Shown in pieces: positions 1-64,000 of a stretch of 64,000 bases of DNA; the stretch's first letter is position 1; the number at the start of each line of letters is the position of its first letter. A model generated the notes under the pieces. It was not told the DNA's origin, made no database searches, and saw nothing but the letters and a program-made list of their open reading frames with translations. Both the position numbers and the translations under genes were made by a program. This DNA comes from Mesosutterella porci (GTDB lineage Bacteria; Pseudomonadota; Gammaproteobacteria; Burkholderiales; Burkholderiaceae_F), in the NCBI RefSeq assembly GCF_022134585.1, contig NZ_JAKNCT010000009.1, positions 1-64,000 of the forward strand, written 5' to 3'.

Positions 1-2
1 TC

Positions 3-95
3 TCCGGGGAAGGCATCACTCCCCGGCTCTCCGAAATCACGCAGAAGCAGCTGCAGATATTTGACCGCGTGGGTGTGCCAAGGCCATCAATCTGA
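3..95 (+). CDS. C-terminal tail of an unidentified ORF cut by the window edge
   Basis: Thirty codons are open from the left edge to a TGA at 93-95. The reading frame uses GC-rich codons, unlike the AT-rich genes that start at 195. The tail reads like the end of a globular protein and contains the segment ITPRLSEITQKQLQIF. It could be the end of a transposase, which would suit the sharp composition change that follows, but the piece is too short to assign. The upstream sequence would decide it. Confidence 0.3.
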   Translation, partial: SGEGITPRLSEITQKQLQIFDRVGVPRPSI

Positions 96-127
96 CCTAC
101 ACAGTATAAATTTTGCGGATTTCACGT

Positions 128-172
128 AGGAGGTTTATTCGTAGTACGCTCGGTTGTACTTAGTTTTATAAT
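128..172 (+). promoter_or_regulatory. Possible promoter of the surface polysaccharide operon
   Basis: This is the AT-rich spacer before the first glycosyltransferase. A perfect TATAAT lies at 167-172, 23 bases before the ATG at 195, but no good -35 hexamer sits at the right distance. An AGGAGG at 128-133 looks like a ribosome-binding site with no start codon at a suitable distance, perhaps left over from a lost gene. The call rests on the -10 match alone. Confidence 0.3.
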
Positions 173-194
173 TGCTTTAAGACATACCATTATC

Positions 195-1403
195 ATGAAA
201 TTTCAAATGTTAGAAACTACAAAAAGATATATTTATTTTTTCCTGAAATGCCAAATTCTATTATTAAAGATACTTCTGACGAGAAGTAAAACTAAACAAC
301 TCATTTTAGTAGATAATGTCAAGAATTTTATAAGCTTTTCTAGGAATTATCGTAAAATTAATTGCGACATTATTGCTGTAATTGCAGATGGAGGGGTAGG
401 AGATTGCTTAATATACTTAAATTATATTTATCATTTATATTTAAAATTAAATAAAAAAGTATTAATAGATTTTTATTTCAAAAGCAAGAAAACGCCAATA
501 AATTTGTATAAAGTAGATGAAAATTATATTCACACATTTTACGACAAAAAATTCATTAAGTTTTCTAAATTTATTTATCCTGTGATTATTCAGATGAAAG
601 AGCGGTTTCCTAAGGTCATAAAGTGTGATAAATCATATATCAGAAGTGAACAATTAATAGATATATTAGAAAAATATAATAAATTTTATATAAATAATAG
701 ATTTTATTATGACTATTCACCTAGAATTGATGGTCTCTCTGCTCAATTTTCTCTGGCAGCGGGGTATAACAGAGTAACGCAACCAGACTTATTTCATTTG
801 GTATCAATTAATGACATTGAAATTACAATTGGTGTAGAAAACGAAAGAAAAATTCTAGAAAAATTTAAGCTTTTGAACTCAAAATTTATAACTTTTAATA
901 GATCGGTAGATGCTGATAATAATTCAGAAAATTCTACAAAATTATGGCCTAAATTTTATTACATTGAATTAATAAATAAAATAAAAAAATATTATCCTAA
1001 TTTGACTATTGTTTTCCTAGGACCAAAATACGAGGATTTACCGCTTGAAGGCATAAAGAATTTGAGCGGAAGAACAGATTTTAATGAATTGAAAGTATTG
1101 CTAAAAAATGCGATAATTCACATCGGGCCTGAGGGGGGGATGATTCATTTACGACACGCTTTATCTAGAAAAGTTTCGTGTGTACTTTTCGGGCCAACAT
1201 CAAAGTTGTTCTATGGTTACCAAGAAAATATTAATTTGCTAAATGAAAGTGTTTGTAAAGTTTCATGTGAATGGCTAATTGAAAATTGGCAAAGATTATG
1301 TTTAAATAATTGTACAAACGAATGCAATAAATTATTAAACCTTAAACCTGATTTCGTGTTTTCTAAAATAGATAATGCTATTAAATTAGCAGGTGTTAAT
1401 TAA
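195..1403 (+). CDS. Glycosyltransferase family 9 (heptosyltransferase-like)
   Basis: A 402-residue protein with the C-terminal half of a GT9 (ADP-heptose:LPS heptosyltransferase) enzyme. Near residue 300 it has HIGPEGGMIHLRHAL followed by VLFGPTS, the sugar-nucleotide-binding region of the family. The N-terminus carries a hydrophobic, basic stretch (about residues 10-30) that may associate with the membrane. It would add a heptose or similar sugar to lipid A core or another lipid-linked glycan at the inner membrane. It is first in an AT-rich run with two MsbA-type exporters, a second GT9 and heptose kinase. Donor and acceptor cannot be told from the sequence. The composition suggests acquisition by transfer. 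Confidence 0.8.
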   Translation: MKFQMLETTKRYIYFFLKCQILLLKILLTRSKTKQLILVDNVKNFISFSRNYRKINCDIIAVIADGGVGDCLIYLNYIYHLYLKLNKKVLIDFYFKSKKTPINLYKVDENYIHTFYDKKFIKFSKFIYPVIIQMKERFPKVIKCDKSYIRSEQLIDILEKYNKFYINNRFYYDYSPRIDGLSAQFSLAAGYNRVTQPDLFHLVSINDIEITIGVENERKILEKFKLLNSKFITFNRSVDADNNSENSTKLWPKFYYIELINKIKKYYPNLTIVFLGPKYEDLPLEGIKNLSGRTDFNELKVLLKNAIIHIGPEGGMIHLRHALSRKVSCVLFGPTSKLFYGYQENINLLNESVCKVSCEWLIENWQRLCLNNCTNECNKLLNLKPDFVFSKIDNAIKLAGVN

Positions 1404-1427
1404 CATAAAATTTGAAAATAACCTGTT

Positions 1428-3191
1428 ATGATAAAAACAATAAAGCAATTTGTATTGTCAAAAATTGATCCCGATATTCGGAGGTTAATGGGTTATTTTC
1501 CCCCTTATAAGTGGCGTATTATATTTTCTGTCATATTCATGATATTGGCAGGACTGGGTTCTTCTTTAATTGCTAAATTATTAGGTTTACTTACAAATGT
1601 TGGTTTTTACGATCAGAAGGCATGGATAATTATTGCGGCTCCTATAGGCCTGATTTTCATAGCATTGCTCAATGGTGGAAGTATGTTTATGAGCAATTAT
1701 TTGTTGGGAGAAGTCAGTCAGGCAGTCCTACAAACTATTAGAAGCCAGATTTTCCATAGAATTCTTCGCTGGCCTAGCTCTTTGTATCAGACAAATTCTA
1801 CGGGGATGGTTAGTTCTAAATTTGTTTTTGAGGCGAATTTTGGACTGTCAAATGCAACAAAGGCTTTCATCGTTCTGGTTAGAGATTCTTGTCAGGTTTT
1901 TGCTCTTACATTAATGCTAGTTTGGCATAACGCACTTTTGTCTATAGTGTGTTTGATTATAGGGCCTATGGTTATTTATTTGTTGAGGTTTATATCTTCC
2001 AAATTGAAATCAATTATGGCTTCAAGCCAAATGTCTATAGCAGTGTTGCTAGTCCGCGTAAAAGAAGCTTATGAAGCTCACCAGTTGATCAAAGTTTCTG
2101 GAACTTATCCAGCTGAAATCGAAAAATTTTCAAAGATAAATAGAGAAATAAAAAATTTAAAATTAAGAATGACACGTGTGAGTTCTTTAGGAACTCCTGC
2201 TACTCAATTTATTTGTATGTTTGGAGTTGCTGTTGTTTTAACTATGGCAATGATTCAAACACAACTGGGCATGTTGACTTTGGGTGATTTCGTTACTTTT
2301 CTTGCTGCTTTGCTTTTGATAATGCCTCCCCTTAGACATTTGACAGGGCTCAACTCAAGCTTTGTCATGATGAAAGTAGCTGCAAATAGTATTTTTGATA
2401 CCTTAGATCAACCTTTAGAGCCTGATAATGGTCAAATTTCGATTTCATCGGCTAAAGGAAATCTCGAGTTTAAACATGTATGCTTGAAGTATCCTAACTC
2501 TACTGATTACGCAGTCCATGATTTTAATTTAAAAGTTAATTCTGGAGATTGTATTGCATTGGTTGGTTTATCAGGCTCGGGGAAGTCTTCTGTAGTAAAT
2601 TTAATACCTCGATTTTGGAATCCATCCTCTGGGAATATTTACCTGGATGGGATTGATACTCAGAATATTTCGTTGAAATCATTGAGAAATCAAATATCAA
2701 TAGTATCTCAAGATGTAATACTATTTGATGACACAATTAGGGCAAATATTGTTTATGGATCTCCTAATGCTACTGAGGAAGAAATAAACGAAGCAGTAAG
2801 AGCCTCAGCACTAGAAGATTTTATTTCTTCCCTATCTTTAGGTCTCGATACACCAATAGGTGAAGCTGGTGATAGATTGTCTGGTGGACAAAAGCAACGT
2901 ATTTCAATCGCTAGGGCCATTCTGAAAAAAGCTCCAATTTTAATTTTTGACGAAGCTACCAGTGCGTTAGATAGTGTGAGTGAAAACCAGATAAAAACTT
3001 CTTTATCTCGCCTAATGAAAGGAAAGACAACATTTGTTGTAGCACATCGTTTATCAACTATCGATATTGCAGATTATGTAGTAGTTATGTCTAAAGGAAC
3101 TATTGCTGAATTTGGGAAACCTTCCGTTTTATTTAATAAGAATGGTCTGTTCACGCATCTGTGTAAGCTTCAAAATATTAAAATATTTTGA
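1428..3191 (+). CDS. msbA: MsbA-type lipid A/lipid flippase ABC transporter, copy 1
   Basis: A 587-residue fused ABC exporter. About 300 residues of transmembrane domain (six predicted spans) are followed by a nucleotide-binding domain. Walker A GLSGSGKS is near residue 379, the signature LSGGQ near 483, Walker B ILIFDEATSALDS near 500 and the H-loop AHRLST near 538, all intact. MsbA exporters flip lipid A-core across the inner membrane and work as homodimers. The length matches MsbA (about 580). A second, clearly related copy begins 9 bases after this stop. Its place among LPS-type genes supports lipid-linked sugar export. Whether this copy or the next is the essential housekeeping MsbA is unknown. 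Confidence 0.85.
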   Translation: MIKTIKQFVLSKIDPDIRRLMGYFPPYKWRIIFSVIFMILAGLGSSLIAKLLGLLTNVGFYDQKAWIIIAAPIGLIFIALLNGGSMFMSNYLLGEVSQAVLQTIRSQIFHRILRWPSSLYQTNSTGMVSSKFVFEANFGLSNATKAFIVLVRDSCQVFALTLMLVWHNALLSIVCLIIGPMVIYLLRFISSKLKSIMASSQMSIAVLLVRVKEAYEAHQLIKVSGTYPAEIEKFSKINREIKNLKLRMTRVSSLGTPATQFICMFGVAVVLTMAMIQTQLGMLTLGDFVTFLAALLLIMPPLRHLTGLNSSFVMMKVAANSIFDTLDQPLEPDNGQISISSAKGNLEFKHVCLKYPNSTDYAVHDFNLKVNSGDCIALVGLSGSGKSSVVNLIPRFWNPSSGNIYLDGIDTQNISLKSLRNQISIVSQDVILFDDTIRANIVYGSPNATEEEINEAVRASALEDFISSLSLGLDTPIGEAGDRLSGGQKQRISIARAILKKAPILIFDEATSALDSVSENQIKTSLSRLMKGKTTFVVAHRLSTIDIADYVVVMSKGTIAEFGKPSVLFNKNGLFTHLCKLQNIKIF

Positions 3192-3200
3192 TTATATAAA

Positions 3201-4946
3201 ATGAATTTTATATTAAATAAAATAGATCCTGTTCTCATACGTCTTTTTAGGTATTTGATACCATATAAAAAGCAATTGGCTCTTTCCGTTATATTTTTAA
3301 TAGGTAGCGCTAGTACTTCGTCTCTAACTGCTACTTTACTAGGAAAACTAACAGATTTGGGATTCTATCAACAAGAAAAGTGGGTTATTGTAGCTGCGCC
3401 CATTGCTTTGCTGATAGTTTCATTTTTATATGCTTTCTGTACAGTAATGAGTTCATATGTAATGACAGATATAAGTGAGTCTGTCCTTGTGGGTCTTCGA
3501 ACAAATTTATTTTCTAATATTTTAAATTGGCCTTCTGTTGAATATCAAAATCATAGTACAGGACTTGTTAGTTCGAAGTTTGTAAATGAAGCGTCTATTG
3601 CTCTTGGTGGAGCAACAGAGTCTCTAATTATTTTAATTAGAGATTCTCTGCAGGTACTTTCATTGTTGTGTGTTTTATTTTGGTATAACTGGCAACTTAC
3701 GCTTGTTACTTTTATTGTTGGCCCTGGTTTAGTTTTTATCCTAAGAAAAATATCTAAGCGTATGCGAAAAATTGTAAAAGAGAGTCAGTCAACTTTAGCC
3801 ATAATGATTGGAAGGGTACAAGAATCTTATTCGTCGGAAAAATTAGTGAAAATCTCGAATACCTATGATGTTGAGGAAAATAAGTTTAAATTTATAAATG
3901 AAGGAATAAAAAAATGTGCTATTAAAACCATAAAAATGCAGAGTATAGGTACCCCCTTAACTCAAATATTAACTATGATTGCTGTTGCATTTGTTGTAGC
4001 CGTTGCTTTAACTGAAGCACATAACGGATTACTTTCTATCGGTGATTTTATAACCTTTTTATCAGCTATGCTTTTAATGAAGGCACCGATCCAACACCTC
4101 GCGGGTTTGAATGCAACCTTTGCAAGTATTTCTGTAGCAGCAAAAAGTATTTTTGAAATGTTGGATACAAAAACAGAAAGCGATGACGGAACGATCAATT
4201 TAAATAATTGCAAAGGTGAATTCTCTTTTGAACATGTTTTCTTAAGATATCCTGGCCAAACTGATTATGCTTTAAATGATATTAATTTAAAAGTTTCTTC
4301 TGGAGAGCACGTTGCACTTGTAGGTCTTTCTGGCTCTGGAAAATCTTCTTTTGTGAACTTGCTTCCTCGTTATTGGGACGTTTCTTCAGGTGAAATATTT
4401 TTAGATGGAAGAAACATTAAAGAATATACTTTAAAAAGTTTACGGAGTCAGATTGCAATTGTTTCTCAGGACGTTATTCTTTTCGACGATACAATTAGGA
4501 ACAATATTACGTATGGATGTAATTCTGTCTCAACTGATACCCTGAATAAAGCTATTGATGGTGCTTCTTTAAGAGATTTTATTAATAGCCTGCCTCAAGG
4601 CTTAGACACACCTGTTGGCGAGGCTGGTCATTTATTATCCGGAGGTCAGAAACAGCGTATTTCTATTGCACGTGCTCTGCTCAAAGATGCCCCTATTCTT
4701 ATTTTGGATGAAGCCACCAGTGCGCTTGATAGTGAAAATGAATATACCATCAAAAATGCATTAAAGCTCTTAACTAAAGGTAAAACTACTTTTACGGTGG
4801 CCCATCGATTATCTACAATTGACGATGCGGATAAGATTGTTGTTCTGTCAAATGGAAGGATTTCTCAAATTGGAACGAATGAAGAGCTATTACAAAATAA
4901 AGATGGTATTTATTGGCAATTATGTCATTTTCAAGGCCGTATTTAA
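3201..4946 (+). CDS. msbA: MsbA-type lipid A/lipid flippase ABC transporter, copy 2
   Basis: A 581-residue exporter with the same order of domains as the preceding gene: six membrane spans, then Walker A GLSGSGKS near residue 374, LSGGQ near 477, Walker B ILILDEATSALDS and AHRLST. Stretches such as IVSQDVILFDDTIR are identical in the two proteins, while the membrane halves have diverged, so this is an old tandem duplication. Both copies keep all catalytic motifs, so both should hydrolyse ATP. They could form separate homodimers for two substrates or one heterodimer. The next gene starts two bases after this stop, pointing to a single transcript. Confidence 0.85.
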   Translation: MNFILNKIDPVLIRLFRYLIPYKKQLALSVIFLIGSASTSSLTATLLGKLTDLGFYQQEKWVIVAAPIALLIVSFLYAFCTVMSSYVMTDISESVLVGLRTNLFSNILNWPSVEYQNHSTGLVSSKFVNEASIALGGATESLIILIRDSLQVLSLLCVLFWYNWQLTLVTFIVGPGLVFILRKISKRMRKIVKESQSTLAIMIGRVQESYSSEKLVKISNTYDVEENKFKFINEGIKKCAIKTIKMQSIGTPLTQILTMIAVAFVVAVALTEAHNGLLSIGDFITFLSAMLLMKAPIQHLAGLNATFASISVAAKSIFEMLDTKTESDDGTINLNNCKGEFSFEHVFLRYPGQTDYALNDINLKVSSGEHVALVGLSGSGKSSFVNLLPRYWDVSSGEIFLDGRNIKEYTLKSLRSQIAIVSQDVILFDDTIRNNITYGCNSVSTDTLNKAIDGASLRDFINSLPQGLDTPVGEAGHLLSGGQKQRISIARALLKDAPILILDEATSALDSENEYTIKNALKLLTKGKTTFTVAHRLSTIDDADKIVVLSNGRISQIGTNEELLQNKDGIYWQLCHFQGRI

Positions 4947-4948
4947 AT

Positions 4949-6121
4949 ATGATTAATAAATTACAAAATTTTGAACTTTGGCTTTGTCAACTTTTAAAAT
5001 ATATTAATAAAAAGCGCTTATTCTTTTTTAGAAAAATTCGTCTATTTTTTTCAGATAATTTTCATAGAATCAATCACTCTTTTAAGGCGCCGGCCACTTC
5101 TGTTTTATTAATAACTGTTAATGAGCGCTTTGGTGATGAACTTTACGTTAAAGGTCTTGCATATTCACTTTCTAAATGTGGTATAGATGTTTCTATTGCT
5201 ACATTATCTTCAGTCTCACCACGTTTTATTACGTTACCTTTTATTAGCTATGTTTTTGTTTTAGATTCTTTCAAAGATCTGAAATATTTAAAAACAAAAA
5301 AATTTTCTGTAGCTGTTGATTTAGAGTACATAAATTGCCGGCATTGGAGAGAAAGGCAACCGCTATTAAATAACTTAGATTGTTATACAATTACCACTTC
5401 AGAATTATGCTCGTCATTGAATTTATTTGATGATTTTATTTCTTATCGAGCGGTACCGCATATATCACAGCGATTAAACTTGATTTATAAAAGGCTGACT
5501 TTAGATCTATCTTTATCCAAAATCTCTCCCTATATAGATTTTTCTAGCGATGATTATTGCTGGGCTAAAAATTTTATAAAGAATATTAATTCCAAACGTG
5601 TTATTTATTTTAATACTGTAGCTGGTGATAATGATAGATGGTTTTCAATTCGTCAAATACATTCAATGATTCAATCAATTGCTAAATTTAATAATTATAA
5701 TGTTATTTTAAATTCAAGTTTTTTTGATCAAAGAGAATTGCCAAAAAATTACTATTTATTGCCAAAGATTTCTTTTCCTAAATTGTGTGCATTAATTAAA
5801 TTCTGCTCCGTTGTTATAACACCCGACACTAGTGTTACTCATATAGCCAACGCTTTTAATATACCTTCATTTGTTGTTTTCCCACCCAATGATAGAGATT
5901 ATTTTCATGAATATTCCGCTGCACAAGCTTGGGGATCTTTTTCAGATCATTCAGTTACCTTGACTACTGATGATGATAATTTGATAATTGACCCATTTGG
6001 GTTTGGCTATCCTAACCGTAAAGCTAGACCCTTAAATACTGTTGATAGTACTTATCTATGCAGTAACTTAGAAAGATTTTTATCAAAAATAAATGAGGTA
6101 TATGTTCATGAAAAAATTTGA
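4949..6121 (+). CDS. Glycosyltransferase family 9 (heptosyltransferase-like)
   Basis: A 390-residue GT9-type protein. The N-terminal half has the first Rossmann lobe (VNERFGDELYVKGLAYSL). The C-terminal half carries the family's donor-site region, ITPDTSVTHIANAF near residue 290, followed by a VVFPPNDR stretch. I chose ATG 4949, two bases after the msbA stop; an in-frame ATG at 4913 would overlap the exporter by 34 bases. It probably transfers a heptose or other sugar in the lipopolysaccharide inner core. Its 3' end overlaps hldA by 14 bases, which ties it to heptose supply. It differs clearly from the GT9 at 195. Confidence 0.8.
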   Translation: MINKLQNFELWLCQLLKYINKKRLFFFRKIRLFFSDNFHRINHSFKAPATSVLLITVNERFGDELYVKGLAYSLSKCGIDVSIATLSSVSPRFITLPFISYVFVLDSFKDLKYLKTKKFSVAVDLEYINCRHWRERQPLLNNLDCYTITTSELCSSLNLFDDFISYRAVPHISQRLNLIYKRLTLDLSLSKISPYIDFSSDDYCWAKNFIKNINSKRVIYFNTVAGDNDRWFSIRQIHSMIQSIAKFNNYNVILNSSFFDQRELPKNYYLLPKISFPKLCALIKFCSVVITPDTSVTHIANAFNIPSFVVFPPNDRDYFHEYSAAQAWGSFSDHSVTLTTDDDNLIIDPFGFGYPNRKARPLNTVDSTYLCSNLERFLSKINEVYVHEKI

Positions 6122-7055
6122 TTTTTCCAATGTTAAAGTATTGGTTTGCGGTGACGCAATGTTGGATCGATATTGGTTTGGTGATGCCGACCGTTTATCC
6201 CCGGAAGCACCGGTTCCGATTGTAAAAATTGTTAGAGAAGAAAAAAGATTAGGTGGAGCAGCAAATGTTGCGTTAAATATCGCTAAACTGGGGGCTAAAT
6301 GTATTCTCCTTTCAGTTTGTGGCGAAGACAATGCAGGAAAAGAATTTCGTAATTTATTGAATGTTGATAACGTTACACCTTCTTTAATAGTAGATCACAC
6401 TGTTCCAACGATTGAAAAACTTAGGATTATTGCCCGTCAACAGCAAATGCTTCGTGCTGATTTTGAGCAGTTGCCTTGCGAGGATGCTTTAATCGGGATA
6501 AGTCAAAATTTTAGAAAGCTAATATCCCAAGTTTCTATTGTTGTTTTATCGGATTATAGAAAAGGCGTTTTATCTAATGTTGCATCGATGATTACATCGT
6601 GCAAAGAAAAGAAAATACCGGTACTTATTGATCCCAAAGGAGATGATTGGTCAGCTTATAGAGGTGCAACTTTAATTACACCAAATAAAAGTGAACTAAA
6701 AAGAATTGTTGGGTCCTGGAGATCTGAAGCGGATTTGCGCTTAAGAACACAAAGACTCCGTGAGTCTCTTGAATTAGAGTACATCCTTCTGACTCGTTCA
6801 GAAGAAGGCATGACTCTTTTTTCTGCTGATGAAGAAATTAATTTCAAAGCTCAAGCACGTGAAGTATTTGATGTGTCTGGGGCTGGAGATACCGTTATTG
6901 CTGTTCTAGCCACTTTGCTCGGGGCAGGTGTTCCGTTGCATGAATCTGTGAGGCTTTCTAATAAAGCCGGTGGAATTGTTGTCGGGAAATTGGGTACAGC
7001 TGCTATAACCTTAGATGAATTGATGGCTGATGAGCCTGATACTTTGGGTGTTTAA
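6108..7055 (+). CDS. hldA: D-glycero-beta-D-manno-heptose-7-phosphate kinase
   Basis: A 316-residue PfkB/ribokinase-family kinase that phosphorylates heptose 7-phosphate to the 1,7-bisphosphate in ADP-heptose synthesis. Visible motifs are the N-terminal CGDAMLDRYWFGDADRLSPE, the substrate-site GGAANVALNIAKLGA and the ATP/catalytic SGAGDT near residue 257. The enterobacterial HldE adenylyltransferase domain is absent, so this is the monofunctional HldA form, and hldC must lie elsewhere. I chose ATG 6108 because GAGG sits at 6095-6098; ATG 6093 contains that site. Overlap with the upstream GT9 indicates co-translation. It is the last AT-rich gene of the block. Confidence 0.9.
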   Translation: MKKFDFSNVKVLVCGDAMLDRYWFGDADRLSPEAPVPIVKIVREEKRLGGAANVALNIAKLGAKCILLSVCGEDNAGKEFRNLLNVDNVTPSLIVDHTVPTIEKLRIIARQQQMLRADFEQLPCEDALIGISQNFRKLISQVSIVVLSDYRKGVLSNVASMITSCKEKKIPVLIDPKGDDWSAYRGATLITPNKSELKRIVGSWRSEADLRLRTQRLRESLELEYILLTRSEEGMTLFSADEEINFKAQAREVFDVSGAGDTVIAVLATLLGAGVPLHESVRLSNKAGGIVVGKLGTAAITLDELMADEPDTLGV

Positions 7056-7080
7056 AGTGTCTGTAAATTAAGTGTACAAT
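7051..7080 (+). promoter_or_regulatory. Candidate promoter of carAB
   Basis: TTTAAA at 7051-7056 and TACAAT at 7075-7080 are separated by 18 bases, a fair sigma-70 match. They sit between hldA and carA, at the boundary between AT-rich and GC-rich DNA. Transcription from here would give a leader of about 80 bases before the GTG of carA. Confidence 0.4.
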
Positions 7081-7134
7081 GTTAAAAATTTATGCTTTTA
7101 AGCCGTGCGCCCCGTAAGCGAGAACTCCGTTTTT

Positions 7135-7154
7135 CTCCAACGGGACCGTTTTTT
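7135..7154 (+). terminator. Small terminator-like hairpin in the carAB leader
   Basis: AACGG and CCGTT (about 7139-7150) can pair and are followed directly by TTTT, ending at the ribosome-binding site GTGGAG (7155-7160). An upstream CCGTTTTTCTCCAACGG could pair instead. The stem is short with a tiny loop, so it may be chance. Confidence 0.25.
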
Positions 7155-7166
7155 GTGGAGAATTAA

Positions 7167-8366
7167 GTGAGTTTGCTTATTCAGGACAGCCGCCCGCAAG
7201 CAGTTCTGGCTCTTGGCGATGGGACAACTTTTATTGGTCGTTCCATTGGTGCTCCTGGCAAAGTCATTGCGGAGGTTGTGTTCAACACCGCCATGACCGG
7301 ATATCAGGAAATCTTGACAGATCCTTCCTACACCGGTCAAATTGTCAACCTGACGTACCCTCACATCGGCAATGTGGGCGTAAATTCAGAAGACGTTGAA
7401 TCGTCTAGAGTTTATGCCTCCGGGCTTGTGATCGAGGCCTTGTCTCCTGTTGTTTCAAATTTCAGGGCGCAATCCTCTCTTTCCGACTATCTAAAAGCAT
7501 CAGGCGTAGTCGGCATATCTGACATTGACAACAGGGCTCTCACACAGATTATTCGTGACAATGGCGCCCAGTCCGGCTGTATCCTTGTGGCTGCTAACGG
7601 CTCTTTGACTCAGGAAGAAATTGACGAAGCTGTCGATTCGGCGAAGAGCTACGGCGGAATGGTAGGTCAGGATCTTGCTCAGAAAGTGACGACGGATAAG
7701 CCTTACGACTGGACCGAAGGGACATGGCAGTTTAACAACAAGGACGGGTCTACGAGTTACAACCACCCGGAGCTTCCCCTTCACATCGTCGCCTACGATT
7801 TCGGCATCAAGACCAACATCCTTCGCCTTCTGGCAGACCAGGGCATGAAGGTTACGGTTGTTCCGGCCAAGACTTCGCCGGAGGACGCTCTGAAATACAA
7901 TCCGGACGGCATTTTCTTCTCGAACGGTCCCGGTGATCCGGAACCCTGCACCTATGCCATTGAAGCCGCGAGAGTCTTCCTTAAAAAGAAAATCCCGTTT
8001 TTCGGCATCTGCCTCGGCCATCAGATTCTGGGACTGGCGCTGGGCGGCAAGACGGTCAAGATGAAGTGCGGGCATCACGGCGCCAATCATCCGGTTGTAG
8101 ATCTCGAAAACAAGAGGGTTTACATCACCAGCCAGAATCACGGATTCGCCGTTGATGCGGACTCTCTGCCCTCCAATGTCAAAGTCACGCACAAGTCTTT
8201 GTTCGACGGAAGCCTGCAGGGCATTGAGGTGACGGACACCCCGGCTTTCAGCTTCCAGGGGCATCCGGAAGCGAGTCCTGGACCTCAGGACATCCGCCCG
8301 CTTTTCCAGAAATTCGGGCAGATGGTCAGAGAATACGCAGCCAACAAACAGGCTCAGCAGGGCTGA
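7167..8366 (+). CDS. carA: Carbamoyl-phosphate synthase small (glutaminase) subunit
   Basis: A 399-residue small subunit. It hydrolyses glutamine and passes ammonia to CarB to make carbamoyl phosphate for arginine and pyrimidines. The N-terminal CPSase small-chain domain ([15 protein letters not shown]) precedes a class I amidotransferase domain. That domain has the nucleophile Cys in [15 protein letters not shown] (about residue 281) and the His-Glu pair in GHPEASPGP (about 364). The start is GTG 7167, backed by GTGGAG seven bases upstream. carB follows after 24 bases. Codon use returns to the GC-rich style from here on, with the first half somewhat less GC-rich. Confidence 0.96.
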
Positions 8367-8390
8367 GGCCATTGAACAGGACAGTAAAAA

Positions 8391-11615
<3,225 letters not shown>

Positions 11616-11642
11616 TCCTGCGTTTAAGGCGAAACCTGATCC

Positions 11643-11680
11643 GGCCAGGGCTTTCTTCTTGCGGAGAGCCCTGGCCTTTT
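11643..11680 (+). terminator. Rho-independent terminator after carB
   Basis: A perfect 10-base-pair stem, GGCCAGGGCT (11643-11652) with AGCCCTGGCC (11667-11676), is followed by TTTT. It lies 28 bases after the carB stop and ends the carAB unit. Confidence 0.85.
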
Positions 11681-11761
11681 AAAATTCCGGGGACAAAACC
11701 ATTTAGAATGATTCAGCTTCATTAAAGCCCTGTTCCCGCTTGTTTCCCCCTGGCCGGCTCG

Positions 11762-12859
11762 ATGAAAATTGATAGCAAAAGAAAAGAGCAATTCAAAAAA
11801 TATGCTGCGGCCGCTCTGGCGCTTTGTGTGCTGGCAGTGTTTTATCTGGGAAGCGCGAAGCTGCTGAGCTCTGGCGCCCCACGGGTTCTTTTCAACGTAT
11901 CGCAGAGCGAGCCCTCAGGCGAGCTGTCCAAAACCGTTGCCTCCAACAGCGCTCTGGCCCATCCTTTTTTTGCCAGGGCTGCGATCGCCCTCGCTTCTTT
12001 CCGCGCTCCCGTGAAAACAGGCTGGTATTCCATAGAAAAAGGGGATACTTTCTTTTCTCTGCTGACGAAATTAAGCAGCGGCGAGCAGGCGACATCAGCG
12101 TTCAGGATTCCGGAAGGCTTTACTTCCCGGCAAATTTTTGAGCTTCTTGGGAAAAGGGACGACCTGAAGCACGAGGCGGAAGACCTCTCGCGCGATGAAG
12201 CGAAAGCCGCGGGTTCCGAGAGTTTTCAAAAAATCCTGGCTTTCCAGAATGAAATCGGGGAGCCTGCCCAAAACGGGAAAAGCCGCGAGGCTTCGATCGA
12301 GGGGCTCCTCGCGCCTGACACGTACTTCTATATCGTCGGTCAGACCGACACGAAGCTTTTGCTGCGGTCGGTGAACCAGCAGCGCAAAATCATCAATGAA
12401 GAGTGGGAGAAAAGGAAACCCGCGGTCAACGACGTCCTGCACTCCAGGTACGAAGCGCTGATTCTTGCCTCCGTCATTGAAAAAGAATCCGGGGTCAAGG
12501 CAGACAAGCACCTGATATCAAGCGTTTTCCATAACCGGCTGCGGATCGGGATGCCGCTTCAGTCCGATCCCACGGTCATTTACGGAATGGGCGGGCGCTA
12601 TCGTGGCAACCTCACGAAGGCAGACCTCAGAACCCCGACTCCCTACAACACGTACACCATGAAGGGGTTGCCTCCTACCCCGATCTGCGCGCCCTCGCGC
12701 GAGTCCATCAACGCCGCGCTCCAGCCCGCTGATACAAAGTATCTCTATTTCGTGGCAAGGGGCGACGGCTCTAGCGAATTTTCCGACAACCTCCAGAGCC
12801 ATAACCAGGCCGTGGACAAATATCAGCGCTCGGGCATAAAAAACGGGGGCTCGAAATGA
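11762..12859 (+). CDS. mltG: Endolytic murein transglycosylase MltG (YceG family)
   Basis: A 365-residue inner-membrane enzyme that cleaves nascent glycan strands and so sets their length. It has a basic cytoplasmic tail, one membrane span (about residues 14-33), a LysM-like region (GWYSIEKGDTFFSLLTKL) and the YceG catalytic domain with LASVIEKESGV (about 234-244, containing the catalytic Glu). Downstream come HNRLRIGMPLQSDPTVIYG and a YNTYTMKGLPPTPI segment, both typical of the family. The stop overlaps the holB start by four bases (ATGA). In many proteobacteria tmk sits between these two genes; here it is missing. Confidence 0.92.
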   Translation: MKIDSKRKEQFKKYAAAALALCVLAVFYLGSAKLLSSGAPRVLFNVSQSEPSGELSKTVASNSALAHPFFARAAIALASFRAPVKTGWYSIEKGDTFFSLLTKLSSGEQATSAFRIPEGFTSRQIFELLGKRDDLKHEAEDLSRDEAKAAGSESFQKILAFQNEIGEPAQNGKSREASIEGLLAPDTYFYIVGQTDTKLLLRSVNQQRKIINEEWEKRKPAVNDVLHSRYEALILASVIEKESGVKADKHLISSVFHNRLRIGMPLQSDPTVIYGMGGRYRGNLTKADLRTPTPYNTYTMKGLPPTPICAPSRESINAALQPADTKYLYFVARGDGSSEFSDNLQSHNQAVDKYQRSGIKNGGSK

Positions 12860-13887
12860 AAGAAGCGGTATTCCCGTGGCAGACGGAGCTTTACGGCAGG
12901 CTTCTAGCCCTTCGCAGGCACCTGCCTAACGGGCTTATCGTGGCGGGTCCCCGCGGACTCGGTACTTTTGAGCTGGTGCATCGCTTTGCAAAGGATCTGC
13001 TCTGCGAGAATCCCCGGCCTGACGGCAGCGCCTGCGGCGTCTGCGCCGGCTGCAGGCTCGCTCAGGCCGGTAACCACCCGGACCTCAGGTACGTCCTTTC
13101 CGAATCGGAGGCTCTGGCCCGGGGGCTTCCTTATGAGCCTCCTTCGGGGGGTGCCACCCGACGGAAGCCTTCCGAGGACATTCTCATCCACGAGCCCCTG
13201 TCGCTGGAAAATTTCCTCACGCTTTCCTCTCATCGCGGCGAGCATCGTGTCGTTCTGGTGTATCCGGCCGACCGGATTCGTGCTGATGCGGCTTCCGTTT
13301 TTTTGAAAATGCTCGAGGAGCCGCCCCAGGATCTCATTTTCCTTCTGGTGGCCGAGGATCTGGACGCCATTCTCCCGACGATTCGATCCAGGTGCCTGAT
13401 TTTCAGAGCGCTGCCTCCGATGCGTGCCACGGCCATCCGATGGCTCAAAGAGCAGGGCCTGACGGCCCCGGAAACGGCGCTTGCAGAGGCAGGGGGCATG
13501 CCGCTTCTCGCCCTGGCTCTCGCCCGGCTTGACGAGAAGCCGCGGGAGGAACTCGCATCCCTGCTTGGGTCCGTACTCGAGGGCTCGGACTGGGTCGGAC
13601 GGGTGATTGCCGCCGTCCCCAAGGACGCAAATCAGGCCGAGGCGGTCTGGTTCCTCCAGCGCTGGGGATGGGACCTGCTGGCGGTGAAGCAGGGGCTGGC
13701 ACCCCGATATTTTCCCCGTCAGAACAAGGTCCTGCAGGTTCTTGCGGCAAGCGCGGACGCGGAAAAGCTTTTCCGGTGGATCCACGAACTGAACCGCCTG
13801 CGCGAGGCGGCCGGCCATCCTCTGAATGCAAAGCTTTCGACGGAAAGGATCCTGCTCCTGTATCAGGGTATCTTTGCCCGCCGCTGA
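12856..13887 (+). CDS. holB: DNA polymerase III subunit delta'
   Basis: A 343-residue clamp-loader subunit. The N-terminal AAA+ domain has a P-loop-like GPRGLGT without the usual GK, as expected for the non-hydrolysing delta' subunit. A zinc module has Cys at about 50, 60, 63 and 66 (CGVCAGCRLAQAGNHPDL). FLKMLEEPPQDLIFLL and TIRSRCLIF are sensor-region segments conserved in delta'. It opens and closes the beta sliding clamp with the delta and tau/gamma subunits. It is translationally coupled to mltG. The recombinase gene on the other strand ends four bases after its stop. Confidence 0.9.
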   Translation: MKEAVFPWQTELYGRLLALRRHLPNGLIVAGPRGLGTFELVHRFAKDLLCENPRPDGSACGVCAGCRLAQAGNHPDLRYVLSESEALARGLPYEPPSGGATRRKPSEDILIHEPLSLENFLTLSSHRGEHRVVLVYPADRIRADAASVFLKMLEEPPQDLIFLLVAEDLDAILPTIRSRCLIFRALPPMRATAIRWLKEQGLTAPETALAEAGGMPLLALALARLDEKPREELASLLGSVLEGSDWVGRVIAAVPKDANQAEAVWFLQRWGWDLLAVKQGLAPRYFPRQNKVLQVLAASADAEKLFRWIHELNRLREAAGHPLNAKLSTERILLLYQGIFARR

Positions 13888-13891
13888 GTTT

Positions 13892-15196
13892 TCAAAGCGG
13901 CTTGATTTTTTTCATGCCTTCGGCCATTTTCTGTTCGGTGGGCACGAGATAAAGCGAAGTTGTGGACAGGGAGGCGTGTCCCAGCGCGGTCTGGACGACG
14001 TTCACCGGCATCGCATCCAGGGCCACGGCTGCGAAGGTGTGCCTGAGCCAGTGGGTCGATGCCTCCCGCAGCTTCGCTCCATCCATAGGATCTTTTTTCT
14101 CGGCTTCGACCGCTGCGTCTTCGAAAAAAGCCTTGAGGATTTTATGAAGCCCGGATCTCGACAGGGAAGTTCCTTTGTGTTCCGCTTTCCTGCCTCTTCC
14201 CAGCCTCGCAAGCAGAGGCGTGTCCGGCGGGCAGGCCCCGATGGGCTGCAGTCCCCGCGTTCTCAAATACTGGTTCAGGATCCTGAGGTGATCCTTCTGC
14301 AAAGGCAGCCGCCGTACTTTATCGCCCTTGCCCACGACTTCGATCATCAGCAGGCTGCGGTTCCCGAGCTTTCTTTTCCGGATCCATCCCGCTCTGGAGG
14401 CAAGCATTTCCGAAGCGCGCATTCCAAGCCCTTTGCCCATCATAAGGATCGCCTCGAACCTTGCCTTTTCCTCCCCCTCGGGCAGCCCGCGCAGCTGATC
14501 GAGAATGTCCTCCCATTGGTCGTGCGAAAGGGATCTGTCTGCGAACTGCTCCGGTGCTCCCTCTCCTGGCAGAAATGGAATCTTCGGAGACACCTGGTCG
14601 AAGGGGTTGTAATTGAGGTAGCCCGTCTTAACCAGAAAATTGAAAAGGAGCCGGATCACCGTCATGGCCTGCCTGCGGCTTGCGAAGGAAAGCGGACCGT
14701 TGAACGGCTTCCAGCTGGGGTCTGTCCTCTCAACATTTTTGGCGCCGATCCAGATGCTCTGAGGCACGTTCCACCGCTCGGCCCATGCTTTGTCTGAGAG
14801 CCGCCCCAGGTCTTCGAGCCATCTCAGGTAAAGCGACGCCCCTTCCATGGTCAGCGAGCTCAGGGCCGTCCGGCGTTCGATGACACACCAGAGCAGGAAC
14901 CGCTCCGCTTCTTTTCTATAAGCGCTGAAAGTGTTCGGATTGGCTGCTCGGGCGTTGAGCCAGGCACGCAGGGCCTCCAGGTCGTTGCCGGCTTTGAGCG
15001 AACTGCGGCCTGAGAGATTGCGGTTGGTGCCCTGGGTGCCGCTGAGCTCGCCCTTGATCTGGCACTGCTCGAGCGGCACCACCTGAAGGGCAGAACCGGG
15101 TTCAAGGCGGTCCGCTGCGGCATCTTCAGAATCGCCGCTGGGCTTATTTGAAGAAAAATCCGCGATTTTCTCTGCCTTTTTTCTCTGCATGCTCAT
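13892..15196 (-). CDS. Tyrosine recombinase / phage-type integrase
   Basis: A 434-residue site-specific recombinase. The C-terminal catalytic domain has the full set of expected residues: Arg in GLGMRASEML (about residue 260), Lys in VVGKGDKVRRL, HWLRHTF (about 380), GHASLSTTSLYL with the nucleophile Tyr near 415. An N-terminal SAM-like core-binding domain (about 70-200) precedes it. The first 60 residues are low in pattern. ATG 15196 and ATG 15190 are both possible starts. It is too divergent to call XerC or XerD. No excisionase, tRNA target or phage structural gene is nearby, so the integrase is alone. It converges with holB. Confidence 0.85.
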   Translation of the reverse strand: MSMQRKKAEKIADFSSNKPSGDSEDAAADRLEPGSALQVVPLEQCQIKGELSGTQGTNRNLSGRSSLKAGNDLEALRAWLNARAANPNTFSAYRKEAERFLLWCVIERRTALSSLTMEGASLYLRWLEDLGRLSDKAWAERWNVPQSIWIGAKNVERTDPSWKPFNGPLSFASRRQAMTVIRLLFNFLVKTGYLNYNPFDQVSPKIPFLPGEGAPEQFADRSLSHDQWEDILDQLRGLPEGEEKARFEAILMMGKGLGMRASEMLASRAGWIRKRKLGNRSLLMIEVVGKGDKVRRLPLQKDHLRILNQYLRTRGLQPIGACPPDTPLLARLGRGRKAEHKGTSLSRSGLHKILKAFFEDAAVEAEKKDPMDGAKLREASTHWLRHTFAAVALDAMPVNVVQTALGHASLSTTSLYLVPTEQKMAEGMKKIKPL

Positions 15197-15388
15197 CTTG
15201 GGTCAACTCTTGCACCTGCCTGACGTTTGAAACCGCGTACAATTGCGCGGACGATCCAGCAACGCTTTATCATTGTAAGAATTATCACCGCGGGCATGAG
15301 GCGGCTAAGCTGCATTCGCCCGCGTCAGCCGCTCCCTGAAAAGTTCCGGAGCCCCTTTCATTCGAAGTAGTCAGAAGGTTGAGCAGCC

Positions 15389-16306
15389 ATGATTGCAGCA
15401 TTTGACATTGAATTTTCCGGCATCCGCAAAGTTGAGACCACAACGATCAACCAGCCTGTCGCACAGGCGATCATAGGAGTCGATCAGCTTCTCACGACGG
15501 GTTCCCGGGCCCTGTACGGCTATCTTGTGGATCCGGAAGTGGACGTGCGCCGCAATCCCGACGAGGCTTCCTACAGCGTTGATCTGGGCTTCCGGAAAAA
15601 TTTCGGCATGTCCCGCCGGGCCTCGCTAGCCGGCGTGAAGGAATTTATCGATCCCCCGGAAAGGTCTGTCGGCGTCGCGCTGGGATGGCTGAGGGCGGAA
15701 AACGGCGAGGGGCTCCTTGGGCTTTTCCAGCTCCTGAAGGCAATCGCCGGCCGCACGGTGACCTCGGTTTCACTGGGCGATGATGATGTGACCGTCTGCG
15801 CCGGCGCTGACAGCTTCCATGTCTCGTACCACACTTATAAGCTGTTTCGCCATATTGGCGTGCGCAAGGCCATCGAGCTGATGGCCCGCGTGTTTAAGGA
15901 TCCGACGGCCAAAGAGCTGGTCATCCGCGACAGAACCACGGGCGAGGCACTCGCCTCCGTGGCCAGGGACGAAGCTTCTTATTTCTACATGCCGGAAATC
16001 GATGAAGTGGTGCTGATCGACCACGTGGTGACCCAGGCTCTGATGCTGCCTTCCTCGAGCTTCCGCGATGACCAGATCTGGACTTTCTTTGACGGCGAGC
16101 AGACGGTCCGGGCCCGCATGAACGACAAGGATTTCCTGCGCGTCATTGACAACGGGGTTTTCCGCCTCAATGCGGATGATGTGCTGATTGTCAGAATGCA
16201 TGTCCGGACCCTGCAGACGGTGGCGGGACTTGTGAGCGACTATGAAGTGGTGAAGGTCCTGGACCATAGAAAGCCCGGCAAGCACCTCCCGGTGCCCGGG
16301 GTCTGA
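15389..16306 (+). CDS. Conserved protein of unknown function, possibly mobile-element associated
   Basis: A 305-residue soluble protein without signal peptide or membrane span. From memory, its layout recalls a widespread uncharacterised family of about 300 residues often carried on phages and islands: an N-terminal beta-rich part, a GLLGLFQLLKAIAG segment, a middle DPTAKELVIRD, then EASYFYMP, and a C-terminal DVLIVRMHVR / YEVVKVLDHR. No catalytic motif is evident. AAGG 12 bases upstream supports ATG 15389. It is divergent from the orphan recombinase, so the two may be parts of one small mobile segment. The sensor kinase begins 25 bases after its stop. Confidence 0.65.
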   Translation: MIAAFDIEFSGIRKVETTTINQPVAQAIIGVDQLLTTGSRALYGYLVDPEVDVRRNPDEASYSVDLGFRKNFGMSRRASLAGVKEFIDPPERSVGVALGWLRAENGEGLLGLFQLLKAIAGRTVTSVSLGDDDVTVCAGADSFHVSYHTYKLFRHIGVRKAIELMARVFKDPTAKELVIRDRTTGEALASVARDEASYFYMPEIDEVVLIDHVVTQALMLPSSSFRDDQIWTFFDGEQTVRARMNDKDFLRVIDNGVFRLNADDVLIVRMHVRTLQTVAGLVSDYEVVKVLDHRKPGKHLPVPGV

Positions 16307-16331
16307 CGGCCCGGCAGGTGAGGGCGTTTTA

Positions 16332-18407
16332 ATGAAACGGATGCCCCGCCTTTTAGAAGAAGCCTTCCGGCAGGCACTGTCCTTTCGGAAGGCTTTGTTG
16401 CGTCTGTGGGGCGCGAGAGCTGCAGTTTCCGCATGGGTCCTTTTTCTTTCGCTTGCGTTTCTTTTTCAGCCAGCCGCCGCGGAGCCGATAGCCGATGACA
16501 TTTTGCTCTCGCCCGCCGTTTCTCCGGCCGGACTCGGTTCCTCTTCGAGGGAGGAAGCCCGGAAGGGGACCGAGGCAGGGGCGGAAGGTGTACCGGAAGA
16601 AAGTCCGGGCGACAGCCTGGCCGTCCGGCGCGATGACCCTTTCAGCCTGGCGCTGCCTCCCCTGATCCGAGTGGGAATTCAGCAGTCGGCCATTTCCTTT
16701 CTATCTGCTCCCGATCCGCTTTTTATTGAGAAGACGAAAGACGCGATCCGGAAGGCCTTTGGCAAGGAACAGGTGGATTTCCGGACCATGTCCCGGGGGG
16801 ATCTCGCTTCTGCGGTTCGTTCCGGGGAAATTGATTTTGTGATCGGCGAGGCGGATTTCATCGCACAGTCTCAGATGGACAACAACCTGAGGCTCCTCGC
16901 TTCCTTGTGGCCCGCAGCCGCCCGGGATGTGAACAGCGCGGTGTCCGCAGTTTTTTTCGTGAAGGCGGAGAGCCTGACGGTTCAGTCGCTTTCCCAGATG
17001 GGCAACCACCCTGTAGCGGCCTCCAATCCTGCCTCCTTTGCGGGCTATATCCTGCCGCTTTACGAACTATCCCGCCGAGGCTATTCGGCGGGGTTCCTCT
17101 CTGAGCTCTACTTCTCCGGGTCCGACGAAGGCGTTGTTAGCGACGTGCTGTCCGGCAAGGCCGCGGTCGGCATTCTGCCCGCCTGCGTTCTGGAGCCAAT
17201 GGAGCAGGCCGGAAAAATTCACATGGAGGATTTCCGGATCATTAATCCGAGGCGCGTCAATGAGCTCAAATGCGCGCACTCGGCGGACGTCTTCCCTTCG
17301 GTTACCGTGGCTGCCCTGCCTAAGACGGATCCGATGCACGAAAAAGCCGTGATGACTACGCTGCTTGAGATGCCCGCCGCCGACGGCCAGCCGCAGTGGG
17401 GGCTGCCGGCTTCAATGCAGAAGGTCTTTGACCTGTTCTACGAACTCAAGATCGGCCCCTACCAGTATCTCGCTCAGTGGAGCCTGCAGCGGTTCATGAG
17501 AGAGAATTCCGGTGCGGTGGCAATTGCCCTGATTCTCACCATCATGGTTCTGTCCTACGCAGCCATGCTGCAGATGATGGTGAAGAAACGCACGGAGGCC
17601 CTGAGGCAGTCGTTGGAAGAGCGCGAGAGAATCGAGGCTGAAGTGACCGCTTCACGAGAGCACATCTCGGCCCTGGAGCGCACGGGTATCATCGGGCAGA
17701 TGTCCTCGATGATTGCCCACGAACTCAAGCAGCCCCTGGGGGCCATCAATAATTTCGGCAATGGCCTCCTGCGGCGTGTGGCACGCGGTCAGATTGATCC
17801 TTCGGTTTTCAAGGAAGCGCTCGAGGAGATCGTTGGACAGGGGACCCGGGCCGCTGAAATCGTGGACCGGGTCCGCAGCTACGCGAAGCACCCGGAACCT
17901 GTCATGCAGGTAAGGGACATGCGGAAAGTGCTTGAGAAGGCTATTACAGAATTCCGACACAGCCATCCCGAGGCTCCTCCCATCACCCTGCACTGCAGCC
18001 CTGGATCATGGGCTGAGGTTGATTCCTGGGAGATTCAGCTCGCGGTGATCAATCTGCTCAAGAACGCCTCGGAGGCTCTGCAGAAATGCCCCAGCCCCGC
18101 CATCGTCGTGTCCTTAAAATCTGTGGACGGGCAGTGGCACCTGTCAGTCGCCGACAACGGCAAAGAGATCACAAAGGAGAAAACGGATCTCTTTTTCGAG
18201 CCTCTGCACAGCGGGAAAATATCAGGCATGGGACTCGGGCTTTCCATTGTGGCCAACATTGCCGAGCGGCACAAGGGACACGCATTCGCGAGGCCGAACG
18301 ATGAACTGGGGCATGGCTGCATCATGGAAATCGTGATGCCAATGTCTGAAGCGCCAGGCGCGGCCCGGGGTACTGCGCAAAAAGATCCTGCGAGTCCGTT
18401 ACAATGA
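16332..18407 (+). CDS. Sensor histidine kinase with periplasmic PhnD-like domain (TtrS-like)
   Basis: A 691-residue membrane kinase. A signal or first membrane span (about 29-50) is followed by a periplasmic substrate-binding-like domain (about 110-380; GEIDFVIGEADF). A second span lies at about 393-416, then a coiled stretch, a HisKA box with His in MIAHELKQPLGAINNFGNG (about 461), and an ATPase domain with NLLKNASEA (about 573) and GMGLGLSIV. TtrS, the tetrathionate sensor, has this same arrangement and a very similar His box. The ligand here is unknown. No response regulator or reductase gene adjoins it, so its partner must be elsewhere. A proline- and alanine-rich linker near residue 60-95 is unusual. 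Confidence 0.85.
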   Translation: MKRMPRLLEEAFRQALSFRKALLRLWGARAAVSAWVLFLSLAFLFQPAAAEPIADDILLSPAVSPAGLGSSSREEARKGTEAGAEGVPEESPGDSLAVRRDDPFSLALPPLIRVGIQQSAISFLSAPDPLFIEKTKDAIRKAFGKEQVDFRTMSRGDLASAVRSGEIDFVIGEADFIAQSQMDNNLRLLASLWPAAARDVNSAVSAVFFVKAESLTVQSLSQMGNHPVAASNPASFAGYILPLYELSRRGYSAGFLSELYFSGSDEGVVSDVLSGKAAVGILPACVLEPMEQAGKIHMEDFRIINPRRVNELKCAHSADVFPSVTVAALPKTDPMHEKAVMTTLLEMPAADGQPQWGLPASMQKVFDLFYELKIGPYQYLAQWSLQRFMRENSGAVAIALILTIMVLSYAAMLQMMVKKRTEALRQSLEERERIEAEVTASREHISALERTGIIGQMSSMIAHELKQPLGAINNFGNGLLRRVARGQIDPSVFKEALEEIVGQGTRAAEIVDRVRSYAKHPEPVMQVRDMRKVLEKAITEFRHSHPEAPPITLHCSPGSWAEVDSWEIQLAVINLLKNASEALQKCPSPAIVVSLKSVDGQWHLSVADNGKEITKEKTDLFFEPLHSGKISGMGLGLSIVANIAERHKGHAFARPNDELGHGCIMEIVMPMSEAPGAARGTAQKDPASPLQ

Positions 18408-18444
18408 TTTTTAAGGCAGATGGTCAAAAAGCAGGGAGCATAGA

Positions 18445-18636
18445 TTGGATCCGGAAAAGCTCAAGAAGATTTTTTATGAGGTTCTGAGGGTCGTTGCGGC
18501 CATCATAGTGCTTTATTTCATCTGGGACGTGATGAAAACCCAGGTTTTGTTCTTTCAGGAAGACGGGCCGGCTTTCGGAGTTCCGGCCGCAAGCTCTCCG
18601 TCTGCGTCCGATGCGGGTTCTCCGGCGCGGCGCTGA
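18445..18636 (+). CDS. Small single-span membrane protein, unknown function
   Basis: A 63-residue protein starting at TTG 18445 with AGGGAG about seven bases upstream. Residues 13-31 form one hydrophobic span (VLRVVAAIIVLYFIWDVM), followed by a short Ser/Ala/Pro-rich tail. It lies 37 bases after the sensor kinase and 60 bases before the lipoprotein on the same strand, so it may belong to that operon. It resembles no family I know. The weak start codon and small size keep confidence moderate. Confidence 0.5.
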   Translation: MDPEKLKKIFYEVLRVVAAIIVLYFIWDVMKTQVLFFQEDGPAFGVPAASSPSASDAGSPARR

Positions 18637-18696
18637 TGGTCCGGCGGAGATGACCCGAAAGATTAATCGCAGACTGACGGCTTGAGGAGGTACGAA

Positions 18697-19980
18697 ATGG
18701 CAGACCACGGGAAAAACACACTCAGAATGGCGCTGGCCGTATTCTCCGCAGCGGCGCTTTCTGCCTGCTCATCCGTCCCGATCTGGGAGCCCCCCGGAGA
18801 CTCAGCGGCCGACTTGGGAGGCGGAGTTCCCATCATCGAGAAATCAACAGGCGCCTCGAGCCGGGCGGCTGCGCGGCCCAAGCCTTCCGTTCAAGAGCCT
18901 GAGGCTCAGTCCGTGCCGCTGGGGATCGAACAGCCTACCCGGGAGGAAGTTCCTGAAACTTCCGCTGACGAAACTTCCTTTGAGAAAGAACTGAAGGCCG
19001 TCCAGGGCCAGTCGCAGGCGATGCAGCCCGGTTTTGTCGTGACCGGCGTGCAGTGCGAAGGAGAGGACGGTGTTGAGATCACCCTGCAGGCTAGAAACCA
19101 GAACGAGAGCGCACTGACAAAAAAAATGGTGATCCGTGTGCCCGTCTCTCTGATGAGCCGCATCGGGATCGAAACACCGGACGGCGTGAGGTCTCTCACC
19201 CAGTGGTTTACCTCCGGCGCCAGGACTTCGCTTAAGGCTGGCGGGGATGCCTCAGAAGGTGCGGCGCTGCAGGTGAGGGCCAAGTCCATCACATTTGCGG
19301 ACGGGGCGCCTGGATTTGCTGTTGATATCAGTAACACCAGAACCCCGGGGCGCAGGGACGTGATTTTTGCTCTCCGGGAGGCAGATGCCGGTTTCGTCCA
19401 AGTGGAAAGCGAGGACTCTGACTTTTCAAAGATGAGCCTTCGGGACTGGCTCACGCTGCGGGCGGACGCGCACTTCAAAACGCCTGCTTTGCCTCTGGCT
19501 CCGCTTTCTGACAGCGCCGTTGAAAGCTGGGCCGCGTTCACTTCCGTCAAAAACTTAAAGTCAGCGGGCGGCTTAAGTGATGCGGAAGCCAGGGATCTTC
19601 TGCCCAGGCTTCAGTTCAGTCTGGTTCCCGACGGGCTTGCTGGAGCCGGCGTTATAAAAATCGGATCGATCCGTGCCCGGGTGACGCGCTGCCGGACGGC
19701 TTCGTCAGGCGACTTGTCAAGCGAGCTTCCTGTTTGCTCCCGGGATACGTCTGCGTTGGAAAGGACCGCTCGTGTTTCCTCCGGCGACTCAGATCCCGAG
19801 TTCGCCGAGATTGCCCCGGCGAAGGGGCTTCCCGCCGGGATCGGGGGCATTCTTCTGAAAGCGGGCGACACGCTCCTCACTGCCGACCAGGGGCGGATTT
19901 TCTTTTGGAAGAAAGTCTCATCCGAGGCAAGGGATAACTCCCGGGTCTTTGAAACGGTCAGCATTGACACGACGCGCTGA
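18697..19980 (+). CDS. Lipoprotein of unknown function
   Basis: A 427-residue protein with a lipoprotein signal: basic start, hydrophobic core and lipobox LSAC (Cys about residue 24). ATG 18697 has a strong GAGGAGG seven bases upstream; a TTG upstream at 18682 abuts that site. The mature chain begins with a Pro/Ala-rich linker to about residue 100. A beta-rich body follows with two Cys-containing stretches (GVQCEGEDGVEITL and RARVTRCRT) that may form disulfides. No known domain is recognised. It lies downstream of the sensor kinase and 29 bases before the phosphopantetheinyl transferase. Confidence 0.7.
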   Translation: MADHGKNTLRMALAVFSAAALSACSSVPIWEPPGDSAADLGGGVPIIEKSTGASSRAAARPKPSVQEPEAQSVPLGIEQPTREEVPETSADETSFEKELKAVQGQSQAMQPGFVVTGVQCEGEDGVEITLQARNQNESALTKKMVIRVPVSLMSRIGIETPDGVRSLTQWFTSGARTSLKAGGDASEGAALQVRAKSITFADGAPGFAVDISNTRTPGRRDVIFALREADAGFVQVESEDSDFSKMSLRDWLTLRADAHFKTPALPLAPLSDSAVESWAAFTSVKNLKSAGGLSDAEARDLLPRLQFSLVPDGLAGAGVIKIGSIRARVTRCRTASSGDLSSELPVCSRDTSALERTARVSSGDSDPEFAEIAPAKGLPAGIGGILLKAGDTLLTADQGRIFFWKKVSSEARDNSRVFETVSIDTTR

Positions 19981-20009
19981 CCCTTTCAGTTCCGCGGGGG
20001 CGGCGCACT

Positions 20010-20696
20010 ATGATTTTTACCAAAATTTCGGGCGGGAACGCGGCTCTGCTCCTGGTTTTTGAAGAGGCTTCCTGCCCGCCGCCGGAAAAACTTCTGTCTT
20101 TCCTGCAGCCTTCCCAGCTTGAAAGATCCCTTTGTTTTAAAAGGCCGCAGAGGCGCAGCCAGTACCTGTGGTCAAGGCTCATGCTTGCGGCCGCCGTCCG
20201 CGTGGCTGCGGATCAATACGGCTGTTCCCGGGCCGTGATTGTGGAAAAGCCTCCCCAGGCCCCTGTGCTTCGGCTGGGAAGCGGTGAGGTTTTTACTTCG
20301 GTATCACACAGCGGCGAGAGGGTCCATTGCCTGCTCTCGGCGCAGCCCTGCGCCGTGGATGTCGAGCGCTATGCGCCGGAGCGCCCGCTTGCGCGTTATG
20401 CAGAAGCGGCTTTTTCCGCAGAAACAGCCGCTGCCCTAAAAAAGGAAGCAGATCTGCCGCACGCTTTTTTCAAGGCGTGGGGCGCTTATGAATGCGCTGT
20501 CAAACTGGGCCGCCCCCGCGAGTTCAGCTGGGTCAGGCACGAGCCCGTTATTACGGGGTTCCGCATTGAATCAAAATTTGAAAACGGCTGGTCGATGGTA
20601 GCTGCACTTTCCCCCGAGGTATCCCAGGTGAGGGAAATTCGCCTCACCGCGGTCGCGCTTCAGGACTTTTACGCCCGGGGGACTCCCCTGTTTTAA
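20010..20696 (+). CDS. 4'-phosphopantetheinyl transferase (Sfp/AcpT type)
   Basis: A 228-residue enzyme that would move phosphopantetheine from CoA to a carrier-protein serine. It has the two Sfp-family magnesium and catalytic regions: VDVERYAPE near residues 116-124, and WGAYECAVK near 157-165, where the spacing W-x3-E-x3-K matches the family's WxxKExxxK although the Lys before Glu is Tyr. FTSVSHSGERVHCLLS is the usual segment before the first motif. No acyl carrier, polyketide or peptide synthetase gene is present in the window. The convergent COG4648-like gene suggests a relic of, or link to, an aryl-polyene-type pathway. Confidence 0.75.
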   Translation: MIFTKISGGNAALLLVFEEASCPPPEKLLSFLQPSQLERSLCFKRPQRRSQYLWSRLMLAAAVRVAADQYGCSRAVIVEKPPQAPVLRLGSGEVFTSVSHSGERVHCLLSAQPCAVDVERYAPERPLARYAEAAFSAETAAALKKEADLPHAFFKAWGAYECAVKLGRPREFSWVRHEPVITGFRIESKFENGWSMVAALSPEVSQVREIRLTAVALQDFYARGTPLF

Positions 20697-20706
20697 GGGG
20701 CCGGTC

Positions 20707-21330
20707 TCAGCTGAGTTTTCTGCCGGCTTCGGCCTGCCGCCGTAAATCCTTCAGAATGAAGTTCCTTGCGAGTTTTTCCGTTACCCAGAAGATGAGGCCT
20801 AGAGCCCAGGACATCAGCCCGTTCCAGAAAACCCAGGATTTCATGTTTCCCCAGAAGCAGGTTAGTGCGCCAACCGCCCCGATCAAAGCGAAAAAGCACA
20901 TCCAGACGATGGATAGGGCGCGGCTGTAAGCCCTTAGGGGATCATCCGGGGCCTTGCCTTTGGAGATGGCTTTGCAGACCATTCCGTCGTCATGTCCGAG
21001 GCCGATGAAGAGAGCGATAAAAACAAGGATATACACTCCGACAGGCCAGAATTTCAGGACCGTCACACTCTGTGTCACCGCAGCAGCGATTCCGATCAGA
21101 GCCGAATACATGGTGATGAAGGCGGTCAGAACGGAAGGCAGGTCGAGAATCCTCAGGAACGCAGCGATGATCAGGCCGACTGCGATCACTGCGATATCGC
21201 TGCGCGGGAGGCTGAAGTATGTCCAAATCGGGTAAGTAGCCATCAGGATCGTACCTGCGATGAAGCCGATCCTTTTTAAGAGGCCGGCAGGGGTATTGCC
21301 CGAAGAGGAATTGGCGGCAGAACTGGTCAT
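20707..21330 (-). CDS. Integral membrane protein, COG4648-like
   Basis: A 207-residue protein with about six hydrophobic spans (starting ILMATYPIWTYFSL, then IAVIAVGLIIAAFLRIL, and others). It contains the conserved-looking loop LGHDDGMVCKAISKGK and a short basic C-terminus. It resembles the COG4648 family of membrane proteins, often found in aryl-polyene and fatty-acid-like clusters. Its function is unknown. It converges on the phosphopantetheinyl transferase, with only 10 bases between the two stop codons. The family assignment is from memory. Confidence 0.65.
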   Translation of the reverse strand: MTSSAANSSSGNTPAGLLKRIGFIAGTILMATYPIWTYFSLPRSDIAVIAVGLIIAAFLRILDLPSVLTAFITMYSALIGIAAAVTQSVTVLKFWPVGVYILVFIALFIGLGHDDGMVCKAISKGKAPDDPLRAYSRALSIVWMCFFALIGAVGALTCFWGNMKSWVFWNGLMSWALGLIFWVTEKLARNFILKDLRRQAEAGRKLS

Positions 21331-21658
21331 GAAAGTGTTTCCGGACGCTGGCTCGGCAGCGATGATGCTTGAAGTTCTACAGGATTTTAATTCAAACAGG
21401 CCCCGGGCACAGCAGGCCGTGCTGGTACGCGGGGAGCCTGCCTGTTCGGGGCCGGAGCAGCGTGCAAAAGATCCTGCTCCATCCCTTTTTTTAGGGATGG
21501 AAATCGGCTGTTTCTGCGAAGACTCTGTCCTAAAACTGACAGAAAATGATTAGGCACCGGCTCCATGAGCCAGCGAAACTGCTCGTCCTGAACTTTTTTG
21601 CGATCGGGCATTCCTGCGCCAGGGGCAGGTTTCCCGGACACAACAGCGAGGTCTGCCT
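21331..21658. other. Divergent intergenic region, nothing specific seen
   Basis: These 328 bases separate the divergent COG4648-like gene and gamma-glutamyltransferase. They must hold both promoters, but no convincing -10/-35 pair could be picked by eye. GAGG at 21648-21651 is the ribosome-binding site for the ATG at 21659. No repeat or RNA structure stood out. Confidence 0.4.
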
Positions 21659-23272
21659 ATGCTCGATTTTGATCCTCTTCATTATCCTTATGCCTCGACC
21701 CGCAGCCTGGTTTATTCGCGAAACGGCATGTGCTGCGCCGGCAATCCGACCGCCGCTTCCGCCGGACTTCAGACGCTTCTGAAGGGGGGAAACGCCGTCG
21801 ATGCGGCAATCGCCATGGCGCTCACGCAGCCCCTGGCCGAGCCGACGGGCAACGGCCTGGGCAGCGACTGCTTTGCGATCGTCTGGTTCAAGGGCCGGAT
21901 GTACGGCATCAACGGCTCTGGTCCCGCACCCCGCTCCATTTCCATTGACGCCCTGAAGGAGCGCGGTCTGAAAGAGGTTCCGAAGCGCGGCGTGGAGTCC
22001 ATTGACGTGCCGGGCGCCGTGGCCGCCTGGTGCGCGCTCCACGAACGCTTCGGGAGCCTCGAGCTCGAGGAAGTCGCGGCTCCCGCCGTTGAGTATGCAG
22101 AACAGGGCTTCCCCGTTTCTCCAAACATCAGCAGGCTGTGGTCTGACAGCTACAGGCTGTTTGCTCCGCTTGCTTCTGCCAATCCGGCTTTTCAGGGCTG
22201 GATGGAGACTTTTGCGCCCGGCGGCAGAACTCCGAAGGCGGGCGAGATGTTTGCTAGCCCGAGGATGGCGGACACTCTGCGCTCCATAGCCCGGACAAAC
22301 GGCCGCTCGTTCTATCAGGGACCTATCGCAGAGAAAATCGACGCCTATATGAAACGGACAGGCGGCTTTCTCTCGGGAGAAGACCTGGCCGCCTACAAGC
22401 CTGAATGGGTGGCCCCGATATCTCTCAATTACCGGGGCGTCGATGTCTGGGAACTTCCTCCGAATGGACACGGCATCACGGTACTCATGGCTCTGCAGAT
22501 TCTCAAAGGCATGGAGCTTGGGGACCGCGAGGACCCGGAGACCGTTCATCGTCAGATCGATGCCCTGAAGCTCGCTTTTTCAGACACCATGGAATATGTG
22601 GCGGAGCCTGCCTGCATGAAAGTTTCGGCAGAAGAGCTCCTGTCGGAGAAATACGCAGCGCAAAGGCGCTCTCTTATCGGGGAGCGAGCCCTGGATCCGA
22701 AAGCGGGGGATCCGCGTTACGGTTCTACCGTGTATTTCTGCACGGCAGATCGTGACGGCAACATGGTTTCCATCATTCAGAGCAATTTCCATGGGTTCGG
22801 CTCCGGCATCGTGGAACCTCAAACCGGGGTTTCTTTTAACGACCGGGCTTTTAATTTCCGCTTTGATCCCTCGCATCCGAACGGCCTGAAGGGGGGTAAG
22901 CGCCCCTATCACACCATCATCCCGGGATTTCTGACTCAAAACGGCGAAGCCCTGGGGCCGTTCGGCATCATGGGCGGCTACATGCAGCCCCAGGCTCACG
23001 TCCAGTTTCTAATGAACCTCCTTGACTGGAAACTCAATCCCCAGCAGGCCCTAGACGCGCCCCGCTGGCAGTGGGTGGGAGGCCGCCGGGTCCTGGCAGA
23101 GCAGGATATGCCGAACGCCCTGATCCGGCAGCTCCAGAGGCGGGGGCACGAAATCACCGTTGTCGCCGACCGGGTTGCCATGGGCAGGGGCCAGGCGATT
23201 ATTCGCGGCGAAAATGGCGTTTATGCCGGCGGGACGGAAAAGAGAACCGACGGACAGATCATGTGTTATTAA
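21659..23272 (+). CDS. ggt: Gamma-glutamyltransferase family protein (no signal peptide)
   Basis: A 537-residue N-terminal-nucleophile hydrolase. GNAVDAAIAMALTQPLAEPTGNGLGSDCFAIV at about residues 40-75 (quoted here only by its parts GNAVDAAIAMAL and PTGNGLGSD) is the substrate-binding start of the family. The processing site and nucleophile Thr lie in YGSTVYFCTADRDGN (about 355), which opens the small subunit. FGSGIVEPQTG and GGYMQPQAHVQ are also family segments. It removes or transfers gamma-glutamyl groups, as in glutathione breakdown. There is no signal peptide, so it is probably cytoplasmic, like YwrD-type members. It is transcribed alone and followed by a terminator. Confidence 0.88.
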   Translation: MLDFDPLHYPYASTRSLVYSRNGMCCAGNPTAASAGLQTLLKGGNAVDAAIAMALTQPLAEPTGNGLGSDCFAIVWFKGRMYGINGSGPAPRSISIDALKERGLKEVPKRGVESIDVPGAVAAWCALHERFGSLELEEVAAPAVEYAEQGFPVSPNISRLWSDSYRLFAPLASANPAFQGWMETFAPGGRTPKAGEMFASPRMADTLRSIARTNGRSFYQGPIAEKIDAYMKRTGGFLSGEDLAAYKPEWVAPISLNYRGVDVWELPPNGHGITVLMALQILKGMELGDREDPETVHRQIDALKLAFSDTMEYVAEPACMKVSAEELLSEKYAAQRRSLIGERALDPKAGDPRYGSTVYFCTADRDGNMVSIIQSNFHGFGSGIVEPQTGVSFNDRAFNFRFDPSHPNGLKGGKRPYHTIIPGFLTQNGEALGPFGIMGGYMQPQAHVQFLMNLLDWKLNPQQALDAPRWQWVGGRRVLAEQDMPNALIRQLQRRGHEITVVADRVAMGRGQAIIRGENGVYAGGTEKRTDGQIMCY

Positions 23273-23295
23273 GGAGCTGGGCCGGCAAAAAAATG

Positions 23296-23326
23296 CCGCC
23301 CGTTTTTTCTGTCGGCGGGCGGTTTT
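23296..23326 (+). terminator. Terminator after gamma-glutamyltransferase
   Basis: CCGCCCG (23296-23302) pairs with CGGGCGG (23316-23322), and TTTT follows. It lies 23 bases after the stop codon. Confidence 0.7.
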
Positions 23327-23350
23327 GGAAACGTGGCCTGACGGCAGACG

Positions 23351-23815
23351 TCACTTGGGGACGTTCAGCCGTCCAGCCCGGATGCCTTCAAGCTCGGCCT
23401 TGACGTAATCATCCGCATGGCGCGAACGCGCCTGGTTGAGCTTTGACTGGAATTCGAGGCTGGAGTCGCGGCTCTCCTTTTCAAGGTCGGCTTTAGGGGT
23501 TCCGGCCGCGCTTCGCGCGGACTCGTCCTGCAGCTGCTGGCGCGCGGCTTTCCTTGCCGCGATATCCTGCTCGTTTCTTTTGAGAAGCTGCAGCTGCTCG
23601 TCAAGCGAGAGGTGGTCGGCTTTGGGCTTCAGGTCGTCTCTGACCGCTGAAGCGCCGGTCGCGTCGGCAGAAGCCGCCGGCTTGTAGTCCGGAGGTACGG
23701 AGGATGCCGAGGTGCTCTGTGAAGCGGCCGGCTCCTGATAGTCAGGTGGAACCGCTCCGGCAGCGAAAGCGCAGGACGACAGTGCAGACAACGCGAGTGC
23801 AAAAACTCGTTTCAT
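23351..23815 (-). CDS. Small exported protein, unknown function
   Basis: A 154-residue protein with a signal peptide (MKRVFALALSALSSCAFA, cleavage after AFA). The mature part repeats VPPDY twice near the start (VPPDYQEPAA and VPPDYKPAAS). A highly charged helical stretch follows (LDEQLQLLKRNEQDIAARKAARQQ) that may form a coiled coil. ATG 23815 best fits a signal peptide; ATGs at 23821 and 23830 are in frame and also possible. Periplasmic location is inferred. It follows the glycine-zipper lipoprotein gene on the same strand. Confidence 0.65.
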   Translation of the reverse strand: MKRVFALALSALSSCAFAAGAVPPDYQEPAASQSTSASSVPPDYKPAASADATGASAVRDDLKPKADHLSLDEQLQLLKRNEQDIAARKAARQQLQDESARSAAGTPKADLEKESRDSSLEFQSKLNQARSRHADDYVKAELEGIRAGRLNVPK

Positions 23816-23848
23816 AATCATGTATTCCACAGGCGGCGAGAGACTTTT

Positions 23849-24382
23849 TTACTTGGTCTCGGTGCCGCAGCCGCCCGGATTGTTCGGCTGGATCCTGGAT
23901 TCGTTAGCGCTCTGGCGCACCAGCGTCGCGGTTCCGAGCTTGTACTCGCAGGAGTTCCCAAGCTGCACTGAGGTGTACATCTGGTCGTTCATGCGGTAGG
24001 TGAGCTGAACCCCGTTCTGATAATCGGTCCCGCCGGCAGCGAGATTGGCCGCCCGGTTGCCGAGAACGCCGCCCGCGAGTCCGCCCACGATGCGGGAGTT
24101 CTGCCGGCTGTGCCGGCCGTGTCCGAACTGGTTTCCGATGACGGCTCCGGCCACGGCTCCGGCCACCGTGCCGGCAAGCTGGGCTGTAGAGTTTTTAGTT
24201 TCGTTCGGCAGGGCGACCTTGGCCGGCTGGATGGACAGAATTTCAACCGTGCTGACCTGCTGGACCTGATTGAGCGAGCCCGGGCCGTAGACATCGGCGC
24301 GGTATCTCTGGTTATCGTTGGCGCAGCCGGCCAGAGCCAGAGTGGCGCAGAGGGCTGCAGCGGCAGCGAGTTTCGTGTTCAT
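23849..24382 (-). CDS. Glycine-zipper 2TM outer-membrane lipoprotein (SlyB/Pcp-like)
   Basis: A 177-residue lipoprotein with lipobox LAGC (Cys near residue 20). A central glycine-zipper region (about 68-115) has the repeats AGTVAGAVAGAVIGNQFG and GGLAGGVLGNRAANLA, typical of the 2TM domain in SlyB/Pcp lipoproteins. A beta-rich tail follows with a Cys pair (SCEYKLG and GGCGTETK). SlyB-type proteins stabilise the outer membrane. The gene lies 33 bases upstream of the small exported protein on the same strand. Confidence 0.82.
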   Translation of the reverse strand: MNTKLAAAAALCATLALAGCANDNQRYRADVYGPGSLNQVQQVSTVEILSIQPAKVALPNETKNSTAQLAGTVAGAVAGAVIGNQFGHGRHSRQNSRIVGGLAGGVLGNRAANLAAGGTDYQNGVQLTYRMNDQMYTSVQLGNSCEYKLGTATLVRQSANESRIQPNNPGGCGTETK

Positions 24383-24555
24383 TGTCTTTTACCTTTAAAA
24401 TCTGCTGAAGGAACGCCGAAAGATCCGGGCGCTACCATCCGAAATTATTGTAAGTTCCCATTTACAAACCGAATGCAAACATTTTCAGCAATGCATTACG
24501 GTTTGTTACCGGGAAAGCAGCTCTGCGGCAGGGGCCCGTCTTTGGGGTCGGCAGA

Positions 24556-24945
24556 TCAGTAGTTTTTCAGGACATGGTCAAAAGTCGCCCTCAGGTCCTC
24601 TTCGGAGATGAAGCCCGAATGCGCGTCAAGAAGCTTGCATTTCCTGTCAAAGAGAATCTGGGTGGGCACGGCGCTGATGCCCAGCGCGCGGGCGATGTCG
24701 GGGTGTTCGTCGATGTCGATGTGGACAAAGGAAATCTTCCCTTTGTAGTCTTTTTCGACTTTTTTCCAGGCCGGCTTCATCATTTTGCAGGGGGTGCACC
24801 AGCTCGCCTCGAAATCAACGATTGAAATCCGCCCCTGCATCGGGCAAAAGGCCGTCGAGGAAGCTTTTGCAGAGGCCTGAGCGGAGCCAGAGAGCGCCAG
24901 GGCGCAGGAACAGAGGATCGCGGTGGCTGCTAATTTTCGAAACAT
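24556..24945 (-). CDS. Periplasmic thioredoxin-fold protein
   Basis: A 129-residue protein with an N-terminal signal peptide (MFRKLAATAILCSCALALSG) and a compact thioredoxin domain. The redox site WCTPC is in FEASWCTPCKMMKPAW (about residue 52), the cis-Pro loop is AVPTQILF, and the fold ends normally. It probably exchanges thiols and disulfides in the periplasm. The partner is unknown. It has no DsbA helical insertion, so it is closer to secreted thioredoxin than to DsbA. It stands alone, upstream of the lipoprotein gene on the same strand. Confidence 0.82.
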   Translation of the reverse strand: MFRKLAATAILCSCALALSGSAQASAKASSTAFCPMQGRISIVDFEASWCTPCKMMKPAWKKVEKDYKGKISFVHIDIDEHPDIARALGISAVPTQILFDRKCKLLDAHSGFISEEDLRATFDHVLKNY

Positions 24946-25086
24946 CTTGGTGCACCTGTAGAAAGACGCGTGACGAAATGCCCTATTGTAAGGTTTCCCC
25001 TGAATGAAAATGAGACCGTCTGCTTTTTTTCGGGTGAGCCTCCGTCCCCCGCATCCCGTGATTAGGTGGTGGGCCCCAAAAAAAAT

Positions 25087-25114
25087 TTGCGTTTCAGGAA
25101 AGCTCGTGTAGAAT
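25087..25114 (+). promoter_or_regulatory. Promoter of tRNA-Gly
   Basis: TTGCGT at 25087-25092 and TAGAAT at 25109-25114 are 16 bases apart. They are followed by a GC-rich stretch (CGCTCCCG) like the discriminators of stringently controlled stable-RNA promoters. The tRNA begins 14 bases after the -10. Confidence 0.65.
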
Positions 25115-25127
25115 ACGCTCCCGTGTT

Positions 25128-25203
25128 GCGGGAGTAGCTCAGTTGGTAGAGCGCAACCTTGCCAAGGTTGAGGTCGCGAGTTCGAGACTCGTCTCCCGCT
25201 CCA
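25128..25203 (+). tRNA. tRNA-Gly (anticodon GCC)
   Basis: A 76-base cloverleaf. The acceptor stem GCGGGAG pairs with CTCCCGC, the D-loop contains AGTTGGTA, the anticodon arm is CAACC-TTGCCAA-GGTTG with anticodon GCC, and the T-arm contains TTCGAGAC. The discriminator T is followed by an encoded CCA (25201-25203). It reads the GGC and GGU glycine codons. No integrase or repeat touches its 3' end. Confidence 0.95.
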
Positions 25204-25214
25204 AAGATTTTTGG

Positions 25215-25249
25215 AAGGCTGTTTTCTTTTAAAAGGAAACAGCCTTTTT
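25215..25249 (+). terminator. Terminator after tRNA-Gly
   Basis: AAGGCTGTT pairs with AACAGCCTT across a short AT-rich loop and is followed by TTT. It lies 12 bases after the tRNA and also marks the 3' side of the convergent DUF333 gene. Confidence 0.8.
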
Positions 25250-25254
25250 GCTAT

Positions 25255-25563
25255 TTATTTGTTCTTTCCGTGGTCGCGCCGGTAGAGCTCCCATTCCTCC
25301 ACGGTAGAGCCGTCGGGCAGATGGCAGACGCCGTATTCTCCCCCTGAGGCGTCTTTCCTGATTTCAAGCTTTCCGCCTCGTTTTTCAACGCACCAGACCG
25401 ATGCCGGGTTGGCCATTCCGATAGGGGCGGGCCCGGCGGAATTGTCGCGGTGCAGGGGCGCGCAGCCGGCGGCGCAGACGCCGGCTGCAAAGGCGACGGA
25501 TCCAACCGCAATCAATTTGTTAATCTTATTCAAAGAGTTGTTGTTTCTAATCCCCGTCCCCAT
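25255..25563 (-). CDS. DUF333-type small lipoprotein
   Basis: A 102-residue protein. The N-terminus holds a hydrophobic segment ending in CAAGC, a probable lipobox (Cys near residue 34). The second half follows the DUF333 pattern: NPASVWCVEKRGGKLEI, then GGEYGVCHLPDGSTVEEWELYR. The two Cys are probably paired. Members of this family have been loosely called haemolysin-like with no proven role. Some start-site uncertainty remains, as the N-terminus before the hydrophobic core is long for a lipoprotein. Confidence 0.7.
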   Translation of the reverse strand: MGTGIRNNNSLNKINKLIAVGSVAFAAGVCAAGCAPLHRDNSAGPAPIGMANPASVWCVEKRGGKLEIRKDASGGEYGVCHLPDGSTVEEWELYRRDHGKNK

Positions 25564-25701
25564 ATTCTTTTCTCTCCGCTAGAATAAATGTTCACCGTTT
25601 GGTCATGAACGGGTGCTATGGTAATTGCGTCAAGGTTCGTGCGTCCTGAAAGACTCAATTCAGGCGTTTCCTCTTTTTGGTTAGGATCAAAGAAAGATTT
25701 T

Positions 25702-27915
25702 ATGGAAAACAAGAGCTCATCGCGTGTCGCGGCCGATAAAAATGCATCTGCTTCCCCGAAAACAGCACCCCGCAGGGCAAAGCGCACAGTCCGGGCTTCT
25801 GGAAAGGCGGCCGGCGCTAAAAAGGATCTGCCGCTGACGTCTCCGAGTCTGTATACCAACAGGGAGCTGTCCTGGCTCTCGTTTAACCGCAGAGTGCTTG
25901 AAACGGCGCTCGAAGAGGACAGGCCTCTTTTGGACCAGGTGAAGTTCCTGAGCATTTTCTACACGAACCTTGATGAATTCTTCATGGTGCGTGTTTCCAA
26001 CATCTTCAAGCAGTACCAGACCGGGGCTTCCACGCTGGGGCCGGACAAGATGTCGCCGGCCAAGCAGCTGGCCGAAATTCGCAAGCTCACGATGGAGCAG
26101 GTGGAGGCCGCCGCGAGCCACTGGATCAACAAGCTTCAGCCCGCCCTGGCGGAAGCGGGCGTTCGCGTGGTCGAGTATTCGGATCTTGACCCCGAGCAGC
26201 AGAAGTATCTGCTCAACCGCTTCAAGAACGACATCTACCCGATCCTGACCCCCCAGGCTATCGACCCCGGGCATCCGTTCCCGAAAATTTCCAACCTCTC
26301 CATCAATTTCCTCATCGAGGTGGCCGACTCCAACGATGTCAGGCACTATGCGAGGCTGCGGGTTCCGCACAACATCCCAAGGTTTTATTTTGTACCCCGC
26401 AATCCCTCGCTGGACGAACCGCAGATGTCCGGCTCCTTCGACAAAAGCGTCGATATCGTGCAGACCGAGAAGATCATCGGCGAGTTCCTGCCGCTGCTTT
26501 TCCCGGGCTACAAGGTGACGGCCAAGGGGATGTTCCGCATCACGCGCAACACTGATGTGGAAATTGAGGAGGACGAGGCCGATGACCTTCTCGAGGCCGT
26601 CCGCGATTCCGTTCTTCGCCGCCGGTTCGGGGGAGTCGTTCGCCTTGAAACCGAGTACAGAATTCCCGCGAAGCTCACGTCGTTCCTTGTGAGCAAGCTG
26701 CACCTTCTGCCTTCCCAGATTTACACCGTGAAGGGCCCGATGGCTTTTTCCGGGTTCATGCAGCTCAACGACCTCAACATTCCCGCGCTGAAGGACACGC
26801 CGTATTACGCGAGCTACAACCCTGCGACCCAGCCGGTTGAAGAGCTTTTCGAGAACATTGCCCGCGAGGATATCCTGCTCTATCACCCGTACCAGACGTT
26901 CACTTCGGTAGTGGATTTCGTGCAGCAGGCGGCTCGAGACCCCAAGGTGCTTGGCATCAAAATGACGCTCTACCGCGTGGGCAACAACTCTCCGATCGTG
27001 AAGGCCCTGATGGACGCCCGCATGGCAGGCAAGCAGGTGACCGCCGTGGTCGAGCTGAAGGCGAGGTTTGACGAGGAGCGCAACATCAACTGGGCTGAGG
27101 AGATGGAGCACCAGAACGTCAACGTCGTCTATGGGTTCGTGGGCCTGAAGGTGCATGCGAAGCTCTGTCTCGTCATCCGCAGGGAGGACAGCGGCATACG
27201 CACCTATGTTCATATCGGCACCGGCAACTACAACCCGGGTTCGGCGAAAAACTATACGGATCTGGGCCTGCTCACCGCAGATCCGGCGATCTGCTCGGAC
27301 GTGACCGACCTCTTCAACGTGATGACGGGATACGCGAAGCGCACGAGCTATAACCGGCTGCTTGTCTCGCCCACGAGCATGCGCTCGGGGCTGGAGCGCA
27401 GCATCCGCGCTGAAATCGAGCGCCACAGGCGCGAAGGCAACGGACGGATTGTGATCAAGTGCAACCAGTTGGTTGATGCGGATATGATCAAGCTTCTGTA
27501 CGAAGCCTCGATCGCCGGAGTCAAGGTCGACTGCCTGGTGCGCGGCATCTGCTGCCTGAAGCCCGGCATTCCCGGTGTCTCTGAAAATATCACAGTCCGC
27601 GCCATTTTGGGCAAGTTCCTCGAGCATGCCCGCGTCTACTGGTTCGGGCCTCTCGAGGATACGGAAAAGAGTTTCTGCTACATTGGCTCGGCCGACATGA
27701 TGGGACGCAACCTCGACCGCCGCATAGAGGTGGTGACGCCTATTCTCGACGGCAGGCTGAAGAAGCGCCTGGCCGAGGAAGTTCTGCAGCTGCAGCTGGC
27801 GGACAATCAGCGCACCTGGCTGCTGGAGAAGGACACCTACACCCGCATTGTGAAAAAGCCCCCGGAAAAGAGCGTCAATGCGCAGGAAGAAATGATCCGC
27901 CGCTACGGCGAGTAA
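25702..27915 (+). CDS. ppk: Polyphosphate kinase 1
   Basis: A 737-residue PPK1 that reversibly builds polyphosphate from ATP. The N-domain begins with YTNRELSWLSFNRRVLE. The catalytic domains carry HAKLCLVIRRE (autophosphorylated His near residue 484), HIGTGNYNPGSAKNYTDLG and the second His-containing region ending YIGSADMMGRNLDRRIE. ATG 25702 has AAGAAAG upstream; an in-frame ATG at 25618 would add 28 residues of unclear value. The first 45 residues are basic and low in complexity. ppx starts 11 bases downstream, giving a synthesis-degradation operon. Confidence 0.95.
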   Translation: MENKSSSRVAADKNASASPKTAPRRAKRTVRASGKAAGAKKDLPLTSPSLYTNRELSWLSFNRRVLETALEEDRPLLDQVKFLSIFYTNLDEFFMVRVSNIFKQYQTGASTLGPDKMSPAKQLAEIRKLTMEQVEAAASHWINKLQPALAEAGVRVVEYSDLDPEQQKYLLNRFKNDIYPILTPQAIDPGHPFPKISNLSINFLIEVADSNDVRHYARLRVPHNIPRFYFVPRNPSLDEPQMSGSFDKSVDIVQTEKIIGEFLPLLFPGYKVTAKGMFRITRNTDVEIEEDEADDLLEAVRDSVLRRRFGGVVRLETEYRIPAKLTSFLVSKLHLLPSQIYTVKGPMAFSGFMQLNDLNIPALKDTPYYASYNPATQPVEELFENIAREDILLYHPYQTFTSVVDFVQQAARDPKVLGIKMTLYRVGNNSPIVKALMDARMAGKQVTAVVELKARFDEERNINWAEEMEHQNVNVVYGFVGLKVHAKLCLVIRREDSGIRTYVHIGTGNYNPGSAKNYTDLGLLTADPAICSDVTDLFNVMTGYAKRTSYNRLLVSPTSMRSGLERSIRAEIERHRREGNGRIVIKCNQLVDADMIKLLYEASIAGVKVDCLVRGICCLKPGIPGVSENITVRAILGKFLEHARVYWFGPLEDTEKSFCYIGSADMMGRNLDRRIEVVTPILDGRLKKRLAEEVLQLQLADNQRTWLLEKDTYTRIVKKPPEKSVNAQEEMIRRYGE

Positions 27916-27925
27916 AGGACGGCTT

Positions 27926-29545
27926 ATGGAAACAGCGCAGTACGGACCCCTTCCTGCTGAAACGGAAACTTTCCCGGACAACCCGAGTCCGCTCCCTCCG
28001 GGGGCTCACCGCGTGGCCGTTGTTGACCTCGGAAGCAACTCGATCCGGCTGCTTCTCGCGCAGGTCGACGCCCAGGGGCGGGTTCAGGTTCTCAACTGCG
28101 TGAAATCCATGGTGAAGCTGGGCGAGGGGGCTTTCGAGAATGACGCGCTCCAGCCCGCCGCCATGGACCGCACCATTGCGGTTTTGAAGACATTCGCGCG
28201 GACCTGCCGCATGTACGGCGTCGAGCAGATCGCTGCAGTGGCCACGGCCTCCGTACGCGAGGCTCCCAACGGTCGTGCGTTTGTGGAACGGGCGAAGCTC
28301 GAGACCGGCGTGCGCTTCAATGTCATTTCAGGGCCTGAGGAGGCTCGCCTGGTCAGCATCGGGGTGGAGGCGGGGCTTCCCCTGTCGGACCATCCCCGGG
28401 TCTTTATGGATATCGGCGGCGGCAGCACCGAATTTGCCGTGTCCCGCAACGGTGAGATTCTCGCCGCGGAGTCGCTGCATGTCGGCTGCGTGAGGCTTGC
28501 GGACCGCTTCTTTCGAAAGGAAAACGGGAAGGTCCCGCGGTCCCTCTTCGAGGAGGTGCAGAACTACGTCCGTGAAAAATCCTTCCTTCCCTTCGAGCGC
28601 GTCAGGGCCAGCCGGCCTGCGGAGATGATCGCGAGCTCAGGCACGGCCGGAGCCCTTGGAGCAATGGCCGAGGCAATGAGGCATGGCAGCTCCGATGATC
28701 AGGGCGGGCGCTATGTGCTTCTTGACGAAGTCCGCGCTATTTCCGAAAGGCTCTGCGGTACCACTCCCGCCGAGCGGCTTCGCCTTCCCGGCATGTCCGC
28801 AAGGCGCGTTGACGTGATCATCCCGGGCGCGGCGATTTTCCTGACGGCGATGGAGGAGCTGGGGTTTGACAGGGTGGAGATCACGGAGCGGGGCCTTCGC
28901 GACGGAGTGCTCCTCCAGCATCTGGAGAACTCCGGCCTTATCCCCGGCAAGGCCCGCGAGCGGGAGCAGAAGATCAATGCGGTCAAGGGATTCGCCAGGA
29001 CCTTCAGCGCGGATCTGTTTCATGCGAAGAAAGTCTCCGGCTTTGTGCTGCAGCTTTTTGACCAGGCGCGGAGCGAAAGCCTCGTGGAACTCGATCCCGT
29101 CTGGCGCGATATCCTTTTTTACGCGGCCTGGCTCCAGGAAACGGGGATCGCCATTTCGTACCACAACCTCGCAGAGCACAGCGCTTACATTGTGGCGAAT
29201 TCTGAGCTTCTGGGATTTACCGAATACGAGACCCAGCAGATTGCCGCAGTCATCTTCCGGAGCCGGTACCAGGGGCGGGAAGAACCCGGCTATATCGCCC
29301 TGTCATCCAATGACTGGAAGGAGGCGGCGCTGGCCGGGCTCCTTTTAAAGGTCGCCGAGGGGCTCGACAAGAGCCACCGCGGGGCCGTGACGGACTTTAA
29401 TCTGGAAGCCCGCGGCAGGCAGGTGGTGATGGGAGTGAGGGCGGACTCAGAAAGTCCGATTGAGCGCGAAAATCTGACCAGAATCGCCAAAACCATGACA
29501 AGCCGGCTGGGAAGAACCTTTTCCGTGGTCTGGTCCGCTTCTTAA
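27926..29545 (+). CDS. ppx: Exopolyphosphatase (Ppx/GppA family)
   Basis: A 539-residue enzyme of the ASKHA fold that removes terminal phosphate from polyphosphate, or the 5' phosphate of pppGpp in GppA-type members. The phosphate-1 motif VVDLGSNSIRLLLAQV is near residue 32, the phosphate-2 motif MDIGGGSTEFAVSR near 163, and ITERGLRDGVLLQHL near 325. An HD-like C-terminal region follows, with AAWLQETGIAISYHNLAEHSAYI (read here as its parts LQETGIAISYHN and LAEHSAYI). It follows ppk after 11 bases, which favours Ppx over GppA. mobA starts 11 bases on. Confidence 0.92.
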   Translation: METAQYGPLPAETETFPDNPSPLPPGAHRVAVVDLGSNSIRLLLAQVDAQGRVQVLNCVKSMVKLGEGAFENDALQPAAMDRTIAVLKTFARTCRMYGVEQIAAVATASVREAPNGRAFVERAKLETGVRFNVISGPEEARLVSIGVEAGLPLSDHPRVFMDIGGGSTEFAVSRNGEILAAESLHVGCVRLADRFFRKENGKVPRSLFEEVQNYVREKSFLPFERVRASRPAEMIASSGTAGALGAMAEAMRHGSSDDQGGRYVLLDEVRAISERLCGTTPAERLRLPGMSARRVDVIIPGAAIFLTAMEELGFDRVEITERGLRDGVLLQHLENSGLIPGKAREREQKINAVKGFARTFSADLFHAKKVSGFVLQLFDQARSESLVELDPVWRDILFYAAWLQETGIAISYHNLAEHSAYIVANSELLGFTEYETQQIAAVIFRSRYQGREEPGYIALSSNDWKEAALAGLLLKVAEGLDKSHRGAVTDFNLEARGRQVVMGVRADSESPIERENLTRIAKTMTSRLGRTFSVVWSAS

Positions 29546-29556
29546 AGGGAAAAGCG

Positions 29557-30156
29557 ATGAGGATCTACGGGCTCATCCTTGCCGGAGGCCGGGCGACCAG
29601 GATGGGAGGGGTCGACAAGGGGCTGCAGCTTTTCCGCGGCCGTCCCCTGGCGCTCAACGCCTTTGAAAGGCTGAAGTCTCAGACGGACGAAATCCTTCTG
29701 AGTGCGAACCGCTCGGAAGAGGTTTACAGGAGATTGTTTCCTGCCGGCACAAAAATACTGCCGGATCTCCGCCCGGGCTTTGCCGGGCCGCTGGCGGGAC
29801 TCGAGGCGGCTATGGCGAGCATCCCCGAGGGGGAGCGTACTTGTGCGTGGATTGTGACAGTACCCTGCGATTGCCCATTTTTCCCAGAAGATCTGGTTGA
29901 ACGACTGAAGGAGTTCAGGACTCCGGCTCTGGCCGTGGCGCAAGGTTGCCCGCAGCCGTCTTTTCTCTGGGTTCCGGCGTCTTTTCTGCCGCTGGTTTCA
30001 GCGTATCTGGATTCTGGGCAGCACAGGCTTGGGGCTTGGGCTCGTCAGGCCGGATGCCGCGAGGTTGATTTTCCCGATTTGTCTTCTTTCCAGAACTGCA
30101 ATTCTTTTGAAGAGCTCTCACAGGCTGAGAGCAACATCTCTTTCCCTCGAGAATGA
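29557..30156 (+). CDS. mobA: Molybdenum cofactor guanylyltransferase
   Basis: A 199-residue nucleotidyltransferase. It begins with the diagnostic LILAGGRATRMGGVDKGLQ (nucleotide-binding GG and Lys), continues with LSANRSEEVYRRLF, and has the catalytic-site segment PCDCPFFPEDL near residue 107. MobA joins GMP to molybdopterin for DMSO-reductase-type enzymes. It suits an anaerobe with molybdo-bis(guanine) respiratory reductases. It is the last gene of the ppk-ppx run. Its stop lies one base from the galE stop on the other strand. Confidence 0.92.
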   Translation: MRIYGLILAGGRATRMGGVDKGLQLFRGRPLALNAFERLKSQTDEILLSANRSEEVYRRLFPAGTKILPDLRPGFAGPLAGLEAAMASIPEGERTCAWIVTVPCDCPFFPEDLVERLKEFRTPALAVAQGCPQPSFLWVPASFLPLVSAYLDSGQHRLGAWARQAGCREVDFPDLSSFQNCNSFEELSQAESNISFPRE

Positions 30157-30157
30157 C

Positions 30158-31159
30158 TCAGCCTCTATGTAATTCGTAGCGCCAGGCGTCTTCGCAGATC
30201 TCATCGAGGTTTTTTCGGGCCTTCCAATGCAGAATCTTTTCTGCCTTGCCGGGATCGGCGATGAATTCTGGGCGGTCCCCGGTCCTCCTGGAAACAATCT
30301 GGAAATTGATTTTCCTGCCGGCCGCGCGCTCACAAGAGCGCAGGACTGAAAGCACGCTCGCTCCGCGGCCGGATCCCAGATTAAAGGTCTCGGTTCCCTG
30401 ATGGCGGAGGCTGTACTCTCCAGCTTTCACGCAACCCTCCGCCAGATCCATGATGTGCAGATAGTCGCGCACCGCGGTCCCGTCAGGAGTTGCGTAGTCC
30501 CCACCAAAGATCTCGAACCGGGGGATCTCCCCTCTGGCGGCCTGCCAGATGCGGGGAAAGAGGTTGCCCTGAGGCTGCCTGGTCTTTTCTCCCAGCAGGC
30601 CGCTCGGGTGCGCTCCTGCCGGATTGCAGAATCGTAGGATGACGCTGCTCAGATCCGGCTTAGACTCGCCCAGCCTTGTCAAAAGACGCTCAATGATGAC
30701 TTTCGTTTCCCCGTAAGGGTGGGGGGCTCCAACGGAGGAGACGCTTTCCGAACAAGGCGAGGGTGAGTTTTCAGGATAGACCGCCACGCTGGAAGAGAAA
30801 ACCAGGCGCTTCAGCCCGCAGGATTGCATGGCCTTGAGCAGGGTGACGGTTCCCGACACGTTTACATCGTAATAGTCCAGCGGCTTTTCAAAGGACTCGC
30901 TGATGCTTTTAAGCGCCGCGAAATGGAAAACAACGTCTGGCCCTGAGGTCTTGAGCGCCTGCAGAAGACGTTCGCCGTCACGAATGTCTCCATGCACAAA
31001 TGGGAGCCTTATCCCCGAAATGTCTTGAAGTGCTTCCAAGGCGTCCTGATAGCTGTTGGACAGGTTGTCGTAGATAAAAACCTGGTGTCCCGCCTCGAGC
31101 AGAGCTGCCGCTGTGTGCGCTCCCACAAAGCCGCAGCCGCCGGTGATGAATGCCTTCAT
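30158..31159 (-). CDS. galE: UDP-glucose 4-epimerase
   Basis: A 333-residue short-chain dehydrogenase-type epimerase that interconverts UDP-glucose and UDP-galactose. It has the NAD-binding ITGGCGFVGAHTAAALL at the N-terminus, YDNLSNS, HFAALKSISES, the catalytic Ser in SSSVAVYP (about 117) and the YxxxK pair in YGETKVIIE (about 142). NPAGAHPSG is also typical. ATG 31159 puts the Rossmann motif at the start; an upstream in-frame ATG at 31246 would add 29 unlike residues and run into galU. It follows galU on the same strand with 40 bases between, so the two share a sugar-nucleotide role. Confidence 0.93.
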   Translation of the reverse strand: MKAFITGGCGFVGAHTAAALLEAGHQVFIYDNLSNSYQDALEALQDISGIRLPFVHGDIRDGERLLQALKTSGPDVVFHFAALKSISESFEKPLDYYDVNVSGTVTLLKAMQSCGLKRLVFSSSVAVYPENSPSPCSESVSSVGAPHPYGETKVIIERLLTRLGESKPDLSSVILRFCNPAGAHPSGLLGEKTRQPQGNLFPRIWQAARGEIPRFEIFGGDYATPDGTAVRDYLHIMDLAEGCVKAGEYSLRHQGTETFNLGSGRGASVLSVLRSCERAAGRKINFQIVSRRTGDRPEFIADPGKAEKILHWKARKNLDEICEDAWRYELHRG

Positions 31160-31199
31160 ATAAAGAGCCGTATCCTTTGGCCTGGGCGAGGCCTGATCC

Positions 31200-32030
31200 T
31201 CAGATCGTGAACCCCGCTTTTCTTGCGAAATGCACGGTTGCCGCAATAAAGCCCTGTTTGGAGCCGCAGTCGAATCTTCGGCCTTTGAATCGGCAGACGC
31301 GCATGGGAGTGCTGCTCAGGGACGAAGCCATGGCATCAGTGAGCTGGATTTCTCCCCCGACGCCGGGCTTAACTTTTTTAAGTTCCTCGAAGATGTCCGG
31401 CTCAAACACATAGCGGCCGATCACGGCAAGCGTGGACGGAGCGTTCTCGGGTTTGGGTTTTTCAACAAGTCCGACCACTAATTCGGGTTCATTTTTGTCC
31501 AGGCTTGCAATTCCGTACTTGCTGGTTTCTTCCTTCGGGACATCCTCAACTGCGATAACGTTGCCGCCGCTGCAGCGAGAGCGCGCCTCGCAGAGCTCTC
31601 CGATACAGGATTGCGGTGCATCGACCAGGTCATCCGGGAGAATCACGGCGAAAGGGTTGTTTCCAATCGCCTTTTGCGCACAGAGCACGGCATGGCCCAG
31701 TCCCAGTGGAGCGTCCTGTTCAATGAAAGTGAATGATGCACCTTTCGGGCAAATTCCGCGGACGAGCTTCAGGAGGTCTTTTTTCCCCTTTTTCTCCAGC
31801 TCGGCCTCAAGCTTGGGGCAGGGCCTGAAATGATCCTCTATCGCTTTTTTCGACGGACTAGTCACAAAGACCATATCGGTAATGCCCGCCCTGGACGCTT
31901 CTTCCACCGCATACTGAATAAGCGGCTTGTCAACGATCGGGAGCATTTCCTTGGGAATAGCCTTGGTGGCCGGCAGAAACCGGGTGCCGAGTCCTGCGAC
32001 AGGGAAAACGGCTTTTCGAACTGGTTGCAT
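31200..32030 (-). CDS. galU: UTP-glucose-1-phosphate uridylyltransferase
   Basis: A 276-residue enzyme making UDP-glucose. The N-terminal VRKAVFPVAGLGTRFLPATK nucleotide-binding signature is followed by KEMLPIVDKPLIQYAVEEA and VTSPSKKAIEDHF. Further on are EQDAPLGLGHAVLCA, VILPDDLVD and the active-site Lys region FVEKPKPE. ATG 32030 starts directly before this signature; a TTG at 32048 is a poorer choice. With galE it supplies UDP-glucose and UDP-galactose for surface polysaccharide. The LysR gene lies 41 bases upstream on the same strand. Confidence 0.94.
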   Translation of the reverse strand: MQPVRKAVFPVAGLGTRFLPATKAIPKEMLPIVDKPLIQYAVEEASRAGITDMVFVTSPSKKAIEDHFRPCPKLEAELEKKGKKDLLKLVRGICPKGASFTFIEQDAPLGLGHAVLCAQKAIGNNPFAVILPDDLVDAPQSCIGELCEARSRCSGGNVIAVEDVPKEETSKYGIASLDKNEPELVVGLVEKPKPENAPSTLAVIGRYVFEPDIFEELKKVKPGVGGEIQLTDAMASSLSSTPMRVCRFKGRRFDCGSKQGFIAATVHFARKAGFTI

Positions 32031-32071
32031 GAGCGTTGGTAACTTCAATGGAAATAAGAAAAATTGGGAAA

Positions 32072-33052
32072 TTACAGGGATGGTTTTTCAGAGTAAAACC
32101 CGGCGTCTGGTTCGAGCGGCACAATGCCCGCGATTTCCCTTTCATACTGACGGAAAAGCCCCGTGAGCTTTTTCGCATACCACTCAGCGAACACCCGGCA
32201 GCGCCTGATGTGCCAGCTTGATTTCGAGAGCACCATGTAGCACTGTGCGGGGGGACGCTTCCAGCCCGGCAGCACAGGCACCATCCGGCCTTCCTTCAGG
32301 TCCTCCCAGCATTGCACGACGGGCATGTCGAGCGCCACGCCATACCCTTTGAGGACGCCTTCCCGGATCGACAGCATGTCGGTGCTCGCGATGGTGCGCC
32401 CGTACGGGATCACCTCGTTTTCATGCCCCTTCCAGAGCACGCGGGTGGTCGAGCGCATCGGGCCCGTGTACAGGAAGACGGTGTGATGCGAGAGGTCCTG
32501 GGGGTTGAGCGGCATGCCGTGCGCCTTGACGTATTCCGGGGAGGCGACCGGCAGGTACACGCAGCGCCCGCGCGGAATCTGTATGAGCGAAGAATCTGGG
32601 ATCTTCCCGGTGAGCGCCGCCATGTCGCACTTCTGGCTTTTGACGTCCGAGGCCTGCATGCCGACCAGGATGTCGAAGCTGATGCGGGGATAGAGCTTGT
32701 AAAACTCTTCAAGGATCGGCATCAGGTTGCGGGTGGCGAAGCTGGGCGGCACGGACAGCCGGATCTGGCCCTCGAGCGTCGCTGTGTCGTGGGTGAAGCT
32801 CTCGATGAATTTCCGGTGGGCGGCGAGGATCGGCTCGATTTTCCGGGCGGCCCATTCGCCTTTGCTGGTGAAGGTGAGGGGGCGCGCGCTGCGGTTCACG
32901 AGCTTCTGCCCGATCGAGTTTTCAAGGGCGGAAATCGCTCTGCTCACGGTCGAAGGCTCCACGCCGAAGGCCTGCGCCGTCACGGAAAAGCTTCGCGACT
33001 GCATGAGCGAGGCAAAGAGCTTCCAGGCGTAGAGATCATCAGATTTGGGCAT
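32072..33052 (-). CDS. LysR-family transcriptional regulator
   Basis: A 326-residue regulator. The N-terminal winged helix-turn-helix (about residues 8-66; SRSFSVTAQAFGVEPSTVSRA... with core AFGVEPSTVSRAISALE) is followed by a LysR substrate-binding domain with LRLSVPPSFATR-like strand (IRLSVPPSFATRNL) and a C-terminal helical tail. It is divergent from the EamA transporter 33235-34131, the classic layout for a LysR protein controlling its neighbour. The effector is unknown. It could also read through into galU-galE, 41 bases downstream. Confidence 0.9.
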   Translation of the reverse strand: MPKSDDLYAWKLFASLMQSRSFSVTAQAFGVEPSTVSRAISALENSIGQKLVNRSARPLTFTSKGEWAARKIEPILAAHRKFIESFTHDTATLEGQIRLSVPPSFATRNLMPILEEFYKLYPRISFDILVGMQASDVKSQKCDMAALTGKIPDSSLIQIPRGRCVYLPVASPEYVKAHGMPLNPQDLSHHTVFLYTGPMRSTTRVLWKGHENEVIPYGRTIASTDMLSIREGVLKGYGVALDMPVVQCWEDLKEGRMVPVLPGWKRPPAQCYMVLSKSSWHIRRCRVFAEWYAKKLTGLFRQYEREIAGIVPLEPDAGFYSEKPSL

Positions 33053-33234
33053 TCACGCGAACCTTCCTGCTATCCATGGCTGATTTTGCGTGGACAGTAT
33101 GGCATCTATTTGCGATAAACGCAAAAATAGGCGGCCTTTCCGGCAGGAGCCGGGCTTGGAGTGCCGCAAGCCGCCGGGCCGCCTGCCGGCGTATCATCAG
33201 CGGAATCTCCCTGAAGCGAATTCTTTCTTTTCCC
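33053..33234. promoter_or_regulatory. Divergent promoter region between LysR gene and EamA transporter
   Basis: These 182 bases separate the LysR start at 33052 from the transporter start chosen at 33235. An in-frame ATG at 33076 would shorten the gap to 23 bases, too little for two promoters, and would add an Arg-rich unlike segment, so it was rejected. A LysR site (T-N11-A) is expected here, but I could not single one out. Confidence 0.4.
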
Positions 33235-34131
33235 ATGTTCCGGCAGTCTCTCTGGTCCATCGCATCGGCCGCCTGCTTTTCCGTCATGGCGGCCTTCGTG
33301 AAACTCGTGTCCGATCAGTTCGGGCCGATCGAGCTTATTTTCTACCGGTCGCTCTTCGGAGTGCTTTTCATCGCCTCCATGGTCCGCGGCACCGGCGTGA
33401 CGCTTAAGACCCGCCGCCTGATGGACCACTTGCTACGTTCCTCGCTTGGAATCCTTTCGATCGCGCTCTGGTTTTTCGCGCTGCCGCGCATGGACTTCGG
33501 CGCCTGCATGACGCTCACCTACACGACGCCGATTTTTCTAGCCGCCTGGTTCATCGGCCGGGCTCTGGTGCGCCATGAAAAGGCGCCGTGGAAAGTGACG
33601 GGCGCGATCCTCGCGGGCTTTGCCGGGATCGTGGCCGTGGTGCAGCCCTCTTTCGCGGCCGACGAGGCCGTCCCCGCGATGGCCTGCATCCTGCTCTCCC
33701 TCATCGATATGGCGGTGTACTGGCAGATGAAGAGGCTGGGCGACATGGGCGAGCCCTCCATGCGCATCGTCTTTTACTTCACGGTGTTCGGCACGATCTT
33801 CGGACTGCTGGGCACGTACCTGTTTGAGGGCGGCCTGCACATGCCCACGCCCGAAAACGCGCTGGGGCTCCTGGGCATCGGCCTGATGGCGACCCTGGGG
33901 CAGATCGCGGTCACCCGCGCCTACGCCCAGGGCAACATGCTCCTTTCCTCCTGCCTCGGGTTCCTGGCGATCCCGATCTCAGCGGTCATCGGCTTTATCT
34001 GCTTTGGCGACAGGTTTTCCGCCGCGGCGCTTCTTGGGATGCTCCTCATCACCGTTTCCGGCCTTTTCGCCACGGTTTTCACCAAGCGCGAGGAGGCGCA
34101 GGCCCGGAGCGAGGGGAAAGCCGCGGCTTAG
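33235..34131 (+). CDS. EamA/DMT-superfamily transporter
   Basis: A 298-residue membrane protein with ten predicted spans in two EamA repeats (first WSIASAACFSVMAAFVKL; second repeat from about residue 150, ACILLSLIDMAVYWQMKRL). YRSLFGVLF and TYTTPIFLAAWFIG are characteristic segments. Family members export amino acids or other small metabolites. The substrate is unknown. A basic, Arg/Lys-containing C-terminal tail is cytoplasmic. It is probably controlled by the divergent LysR gene. It ends near a bidirectional terminator. Confidence 0.88.
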   Translation: MFRQSLWSIASAACFSVMAAFVKLVSDQFGPIELIFYRSLFGVLFIASMVRGTGVTLKTRRLMDHLLRSSLGILSIALWFFALPRMDFGACMTLTYTTPIFLAAWFIGRALVRHEKAPWKVTGAILAGFAGIVAVVQPSFAADEAVPAMACILLSLIDMAVYWQMKRLGDMGEPSMRIVFYFTVFGTIFGLLGTYLFEGGLHMPTPENALGLLGIGLMATLGQIAVTRAYAQGNMLLSSCLGFLAIPISAVIGFICFGDRFSAAALLGMLLITVSGLFATVFTKREEAQARSEGKAAA

Positions 34132-34155
34132 CCGCCGGATTTCTGAAGACATGAA

Positions 34156-34197
34156 AAGCGGGGCGGCCCTTTCAACAGCAGCTGCCCCGCTTCTTTT
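34156..34197. terminator. Bidirectional terminator between EamA gene and M20 hydrolase
   Basis: AAGCGGGGC (34156-34164) pairs with GCCCCGCTT (34184-34192). CTTTT follows on the + strand and TTTTC on the - strand, so it can serve both convergent genes. Confidence 0.75.
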
Positions 34198-34251
34198 CAA
34201 AGCGGCCTCTCAGGACGGCGCGCGGCCGCCCGAGAGGAGGCTTCCGCGGCC

Positions 34252-35532
34252 TTACTTCCTGCCGCAGATCTTCTTCACCATGCCCGTGAACATCCGGAAG
34301 CCGACGTCCAGCGCGGGCTCGTTCACGTCGAAGTTGAACTGGTGGTGGCCGGCCTTGCGGTCAGCTCCGGTCACGAAGAACGCGGCCTTGCCGCCGTGCT
34401 CGGTCACGCGCTTGGCCAGCAGCGAGGCGTCCTCGGAGCCTCCGAAGTTGGCTTCGCCCGTGATCTGCTTCACCTCCGGGATCGTGCCCGCCACTTCGCG
34501 CAGCATCTTCACCATCTCGGGGTCGTTCTTCATGTCGCAGGCCGCGCCCATCGTGCGGACGTCGTACTTCACGCCGTAGCTGATCGCGCAGCCTTTGATG
34601 ATGTTCATTGCCTGCTCGCTCATGTAGTCATTGATGGCGGCGGTCTCGCCGCGCACTTCCATCACGAGCTTCGCGTGGGCGGGGATCACGTTGCGTCCGG
34701 TGCCGGCCTGCAGGATGCCCACGTTCACGCGGGTCATGCCGGAGCCGTGGCGCGGAATGCCGAGCAGCTGCATCGTGGCCGCGCAGGCCGCGGCCAGGGC
34801 GTTGCGGCCCGCATTGGGCTCGACGCCGGCGTGGGCGGGCTTGCCGTCGTAGGTGACGTCGTACTTCGTCGTGCACAGGAAGCCCCAGGGGTCGATCACC
34901 ACTTCACCGTACTTCGCGACCATGCCGATGTGCGAGCCGAGGAAATAGTCGACGTCGTCGAGCACGCCCGAGGCGGCCACGGCGTTGGCTCCACGCACGC
35001 CTTCTTCGGCCGGCTGGAAGACGATCTTGATGCGGCCCGTGAGCGAGTCCTTGTTGTCCACGATCCACTTCGCGGTGGTGAGGCCGATCGACATGTGGCA
35101 GTCGTGCCCGCAGGCGTGCATGAAGCCGTTGTGCTTCGAGCGGAAGCCGTCCTTGTTCGGGATGTGGTTCGGATCATCGGTTTCCTGCACGGGGATGCAG
35201 TCGATGTCGAAGCGCATCGCCATCGTGGGGCCGGGACGGCCGGTGTCGAGAACGCCCACGCAGCCCGTGTAGCCCTCGGTCGCCTTCAGGAACTCCTCGG
35301 AGACACCGTGTTCGCGCGCGGCCTGCAATCCGGCCTGCACTTCCTTTTCATCGCGGCCGAGGCAGGCCTCGGGTTTCACGACCTTGGTGCCGAGGAGAAC
35401 CTCGTAGCCCCAGGCCTTCAGCTTGCGGGCGAGGTAGTTCGTCGTTGTGAATTCCGTCCAGCCGGGCTCGGGCCACTGGTGAAGTTCGCGGCGCTGGTCG
35501 ACCAGCTGCTTGTAATACGATGACAAGGCCAT
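34252..35532 (-). CDS. M20-family amidohydrolase/peptidase (AbgA-like)
   Basis: A 426-residue metallohydrolase. Metal-site motifs include MRFDIDCIPV, HACGHDCHMSIGL (about residue 140, His/Asp ligands) and FQPAEEGVRGANA (catalytic Glu). The dimerisation domain has KPAHAGVEPNAG. A late GGSEDASLLAKRV matches the last metal-ligand region. It resembles AbgA and aminoacylase-type M20D enzymes that split N-acyl or aminobenzoyl-glutamate-type amides. I chose ATG 35532 because AGGAG lies seven bases upstream; ATG 35538 overlaps that site. It is transcribed alone. The substrate is not known. Confidence 0.88.
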   Translation of the reverse strand: MALSSYYKQLVDQRRELHQWPEPGWTEFTTTNYLARKLKAWGYEVLLGTKVVKPEACLGRDEKEVQAGLQAAREHGVSEEFLKATEGYTGCVGVLDTGRPGPTMAMRFDIDCIPVQETDDPNHIPNKDGFRSKHNGFMHACGHDCHMSIGLTTAKWIVDNKDSLTGRIKIVFQPAEEGVRGANAVAASGVLDDVDYFLGSHIGMVAKYGEVVIDPWGFLCTTKYDVTYDGKPAHAGVEPNAGRNALAAACAATMQLLGIPRHGSGMTRVNVGILQAGTGRNVIPAHAKLVMEVRGETAAINDYMSEQAMNIIKGCAISYGVKYDVRTMGAACDMKNDPEMVKMLREVAGTIPEVKQITGEANFGGSEDASLLAKRVTEHGGKAAFFVTGADRKAGHHQFNFDVNEPALDVGFRMFTGMVKKICGRK

Positions 35533-35722
35533 TTCCATGCTCCTTTTTTAACGTTCGGGCGCAACGCAATGGCCAGGCGCTTGGGATGGCGCCTGAGACA
35601 TAGGGCTGCGGCCCCGTTGAAATGCCATCTGCATAACGATGAAATTATAATCTCTAGGGAATCGGGCGTACGCTTTTTACGTCGTCCGGGGAAGCCGCTG
35701 AAGGCTTGCTGATACAGGAGGG

Positions 35723-36274
35723 ATGATGAAGAAAATTCAGGCGCAGCTCGCCCGGTCCATGGATTTCCTCGGGCAGTGCCCGCTCGTGGTCGTGACGGCG
35801 CGGCGCGGCGCGCTTAACTATGCGATGCCGGTTGCCTGGGTGATGGGCAGCGACTACGATCCGCCGAGGGTCGCCATGACGCTAGGAGCCTGGAATGCAA
35901 CTTACCCCGTGCTCCTCGAGTCGAGCGAGTGCGTGCTCAACGTGGTGCCCCCGGAGTTTGCCCGCGAGGTGTTTGAGCTCGGGAGCACACACTGCGACGG
36001 AAAGGCCGACAAGCTCGCGCGCTTCGGCCTCGCGTGGCAGAACGCGGACAGCGTGAACGCCGCCGTGCTCGAGGGGGCCTTTGCGGCGCTTGAGTGCCGC
36101 GTGGTGAAAAAGGACGAATCCCTGGGACTTTTCATTCTGAAGGGACTGTGCTTCTGGCTCGCGGAGGACTGGAGCGCCGAGCGCTACCACGTGCTGCATT
36201 CGCTGGGCGACGTGCTTTACTCCGACGACGGGCGGCGCTTCGCCCGAGCGGATCTTCTGAGCGAAAAGGCCTGA
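35723..36274 (+). CDS. Flavin reductase-like domain protein
   Basis: A 183-residue protein with a flavin reductase (FMN-binding split barrel) fold. An N-terminal PLVVVTARRGALNYAMPVAWVMG segment (quoted by its part LNYAMPVAWVMG), then PPRVAMTLGAWNATYPVLLES and the ECVLNVVP strand match the FMN-binding core. GSTHCDGKADKLARFGL resembles the loop that follows in this family. It would reduce or bind flavin with NAD(P)H. No monooxygenase partner adjoins it. It is monocistronic, with GGAGGG just upstream of the ATG and a terminator behind. Confidence 0.85.
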   Translation: MMKKIQAQLARSMDFLGQCPLVVVTARRGALNYAMPVAWVMGSDYDPPRVAMTLGAWNATYPVLLESSECVLNVVPPEFAREVFELGSTHCDGKADKLARFGLAWQNADSVNAAVLEGAFAALECRVVKKDESLGLFILKGLCFWLAEDWSAERYHVLHSLGDVLYSDDGRRFARADLLSEKA

Positions 36275-36298
36275 GCTGCTGCTCTTTTTCTATGAAAA

Positions 36299-36336
36299 AG
36301 AAAAAGCCGCTTCTCCTTGCAGAAGCAGCTTTTTAA
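36299..36336 (+). terminator. Terminator after flavin reductase gene
   Basis: AAAGC-C-GCTTCT pairs with AGAAGC-A-GCTTT across a CCTTGC loop, with one mismatch, and TTTT follows. It lies about 25 bases after the stop. Confidence 0.7.
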
Positions 36337-36362
36337 TGTACGGGATTTGCTTAACTTTCTGT

Positions 36363-37781
36363 TCAGGCGCCGTTAAACGGGAAGCGGGCGCTCACGCTTC
36401 GGGTGAGCAGCGTCATGAGCTCGTTTTCTAGGGCTTTGGCCTGCCTGAGGGCGTCCTCCAGGAGCGCGGTGTTCTCGCGCTCGAGATAAAGGTCGGAGGC
36501 CGCCTCGCCCTTGAGGGCGAGCAGGTCGCAGTAGCGGGCCTCGATGAGCGCGGTTTTGCGCAGCGCCTGCCTCTCCCAGCGGTCCCAGACCCGGCGGACG
36601 ACGGGTTCAAGCCGGCCGTAGTCCATCATCGCGAGCGTCTGGGGCTTTCTGAAGGCCCAGCCGGCGCTTTTCCCGTCCGCGTCGTGCGTGCCGATCCGAT
36701 AGGCCTGCGGCACGTCGCGGAAGCCCTCGAAAAAGGGTACGAAGACCGAAAGCGATGGCATTCCCCACGAGACCCAGCTCACGGCTCCGACGGAAAGCGG
36801 CAACCAGGGCTTGCGCACGAGGATGTGGGAGTGCGAGCAGCGGAAGACCGAGATGGGGCGCGCCTTCACGCGGGGGTTGCCGCTCGCATAGGGGTCGGAG
36901 TCCGTGCCCTCAAAGCGGTTGCGCAGCCCCGCGGCGACATCGAGCATCGTCAGGGGCCGTGCGGGCCTGAAGAAGATGGGGAAGTCCGGGTCGTCTTCGG
37001 AGCGCAGGGGAGTGCCGCCACGGTACTTTTCAATAAGGACGCGGTTCCTCGGGTAGTTGTAGTAAAGGTCGGAGGGCTTTTCGTCCACATAGGCCGCCCG
37101 CACGTCAAACGGGCGCTTCCCCGCAGGCCAGAGCCCGTGCTCTTCGGCAAAGGAGACGAGTCCCGGCGAAGAAAGGAAATTCTCCGTGTCCTGCGGGTCG
37201 AACTCCCGCAGCCGCGCGTGGTTCGCGGTAACGTAGCAGCACTCCTTCGGGAGCCTCGCCGCGGCCCACTGGTGGGCGCAGCACGTCTCGAACCACCACA
37301 CTTCGCTCTCGTCCATGAAGGCGACTCCGCAGCCTTCTCCCGCTCCGTGCTCCTCGATCGCGCGTCCCAGGATGCGCACGCCTTCGCGGGCGGAGTGCGA
37401 CAGCGGCAGAACGTAGTCTTCGATCATGTCCTCCACCACGCCTGAGAGCGGCAGGTAGGGGTCGAGCGCGAGGGAAGCGGCGCTTGCGAAGATGGTCTCG
37501 GTCGCCGTGATCCCGACTCCCGCCTCGTTGAAGCCCGCCTCGCCTTCCGAGGCGCCGTCGGTCGCGGAGTCCGAGACCGACTGGTAGCCGAGGGGCGCCG
37601 CCTCAAAGGGAGCCGCAAAATCGTTTCTGAAGGAGCGGAAGACCCGGCCCGGACAGGCCTTCTGAGCGGGGTGCCAGAGCAGCCGCTTCGCGTCGTCGGG
37701 CGCGCAGTCTTCGTTTCTTGCGATGATGAGGGAGTGATCGGCAGTCGCGCCGCTTCCTGCAAGAATGGTGGTGCAGGGCAT
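36363..37781 (-). CDS. pepD: C69-family dipeptidase (PepD)
   Basis: A 472-residue Ntn-hydrolase. The chain begins MPCTTILAGSGATADHS; Cys3 would become the catalytic N-terminal nucleophile, as in Lactobacillus PepDA. IIARNEDCAPDDAKR is the next conserved region, and EGEAGFNEAGVGITATET and VWWFETCCAHQWAA follow the family pattern. It cleaves dipeptides. ATG 37781 fits because the Cys must be near the N-terminus; an upstream ATG at 37880 would bury it. It has no signal peptide, so it is cytoplasmic. It sits between two M20 hydrolases, in keeping with peptide use. Confidence 0.9.
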   Translation of the reverse strand: MPCTTILAGSGATADHSLIIARNEDCAPDDAKRLLWHPAQKACPGRVFRSFRNDFAAPFEAAPLGYQSVSDSATDGASEGEAGFNEAGVGITATETIFASAASLALDPYLPLSGVVEDMIEDYVLPLSHSAREGVRILGRAIEEHGAGEGCGVAFMDESEVWWFETCCAHQWAAARLPKECCYVTANHARLREFDPQDTENFLSSPGLVSFAEEHGLWPAGKRPFDVRAAYVDEKPSDLYYNYPRNRVLIEKYRGGTPLRSEDDPDFPIFFRPARPLTMLDVAAGLRNRFEGTDSDPYASGNPRVKARPISVFRCSHSHILVRKPWLPLSVGAVSWVSWGMPSLSVFVPFFEGFRDVPQAYRIGTHDADGKSAGWAFRKPQTLAMMDYGRLEPVVRRVWDRWERQALRKTALIEARYCDLLALKGEAASDLYLERENTALLEDALRQAKALENELMTLLTRSVSARFPFNGA

Positions 37782-37885
37782 GGATTTAAAGCCTCTAGTG
37801 GTGAAAGGGAAAAACGGCTTTATTGTAAAGACGGTTGCCGGACCCGGACGGGGCAGGCGGGCTAGGCTTCGAGGGGGCAAAACTA

Positions 37886-37920
37886 AGGGGGCGGCCCCGG
37901 ACGGAGCCGCCCCCTTTTGA
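37886..37920 (-). terminator. Terminator downstream of the second M20 hydrolase
   Basis: GGGGGCGGC and GCCGCCCCC form a strong stem, with T-rich flanks on both strands. It lies between the M20 stop (37977) and the pepD start (37781). Confidence 0.7.
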
Positions 37921-37976
37921 AGAGCCCGGGCGCACCGCCTTTTGCGGCTCGCCCTCCTGCGGGCTCTCCTTGTGCT

Positions 37977-39077
37977 TCAGCCCAGATGGTTCAGGACAAA
38001 CTTCACGAAGACCGCCGAGCCCATCGGCAGCAGCGTGTCGTCCATCGTCATGTTGATCTTGTGCAGGCCCGGAGTTACGCCGGTGCCCACCCCGAAGTAG
38101 CCGTTTTTGATGGAGGGCTTCGCGAGCTTGTAGAAGTGGAAGTCCTCGCCGCCGCCCCCACAGCCCGGTGCGAGGCGGTCGGCTCCGGCCGTATCGCGGA
38201 TGCACTGCGCGAGCTCCTCGGTGATATCGGGATCGAGGTTCGCGGCCGGGCAGATGACGTCGTACTTCACATCGACGGTCGCCCCGTAGGCCTCAGCCGT
38301 GTTTTTGAAGATCCGGTTCATCTGCTCGGTGAGCGATTTGACAAGCTCGTTGGTCTGCCCGCGGAAGTCAAAGCACAGGGTGGCGGTCGCGGGCACGACG
38401 TTGAAGGCCCCGTCGTCGGCGCACAGCTGCGTGGGCTTCACGGACCAGACGTTTTCCGGGTTCATGTGGATTTGCGCGACGGCGTTGACGATTGCGGTGG
38501 CGACATAGATCGCGTTCACGCCCAGATGCGGGCGGGCAGCGTGGCTCGATTTTCCGTGAATCGTCACATGCACGTGGCCGGAGGACGTGTGGCACACCGA
38601 GGGGCACAGAGTCCCGGGCTTCAGATCCTGGACGGGACGCACGTGCGCCCCGATGATGATGTCTACGTCGTCAAGGATGCCTTCCTTGATCAGGGCCTGC
38701 GCCCCGGTGATTGGCTCCTCTGCGGGCTGGAAGATGAGCTTCACCTTGCCGCGCCTGATTTTCCCCACGAGGCGGCTTGCCGCCTCGAGCAGCATCGCCA
38801 TGTGGCCGTCGTGCCCGCAGGCGTGGATCGCCACTGTCTTGCCGTTTTGCTGGAAGGGAAGAGCGTCCATGTCCGCGCGCAGCGCGATCACGGGGCCGGG
38901 TGCGCCCGAGTCGATGTATCCCGTGACGCCGTAGGTTTCGCCCACGCGGTGGGCGTCAATGCCGATCTCCTTGAGCCGGCGGATCACGTAGGCGGAAGTG
39001 TTTTTGACGTCCATGCCGATTTCCGCAAGCGGATGCAGCTCGCGGCGCAGCTTCGTTGAATCCAGTATCTGGGCCAT
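37977..39077 (-). CDS. M20-family amidohydrolase/peptidase
   Basis: A 366-residue M20D-type metallohydrolase. Metal and catalytic motifs are LRADMDALPF, HACGHDGHMAMLLEA (about residue 95) and FQPAEEPITGA, with a dimerisation domain containing GKSSHAARPHLGVNA. Near the C-terminus, GCGGGGEDFHFY is the last metal-ligand region. The protein is shorter than the AbgA-like gene at 34252 and only distantly like it. Such enzymes deacylate or hydrolyse amino acid amides. The substrate is unknown. It is followed by pepD on the same strand but is separated from it by a terminator. Confidence 0.88.
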   Translation of the reverse strand: MAQILDSTKLRRELHPLAEIGMDVKNTSAYVIRRLKEIGIDAHRVGETYGVTGYIDSGAPGPVIALRADMDALPFQQNGKTVAIHACGHDGHMAMLLEAASRLVGKIRRGKVKLIFQPAEEPITGAQALIKEGILDDVDIIIGAHVRPVQDLKPGTLCPSVCHTSSGHVHVTIHGKSSHAARPHLGVNAIYVATAIVNAVAQIHMNPENVWSVKPTQLCADDGAFNVVPATATLCFDFRGQTNELVKSLTEQMNRIFKNTAEAYGATVDVKYDVICPAANLDPDITEELAQCIRDTAGADRLAPGCGGGGEDFHFYKLAKPSIKNGYFGVGTGVTPGLHKINMTMDDTLLPMGSAVFVKFVLNHLG

Positions 39078-39287
39078 GACAGAACTTCTCCCCGGGCGGC
39101 CTTCGACGGGCTTTTTGCACCTTTCTCCTGAGGAGCAGGAGTCCGGGGGCCGCCTGACTTAAGTAAAAAAAGAAAAAGAACTGAAAAAGTCTATACCCGC
39201 GGCAGGAAGCCGGAAAGAAGGGAGGCTGCGTACGCCGGGGGCCGGAAGGCTTTTCTCCCGGCCCGGAAGCCTTCAGGCCTGAAAAGG

Positions 39288-41543
39288 TCAGGACGGACGC
39301 CGGCCCGGGCCGCTGCCTTTTGCGCCGTCGCCAGCCCGCCTGAAGAACTCCTGCACGGAAAGCTCTTCGGAGGGGTTGGGCGCCGGAGCCGCTTCCTTTT
39401 CCTTTCGGACCGCTTCCATCGCGCTGCGGCGGGCCTGCATCGAGGCGTCTGCCGAGAGGTCCAGCTTTTCGCCCTCCTCGCGAGCCTTCTCCGGGTCGGC
39501 CATGCGGTGCGCTGCAGGCGCCCCGACCGCGGGGCTGCTCCCCCTGGGAGAGGGCGGCTCTTCGGCGCGGGGCGCGGCCGCAGCCTGCTGCTGCAGCGTT
39601 CCCTCGGCCGCCCCGGGGCGCGCGGCCCTCACTGCGGCGAGCCGCTCGCGGCGGTACTCTCGGATCTGTCCGATCACTTCGGTGAGCATCTCGTCGTTGG
39701 AGCGGTAGGCTGCGACGGCCTGCTCGTAGTCGTAGCGGCTCGAGGAAATCTCGCGCAGCGTCTTGACGGTGTGGAAGCGGAAGATGTCGGCGATCTCCTT
39801 CGCCTCGTAGGGCGAGAGGATGCCGAGGTCGACCAGGCAGCGCCGCCCGGCCAGCAGCGAGGGCTCGAAGCTCTTGCTGTAGGGGTGCACGCCCTTGTTC
39901 ATGAAGTCAAGCTCGTCTTTCACCTCGCCCACCTGCGAGATGATCTCGACCAGAGGGAAGGCCTCGCGGGCGGCTTCGATGATGCGCCGTCCCGCCTCGC
40001 CCTGGCCCACGGCGACGACGAGGATCTTCGCTTCGTCGGCGCCCGCGGCCCGTAGCAGCCTCAGGCTAGAGGCGTCGCCGTAATAGACCTTCACCCCGAA
40101 GTGCCGGGCCTGGCGCACGCGGTCGGGGTCGCTGTCGATGATCGTAGGGATCACGTCCATCGCGACTAGCATCCGGGCGACGAGGGCCCCGAAGTCGCCG
40201 AAGCCCGCGATGATCACCTTGCGGTTGGGGGCCGCGGCAAGGGCCTCCGCGTCGTCCTGCGGCCCACTGCGGTTCACGCGGTTGAGCCAGTAGCGCATGG
40301 CCCCCGTCATGAGCTTCATCAGGATCGGCGTCGTGCCCATCGATATCGCGACGGCGGCGGTCAGTATTGCCGCCCAGCTGCCGGGAAGCACCCCCTGGCT
40401 CTTTGCGATGGCGAAGACCACGAAGGCGAATTCCCCGCCCTGCGAAAGCACGACGGCGAACTTGAGCCGATTGCCCGCTCCCTTGATCCGCATCGCGATG
40501 GCAACGAAGAAGATCATCACGGTCTTCACCGCGAGCAGGGTCGCTATCACCGCGGCGAGCGTCACTGGCTCGGCGAAGACGAGGTTGAGGTCGATGCTCA
40601 TCCCGACCGTGACGAAGAAAAGGCCGAGCAGGAGCTCCTTGAAGGTGGAGATTTCAGCTTCGAGCTGGTGGCGGAAGCCGGAGCTGCCGAGAATGACCCC
40701 GCCCACGAACCCGCCCATCGCCGAGGAGAGCCCCGCTGCCTCCATGATCCAGGCCGAGCAGACCGTGATCAAAAGGGCGAACGCGGTGAGCATCTCCCGC
40801 GCGCCGCTTCTCACCGTAAAGCGCAGGAACGGCACCGTGAGGAACCGCCCGAGCCCCACCATGACGACAAGTGCGAGCAGAGCCCGCACCACCGTGTTCA
40901 TGAAGGCGGGGGAGCCGCCCGCGGCTCCCGCCGCCCCGGCTGCCCCCGCCGTCACCGCGGCCACGGCCGGAATCGCGCCGATCAGCGGAATGGAGGCGAG
41001 GTCCTGGAAAAGGAGGATCGAGAAGGCGTTCTGCCCGGCGGGCTGCGCCATCATGCTCCGGGAGTTCATCTCCTGCACCGCGACCGCCGTCGAGCTCATC
41101 GCCAGAGCGAAGCCCGCGAGCACCGCGGGCGCGGGCTCCAGGCCCGCCGCGTACATGATCCCGGCAAAGGGCAGGGCGCAGAGCAGCATCTGCAGCGTCC
41201 CGCCTCCAAAGACCGGCAGGCGCATCTTCCAGAGCCTTCCCACGTCCAGCTCGAGCCCGATCAGAAACATCATGAGCACGATCCCGAACTCGGCGAAGTT
41301 CATGAGCGTTTCGACATGGGTGACGGTTCCGAGCCCGTAGGGCCCGACGAAGATGCCGGCCGCGAGGTAGCCCAGCATCGTGCCCAGCCCCAGCCGGGAC
41401 ATGACGGGCACGAAGACCACGGCCGCGGCGAGCGCGACCAGGGAGCCGGCCACGATCGTGTCGGTGCCCGGCATGATGGCGCTCGCCCCGGCGTAGAACT
41501 CCGTGCAGAGATCGATGAACCTGTGCAGTGCGGCTTCAATCAT
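39288..41543 (-). CDS. kefC: CPA2-type potassium/proton antiporter with RCK domain (KefB/KefC-like)
   Basis: A 751-residue transporter. About 12 membrane spans (residues 25-415) include the family segment FAEFGIVLMMFLIGLELD and, later, VVLSQGGEFAFVVF. An RCK/TrkA-N domain follows (about 440-560) with KVIIAGFGDFGALVARML, the GxGxxG NAD-binding fold. The last 110 residues are Ala/Pro/Glu-rich and disordered, longer than usual. KefC lets K+ out when glutathione adducts bind the RCK domain and cools electrophile stress by acidifying the cytoplasm. It overlaps kefF by eight bases. GGAGG six bases upstream supports ATG 41543. Confidence 0.9.
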   Translation of the reverse strand: MIEAALHRFIDLCTEFYAGASAIMPGTDTIVAGSLVALAAAVVFVPVMSRLGLGTMLGYLAAGIFVGPYGLGTVTHVETLMNFAEFGIVLMMFLIGLELDVGRLWKMRLPVFGGGTLQMLLCALPFAGIMYAAGLEPAPAVLAGFALAMSSTAVAVQEMNSRSMMAQPAGQNAFSILLFQDLASIPLIGAIPAVAAVTAGAAGAAGAAGGSPAFMNTVVRALLALVVMVGLGRFLTVPFLRFTVRSGAREMLTAFALLITVCSAWIMEAAGLSSAMGGFVGGVILGSSGFRHQLEAEISTFKELLLGLFFVTVGMSIDLNLVFAEPVTLAAVIATLLAVKTVMIFFVAIAMRIKGAGNRLKFAVVLSQGGEFAFVVFAIAKSQGVLPGSWAAILTAAVAISMGTTPILMKLMTGAMRYWLNRVNRSGPQDDAEALAAAPNRKVIIAGFGDFGALVARMLVAMDVIPTIIDSDPDRVRQARHFGVKVYYGDASSLRLLRAAGADEAKILVVAVGQGEAGRRIIEAAREAFPLVEIISQVGEVKDELDFMNKGVHPYSKSFEPSLLAGRRCLVDLGILSPYEAKEIADIFRFHTVKTLREISSSRYDYEQAVAAYRSNDEMLTEVIGQIREYRRERLAAVRAARPGAAEGTLQQQAAAAPRAEEPPSPRGSSPAVGAPAAHRMADPEKAREEGEKLDLSADASMQARRSAMEAVRKEKEAAPAPNPSEELSVQEFFRRAGDGAKGSGPGRRPS

Positions 41544-42066
41544 GCTCGGCCTCCCATTCGGCCATCCGGTCGGCCACGGAGTCCAGGACCGAGGCGAAGT
41601 CCCCGCTTGTCATCGGGATGCGCGAGTCGATGATCTGGGGCTCGAGCCAGGCCGCGCCGCAGCTCTCCCACATGCGCTTGATCGGCGCCTGCACCTCTGA
41701 GATCACGACCGGGCCCTGAAAGCCCCGGCCGTGGAAGCCTGAGCCGATCGAGGGCATCCACAGCACCGCCTTGTCGCGAAGCGTCGGGGCTCCTTCGCCG
41801 TAGGCGAAGCCGTAGCCGAGCACCGTGTCGAACCACTGCTTCAAAAGCGCCGGCACGCTGTACCAGAAGACCGGATGCAGGACAAGCAGCAGCGAGGAGC
41901 GGGAGACCGCCTCGCGCTCCGCGGCGACGTTGATCGCCCCGTCGGGATAGAGGTCGTAGAGCATGCGCGCGTCCATCTTGGGAAACTGGTTCTTCAGTCC
42001 CATCAGCAGCGGATAGGACACGATGGAAAAGCGCGGATAGGGGTGTGCGAAAAGCGCAGTGATCAT
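41536..42066 (-). CDS. kefF: NAD(P)H oxidoreductase, KefF-type ancillary subunit
   Basis: A 176-residue flavodoxin-like quinone reductase. ALFAHPYPRFSIVSYPLL is the FMN-phosphate loop, VLHPVFWYSVPALLKQWFD the ring-binding segment, and YGFAYGEGAPTLRDK the following conserved stretch. KefF binds the RCK domain of KefC and is needed for full activity. Its stop overlaps the antiporter start by eight bases, so the two are translationally coupled, which strongly supports the KefF call over a free-standing MdaB-type enzyme. Confidence 0.9.
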   Translation of the reverse strand: MITALFAHPYPRFSIVSYPLLMGLKNQFPKMDARMLYDLYPDGAINVAAEREAVSRSSLLLVLHPVFWYSVPALLKQWFDTVLGYGFAYGEGAPTLRDKAVLWMPSIGSGFHGRGFQGPVVISEVQAPIKRMWESCGAAWLEPQIIDSRIPMTSGDFASVLDSVADRMAEWEAEHD

Positions 42067-42240
42067 CTTCGACTAAAGCCGCCGGCCGTGCCCCCGGCGG
42101 AGAAAAGCGGGCTCCTCAGTTGATTTTCGGGCCCGCTTCCGGGCGCGGGAGCGTTTTTTGGGGTTCTTCGCGTATTGTAAGGTGGCGCGGGGCCCCCCTG
42201 AGGCGCTCCGGTGTGCGGAAAAATGTTTCCGATTTTCTCT

Positions 42241-42561
42241 TCAGGGCTCGCCGGTCATGCCGAATTCGATCGGAATGCGTACGAAAAAGACGTCCACGCC
42301 TTCTTCCCGGAGCCTGGAGAAGAGCCTCTCCGCGTCTTTTTCGGAAAGTGCGAAGCGCACTTCCACGCAGGTCTGACCGGACTCGAAGAAAGAGGCGCTC
42401 CGCAGCCAGCCGTCGCGCCCGTAGCCTTCAGCCGCCGAAAAAAGCGAGCCGCCCGGAATGCCCATCGAGCGGGCGGTTTCCAGAATCCAGCTGCCCATCG
42501 GGCGGCCGTCCTTCCTGCGGCTCTGCTCCGTGAAAAACGAGATTTGGAAGCCTCGATTCAT
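42241..42561 (-). CDS. DUF190-family protein
   Basis: A 106-residue soluble alpha/beta protein starting MNRGFQISFFTEQSRR. ATG 42561 has AAAGGAG seven bases upstream; the longer in-frame ORF that runs back into crcB is Arg-rich noise. DUF190 proteins are PII-like folds commonly encoded beside the fluoride channel crcB, as here (11 bases downstream of it). The role is unproved; it may modulate the channel. No stop or frameshift is evident. Confidence 0.78.
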   Translation of the reverse strand: MNRGFQISFFTEQSRRKDGRPMGSWILETARSMGIPGGSLFSAAEGYGRDGWLRSASFFESGQTCVEVRFALSEKDAERLFSRLREEGVDVFFVRIPIEFGMTGEP

Positions 42562-42572
42562 GTCGGTCTCCT

Positions 42573-42965
42573 TTAAAGCCCATTCAGGCGGCGAAGCGCC
42601 GCTACGGTGGCGATGCCGGCTGCGGTTGCGGCGAGGGAGCCCGCCACATGCAGTCCCACTTCCGCGGCCGCCATGAGGTACTCGCCCCTCGAGAGCAGGG
42701 CGACCGTCTCGGCCGAAAACGTCGAAAAGGTGGTGAGTCCGCCGCAGAAGCCCGTCACAATGAGCAGCTTCCACGCGGGCGAAAGGCCGGGCATCGCGGC
42801 GAAAAACGCAACCGCGGCCCCGATCAGGTAGCCGCCCAGGAGGTTGGCGGCGAGCGTGCCCGGCGGAAGCGCCGGGAAGAGGCCGTTCAGCCACAGGCCG
42901 AGCGCCCACCGCAGCACCGCCCCCAAGGCCGCTCCGGCCCCGATTGCGAGGATTGAGAACAGCAT
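42573..42965 (-). CDS. crcB: Fluoride channel CrcB/Fluc
   Basis: A 130-residue membrane protein with four spans. It shows [20 protein letters not shown] near the N-terminus (Gly-rich, Arg), [18 protein letters not shown], and [14 protein letters not shown] (about 75-88) with the Phe box and Na+ site expected in Fluc. It forms a dual-topology dimer that exports F-. It is followed by DUF190 and preceded by an OsmC-like gene on the same strand. No fluoride riboswitch consensus was found upstream by eye. Confidence 0.93.
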
Positions 42966-42986
42966 CAGGAAGGCGTCCTTTTGTCG

Positions 42987-43385
42987 TCAGATCCAGAGAA
43001 AGCGGACGTCCCTGCGGATGTCGGGCGAGAGCGCGCGGCTTACCGGGCAGGAGGTGACCATTTTTTCGATGAGGCCGCGCTTTTCGGCCGGGCAGCAGCC
43101 CGCGGGAATCGAGACCACGGCCGTGATCGAGGCGATGCGCGGGCCGTCGGCCATCTCGCAGGTGACGGCGGCCGACGCTCCTTCCGGGTCAAGACCGAGG
43201 GACCCGGCGGCATAGGCCGCCGTCGTGAGCATGCAGCCGCAGAGCGCCGACAGCAGTCCCTCCACGGGGTTCAGCGACTCTCCGAGTCCCTCGGGCGCGG
43301 GCTGGTCGAAAATGAGCTCCGTTCCGGTGCGCCCGCAGCGCGCCTCGACTCTCTTGTTTCCAACATACTGTGCTGTGACTTCCAT
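42987..43385 (-). CDS. OsmC/Ohr-family protein
   Basis: A 132-residue OsmC-fold protein. The two reactive cysteines are in LLSALCGCMLTTAA (about residue 50) and TSCPVSRAL (about 113), matching the peroxidatic and resolving positions of the family. LNPVEGLLSAL is the helix before the first. Members detoxify organic hydroperoxides, though some are of unknown role. It lies 21 bases upstream of crcB on the same strand, so it may share its transcript. GGAGCACC lies just upstream of ATG 43385. Confidence 0.8.
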   Translation of the reverse strand: MEVTAQYVGNKRVEARCGRTGTELIFDQPAPEGLGESLNPVEGLLSALCGCMLTTAAYAAGSLGLDPEGASAAVTCEMADGPRIASITAVVSIPAGCCPAEKRGLIEKMVTSCPVSRALSPDIRRDVRFLWI

Positions 43386-43570
43386 CAGCGGTGCTCCTTG
43401 CTTGCATGGGTGCAGGCCGGCGGCGCAGGGCGGCAGCGCGCCCGGGCGTTTTTATAATGCCCGTGGAAAGAAGCGCCCCGGGCTCCCGCTTCCCCGCGGC
43501 TTTGCCCCTCAAGCATAAGCCCTGGAGAGCGGACCGGGAGGGAATTCTCCGACTGACGGAGGGCAGGAAT

Positions 43571-44746
43571 ATGGAAGAAAAGAATGAAATGAAAGCGCCT
43601 GTGCTCGACTGCGTCCTTGTGCGCGAGGGGCAGGAAGCTTCGCCGGATTTCAGGGCCTGGCGGGAGGCGCTTTCACAGGCGGGGCTGCTCGCCGCAGAGG
43701 CGTCTGCCGCCGAACTTGAAAGCGCGCGGCTCGCGGACGGGTTCCTGGAGTCGGGGGGAAGGCTCTTCAGCTCGGTCGTCCTCGCCGGCCTGCGGCGGAT
43801 TTCCGCCGGCCTTCTCGACACCCTCACGGCTTTCATCCTGATGGGAGGAAAGCTCGCGGCCACGGGCCCCGCCTTCTCGGGCCCCGAGGCCGTCACCGAT
43901 AGGCAGGACCGAAGCGAGGGGGCTGTCCGCTCGCAGCTTCGGACGCTCGAGCACTATACGAGCCGCACCGAACCGGACGACGTGATCGATGCGGCGCTCG
44001 CGCTTCAGGCGCTGCCGGGCGTGCGGGCCGGCAGGCCAGCGCTTCGCGGCGCGAGGCCCCTGCCCGAGCGGGCGGTCTTCCGCTCCCGGGGAGCGGGGCC
44101 GGTGAGATGGAGTCTCGAGCTCGAGGCCCCGAGCGGTTTCGAGGGACGGCTCGCACTGCCGCGCCCCGCCTCGCGGCTCGCCTGGTTCACCGGGGACGGC
44201 GCGGCCCGCGAGGCGGGCTCCGCCGCCGGTCCGGTTCTGGAGGTCGCCCTTGCCGCCGGGTTCAAGGGCAGGCTCGAAGTCGAGGAGGGACAGCTGCCCG
44301 CGGCCTATCCGATGAGAGCCGGGGGCTCGCCTTGGTTTGTGGAGGAGCCCGGGGCGCTGCCGCGCGCGCTTCGCAGCGAGCGCGACTGGAGCGACAGCGG
44401 CGGCGGGGATCCAAAAGGCGGGGAGCCGGGCCTCCTGCGCTTCCGGCTTTCCTTTTCCGATGCCGACGTCCCCGCGGTTCCTGCAGACGGGACGCTGCGG
44501 GCGGACCTTTCGGCCTCCGAAGGGGAGATCTCGGTCCTGCTCAACGGCGTGAGGCTCCTTCCCGCGGAGGGGGCGGCGAGGCTTTTCGCCGTGCCGCTGC
44601 GGCTTTTTGCGCAGAGCAACGAGCTGATTATCGAAGCCCGCCCGGAAAAAGACGGCGGGGGCGGCAGGCCGGGGACTTTTGCCGAACCGCTCTGGCAGGT
44701 CTATCCCGAGTCCGACCTCGCCTGCCTGGCGCTCAAGACTCTCTAA
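43571..44746 (+). CDS. Unknown protein with a glycosidase-like C-terminal beta-sandwich
   Basis: A 391-residue GC-rich protein, start ATG 43571 with GGAGGGCAGG upstream; the longer frame from 43391 has no supporting site. The first 110 residues are helical and contain FILMGGKLAATGP, a little like the class I amidotransferase-type lobe of GH42 and related enzymes. The last 100 carry INVLLNGVRLL-type strands (EISVLLNGVRLLPAEG, then VPLRLFAQSNELIIEARP), like the galactose-binding-type tail of GH2 and rhamnosidase-type enzymes. The catalytic barrel between them is absent. I see no active site. It may be a sugar-binding protein or the remnant of a large hydrolase. Confidence 0.5.
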   Translation: MEEKNEMKAPVLDCVLVREGQEASPDFRAWREALSQAGLLAAEASAAELESARLADGFLESGGRLFSSVVLAGLRRISAGLLDTLTAFILMGGKLAATGPAFSGPEAVTDRQDRSEGAVRSQLRTLEHYTSRTEPDDVIDAALALQALPGVRAGRPALRGARPLPERAVFRSRGAGPVRWSLELEAPSGFEGRLALPRPASRLAWFTGDGAAREAGSAAGPVLEVALAAGFKGRLEVEEGQLPAAYPMRAGGSPWFVEEPGALPRALRSERDWSDSGGGDPKGGEPGLLRFRLSFSDADVPAVPADGTLRADLSASEGEISVLLNGVRLLPAEGAARLFAVPLRLFAQSNELIIEARPEKDGGGGRPGTFAEPLWQVYPESDLACLALKTL

Positions 44747-44787
44747 AGGGGGCGGGGAGGCTGCCTTTCCGGCCCGTCTCAGGGGAT

Positions 44788-44831
44788 AAAAAAACGCCCC
44801 CGGCTCCTCCTTGAAAGAAAAAGGAGCCGGG
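44788..44831 (-). terminator. Terminator of the broken flavoprotein gene
   Basis: GGAGCCGGG pairs with CCCGGCTCC across a short A-rich loop. On the - strand the T run TTTTTTT follows the stem. It lies about 50 bases after the stop codon of the flavoprotein relic, and the hypothetical gene 43571-44746 converges from the other side. Confidence 0.7.
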
Positions 44832-44879
44832 AGCGAGTGCCCGCTCCTTTTGGGGCGGGCTTTAGGAGAGATTATTTTT

Positions 44880-46317
44880 TTAGAGCATCAGGCCTTCGCG
44901 AGATTTTCGCCTGCGACCATGCCGAAGGCGAGGGCGTCCAGAACAGCCACCGTGCCCAGGCGCGAGGCGCCGTGCACGCCGCCCGGGATCTCGCCGCCCG
45001 CATAGAGGCCGGGGATCGGCTTGTGAGTCTTCCGAGGAGATCACCTGCGCCTCCGGTTTGATGAGCTGGCCGCCCATCGTGTGGTGGATCTTCGGAGCCA
45101 CCTCAACGCCGAAGAACGGGGGCTTGGAGATCGTGAGCCCGTTGTTGAACTTGAGGATACGGTGGAAGTCCTTGTCCTCGCCTTCCTTCGCGTACTGGTT
45201 GAAGCGCTTCACCTTGGCGAGGAACGCATCCTTCTTGATGCCGAAGTGATCGGCGATCTCTTCGAGCGTGTTGGCGACGAACACCGTCTTCGCAGCGAGC
45301 GGCGCTTTCACGAACGAGGGGTTGATCGCCTTCACGATCGAGTCGTCGCAGACCGCGATCGGGTAGTTCTTGTCCTTGCTGATCACGTTGAGCTCGGCGT
45401 CGGTCTTGATCTTGCGGCCAGCGTGCTCGTCCATGCAGGCGTGGTTGGTGAAGTTCACCGAGACGCCGAAGCCGTCCTCGTGCGGATTGCAGTAGGGCAG
45501 GAACTGCAGCCAGGAGATCTGCAGCGGGGTTGCGCCGATTTCGAGCGCCTTGAGCAGCACTCCGGCGGTCTCGCCCGGCTGGTTCGTGGAGTCGGTGGAG
45601 GGGACGACGCGCGGATCCTGCACCTGGCGGAACCAGATGTCGCGCGAGAAGCCGCCCGCGGCGGGCATCACGCCCTTGCGGGCCTTGTAGACGCGGCGGT
45701 GGCCGGTCTTATTCTCCACGTCGTCGGAGGCGAGCCTGCGGGTGAACCGATAGCCTTCGCGGCAGACGACGCCCGTGACGCGGCCGTCCTTGTCGAGCAC
45801 GAAGTCGTCGAACTTCGTGCGGGTCTTCATCAGGCAGTTCCTCATCTTCGAGAGCGTCTCGTACATCGGGACGATGCAGCCCGAGCCCGCCTTGATCTCG
45901 TAGGAGCGGGGCACCGAGTGTCCGCCTTCAAAGAGCATCTTGTTCGGGACAGACTCAGCGCCGCAGTCGGTCACGAACTTCACCGTGTCGTTGCCGCGGC
46001 GATAGAGCACGTCGAGCAGCTCCATGTGGTTGATCCCGAGGCCGTCCTTCAGGCCGTCGGCGAAGAACAGTTCGCGGCTGTCCTTGATGCCCTGGGCCTT
46101 CTGGACCGGGTTCACCGGGCAGGCCATGTTGCCGCAGCAGATGGCGGAGTTGCCGCCGAAGACCCCCATCTTCTCGATCATGAGGACCTTGATCCCGGCC
46201 TTGGCGACCTTGTAGGCGCAGGCCATGCCGGCGAAGCCGGAACCCACGACGGTCACGTCGTACTCGCCGTCGAACTTGACGGATTTGCCGTTTTCCGAGG
46301 CGTGCGCGGCGGCCGGA
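44880..46317 (-). pseudogene. Broken FAD-dependent fumarate reductase-type flavoprotein
   Basis: The remaining frame reads as a flavocytochrome-c/fumarate-reductase-type enzyme. It has the FAD site VTVVGSGFAGMACAYKVAKAG, then EKMGVFGGNSAICCGNMA, a substrate-site HHTMGG, and good agreement up to VISSEDS. At about 45027-45032 a one-base loss shifts the frame. The other frame continues the family ending with GGEIPGGVHGASRLGTVAVLD and stops at 44888; it holds the conserved substrate Arg. The 5' end is also gone: codons before AHASENGKS are replaced near 46317 by an ISL3 transposase fragment, removing start and signal peptide. So two lesions inactivate it. A sequencing slip could explain the frameshift, but not the 5' loss. 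Confidence 0.85.
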
Positions 46318-46783
46318 CGATCTGCAGGTCGACAGACAGAAGCAGTTGAACCGTCTGAAGGCCGACAACGAGCTGCTGGCTTCCCTCTACCCGATTGCCG
46401 ATTTAATCCGAAGAATATGGTGCTGCCGTTCGGAGGTTCTGGCTCGTGAGGCATTACAAAAAACAAAAAAACTGCTGGAGGCTGCAGCTGAGAAACATGA
46501 TTTCAGTCCGGCATGGAGATTTGCCAAAATGCTCGGCCGCCGCGCAGAAGGCATTGTCAATGCCGGGAAGTTCAAACGGGGTACCGGCCCCCTTGAAGGA
46601 GCGAACAATGCGATCAAAGTGCTCAAGCGAATGGCATACGGCTTCAGAGACTTTGGGTATTTTGTACTGAAAATCAAGTCAATTTTCCCCGGAAGGAACC
46701 TGTCTCCATGGAGAAGCCTTCCAGACTATGCCGCTGTGTTGAAATCAGGGCTGTGGGTACCAGCCTTTCCCGGTATACCGTGA
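46317..46783 (+). pseudogene. ISL3-family transposase, C-terminal fragment
   Basis: An open frame from about 46317 to TGA 46783 reads VDRQKQLNRLKADNELLASL and ends with the ISL3 signature: GPLEGANNAIKVLKRMAYGF, then YFVLKIKSIFPG. The N-terminal two thirds of a normal ISL3 transposase (about 400 residues) is missing, cut where it meets the flavoprotein relic. The TTG at 46346 is not a real start. 46784-46858 may hold the right end of the element, but no inverted repeat could be matched without its left end. It is a relic, unable to move by itself. Confidence 0.82.
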
Positions 46784-46858
46784 AGAACCGCAGCAGTACC
46801 CCCAGCCTGTTGAATGTAAAAGGCTTTTTCAGATTGCCAGGGAAAACACCAAGAAGCG

Positions 46859-47713
46859 TCAAAAGCTGACGTGGTCCGGATCGAGGCCGGAGAAGCCCGC
46901 CGGGGGCAGGGCGTCGATCGCGTGCATTTCCGCCATCGAGAGCGTGAAGTCGAAGATCCTGGCGTTTTCCTCGAGATGGGCGGCGTTCACGCTCTTGACG
47001 ATCGGGGGCACGCCATGCTCAAGGCTCCAGCGCAGGCACACCTGGGCCACTGTGCGGTGGTGCTCCTGGGCGATCCGGGCGAGCACCGGGTTGGCGAGCA
47101 GGGCTCCGCGGCCGAGCGGGGCCCAGCCGAGCACTCCAATGCCCTGCGCGCGGCAGAAGCGTAGCGCGGGCAGCTGCATGTAGCCGGGGTGGAACTCGAT
47201 CGAGTTCACCATCGGACGGATCCTCGCCCGGGCCAGCAGCGGCACCAGGTGGTGCGGCATGAAGTTCGACACCCCGATCGCGCGCACGGTCCCCTTCGCA
47301 TAGAGCTCTTCAAGGGCGCGCCAGGTTCCGTAGTTGAGCGCCTGCCAGGTGGTGGTCTCGCCGTGGATCGCGGGCCAGTGGATGAGGTAGAGGTCGAGGT
47401 AATCGGTGCCGAGCCGCTCGAGGCTTCTCTCGCAGGCTTCGAGCGTCGAGCTGTAGCCGCGGTCCGTGTTCCAGACCTTGTCGGTGATGAAGAGTTCGCG
47501 CCGGGGCACGCCGCTCGCGCGGATCGCCTCGCGGATCCCCTGCTCGTTCGCGTAGATCGAGGCCGTGTCGATGTGCCTGTAGCCCAGCCTGAGCGCCGCG
47601 GCGAGCGATTCAGACAGTCTCTCGTCCTCCGGAATCTGCCAGGTGCCGAATCCGAGGCAGGGGATCTGCACTCTGTTTTCGAGCGTGAGGGTATCGCGGG
47701 GGCTTTTGAGCAT
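46859..47713 (-). CDS. Aldo/keto reductase
   Basis: A 284-residue (alpha/beta)8 NADPH-dependent reductase. IPCLGFGTWQIP starts the barrel. YRHIDTASIYANEQ has the catalytic Asp and Tyr (about 45-51), ELFITDKVWNTDRG the Lys (about 80), and YLIHWPAIHG the His (about 110). NSIEFHPGYMQ and WAPLGRGALL follow, with a C-terminal VPPIVKSVNAAHL NADPH-binding loop in which the usual Lys-Ser is present. It resembles 2,5-diketo-gluconate-type reductases (AKR5). It is monocistronic, and its last codons abut the end of the ISL3 fragment. The substrate is unknown. Confidence 0.92.
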   Translation of the reverse strand: MLKSPRDTLTLENRVQIPCLGFGTWQIPEDERLSESLAAALRLGYRHIDTASIYANEQGIREAIRASGVPRRELFITDKVWNTDRGYSSTLEACERSLERLGTDYLDLYLIHWPAIHGETTTWQALNYGTWRALEELYAKGTVRAIGVSNFMPHHLVPLLARARIRPMVNSIEFHPGYMQLPALRFCRAQGIGVLGWAPLGRGALLANPVLARIAQEHHRTVAQVCLRWSLEHGVPPIVKSVNAAHLEENARIFDFTLSMAEMHAIDALPPAGFSGLDPDHVSF

Positions 47714-47868
47714 GGGCCTTATCGTTGATAATGGGGCAGGGCGCAGCTCCGGCCGGGCGAAGCGCCCGGTTTCATGCGCATGAAGAGTATTTTAGCGGCG
47801 AAGCGGGAAAATGAAAGGCGGGCCGGGCGAGGCCGGCCGCGAAACAGAAAAAGTCGGGGGCAGAGTCG

Positions 47869-48834
47869 ATGGAAGGAGAGATGGTTTTCTGGCTGGCGGT
47901 CTCGGCCGCGGCGGTTGCCGGGGCGGCGGCGTTTCTCGCGCTGCGGGCGGCGGGGATCCTTCGGGGGGCGGCCGGGGCCGAGGCGCATCGGCCTTCCCGC
48001 GGCAGGAAGCCGGCCGGGCGCCCGGCGGGGCGCGCCGCGCGCGAGGGCAGCGCGCCTTCCCGCGCCCCCGTGCCGGTGTTTGCCGCCTCGCCCGTCCTCA
48101 TCGGCTTCCGGGCTCCGGGCTGCGGCCTGCCTTTCCTTCTCGTCTCCCCCGTGAGGGACTGCGAAAGGCGCTTTTTCCTGGAGACTCCCGTCGCTTTCCC
48201 GGCCTTCGAGGTGCCGTTTGCGGCGGCGCTTCGGCTGCCGGGCGCTCCCGGCTCCAGCGGCGGCTCCCCGGTGCTTTTCGAGCTCGCGGCCGATCCGCTT
48301 CAGAGCTCGCAGCTGTCCGAAGCCGCCCTGCCCGAGGCTCTGGGCTACGGCTCCGGGGGACTTCCCATGGGATGCGCCCGAGGCCTCGGCGAGCGGCTGG
48401 CCTATGACGCGGCCGGGGCGCTTCTCGCGCTCTCGCGCGCCCCATGGAAGCCTCTTGCGCTGCGGCGCGCGTCGCAGCTTTCCCGCGAGGCGTTGAGCTC
48501 CGGGGCTCAGGCTTCCGGCGAGGTTTCCTGCGTCCTGCGCGGTCTGGCCGATCCCGCCCGGCCCGAAGCGGGTGTGTTTTTTCCTGCCGCTCCGGCCTTC
48601 GAAGGGCCCGGCTCCCTTCTGCAGGCGATAAATGCCCTAGAGCGCTCGCTTGTGGAGGGCTCCGGGGCAGACTTTCCGGAGCCGCTTCTGCGGCCGCTTC
48701 CGTCGCTTCTTGACGCCGCGCTGCACGCCCTTTCGGATCGTCCGCGCTTTGCCGTGCGGCTTGATGCCGCGGGGCGGGCGCTCGCGCTTTACCGGTTCGA
48801 TGCGTCGGCCGGGGAGGGCGGGGACTTCCCCTAG
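47869..48834 (+). CDS. Hypothetical membrane-anchored protein
   Basis: A 321-residue protein with one N-terminal span (about residues 5-27, VFWLAVSAAAVAGAAAFLAL), an Arg/Ala/Pro-rich linker to about 65, then an Ala/Leu-rich globular region. It recalls a ZipA-like layout in outline (N-terminal anchor, low-complexity linker, C-terminal domain), but I cannot match the FtsZ-binding domain by eye. The frame was chosen over an overlapping Arg-rich frame (47811-48407) because only this one gives a membrane span and normal residues. Extreme GC content makes frame choice less certain. Confidence 0.55.
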   Translation: MEGEMVFWLAVSAAAVAGAAAFLALRAAGILRGAAGAEAHRPSRGRKPAGRPAGRAAREGSAPSRAPVPVFAASPVLIGFRAPGCGLPFLLVSPVRDCERRFFLETPVAFPAFEVPFAAALRLPGAPGSSGGSPVLFELAADPLQSSQLSEAALPEALGYGSGGLPMGCARGLGERLAYDAAGALLALSRAPWKPLALRRASQLSREALSSGAQASGEVSCVLRGLADPARPEAGVFFPAAPAFEGPGSLLQAINALERSLVEGSGADFPEPLLRPLPSLLDAALHALSDRPRFAVRLDAAGRALALYRFDASAGEGGDFP

Positions 48835-48933
48835 CGCTTAAAATCAGGACAGCCGGCGCTCCTCGGGCTTCTTCGGGCGCGCTTAGGCTCTTGTTTTCCG
48901 TCGACTCTATTTTTGTCAGGACGCTCGCGCCTC

Positions 48934-51105
48934 ATGCTGCCAGAAACGCTCAGCCCCGCCCAGCGGGAAGCCGTCGAGACCACCGAGGGGCCGGTCTGCG
49001 TGATTGCGGGCCCCGGCGCGGGAAAGACCCGCACGCTCACGCACCGCTATGTCTACCTCGTGCGCGACCTGGGCGTGAACCCCCAGAACATCCTCTGCGT
49101 CACCTTCACCAACAAGGCCGCGCAGGAAATGAAGGCCCGCATCCGCGCGATGACCGGGGACCTCGACCTCGGGCAGATCTGCACCTTCCACGCCTTCTGC
49201 GTGCGCTTCCTGCGCGACGAGGGCTACGCGGTCGGCATTCCGAAGGACTTCGTCGTGATCGACGAGGATGACGAAGCGGACCTGCTTGCCGAGGTCTACG
49301 AGACTTTCGCCATTCCGGGCAATCTCCTCAAGTTCTCCGCCGCGATGGACGTGATTGGAAACTTCAAGGACGACTCGAACTACGTGAAGGATCTGGTCAG
49401 CACTTCGCCCGAGGCGCTTCGCGCCAAGGCTCTCGCCAGTCCCGACATTTCAAAGAAGGTCTTCTACGGCTACCTCTGGTCCGAGCGGAAAATCTTCGGA
49501 TTCGACTTCGACGACGTCATCTGGACCACGTTCTACATCCTCGACCATTTCGAATCCGTGCGCAGGCGCTGGCAGGAGCGGCTACAGTACATCATGGTCG
49601 ACGAGTACCAGGACGTGAGCAACGATCAGGCCGCGCTCGCCAACCTGCTCTCGGAGGTGAATAAGAACCTCTTTGTCGTGGGCGACCCTGATCAGACGAT
49701 CTACACCTGGCGCGGCTCCTCGCCCGCGATCATGCTGCGCTTTCCGAAGAGTCACCCGCACTGCAGGACGGTGCGGCTGCTCGAGAACTACCGCTCACTG
49801 CCTTCGATCGTGCTCGCGGCCAACTCCCTGATCTCGCACAACCGCGACCGCTTCCCGGTCGCGGGCCGCCCGGTGCGCGCCGACAGCGATCCTGCGCGCC
49901 CGACCCGCGTGGTCTACGACGGCGAGAAGACTGAAAAGGAGGCGCTCGCCTGGCTCGTGAAGTCGCTCGGCTACCTGCACGGCCGGGGCCGCGGCTGGGA
50001 GGAGTTCGCGGTGCTCTACCGCACGCGCCAGAGCTCGCGCGCGGTAGAGGAGGCGCTCGTGAAGGCGGGGATCCCCTACCGGGTGTGGTCCGGCGTCGCC
50101 TTCTACGCTCGCCGCGAAGTGAAGGACGCGCTTTGCTACATCCGCATGATGACCCGCGCCGACGACGCCGCGTTCATGCGCACCGTGAACGCCCCCAAAA
50201 GAGGCTTCGGGCCGAAGAAGGCCGAGGCGCTCAAGGCCATCGCCCGCGCCGAGGGGGCGACGCTCTACGAGGCGCTGCTCGGGCACATCGGCGAAAAGCC
50301 CTTCGCCACGAAGCCGCTCCGCGCCTACGTCGAGGCGATGGAAAAATGCCGCGCGGCCGCCCCGGGCCGCCGGGTCTCCGACGTTTTCAACATGGTCATG
50401 GCCGAAAGCGGCTATGAGGCCGCCCTGCAGCTCTCGGGCGAGGACGAGAGGCTCAACAACATCGCGGAGCTCCGCCAGGCGATCGCGCAGTACGAGTCCG
50501 ACGCCGACAACCCTGATTCGCTCTCGGAGTTTCTGCAGCGGGCTTCGGTTTTCGCCGAGGACATCGGCGAGCAGAAGGGGCCCGCGATGAAGCTGATGAC
50601 AATCCACGCCGCGAAGGGGCTTGAGTTTCCCGTGGTCTACGTCTGGGGATTTTCGGAAGGCATCCTGCCCAGCGCTCGCACGAGCACGGTCGAGGAGATG
50701 GAGGAGGAGCGGCGCGTCGCCTATGTCGCCATGACGAGGGCGAAGGACCTGCTTGTGCTCATGCATGCGCAGGGCACCACCGAGGGCAGCGCCTTTCGGT
50801 ATCCCAGTCGGTTCTTTTTCGAGCTCGACCGCTCGCAGCTGAGGCTCGTGCGGCCGCTTGCCGAGGGCGAGGAGGAGGCGGCGCGCGAGGCCCTTGCCTA
50901 CAAGGAGCGCTTCCTCACCGGCGAGCCCGAGAAAAAGTCGTGGCTCGCCCCCGGGGACCGCGTCCGCCACAAGGTTTTCGGCGAGGGAGAGGTGCTGCAG
51001 GTGGAGAAAAACGGCGCGGTTTCGATCAGGTTCGAGAAGCTCGCGACACCCCGCACTCTGATGGCGGGCGCCCCGCTTGAGAAGCTGGACGGGGGCAGGG
51101 GCTGA
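48934..51105 (+). CDS. UvrD/Rep/PcrA-type DNA helicase (superfamily 1A)
   Basis: A 723-residue helicase. Motif I GPGAGKTRTLTHR is near residue 26, then Ia VTFTNKAAQEMKARI, Ic FHAFCVRFLR, motif II VDEYQDVS (about 220), III GDPDQTIYTWRGS, IV ENYRSLPSIV, V MTIHAAKGLEFPVVYVWG (about 555), VI RRVAYVAMTRAKDLL. A tail (about 670-720) GDRVRHKVFGEGEVLQV is the Tudor-like RNA polymerase-binding domain of PcrA/UvrD. It unwinds DNA 3'-5' in repair or at stalled transcription. ATG 48934 was chosen over TTG 48913. Ten bases are shared with no other gene. The exact paralogue (UvrD, Rep or PcrA) is not certain. Confidence 0.92.
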   Translation: MLPETLSPAQREAVETTEGPVCVIAGPGAGKTRTLTHRYVYLVRDLGVNPQNILCVTFTNKAAQEMKARIRAMTGDLDLGQICTFHAFCVRFLRDEGYAVGIPKDFVVIDEDDEADLLAEVYETFAIPGNLLKFSAAMDVIGNFKDDSNYVKDLVSTSPEALRAKALASPDISKKVFYGYLWSERKIFGFDFDDVIWTTFYILDHFESVRRRWQERLQYIMVDEYQDVSNDQAALANLLSEVNKNLFVVGDPDQTIYTWRGSSPAIMLRFPKSHPHCRTVRLLENYRSLPSIVLAANSLISHNRDRFPVAGRPVRADSDPARPTRVVYDGEKTEKEALAWLVKSLGYLHGRGRGWEEFAVLYRTRQSSRAVEEALVKAGIPYRVWSGVAFYARREVKDALCYIRMMTRADDAAFMRTVNAPKRGFGPKKAEALKAIARAEGATLYEALLGHIGEKPFATKPLRAYVEAMEKCRAAAPGRRVSDVFNMVMAESGYEAALQLSGEDERLNNIAELRQAIAQYESDADNPDSLSEFLQRASVFAEDIGEQKGPAMKLMTIHAAKGLEFPVVYVWGFSEGILPSARTSTVEEMEEERRVAYVAMTRAKDLLVLMHAQGTTEGSAFRYPSRFFFELDRSQLRLVRPLAEGEEEAAREALAYKERFLTGEPEKKSWLAPGDRVRHKVFGEGEVLQVEKNGAVSIRFEKLATPRTLMAGAPLEKLDGGRG

Positions 51106-51108
51106 AAG

Positions 51109-51138
51109 GCCCCGGAAGGGGCTCTTCTTTTCCGGGGC
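51109..51138 (+). terminator. Strong hairpin after helicase gene
   Basis: GCCCCGGAA (51109-51117) pairs perfectly with TTCCGGGGC (51130-51138). It lies four bases after the stop but lacks a T run, so it may slow or end transcription only partly. Confidence 0.4.
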
Positions 51139-51218
51139 GCTGGAAAAGAGGGCGCCGCTGTCCCTACAATGGGCTCAGGTTCTTTTCTTTCATTTCCATG
51201 AAAAAGGAGGGCAGGCCC

Positions 51219-52280
51219 ATGGCGCTTACTTTGAAGGAATGCCGCGAGCGGCTCGACGCGCTCGGGCGCGTCTCGCTGGGCTTTTATCCGACGAAGCTTC
51301 ACCGGCTCGAGCGGCTTTCGCGCGAGCTCGGGGTCGATCTCTGGATCAAGCGCGAGGATCTTTCCGGCGTGAGCCTTTTCGGCGGCAACAAGGTGCGCAA
51401 GCTCCAGTACCTCATGAAGGACGCGATCGAGCAGGGCTGCGACACCGTCTTCACCTACGGGGCGACGCAGTCGAACCACGTGATGCAGACCGCGACCGCC
51501 GCGAGGCGGTGCGGACTGCGGCCCGTGCTCTACCTCGGGGCGATCGTGGAGCCGAAGCCCGGCGACGCGAGGGCGAACTTCCTGCTCGACAAAATCCTCG
51601 GGGCTGAAATCCATGTGCTTCCCTCGCTCGGGCGCTCCACCCGCGAGACGATGGAGGCGAACAGGCCGCTCTTTGACGAGCACATCAGACGGCTTGCGGC
51701 CGAGGGGCATAAGGTCTACGACATTCCGGTCGGGGGCTCGACCCCCCGCGGGGCCGCGGGATTCGCGGAGTGCTTTGTGGAGCTCATGGAGCAGTCGGCG
51801 GCTCTTGCCCTGAAGCCCGACTACCTGTGCCTTGCCACCGGCAGCGGCGGCACGCTTGCGGGCCTCGCGGCCGGGCGGGCGATGACGGGCGCCTCGGACG
51901 TCTCGATCCGCGGCTACACGGTGGGCCGCAAGGATCCCGGCTCCTATCCTGCGGGGATCGCGCGGCTGGCCAGCGACGTGCTCGCCCTGCTGGGGATGCC
52001 GGAAGAGAAGGTGCAGCCCGGCGACTTCACGGTTCGCTTTGATTTCTTCAAGCCCGGCTACGAGCGGCCGAGCTCTGCGGCGAATGCCGACATCAGGTTG
52101 CTCGCACGCACCGAGGGCATCTTCACCGATCCGGTCTACACCGGAAAGGGTTTCCACGGGATGCTCGAGGACATCCGAAGCGGCGCAATCCCGAAGGGCT
52201 CCACCGTGGTCTTCCTGCACACGGGCGGCGCGACGGCGCTCTTTTCCGAGTCCGAGATCCTGGGCGATCTCGCGGACTGA
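51219..52280 (+). CDS. dcyD: D-cysteine desulfhydrase (PLP, DcyD/ACC deaminase family)
   Basis: A 353-residue fold-II PLP enzyme. The PLP Lys lies in GGNKVRKLQYL (residue 58), followed by TYGATQSNHVMQTATAARR with the active-site Ser-Asn region, the phosphate loop ATGSGGTLAGLAAG (about 200) and a late HTGGATALF. The same motifs are shared with ACC deaminase. The enzyme breaks D-cysteine to pyruvate, sulfide and ammonia. Start ATG 51219 sits seven bases after AAGGAGGG; ATG 51198 precedes this site. It is monocistronic, with a strong terminator after. Sulfide production would be of interest in a gut bacterium. Confidence 0.87.
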   Translation: MALTLKECRERLDALGRVSLGFYPTKLHRLERLSRELGVDLWIKREDLSGVSLFGGNKVRKLQYLMKDAIEQGCDTVFTYGATQSNHVMQTATAARRCGLRPVLYLGAIVEPKPGDARANFLLDKILGAEIHVLPSLGRSTRETMEANRPLFDEHIRRLAAEGHKVYDIPVGGSTPRGAAGFAECFVELMEQSAALALKPDYLCLATGSGGTLAGLAAGRAMTGASDVSIRGYTVGRKDPGSYPAGIARLASDVLALLGMPEEKVQPGDFTVRFDFFKPGYERPSSAANADIRLLARTEGIFTDPVYTGKGFHGMLEDIRSGAIPKGSTVVFLHTGGATALFSESEILGDLAD

Positions 52281-52363
52281 AGGCTTCTCTGCACTCTGAG
52301 GCGGCGGGCTTCGGATTCCCGCCGCCCCTCATGTCCCGCCGGAATTTCTAAAAGGCAAAAAAG

Positions 52364-52399
52364 AAGGCGGCCGAGCGGAATTCCGCTCGGCCGCCTTTT
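52364..52399. terminator. Bidirectional terminator between dcyD and yjiG
   Basis: A perfect palindrome of 16 bases per arm, GGCGGCCGAGCGGAA (52366-52380) and its complement (52381-52395), with TTTT at one end and AA/TT at the other. It serves both the + strand gene and the - strand yjiG. Confidence 0.9.
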
Positions 52400-52455
52400 C
52401 AACGCCTGTACCCTTCCGGATCGCAGCCGCGGTCCGGAAAGCTTCTTTCAGAGCA

Positions 52456-52926
52456 TCAGACGAAGAAGTTCATGAGCCACATGCCGAGGCAGGCCATGAG
52501 AATGGAGTTCACCATCAGCATCGGCCAGTACTTCTTCGGGCAGTCCGTGAGGCCGAGCAGGCGGCCCATGTACTGGATCTGGGAGGCCATCAGAAGCAGC
52601 GCCGGGATCATGATCGTGATGTCATGGGGGGTAAGGGCGCCTTCGGTGGCGAGGCTCGCCGCGACGCCCACGCCCGCGCCGCAGGACAGCCACGTGGCGC
52701 ACAGCACCGTGATCGCCTTCCCCGGCAGGCCGAAAACGGCCATCACGGGTCCGAACGTGTTGCCGATCCACTGCATGACGCCGAAGATGTTCAGCATGTA
52801 GGTGAGCACGAACGCCATCAGCACGTTCGGCAGCAGGTTGTAGAGGCCGAGGTTCAGGCCCTTGCGGCATCCGCCGATGAAGATATCGAACGGATTGTTG
52901 GATTCGACGACAGGTGCGTTACTCAT
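52456..52926 (-). CDS. yjiG: YjiG-family membrane protein (nucleoside-recognition/Gate domain), copy 1
   Basis: A 156-residue inner-membrane protein with about four spans and the Gate-type fold. NPFDIFIGGCRKGLNLGLYNLLPNVLMAFVLTYML, given here only by GGCRKGLNLG and LLPNVLMAFVL, is the conserved start of the family. GPVMAVFGLPGKAITVL and GVGVAASLATEGAL follow. It pairs with the YjiH-type gene whose last codons it overlaps by eight bases. In E. coli yjiG and yjiH adjoin iadA, an isoaspartyl dipeptidase. The pair is probably a transporter with an unknown substrate. Confidence 0.82.
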   Translation of the reverse strand: MSNAPVVESNNPFDIFIGGCRKGLNLGLYNLLPNVLMAFVLTYMLNIFGVMQWIGNTFGPVMAVFGLPGKAITVLCATWLSCGAGVGVAASLATEGALTPHDITIMIPALLLMASQIQYMGRLLGLTDCPKKYWPMLMVNSILMACLGMWLMNFFV

Positions 52927-53611
52927 TTGCGAAATCCTTCCTGTAGACAGTGTTCAAGATCAGGCGGACAAGGAACCCGCCGACGAATTTCAGGCAGAGC
53001 ATGATCACGAGCGGAATCCAGATCGGGACGAGGAAGTAGGCGATGAGGCCGCCCACCACGGTGGTGAGGTAGTTGCTGAGCATGCCCGCACCCGCGTACT
53101 GCCAGGCACACATCACGACCAGGTCCTTCTTGCGGATGAGGCCGTTGTCGAAGAGGCCCTTGGTGAGGCCGGCGCCCGCGTCAGTCGACTGCAGGTCGGT
53201 GATCAGGGCAAGGCCGGTGAGGCCGGGCAGCCCGAGGATCGGCTTAAGCAGCGGCGTGAGCAGGAACTGGCACGCGCGCAGGGCGCCGTAGTGAGCGAGC
53301 ACGTCGATGAGCCCGAGCGCAAGCATCACGCCGGGGATCAGGGTGAGGGAAAACAGGAAGCCGTCGCGGGCGCCGACGCCGCCCGCTCCGCGGAAAGAGC
53401 CCGCGCCGGCGATCTTGCCGAACTTGCCGATGAGGGTCGAGAAGTCAAGGGCCTGCAGCCACTCCCAGCCGACCGGCGCCTTGTGGAAGATGCCCGCAAA
53501 GAGGATGACGGCGAACAGGAATGAAATAAAGCAGCCGATGGTCAGCTTTTTCTCTTTGGGAACCGCAGCAGCCTTTTTCTCTGGCTTCGGTTCGACTTTG
53601 GTTTCAGTCAT
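52919..53611 (-). CDS. yjiH: YjiH-family membrane protein (nucleoside-recognition/Gate domain), copy 1
   Basis: A 230-residue protein with a Lys/Pro/Glu-rich cytoplasmic start (about 1-24) and six or so spans. GDFSTLIGKFGKI-type segment, then a core GLALITDLQSTDAGAGLTKGL (shortened: DLQSTDAGAGLTKGL, about 145) that is matched by LQSTDGGAALTRQL in copy 2, and the ending FVGGFLVRLIL. It overlaps yjiG by eight bases, so the two are made together and likely form a complex. AGGGAG lies seven bases before ATG 53611. A long structured leader precedes it. Function is unknown; related Gate-domain proteins include SpmA/SpmB. Confidence 0.82.
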   Translation of the reverse strand: MTETKVEPKPEKKAAAVPKEKKLTIGCFISFLFAVILFAGIFHKAPVGWEWLQALDFSTLIGKFGKIAGAGSFRGAGGVGARDGFLFSLTLIPGVMLALGLIDVLAHYGALRACQFLLTPLLKPILGLPGLTGLALITDLQSTDAGAGLTKGLFDNGLIRKKDLVVMCAWQYAGAGMLSNYLTTVVGGLIAYFLVPIWIPLVIMLCLKFVGGFLVRLILNTVYRKDFANE

Positions 53612-53706
53612 TAATTTCTCCCTGATTAAGGCGGAGCCTGCGGCCGGATGGCGGAAACCTCCAGGCTGCCGTCCGCAGCAGTGCGTCGCCTCAACAGATA
53701 GATGAG

Positions 53707-53759
53707 AAAAAACCGGAAGGGAGGACAGGAACCCCTCTGATCCGGGCTTTCAGTCCCGG
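53707..53759 (-). promoter_or_regulatory. Candidate attenuator or riboswitch expression platform upstream of yjiH
   Basis: On the - strand, CCGGA (53745-53741) and TCCGG (53717-53713) close a stem (inner part GAGGGG with CCTCCC) followed by TTTTTT (53712-53707), a terminator shape within the leader. An earlier hairpin, CCGGG-ACTGAAAG-CCCGG (53759-53742), uses the same CCGG bases, so the two exclude each other. The terminator lies about 95 bases before the yjiH ATG. This is inference from pairing by eye. GC-rich DNA gives such pairings by chance too. Confidence 0.45.
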
Positions 53760-53869
53760 CGCTGGAAAAAGTCCCAGGCCGGTCACCCCCGGACTGCTTG
53801 ACTACTTCTTTTCAGGGAGCCTTCACAGAACAGGGCACTACCGCCTTACACGGGCAGACGGCGTTGCGA

Positions 53870-53899
53870 AGAATAGTCGAAATGACTTGTTACAGTCAA
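53870..53899 (-). promoter_or_regulatory. Promoter of yjiH-yjiG copy 1
   Basis: TTGACT (-35, 53899-53894) and TATTCT (-10, 53875-53870) are 18 bases apart on the - strand, a good sigma-70 match. Transcription would start near 53863 and give a leader of about 250 bases before yjiH. Confidence 0.6.
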
Positions 53900-53962
53900 G
53901 GCGCAGACCTGCCAAATTTGCAGCAGGCGCAGGCCTGACGCCTGTTACTGATTGTTATGGCA

Positions 53963-54005
53963 CAGAAAAACGCCCGGAGGGCAGGAGGCTGCCGCAGCCG
54001 GGCGC
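53963..54005 (-). terminator. Terminator after the M20 peptidase
   Basis: GCGCCCGG and CCGGGCGT can pair, and the - strand continues TTTTTCT. It lies roughly 65 bases after the peptidase stop. The + strand also ends in TTTTTT, so it may work in both directions. Confidence 0.6.
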
Positions 54006-54070
54006 AGAGTTTTTTGGGGGGCGTTCTTTCCCCGGGCGCAGCCGCCGCGGGGAAAGGGCGCCGGCGCGGG

Positions 54071-55189
54071 TCAGATGAGCGAGTAGAGATTCGACTGCAT
54101 CTTCACCGCGGGCTCTACCGAGCGGAGCGTGAGGAACTCGCGGTCGGTATGCATGTTGTCGCCCGCCGGGCCGCAGCCGTCGCACACCGGCACGCCGAAC
54201 TCCGCAATGTGGTTGCCGTCGGCCGCGCCGCCGGCGTCGACAAAGTGCGCCTCAAAGCCTGCCATTGCGGCGGCTTTCGTGAGAAGCTGGTCGAGTTCCT
54301 TCGCGTTGTCGGAAAGCGGCATCGCGGGAATCCAGAACTCTCGCTTCGTTGTGGCGGTGACGCCCTTCACCCAGGTCTGGGCGGCAAGCTGGGCGATCCG
54401 CTCTCCGACCCGGCGCCCCTCCGCGTCGGAGAGGTAGCGGGTGTCGATGCGCACCATGGCGTGGTCCGGAATGGCGTTGATGATCTTGCCGCCTTCGACC
54501 ACGCCCGGGTTCACGGTGGTGCCGGTCTCGAAGTTGTTGAGCTCGTCGTAGAGCGCCGTGGCAAAGCGCATCATGGCGACCGCCGCGTTCGCGCCATCCT
54601 GAGGGTTGTTGCCAGCGTGGGCTGTGCGGCCGTGGAACTCGACCCTGTAGGTGGCCGAGCCCTTGCGGGAGCGCACGAGCTCGCCGTTCGGACGCGCGGG
54701 CTCGCAGATCAGCACGCGCTTGGCGCGCCGGCCGATCGACACCAGCCAGTCGGTCGAGTGCGTGGAGCCGGTCTCTTCGTCCGGGTTCATCGCCACGGCG
54801 ATGGACAGCCGCTTGATGTCCTCGGGCCTCGCGCTTTTAATCCCGTAGAAAATGGAGAGGATGCCGGCCTTGCAGTCGAGCACGCCCGGACCGTAGGCTT
54901 TTTCAGCGTCGCGGCGGAAGGGGCGGCGCGCGGCCTCGCCCTTCGGGAACACGGTGTCGAGGTGTCCGTTGAGCATGATGTCGTAGGTCTGGGCGCCTGG
55001 CTTGTTGGTCGCGAGCAGCCCCCGGCCCACTTCGGGCCCGAGGTCCACGAGTTCAGTGGAAAAGCCGATGGAGTCGTAGAGCTTCTTCATGTACTGTGCA
55101 GCCTGCGTGACGCCTTCCGGGTTGGAGGTGCCGGCCTCGAAATTGACGAGCTGTTCAAGATCCTTCAGATAGTCTTCGAGCAAAGTCAT
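54071..55189 (-). CDS. M20 peptidase, glutamate carboxypeptidase (CPG2)-like
   Basis: A 372-residue zinc peptidase. LNGHLDTVFPKGEA carries the first metal His-x-Asp (about residue 75). GPGVLDCKAGIL has the bridging Asp, MNPDEETGSTHST the catalytic Glu pair, and GRTAHAGNNPQDGANA the dimerisation His. GPAGDNMHTDREFLTL gives the last metal His. This set matches CPG2 and related M20A carboxypeptidases that release C-terminal glutamate. No signal peptide is seen. ATG 55189 (GAGG nine bases upstream) is preferred to 55225. It lies between two YjiHG pairs on the same strand, so they may share a peptide or folate-like substrate. Confidence 0.9.
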   Translation of the reverse strand: MTLLEDYLKDLEQLVNFEAGTSNPEGVTQAAQYMKKLYDSIGFSTELVDLGPEVGRGLLATNKPGAQTYDIMLNGHLDTVFPKGEAARRPFRRDAEKAYGPGVLDCKAGILSIFYGIKSARPEDIKRLSIAVAMNPDEETGSTHSTDWLVSIGRRAKRVLICEPARPNGELVRSRKGSATYRVEFHGRTAHAGNNPQDGANAAVAMMRFATALYDELNNFETGTTVNPGVVEGGKIINAIPDHAMVRIDTRYLSDAEGRRVGERIAQLAAQTWVKGVTATTKREFWIPAMPLSDNAKELDQLLTKAAAMAGFEAHFVDAGGAADGNHIAEFGVPVCDGCGPAGDNMHTDREFLTLRSVEPAVKMQSNLYSLI

Positions 55190-55312
55190 TGCAGAGATCC
55201 TCAGAAGCCAGACGGTGCCGGACAAGGCCGGGCCGCCGGGCTCAAAAACAACCTAAATGAGAAATAAAACTGATTTGCGATTTATCACCCTCGAGGTGCT
55301 CTCAGCGGGTAC

Positions 55313-55355
55313 GAAAAAAGGCCGATTGAGGTTTTGATCCGCAGCCGGCCTTTTT
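55313..55355. terminator. Terminator after yjiG copy 2
   Basis: AAAAAGGCCG and CGGCCTTTTT pair perfectly around a 21-base loop, giving T runs on both strands. On the - strand it ends the second yjiHG transcript, 22 bases after its stop. The peptidase downstream therefore has its own promoter. Confidence 0.82.
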
Positions 55356-55376
55356 CGCTTTTGTCCGATTCGCGCC

Positions 55377-55868
55377 TTAGGCTGCGAGGACGATGAGCTT
55401 CATCACCCACAGGGAGATCAGGGCGACGATGATCGGGATCGCCATGGTGATCGGGATCATCTTGCCCTCGATGCCGATCACGCCCAGGCAGCGCCCGAGG
55501 TACTGGACCTGGGAGCCCATGAGGAAGATCGCAGGAGCGAGAATGCCCAGATCCGCGCCCACGAGCTTGCCGCCCTCAAAGAGCGCCACGGCGACGCCCA
55601 CGCCGCCGCCCATCGACATCCAGGCGCCGAGCAGCACCATGATCGCTTCGCCCGGCAGCCCGAAGATCGCCATCACCGGTCCGCAGACCTTGCCGACCAG
55701 CGCGAGGATTCCAGTGATGTTGAGCGCCTTGATGATCACGAAGGCCATCAGCACGTTCGGAATCATCGAGTGGGTGGCGATGCCCCAGCCCTGGTAGGCG
55801 CCGCGCACGAAAACGTCGGTGACCATCTCTTTTTTGGCCGGTGCGGCCGCTTTCTTTTCTTCAGTCAT
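55377..55868 (-). CDS. yjiG: YjiG-family membrane protein (nucleoside-recognition/Gate domain), copy 2
   Basis: A 163-residue membrane protein related to copy 1. It shares IPNVLMAFVIIKAL, CGPVMAIFGLPGEAIMVLLGA and SQVQYLGRCLGV with that protein (LPNVLMAFVL, FGPVMAVFGLPGKAITVL, SQIQYMGRLLGL). A Lys/Ala-rich tail of about 20 residues precedes the first span. ATG 55868 has AAGGA eight bases upstream; ATG 55892 would include that site. It follows its YjiH partner by 42 bases. Probably a transport complex of unknown substrate. Confidence 0.82.
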   Translation of the reverse strand: MTEEKKAAAPAKKEMVTDVFVRGAYQGWGIATHSMIPNVLMAFVIIKALNITGILALVGKVCGPVMAIFGLPGEAIMVLLGAWMSMGGGVGVAVALFEGGKLVGADLGILAPAIFLMGSQVQYLGRCLGVIGIEGKMIPITMAIPIIVALISLWVMKLIVLAA

Positions 55869-55910
55869 TTCGAATTCCTTTTCAGCTTTCAAGAAGTACG
55901 GGCAGCAGCA

Positions 55911-56606
55911 TCAGGCCTTGCCGGCCTTGCGGATGAGGAAGAGCCGCATGAGCTGCGCGGCCACCACTTTGCCGAGCAGGATGATGCCAAGCCCGACGCC
56001 AATGGAAACCGGAATGACCGGGTTGCCGTCCGCGCCGGTGAGCGTGTAGAGGATCGAGCCCGAGCCGAGGAAGTTCGTGATCGGGGCGTCGGCGGTGAGC
56101 TGGAAGGCGGCGAAGACGTTCGTCTCCTTTTCCGTGAGCTGGCCGGCGTCCTTCAGCTGCCGGGTGAGGGCCGCGCCGCCGTCGGTGGACTGCAGCGAGC
56201 CGATCAGGGCGAGGCCGGCGGTGCCGGGGATGCCGAGCAGGGGCTTGAGGATCGGGGTGAGGAGGATGCGGGCCGCTTCGAGGGCGCCGTAGTGCTCAAG
56301 CACCGTGATCATCGCGATCGAGAACATCACGGTCGGCACCAGGGTGAGGGCGAAGCAGAAGCCGTCGATCGCGCCCGAGCCGCCCTTGCCGCGGAGATTC
56401 GACATGACGGTGTGCAGCGTTCCGGACTGGTCCATCGTCACGTTGGACACAAGCTTGCCCCAGCCGCCGTTGAGGGTGGTGAAGTCAAAGACGCCCCACC
56501 ATTGGGTCGAGGCGAGAGCTCCGGAGAAGAAGACGCAGGCGAAGATGAGCGCGATGTACGCACCCACGCCCACCTTCTTTTTGGGACTGGTAACGGCATC
56601 AGCCAT
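55911..56606 (-). CDS. yjiH: YjiH-family membrane protein (nucleoside-recognition/Gate domain), copy 2
   Basis: A 231-residue membrane protein, paralogue of copy 1. ALTLVPTVMFSIAMITVLEHYGALEAARILLTPILKPLLGIPGTAGLALIGSLQSTDGG runs through the conserved middle (cited by its parts VLEHYGALEAARILLTPILK and LQSTDGGAALTRQL). Copy 1 has VLAHYGALRACQFLLTPLLK and DLQSTDAGAGLTKGL in the same places. Its start is ATG 56606 with AAAGGAG eight bases upstream. A leader with alternate hairpins precedes it. It diverges from the MerR gene. The ending RKAGKA is cytoplasmic. Confidence 0.82.
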   Translation of the reverse strand: MADAVTSPKKKVGVGAYIALIFACVFFSGALASTQWWGVFDFTTLNGGWGKLVSNVTMDQSGTLHTVMSNLRGKGGSGAIDGFCFALTLVPTVMFSIAMITVLEHYGALEAARILLTPILKPLLGIPGTAGLALIGSLQSTDGGAALTRQLKDAGQLTEKETNVFAAFQLTADAPITNFLGSGSILYTLTGADGNPVIPVSIGVGLGIILLGKVVAAQLMRLFLIRKAGKA

Positions 56607-56665
56607 GATTGAATGCTCCTTTGAATATTTTTGGGAGACCGGGCGGGGGAAATGCCACTTCTAGG

Positions 56666-56726
56666 AAAAAGCCCTGCGCCCGGACGTTTCCGGCCATCTC
56701 CCGGGCGAAACGCCCGGAAAAAGGGC
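56666..56726 (-). promoter_or_regulatory. Candidate attenuator upstream of yjiH copy 2
   Basis: On the - strand the order is CCGGGCG (56717-56711), CGCCCGG (56707-56701), CCGGGCG (56683-56677), CAGGGC, TTTTT. The middle element can pair with either flank. Pairing with the second places a hairpin just before the T run (terminator shape). Pairing with the first frees it. CGTTTC and GAAACG add an alternative pair. The region ends about 60 bases before the yjiH ATG. It resembles the copy 1 leader in logic, not in sequence. Inference only. Confidence 0.42.
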
Positions 56727-56902
56727 ACCTGAGCAGTTTACAATATGAGACAAACGGCGCTATTCCCCTTAAGAGGTATAGCCCTGACGTAAGCCGTCCG
56801 CTAACCTCAGCGCTCTCGCCGCCCGCTCATCTCTGATAAGATTCAACAATTAACTCTGCAGTTTCTTCAGGGTTTGGTGTATTGAGAAAAGAGCGAGGCG
56901 CC

Positions 56903-57319
56903 ATGAGAATCGGCGAGCTTTCCAAGGCCACGGGGCTGCCCGTGGAAACCATCCGCTACTATGAGTCGCAGGGGCTCATCGATCCGCCGGCAAGGCTGGA
57001 GAACAACTACCGCGCCTACGGGCCGCGGCACTACTCGCAGCTGCAGTTCGTCTCGCACTGCCGCAAGCTCGGCATGGGCCTGGCCGAAATCCATGAGATC
57101 CTCGCCTACGACGGCAGCAACCCCGAGCAGGCCGCCCGCATCCACGACGTGCTGCACAGCCAGATCGCGGCCGTGGACCGCCAGATCAGCGGCCTGAAGA
57201 CCCTCAAGAAGAAGCTGCTCGAACTCGAGGGCAGCTGCCATGGGCATGTCGCTGGACGCCAGTGCGGCATCATCACCGAGCTTTCGAGTCCGGTGCCCGA
57301 CAACCTTAAGGACAAGTGA
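56903..57319 (+). CDS. MerR-family metal-type transcriptional regulator
   Basis: A 138-residue regulator. The N-terminal winged helix-turn-helix (IGELSKATGLPVETIRYYESQGLI, given as its parts GELSKATGLPVETIRYY) is followed by the long dimer helix and a C-terminal loop CHGHVAGRQC. Its Cys112-x8-Cys121 spacing is that of the CadR/PbrR group for Cd/Pb. The helix-side Cys usual near residue 77 is absent, so metal binding is not certain. ATG 56903 has GAGG upstream. Two membrane genes follow directly and may be its targets. It is divergent from yjiH copy 2. Confidence 0.85.
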   Translation: MRIGELSKATGLPVETIRYYESQGLIDPPARLENNYRAYGPRHYSQLQFVSHCRKLGMGLAEIHEILAYDGSNPEQAARIHDVLHSQIAAVDRQISGLKTLKKKLLELEGSCHGHVAGRQCGIITELSSPVPDNLKDK

Positions 57320-57324
57320 GCAAC

Positions 57325-57927
57325 ATGGTTCATTTCTCGACCGCCCAGGCGCTGCTTTCGGCCGGGCTTATTTTTCTTGCAGTGGCGATACCGGTCTGGG
57401 TGCTTTACCTGGTGGGTCGCAGGATCCCGCCCGCGCTCGAGCGCAGGGGCCGCAAGTCCGGCTTTGCGGGCTCGCTCGTGCTGCTGGACGCCGCGTTCGT
57501 CTTTTTCTTCCTTTACTGGGTGCTTTTTGCGGCGATAGACGCCGCTCAGGCCTCGCGCTTCCTTTCCTACCGGGTCGACGTGCCCGCCTGGCAGATCCTC
57601 GCACCGCTCATTCCCGACGTGGTCTTTGTCGCGCTCTTCGGGTGGGTCGCCGTGCGGCTCGCGCTGGTGCGCCGCCCCCGCGTCCAGGCCGAGGCCATCG
57701 CAGTGGTCTGGGTGCTGGGGCCTCTGGCCGGCATCGCCGAGGGCCTGATATACAAAGGCGCGGTTGACTGGCAGGGACTCGCGTTTTCAGCCGCCTTCGC
57801 CGCGGTGGCGACCCTCTACCTTCTGCTCTCGGACCGCGTGAACCTCACCTACGGCACGCGCCGCGGCACGACGCTGCCGGAGCTCGATCCCCCAGGCTCC
57901 CGGACCCGCCGCGCCGGAGGAAAGTGA
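57325..57927 (+). CDS. Multi-span membrane protein, unknown function
   Basis: A 200-residue protein with about five spans (LLSAGLIFLAVAIPVWVLYLV, SLVLLDAAFVFFFLYWVLFA and others). A basic, disordered tail ends in RTRRAGGK. I chose ATG 57325; GTG 57316, overlapping the merR stop, is an alternative. It and the next gene are both membrane proteins of similar size with similar polar loops, perhaps old duplicates. No family is recognised. Close spacing puts it in one run with merR, tadA and the S66 peptidase. Confidence 0.6.
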   Translation: MVHFSTAQALLSAGLIFLAVAIPVWVLYLVGRRIPPALERRGRKSGFAGSLVLLDAAFVFFFLYWVLFAAIDAAQASRFLSYRVDVPAWQILAPLIPDVVFVALFGWVAVRLALVRRPRVQAEAIAVVWVLGPLAGIAEGLIYKGAVDWQGLAFSAAFAAVATLYLLLSDRVNLTYGTRRGTTLPELDPPGSRTRRAGGK

Positions 57928-57929
57928 GC

Positions 57930-58484
57930 ATGGGCTCCTCTGGATTCAACTGGCAGGGCTGGATCGGGGCCGCGATTCTGATCGGGCTTCTCTTTGTTCT
58001 CGTCGCGAGCCTGCGGCAGAGCGCGGCCCGGGTCGACGCGGGGCGCGGCGACCTCGCGCCCTGGCGCGGGGGCATGACGGGGCTGCTCCTCGGCTTTCTT
58101 GCGCTCGTGGTCCTCATGGCCTTCCAGAACCTCGTGCTTCTTACCGTGATCGTCTCCACGCTCTGGAGGCCGATCGTGGAAATCCCGGGGGGCTCCGCGC
58201 TGTTCTTCCGCTACGTCGTCCCTGCGGCGGCCTCCTTTGCACTGTACTCGGCGGCCGTGGCGCTTCTAGTCTGGTGCCGCAGGACCTGGGTGCCGCGCGC
58301 CGCGGCGCTGCTGCTCTGGGCCGCGGGACCCGCCGCGGCCATTCCTTCCTTTGCGCTCTACGGCGTCCAGCCCGGCCTCATTGACTTCGGGATTCCCTCG
58401 GCCGTCGCGTTCGTGGGCACTTTCTTTCTCTTTTTCTCGCGGCATGTGAAGACGCTCTACTGCGCGGGAGGCTCTCGCCCATGA
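57930..58484 (+). CDS. Multi-span membrane protein, unknown function
   Basis: A 184-residue protein with about five spans (IGAAILIGLLFVLVASL, LLLGFLALVVLMAF, LFFRYVVPAAASFALYSAAV and others). ATG 57930 has GGAGG nine bases upstream; GTG 57924 is alternative. It overlaps tadA by four bases (ATGA), so the two are translationally coupled. I recognise no motif. The coupling to tadA probably reflects compact genome layout rather than function. Confidence 0.6.
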   Translation: MGSSGFNWQGWIGAAILIGLLFVLVASLRQSAARVDAGRGDLAPWRGGMTGLLLGFLALVVLMAFQNLVLLTVIVSTLWRPIVEIPGGSALFFRYVVPAAASFALYSAAVALLVWCRRTWVPRAAALLLWAAGPAAAIPSFALYGVQPGLIDFGIPSAVAFVGTFFLFFSRHVKTLYCAGGSRP

Positions 58485-59380
58485 CGGAAAGCCCTCCCGA
58501 GTGGATCGGCCGCGCCGAACTCGACCGTTTCCTCGACCTCACGGTGCGCGGGGGCTGGCCGATCGCGCGGCTGCCCTCCGCAGAGGCGCCCGACCGCCGC
58601 GCGGTGCTCGCGGTTTACGCGCTTTATCTTCTGGCCGATCCCGAAGGCGGCCCCGAGGCCGCCGCGCGCTCCTTTCTCTCTTCGGCCGGCAGCTTTTTGA
58701 GCGGCACGCCCTCGGAGCTTGCTGCGCTCGCCCGCGCCGAGGGCTGGATCGGCCCCGACGGTCTCGCCCGGGCCGCAGCCTCGCCCGGCTTCAGCGCCCG
58801 CCGTCTCGCCCTTGAAGTGGAATTTGCGGAGAATCTCAGGCGCGACCGCCGCGAGCAGATCCGCCGCGCGCTGCAAAGGAAAAACAGCCTCGTCAACGCC
58901 CCCCGCTCTCCCGAGCCCGCGCCGGGCGAGGACGAGCGCTTCATGCGCGAGGCCCTGCTCGAGGCGCGGCGCGCAGGAAGCGCGGGCGAAGTGCCGGTGG
59001 GCGCGGTCCTTGTGAGCGGGGGCGAAGTCATCGGCCGCGGCCGCAACGCTCCGCTCGCCCTCCACGACCCCACGGCCCATGCCGAAGTGCAGGCGATCCG
59101 GGCCGCCGGCGCGGGATGCTCGAATTACCGGCTCAGCGGCTGCACGCTCTACGTGACCCTCGAGCCCTGCCTCATGTGCGCCGGGGCGATCGCGCACGCG
59201 AGGCTTGGGCGTGTAGTCTACGGGGCGCCTGATCCGAAGGCGGGAGCCTTCGGAGGCGCCTGCGACGTGCGCGGGCTCGCGCCGTACCCCCGGCACCTTG
59301 CCGTCGCGGGCGGGGTGCTCGAGTGCGAGTGTGCGGGGCTTCTCAGGGACTTTTTTGCGAACCGGCGCCGATCGCAGTAG
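58481..59380 (+). CDS. tadA: tRNA-specific adenosine deaminase TadA with an N-terminal extension
   Basis: A 299-residue protein, about twice the usual TadA length. Residues about 145-299 are a full cytidine-deaminase-fold domain. It has the zinc motif HAEVQAIRAAGAG (His and catalytic Glu, about 200), PCLMCAGAIAHAR (two Cys, about 228) and VVYGAPDPKAGAFGG. The enzyme converts adenosine 34 of tRNA-Arg(ACG) to inosine. Residues 1-140 are Ala/Arg-rich, contain WIGRAELDRFLDLTVRGGWP and match no domain I know. No better internal start with a ribosome-binding site was evident. The S66 peptidase gene begins 46 bases later. Confidence 0.88.
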   Translation: MTESPPEWIGRAELDRFLDLTVRGGWPIARLPSAEAPDRRAVLAVYALYLLADPEGGPEAAARSFLSSAGSFLSGTPSELAALARAEGWIGPDGLARAAASPGFSARRLALEVEFAENLRRDRREQIRRALQRKNSLVNAPRSPEPAPGEDERFMREALLEARRAGSAGEVPVGAVLVSGGEVIGRGRNAPLALHDPTAHAEVQAIRAAGAGCSNYRLSGCTLYVTLEPCLMCAGAIAHARLGRVVYGAPDPKAGAFGGACDVRGLAPYPRHLAVAGGVLECECAGLLRDFFANRRRSQ

Positions 59381-59426
59381 GCTTTCCACGCCCCAACCAC
59401 AAACTCGGAAAAAGCAAGGCCTTGAA

Positions 59427-60440
59427 ATGGAAAACGTGAAGCCCCTTGTCTCACTCGTGGTCCCGAGCCGCACCTATGTGCTCGAAGATCCCTCGGAAAC
59501 CGACATCGAGCGGCTGGAGGGCTCGGTCCGCGGGCTTGAGGAGCTCGGCTTCGAGGTGGTCCGCACGCCCGGCTCCTGGCGGAACTGGAAGCGCTTCGGG
59601 GGCACCGACCAGGAGCGGCTCGCGGAGTTCATGACGGCGCTTTCCGACCCCGACGCCGATCTTGTGCTTCCGGTCCGGGGAGGTTACGGCATGACGCGGA
59701 TTCTGCCCGGAATCGACTGGAAGCGGGTCGCGGAGCGCAATCCCGTCGCAATGGGCTTTTCCGACTTCACGGCCTTCAACATGGCGCTTTTCGCCCGCAC
59801 GGGCCTGTCCTCCTGGCAGGGCCCGATGGCCGGAGGGCTCGCTCCCGGGCATACGACCCGCTCCTCCCAGAGAAGCTTCCTGCGCGCACTTACCGCCTCG
59901 GACTGGTCGCTCGACTGGGTGCAGCCGGGCGACCCCGTCGCGTTCGAGGCCGCGGGCACGATCTGGGGCGGCAACCTTGCCATGATCGTCTCGCTGCTGG
60001 GCACGCCCTGGTTCCCCAAGCCCGAAATGATCCGCGGCGGCCTCCTTTTCCTTGAGGACGTGGGCGAGGCGCCCTACCGGATCGACCGCATGCTCACGCA
60101 GCTCGAGCAGGCCGGAGTCTTCGACCTGCAGAGTGCCGTGGTCCTCGGACAGTTCACGGACTGCGGCGAAAACGGCGCGCGCGGAGACTTTACCCTCGGG
60201 GATGCGCTTGACGGACTGGCCGGGAGGCTGGCCCGAAAAGGCATCGGCTGCGTGCGGGGGCTGCCCTTCGGGCATGTCCGGGAGCTCAGCGCGGTGCCCT
60301 TCGGGGTACCGGGGCGGCTGCAGGCGCTCCCGAGCGGCAGCGCGAGGCTCAGCTCTTCCTCCACTCCGGTCATTTTCCGCGGCAGGGCAGAGCTTGAGAC
60401 AAGGCTCGCGGAACTGAGCTCGCCGCACTTCGAGGACTGA
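59427..60440 (+). CDS. S66-family LD-carboxypeptidase-like peptidase
   Basis: A 337-residue serine peptidase of the LdcA/MccF family. LVLPVRGGYGMTRILPGIDW is the family entry segment. The nucleophile Ser is in MGFSDFTAFNMALF (about 112). Glu sits in the LLFLEDVGEAPYRIDRML region (about 210), and His in GLPFGHVRELSAVPFG (about 284). LdcA recycles murein tetrapeptides in the cytoplasm, whereas MccF cleaves toxic acyl-adenylates; which applies is unclear. ATG 59427 was chosen; the longer frame from 59298 lies within tadA. It precedes the hybrid kinase by six bases. Confidence 0.85.
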   Translation: MENVKPLVSLVVPSRTYVLEDPSETDIERLEGSVRGLEELGFEVVRTPGSWRNWKRFGGTDQERLAEFMTALSDPDADLVLPVRGGYGMTRILPGIDWKRVAERNPVAMGFSDFTAFNMALFARTGLSSWQGPMAGGLAPGHTTRSSQRSFLRALTASDWSLDWVQPGDPVAFEAAGTIWGGNLAMIVSLLGTPWFPKPEMIRGGLLFLEDVGEAPYRIDRMLTQLEQAGVFDLQSAVVLGQFTDCGENGARGDFTLGDALDGLAGRLARKGIGCVRGLPFGHVRELSAVPFGVPGRLQALPSGSARLSSSSTPVIFRGRAELETRLAELSSPHFED

Positions 60441-60446
60441 CGGAAC

Positions 60447-62384
60447 ATGGGGGCGAAGCTCAACGCGTTCCGCAGCTCGGTGCGGAGGGTGTTCGGCATT
60501 TCGGGAGGGCGCGAGGCGCTCGCGCACCGTACGAGCCGGGTTCTTTCCCAGCAGCTCGAGCGCGCCATGAACGTGATTGCCGTGCCCCTCATCCTTGAAG
60601 GGGCCTCCGCGGCACTGCTCATTTTTTCGCTCTGGGACCATGCGCCGCGGCTCATTCTTCTGATCTGGGGGAGCGTCATCGCGCTCTCCATCGCGGCTTC
60701 GATCGAGTTCTACCGGCGCTTCATGGCTGACAAGGCCCGGGTCGCGCGGATCCGCTTCTGGCTTCGTGCGCAGATGGCCCACAGCGTCATCACCGGGCTT
60801 CTCTGGGGGGTGGCGGGCTCCGTTTTTCCCTTTTTCGACTCGAGCATCGTCTCGCTGGTAAGCCCGGTCACCGCAGTCGTCGTGGTGGCGCTCGGCTCCT
60901 GGCCCTTCTACGCCATGTGGCTGCCCGGCCTTTCGGTTTTCTCCCTGCTTTCGCTCGGGGCCACGGGACTTTCGCTGATCGGCAGCTACTTCTTCACCAA
61001 CCAGCTTTATGCAACGGTCTTTTTCCTCGCTCTGATCGCGGTGATCCTCTACTCGGGGCTGAAGCTGAACGAGCTCATGACCTCCTCGATTCTCGCCGAG
61101 AGCGAGAACCGCAAGCTCCTGCAGCGGCTCGAGCGCGAGCGCAACACCGCAGAGGCCGCACGGCGCGAAGCCGAGGAGGGGAGCCGCCGGCGCGCGGCCT
61201 TTTTCCGCGCCGCGAACCACGACCTGCGCCAGCCGCTTCAGGCGATGGGCATCTACCTGCAGATCCTGCGCATGAAGAAGACCCCGGACACTGCTCCCGC
61301 GATCGAGCAGCTCTCGGTGTGCGCCGGCTCGATCTCGACGCTGGTCGAGCAGATCCTCGCGCTCAGCCGCATGACGGCCGACGACTTCACCGTGCACCGG
61401 GAGCTTGTGTCCGTGTCCGCCCTGCTCAGGGCTCTGGCAAGCGAGTTCGCGCCGGTGGCGGCGGAAAAGGGTGTCAGCCTTTCGATCCGCCCCCTCGAGC
61501 TGCGGATCGACACCGACCGGCTGCTGGTTTCCCGGGCGCTTCGCAACCTGGTCTCCAATGCGATCAAGTACTGCGGCAGCGCGCGCCCGGAAGGCGGCGA
61601 GGTGATCGTGGCGGCCAGGCGCTGTCCCGCGGGCCGGGTGCGCATCTGCGTCTACGACAACGGCCCGGGCATTCCTCGCGAGGAGCGCGAGAAGGTGTTC
61701 CATTCCTTTTACCGCGGCAGCGCCGGAAGAAGCGGACCGGGGGGCTATGGGCTGGGGCTTGCCATTGTGAGCGCGATCTGCAGGAGGCTCGGCATCGGAC
61801 TGAGCGTGGGGTCGCTTCTTGGCCGCGGGACCGTCTTCCGAATGGAGTTCGGCGCGGCCGAGCGCTCGGAGCCCGCGGGGGTGGCCCCTGCCCGCCGGGC
61901 GGCCGGCCCGGAGGCCGTGCAGCCCCTGCCGCGGCGCGTTCTCTTTCTGGAGGACAACTCGGCGGTGCGCCGCTCCGTGAGCGAGCTGCTCCGCAGCTGG
62001 GGCGCGGAGGTGGTGGCCGAGCCCTTTTTCAGCCCGCAGCTCACTGAGCGCATGAAGGCCTTTAAGCCGGAGGTGCTGCTCACTGACTACGATTTGGGCG
62101 AGGGCGTGCCCAACGGCATCGACAGCTGCCTCACCCTGGCGCACGAACTGCGCACCCCGCTGCCTGCCGTGGTGCTCACCGCGGTGCCCGACGGGGTGAT
62201 CGAGGAGGCCTGGCGGGAGAGGCTGCCGACGAGGGGGCTCGCGGAGATGCCGGAAATCCTGCAGAAGCCGGCGGGCGAGGCGGAGCTCAATTCGGCCCTG
62301 CGCAGGGCCTGCGAGTCGGGGAGCACGGGCAGCGGCCCTCGCTCCCAGGCGCCTCTGCCCGACTTTTCCCGCTACCCGGCATAA
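60447..62384 (+). CDS. Hybrid sensor histidine kinase with C-terminal receiver domain
   Basis: A 645-residue kinase. About six membrane spans in the N-terminal 205 residues form a membrane sensor. A coiled linker (about 210-255) is followed by the H-box FRAANHDLRQPLQAMG (His near 258), an ATPase domain with LVSNAIKYCGS (N-box, about 370), DNGPGIP and GYGLGLAIVSAICRRLG. A receiver domain (about 495-615) has FLEDNSAV and phosphoacceptor Asp in LLTDYDLGEG (about 550). The NHDLRQPLQ type is common in Burkholderiales hybrid kinases that work with LuxR-type regulators. The NarL-type gene convergent downstream is a likely partner. It may be co-transcribed with the S66 peptidase. Confidence 0.88.
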   Translation: MGAKLNAFRSSVRRVFGISGGREALAHRTSRVLSQQLERAMNVIAVPLILEGASAALLIFSLWDHAPRLILLIWGSVIALSIAASIEFYRRFMADKARVARIRFWLRAQMAHSVITGLLWGVAGSVFPFFDSSIVSLVSPVTAVVVVALGSWPFYAMWLPGLSVFSLLSLGATGLSLIGSYFFTNQLYATVFFLALIAVILYSGLKLNELMTSSILAESENRKLLQRLERERNTAEAARREAEEGSRRRAAFFRAANHDLRQPLQAMGIYLQILRMKKTPDTAPAIEQLSVCAGSISTLVEQILALSRMTADDFTVHRELVSVSALLRALASEFAPVAAEKGVSLSIRPLELRIDTDRLLVSRALRNLVSNAIKYCGSARPEGGEVIVAARRCPAGRVRICVYDNGPGIPREEREKVFHSFYRGSAGRSGPGGYGLGLAIVSAICRRLGIGLSVGSLLGRGTVFRMEFGAAERSEPAGVAPARRAAGPEAVQPLPRRVLFLEDNSAVRRSVSELLRSWGAEVVAEPFFSPQLTERMKAFKPEVLLTDYDLGEGVPNGIDSCLTLAHELRTPLPAVVLTAVPDGVIEEAWRERLPTRGLAEMPEILQKPAGEAELNSALRRACESGSTGSGPRSQAPLPDFSRYPA

Positions 62385-62484
62385 AGCGCGGCTGCGCAAA
62401 GCCTGAGGCCCGGCCCCGCATGCGCCTCCCGCCTCTCTCTTCTGAAAATGCCCCGCGGCCAGGCCGCCGGACGCAGCTTTTTTC

Positions 62485-62507
62485 AAAAAAAGAGCCGGAT
62501 TCCGGCT
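62485..62507 (-). terminator. Terminator after the NarL-type regulator
   Basis: AGCCGGA pairs with TCCGGCT and the - strand continues with CTTTTTTT. It starts three bases after the regulator stop codon. Confidence 0.8.
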
Positions 62508-62509
62508 GC

Positions 62510-63184
62510 CTACAGCCTCACGTCGTAGCCCGCGCGGTGCGCGGCGATGAGCGCCTCGGTGCGGTTGCGGGCGCCGAGCGCCCGGTAGATGGCGGAAACG
62601 TGGGTTTTGACTGTGCCCTCCGAGAGCCCGAGCGTCTGGCAGATTTTCTTGATGGGGCTGCCCTTGGCCAGCTCGCGCAGCACGTCCATCTGCCGGGGCG
62701 TGAGGGCCTGGGGGGCCGCGGCGGGCTCGCGCATGGACCTGGAGGCCTCGTCGAAGAAAAGCGCGCGCTGGCTCTCCTCGATGATCCGCGAGGGCAGGTA
62801 CACGCCGCCTTTGAGCACAAAGTGGATCGCGGTGGTGAGCAGCCCCGCGTCAAGCGTCTTGGGAACGAATCCGGCCGCTCCCTTCTGCAGGACTCCAAGC
62901 ACAGTCCTCCTGTCGAGCAGCCCCGAAAGCACCAGAATCTTGAGAGAGGGGTGGGCTTTCACGAACTCCTCGAGCAGGCTCGTGCCCACCACCCCCGGCA
63001 TCGACAGGTCCAGAATCAGCAGGTCGGCCTCCTCGCCGTGCTCGGCGAGCAGCCGCCGCGCTGAAACGACGTCGTTCGCCGCATAGACCTCGGCCGAAGG
63101 GGAGTCGGCCCGGATGAGCGCGGAGAGCGCCTCGGTGATGAGCGAGTGGTCGTCGACGACGATGAATTTGAGACTGCCGGGCAA
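62510..63184 (-). CDS. NarL/FixJ-family response regulator
   Basis: A 224-residue regulator. The receiver domain starts FIVVDDHSLITEALSALI. Phosphoacceptor Asp is in LLILDLSMPGVVG (about 60), and the Lys region is GAAGFVPKTLDA. The LuxR-type helix-turn-helix (about 155-215) is LTPRQMDVLRELAKGSPIKKICQTLGLSEGTVKTHVSAIY (cited by parts LTPRQMDVLREL and LSEGTVKTHVSAIYRALG). I prefer TTG 63184, seven bases after GGAGG; ATG 63205 has no ribosome-binding site. It converges with the hybrid kinase and probably receives phosphate from it. Confidence 0.88.
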   Translation of the reverse strand: MPGSLKFIVVDDHSLITEALSALIRADSPSAEVYAANDVVSARRLLAEHGEEADLLILDLSMPGVVGTSLLEEFVKAHPSLKILVLSGLLDRRTVLGVLQKGAAGFVPKTLDAGLLTTAIHFVLKGGVYLPSRIIEESQRALFFDEASRSMREPAAAPQALTPRQMDVLRELAKGSPIKKICQTLGLSEGTVKTHVSAIYRALGARNRTEALIAAHRAGYDVRL

Positions 63185-63364
63185 GATAAGGCCTCCGAAG
63201 CGCATGTGCGGGAAAGAGCTTTGAGCCGCCCCATTCTATAGCGCGGGCCGCCGCCACGGGATTTTTTCCCGCTAAAATGACAGAGTCCGCAGCGTTGCGG
63301 CCTTCAGGGCCCTCGCCTGCCGCGGATTTTCAGGCTTTCTTGTTTTTACTCGGAGAATTGCGCC

Positions 63365-63640
63365 GTGCCGCTGCCCTTTAACGCTGCCCAGCTCGCCTTT
63401 CTGCTCTCAAGGCTTCCCGCTGCGAGCCAGCAGGCGATCAGGCTTCTTGCCAGGACGAAGGGAAAGACTCCCCAGGAGGTGTTCGCCGAGTGCCTGAAGG
63501 AATACCTCGCGGGCCGCATCCCGCCTGTGGATGTCTCGGCTGCGCTTTCCACGACGCACGAGGTCATGTACAACATGGGCTACGCCTTCGGGCGCCTGAG
63601 GACGCTCGCCAGGAACTGGTCCGAAGGGAAAGGGGGCTGA
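63365..63640 (+). CDS. Small helical protein, unknown function
   Basis: A 91-residue protein starting at GTG 63365 with GGAG about nine bases upstream. It is mostly helical (LAFLLSRLPAASQQAIRLLA, then TPQEVFAECLKEYLAG), with no Cys, membrane span or signal peptide. A helical cytosolic protein is likely, but I recognise no family. Its stop codon lies inside a terminator stem. It stands alone between two - strand genes. Confidence 0.6.
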   Translation: MPLPFNAAQLAFLLSRLPAASQQAIRLLARTKGKTPQEVFAECLKEYLAGRIPPVDVSAALSTTHEVMYNMGYAFGRLRTLARNWSEGKGG

Positions 63641-63671
63641 AAGGCCCCCTTTCGGGCAGTTTTTTTTTTTC
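63628..63671 (+). terminator. Terminator after the small helical protein
   Basis: GAAAGGGGGC (63628-63637) pairs perfectly with GCCCCCTTTC (63644-63653), followed after six bases by a long T run (63660-63671). The stop codon TGA (63638-63640) sits in the loop. Confidence 0.85.
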
Positions 63672-63672
63672 C

Positions 63673-64000
63673 TCAGGCCCTTTGCACGCCCGGGCCGGAG
63701 TCTTCCGAGAAATCCATGTGCGAGAACGCCTCCGGCAGGTCGACCGATTTCGACACTCCGGCGGCAAGCTTCGCGAAAACTGAGACCATCCCCTCGAAAT
63801 CAGCCTCGTCAACCGGTTCGCCAAAGCGCCTGAGCAGCTGCTCCCAGGAGGAGAATTTGCCGCTCACGTGGCTGAAGATCAGAACGAAGTTCTCGATCGC
63901 CGCCTCGGGCGTTCCTTCGGCGAAGGACGGGCTTTTCTCGTACAGGTTGCCGGGAATCGCGGAGGCGAGCCACTGCGCGGCCGGCGCCCCGGCCCAGCCG
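63673..64000 (-). CDS. C-terminal part of an unknown protein, cut by the window edge
   Basis: An open frame runs from the right edge to a stop near 63673, at least 109 residues. Reading from the edge it gives GWAGAPAAQWLASAIPG, then EGTPEAAIENFVLIFSHV and ending DFSEDSGPGVQRA. It is helical and acidic near the end. The GTG at 63867 is not a likely start, because the frame is open and protein-like above it. No family is recognised. Confidence 0.6.
   Translation of the reverse strand, partial: GWAGAPAAQWLASAIPGNLYEKSPSFAEGTPEAAIENFVLIFSHVSGKFSSWEQLLRRFGEPVDEADFEGMVSVFAKLAAGVSKSVDLPEAFSHMDFSEDSGPGVQRA

Follow-up and report, generated by a model that had tools for sequence, protein, structure and literature searches.

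A conserved YjiHG membrane pair followed by an M20 metallo-peptidase in Mesosutterella porci: a candidate uptake cassette for small amide-linked compounds

The stretch of Mesosutterella porci DNA analysed here (64,000 nucleotides, hereafter the window) carries two pairs of genes for the membrane proteins YjiH and YjiG, with a gene for a metallo-peptidase of the M20 family between them. From the highest coordinate downwards, the five genes and the elements around them are as follows.

55911..56606, minus strand: YjiH2, the H-type membrane protein of the conserved cassette (ORF of 231 aa)
55377..55892, minus strand: YjiG2, the G-type membrane protein of the conserved cassette (ORF of 171 aa)
55314..55350, minus strand: terminator-like hairpin with T-run between YjiG2 and the M20 gene (z -3.45)
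54071..55189, minus strand: metallo-peptidase of family M20 (372 aa, with no apparent signal peptide)
53970..54005, minus strand: terminator-like hairpin with T-run 3' of the M20 gene (shuffle z only -1.83)
53870..53899, minus strand: promoter-like hexamers 5' of YjiH1 (9/12 matches, which is chance level)
52919..53611, minus strand: YjiH1, subunit H of a second, deeply diverged pair (ORF of 230 aa)
52456..52926, minus strand: YjiG1, the G partner of YjiH1 (ORF of 156 aa)
52364..52397, minus strand: strong intrinsic terminator 3' of YjiG1 (z -6.83)

The open reading frames agree with the positions and minus-strand orientation that a sequence-only reading had given for all five genes. The same reading had treated the two pairs and the peptidase as one unit, which did not hold, given that YjiHG1 belongs to another deep lineage and has its own terminators. 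The arrangement is better read as a YjiH2-YjiG2-M20 cassette (56606-54071) followed by the second pair, YjiHG1 (53611-52456), whose two reading frames overlap by 8 bp. A single operon of five genes was ruled out, since terminator-like hairpins divide the units and the pairs are distant from each other in sister species. Among genomes of the same genus the pairs are about 3 kb apart only in G000 and G001, and about 52-53 kb apart in G002 and G004, so that their closeness is not general. Within the cassette, 187 bp lie between YjiG2 and the ATG of the M20 gene, and a hairpin like that at 55314-55350 occupies the same place between YjiG and M20 in most of the Sutterellaceae loci scanned.

Membership of the YjiG family was defined by a full-length score above the curated cut-off of 111 bits of the equivalog model NF007811/PRK10519, on which YjiG1 and YjiG2 scored 194.8 and 211.3 bits. 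The cut-off of the Pfam Gate family (PF07670, 29.6 bits) was exceeded by YjiG1 (41.9 bits), YjiG2 (32.3 bits) and YjiH2 (35.4 bits), and YjiH1 fell just below it (28.6 bits, or 31.2 in a six-frame search). Identities of 43% between YjiG1 and YjiG2 and 46% between YjiH1 and YjiH2 confirm that the pairs are paralogues, as had been proposed. Over 42 aligned sequences the invariant polar residues are QSTD, N, Q and K in YjiH and D, N, S, Q, Y and R in YjiG. A fold search of the predicted models of YjiH (pLDDT 78) and YjiG (pLDDT 86) against the PDB returned no significant match, and the transporter role is thus argued from the Gate family and the membrane topology. YjiH and YjiG would be homologous Gate-family half-transporters that jointly make one permease, probably within one complex. 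A similar pairing or fusion of Gate halves is known from the sporulation proteins YlbJ and SpmA-SpmB, but the hosts of YjiHG considered here do not sporulate, and YjiG1 and YjiH2 resemble YlbJ only weakly, their scores of 27 and 20 bits on TIGR02871 being far under the cut-off of 304.65 bits.

The M20 enzyme contains both Pfam domains of its family (PF01546, 79 bits; PF07687, 76 bits) and conserves the zinc ligands H76, D105, E139, E163 and H347 together with the catalytic E138. Its nearest solved relative is carboxypeptidase G2 (1cg2; E 1e-33), with which it shares the metal ligands and catalytic Glu, but its earlier description as CPG2-like does not extend to function. On the glutamate carboxypeptidase model PRK06133 it reaches 222 bits against a cut-off of 349, and the position of CPG2 Arg324, placed in the pocket for the substrate C-terminus (PMC6271292), is Ile287 here and variable within the family, so that a CPG2-type glutamate carboxypeptidase was ruled out. 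CPG2 also has T-S at the site where the family of the window enzyme has an invariant R-K. This RKG motif aligns with RRG of the N-succinyl-diaminopimelate desuccinylase DapE: the conserved Arg175 of the family aligns with R177 of the E. coli enzyme (HiDapE Arg178), and the likewise conserved Arg251 maps to the region around HiDapE Arg258, a conserved Arg of the dimerisation domain, both arginines of DapE having been proposed to bind substrate carboxylates (PMC4012986). On the best DapE-named model, however, the window enzyme scores only 109 bits against a cut-off of 381, and its context is a transporter instead of lysine synthesis. The RKG motif is found as well in M20 paralogues that do not adjoin YjiHG, and is therefore no proof of substrate. 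The beta-aspartyl group is itself a 2-amino-succinyl group. The amides cleaved by the M20 and M20D families also include N-acyl and gamma-glutamyl compounds, among others.

The cassette was defined by H and G in that order on one strand and a metallo-peptidase gene immediately after them, which is the order of YjiH2-YjiG2-M20, and genomes were sampled family by family because even sampling across the class was too sparse (2/369 genomes). The neighbourhood count was positive: among 151 distinct YjiHG pairs, 111 are immediately followed on their own strand by a metallo-peptidase gene, with a median gap of 23 bp, a proportion that rises to 110/128 (about 86%) when the YjiHG1 lineage is excluded, and eight further pairs outside that lineage carry the peptidase upstream. 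In the 77 pairs with long loci, 49 of 70 peptidase matches fall in the downstream slot and 21 in about 1.24 Mb of other flank. The filled slot was seen across Enterobacterales, Pasteurellaceae, Vibrio, Cardiobacteriaceae, Sutterellaceae and Negativicutes, while the flanking genes vary between lineages, which marks the three genes as a cassette of their own and speaks against long-range synteny. Other peptidase families were looked for behind pairs that have no known partner (L110 and L115 in Vibrio; L188, L191, L193 and L194 in Pasteurellaceae; L017 and L177), but the genes that follow these are mutually unlike. The proposed association of peptidases with these membrane proteins thus recurs far beyond chance, and we regard a functional connection of transporter and peptidase as highly probable.

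The slot is occupied by one of three enzymes: an M20/M20A peptidase related to CPG2, an M20D amidohydrolase, or the isoaspartyl dipeptidase IadA (M38), which is unrelated to M20 in fold. E. coli K-12 yjiH-yjiG-iadA (b4330-b4329-b4328) has the same gene order and strand as the window cassette, homologous H and G proteins and a peptidase gene in third place, but there the third gene encodes IadA instead of M20. In the transporter tree the IadA-linked pairs of Sutterellaceae nest within the M20A-linked clade, which indicates that one enzyme replaced another while the transporter lineage stayed the same; the hypothesis that IadA linkage arose only once was rejected (p-AU 4e-37). Both enzymes also occur at one locus, as HG-M20A-IadA (L078, L103) or HG-M20A-DcuC-IadA (L097).

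Genome-wide, YjiG and IadA (identified by model TIGR01975) were found in identical sets of 19 genomes among 61 relatives. Co-occurrence was likewise significant in Enterobacteriaceae (16 genomes with both, 24 with YjiG only, 3 with IadA only and 106 with neither; p 3e-8) and in Negativicutes (34, 22, 6 and 88; p 4e-13), with p values of 0.03 and 5e-5 once genomes with adjacent YjiG and IadA were dropped, and is in part due to shared ancestry. IadA is missing from 24 of the 40 Enterobacteriaceae that bear YjiHG, which fits a role of M20 as its substitute there. The genome of the window has two IadA genes elsewhere, so M20 is not needed in it as a replacement.

The best explanation, which we hold somewhat probable, is that YjiH and YjiG are the two subunits of a Gate-family importer, which takes up small aspartyl peptides with an amide link for hydrolysis inside the cell. 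YjiH2-YjiG2-M20 would thus be a nutrient-uptake cassette, in which the permease imports small amide-linked compounds and the cytosolic metallo-peptidase encoded alongside splits them. Of the uptake of peptides or N-acyl-amino acids originally suggested, import of a peptide or amide followed by cytosolic hydrolysis remains the most economical reading, and the identity of the substrate is a matter of inference. Because IadA fills the slot of M20 behind the same kind of transporter elsewhere, the most likely cargo would be beta-aspartyl (isoaspartyl) dipeptides and their close relatives, an assignment that we consider plausible, if slightly short of probable, and the freed aspartate may enter amino-acid metabolism or fumarate respiration. 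The AbgT-AbgA-AbgB system for p-aminobenzoyl-glutamate utilisation works alike, in that the permease gene stands next to genes for cytosolic amidohydrolases of the M20 type, which open the amide after its import, although AbgT belongs to another transporter family and AbgA/B are of the M20D kind, which the window enzyme is not.

The same architecture could serve other cargo (N-acyl amino acids, gamma-glutamyl peptides or N-succinyl amino acids) that varies by lineage with the peptidase, leaving isoaspartyl peptides to the IadA-linked members alone. Three enzyme families of differing usual chemistry do share the slot, the M20D partners score 239-264 bits on TIGR01891 (cut-off 153.75), an amidohydrolase family known for N-acyl amino acids, and the peptidase labels form strong clusters in the tree of transporters (26 changes versus 61.9 when shuffled), as expected if cargo follows clade. 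The exchange of M20A and IadA behind closely related transporters in Sutterellaceae, where they sometimes stand together, is nevertheless easiest with a common cargo class, and we judge this alternative rather unlikely.

It is improbable that YjiHG supplies metal to the adjoining binuclear metallo-hydrolase. In its favour, FeoB, a transporter of ferrous iron, is a member of the Gate family, the Gate domain is common to YjiHG and two longer proteins of the window genome, which we read as FeoB from their length and paired Gate domains, and the partner families (M20A, M20D and M38) are all metallo-enzymes that use two metals. Against this, no His or Cys is invariant in the 42 aligned YjiH or YjiG sequences, and the partners comprise peptidases and amidohydrolases only, not the general range of metallo-enzymes. 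A chance neighbourhood in a genome rich in peptidases (24 M20 matches in 2.42 Mb, giving a chance of a few percent of an M20 neighbour at this single locus) is very improbable, and for YjiHG2 is already refuted by the downstream slot being filled so widely across families.

No published description of a YjiHG-peptidase system was found in the open literature searched. If the importer reading is true, an orphan pair of membrane proteins of E. coli K-12 and an unassigned branch of the M20 peptidases both receive a concrete function that can be tested, and bacteria a candidate route for the uptake of beta-aspartyl dipeptides; unrelated peptidases swapped behind one transporter lineage are a clean natural experiment for substrate assignment. 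A more tentative extension is that YjiHG, as an uptake system of two subunits so far without an assignment, takes up beta-aspartyl dipeptides for interchangeable cytosolic dipeptidases (IadA, an undescribed M20 isoaspartyl dipeptidase, or M20D) and that Sutterellaceae, with other gut bacteria, clear beta-aspartylglycine, a dipeptide that has long served to mark the germ-free or antibiotic-treated gut.

For YjiHG1, closeness to the cassette is possibly coincidental. The M20 gene lies about 460 bp upstream of it, with a terminator-like hairpin in between, and no peptidase gene follows it in the window, which places it outside the cassette as defined. It represents the other deep transporter lineage, usually without a peptidase partner (directly downstream in 1 of 23 pairs), for which no recurring neighbour was found, the adjoining genes, among them DJ-1-like, NhaC and AMP-binding genes, depending on the genus. 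YjiHG1 may be a separately transcribed paralogue in the same transporter family, whose cargo is probably different or broader.

All five genes of the region were found as ORFs on the minus strand, in exact agreement with the coordinates of the sequence-only reading, in a host genome of 2.42 Mb belonging to the gut-associated Sutterella group. These genes and the hairpins around them are as follows.

56606-55911, minus strand: YjiH2
55892-55377, minus strand: YjiG2, passing the YjiG equivalog model
55314-55350, minus strand: hairpin followed by a T-run, between YjiG2 and M20 (shuffle z -3.45)
55189-54071, minus strand: M20 peptidase, with both Pfam M20 domains
53970-54005, minus strand: hairpin with T-run behind M20 (shuffle z only -1.83)
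53611-52919, minus strand: YjiH1
52926-52456, minus strand: YjiG1, passing the YjiG equivalog model
52364-52397, minus strand: strong terminator behind YjiG1 (shuffle z -6.83)

The paralogues share 43% (YjiG1/2) and 46% (YjiH1/2) identity, and since the YjiG model gives a weak hit to YjiH (E about 1e-9), H and G are taken as homologous half-units. Folded separately with AlphaFold, YjiG2 (pLDDT 86) and YjiH2 (pLDDT 78) gave mostly helical models whose helices are short and broken, and a fold search returned no significant PDB match for either. Given the hairpins and terminators found around M20 and YjiG1, YjiHG1 and M20 probably belong to separate transcripts; a promoter-like site 5' of YjiH1 matched at chance level.

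The proposed association of this membrane pair with peptidases was examined in YjiG loci gathered from a contig collection (79 loci) and from whole-genome searches of relatives, Enterobacteriaceae, Negativicutes and Pasteurellaceae, the neighbouring genes being classed by HMMs made from the collected loci. YjiG is sparse (2 of 369 genomes in an even draw over the class), and was present in 40/149 Enterobacteriaceae, 56/150 Negativicutes, 15/101 Pasteurellaceae and, above cut-off, 19/61 relatives. In locus counts uncorrected for shared ancestry, the next gene downstream, co-oriented and no more than 300 bp away, encoded a peptidase in 111 of 151 distinct pairs (median gap 23 bp) and, leaving out the YjiHG1 lineage, in 110 of 128, with eight more having the peptidase upstream. 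Among the 77 pairs on long loci, this downstream slot held 49 of the 70 peptidase matches. The neighbourhoods thus bear out the association, which is strongly supported. As the window's own genome contains 24 Peptidase_M20 matches, one locus alone is weak evidence, and the weight of the link is in its recurrence across families. A search limited to open journal papers yielded no published YjiHG-peptidase system or assigned YjiHG cargo.

Three kinds of peptidase stand behind YjiHG, two of them M20 branches labelled here M20A and M20D (our own labels, not MEROPS assignments). M20A, the window's kind, is the partner in Sutterellaceae, Enterobacterales, Vibrio, Cardiobacteriaceae and Pasteurellaceae; M20D amidohydrolases, with TIGR01891 above cut-off, in Negativicutes and a few Enterobacteriaceae; and the isoaspartyl dipeptidase IadA in Enterobacteriaceae including E. 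coli K-12, Negativicutes and some Sutterellaceae (TIGR01975 above cut-off for the IadA of locus L078). A terminator-like hairpin with T-run occupies the YjiG-M20 gap in most Sutterellaceae loci scanned, at the same place with different sequence (window 55314-55350, L012, L018, L027, L078, L080, L082, L083, L102 and L113), whereas the gap in enteric loci is mostly short; judging from sequence alone, the hairpin may cause transporter and peptidase to be made in different amounts.

A tree built on the H-G concatenation puts the two pairs of the window in different deep clades, YjiHG2 with Proteobacteria pairs linked to M20A or IadA, and YjiHG1 with a Sutterellaceae lineage having a peptidase downstream in 1 of 23 pairs and M20A upstream in three, including the window. 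Two pairs flanking a peptidase, as had been described, are indeed present in the window, but they are not a conserved unit: within the genus the pairs lie about 3 kb apart only in genomes G000 and G001 and about 52-53 kb apart in G002 and G004, and in Sutterella seckii (L050) both kinds are adjacent without M20 between them, so the flanking is a local arrangement. A Sutterella MAG carries three YjiHG1 pairs in tandem (L044:5915-10444).

In a careful transporter tree of 38 pairs, the Sutterellaceae IadA-linked pairs are nested in the M20A-linked clade, far from the IadA-linked clade of E. coli and Negativicutes. A single origin of the IadA linkage was rejected on this tree (p-AU 4e-37), as was a single group of the Sutterellaceae M20A rows, named after the first tree had been seen (p 0.00045). 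Both enzymes also occur at one locus, in the order HG-M20A-IadA in Parasutterella secunda (L078, L103) and HG-M20A-DcuC-IadA in L097; in three Negativicutes (L160, L163, L167) IadA is encoded divergently beside HG-M20A. That M20A and IadA exchange and co-reside behind one transporter lineage suggests a single cargo class.

YjiG and IadA also co-occur in genome-wide counts, all inflated by shared ancestry. Among the 61 relatives, where this inflation is greatest, YjiG above cut-off and IadA are found in an identical set of 19 genomes; genomes with both, YjiG only, IadA only and neither numbered 16/24/3/106 in Enterobacteriaceae and 34/22/6/88 in Negativicutes, and after dropping genomes with adjacent YjiG and IadA the still inflated Fisher p was 0.03 and 5e-5, respectively. 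Of the 40 YjiHG-bearing Enterobacteriaceae, 24 lack IadA, as would fit its replacement there by M20A or M20D. Two IadA genes lie away from the cassette in the window's genome, and the nearer shares 64% identity with the IadA that P. secunda carries behind YjiHG.

The M20 enzyme resembles CPG2 in its metal ligands and catalytic Glu, all conserved, but scores below the cut-off of the glutamate-carboxypeptidase model (222 vs 349 bits). Where CPG2 has Arg324 in its pocket for the substrate C-terminus (PMC6271292), the window's enzyme has Ile287, at a position variable across the family. Its likeness to DapE lies in Arg175-Lys176, invariant or nearly so in the family and aligned with E. coli DapE R177-R178, and in the invariant Arg251, at a conserved Arg of the DapE dimerisation domain; these DapE arginines were proposed to bind substrate carboxylates (PMC4012986). 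M20 paralogues that are not encoded beside YjiHG carry the RKG motif as well. A beta-aspartyl group, being an amino-succinyl group, would fit a DapE-like pocket well, as a chemical argument and not a result.

C4-dicarboxylate genes recur in the surroundings: DcuC in the L097 cassette and near an own-genome M20A paralogue (L205), and DctA/GltP-type symporters beside cassettes or enzyme paralogues (L077, L079, L105, L042). A nearby fumarase-superfamily lyase and DASS symporter are shared by HG-M20A loci of a Sutterella and of Enterobacillus tribolii (L102:8090-11935, L108, L090:12837-16629). Such neighbours, common genes anyway, would fit aspartate or fumarate as the cassette product. A GntR-like regulator, so named from its sequence, lies near HG-M20A in L102 and L090. 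The 24 own-genome Peptidase_M20 matches (L200-L216; window 34252-35538 and 37977-39077) look like an expansion, and several of them adjoin DcuC- or NhaC-family transporters (L203, L205, L207).

The gene convergent to YjiG1 (window 51198-52280) encodes a PLP enzyme from the D-cysteine desulfhydrase/D-cysteate sulfo-lyase group (274 bits against a CuyA cut-off of 450). Further away, a flavocytochrome-c-like FAD protein (44880-46466), with N- and C-terminal stretches that look unlike its family, adjoins a transposase-like fragment on the opposite strand (46346-46783), and this locus (44880-46783), judged from its sequence, is possibly a broken gene.
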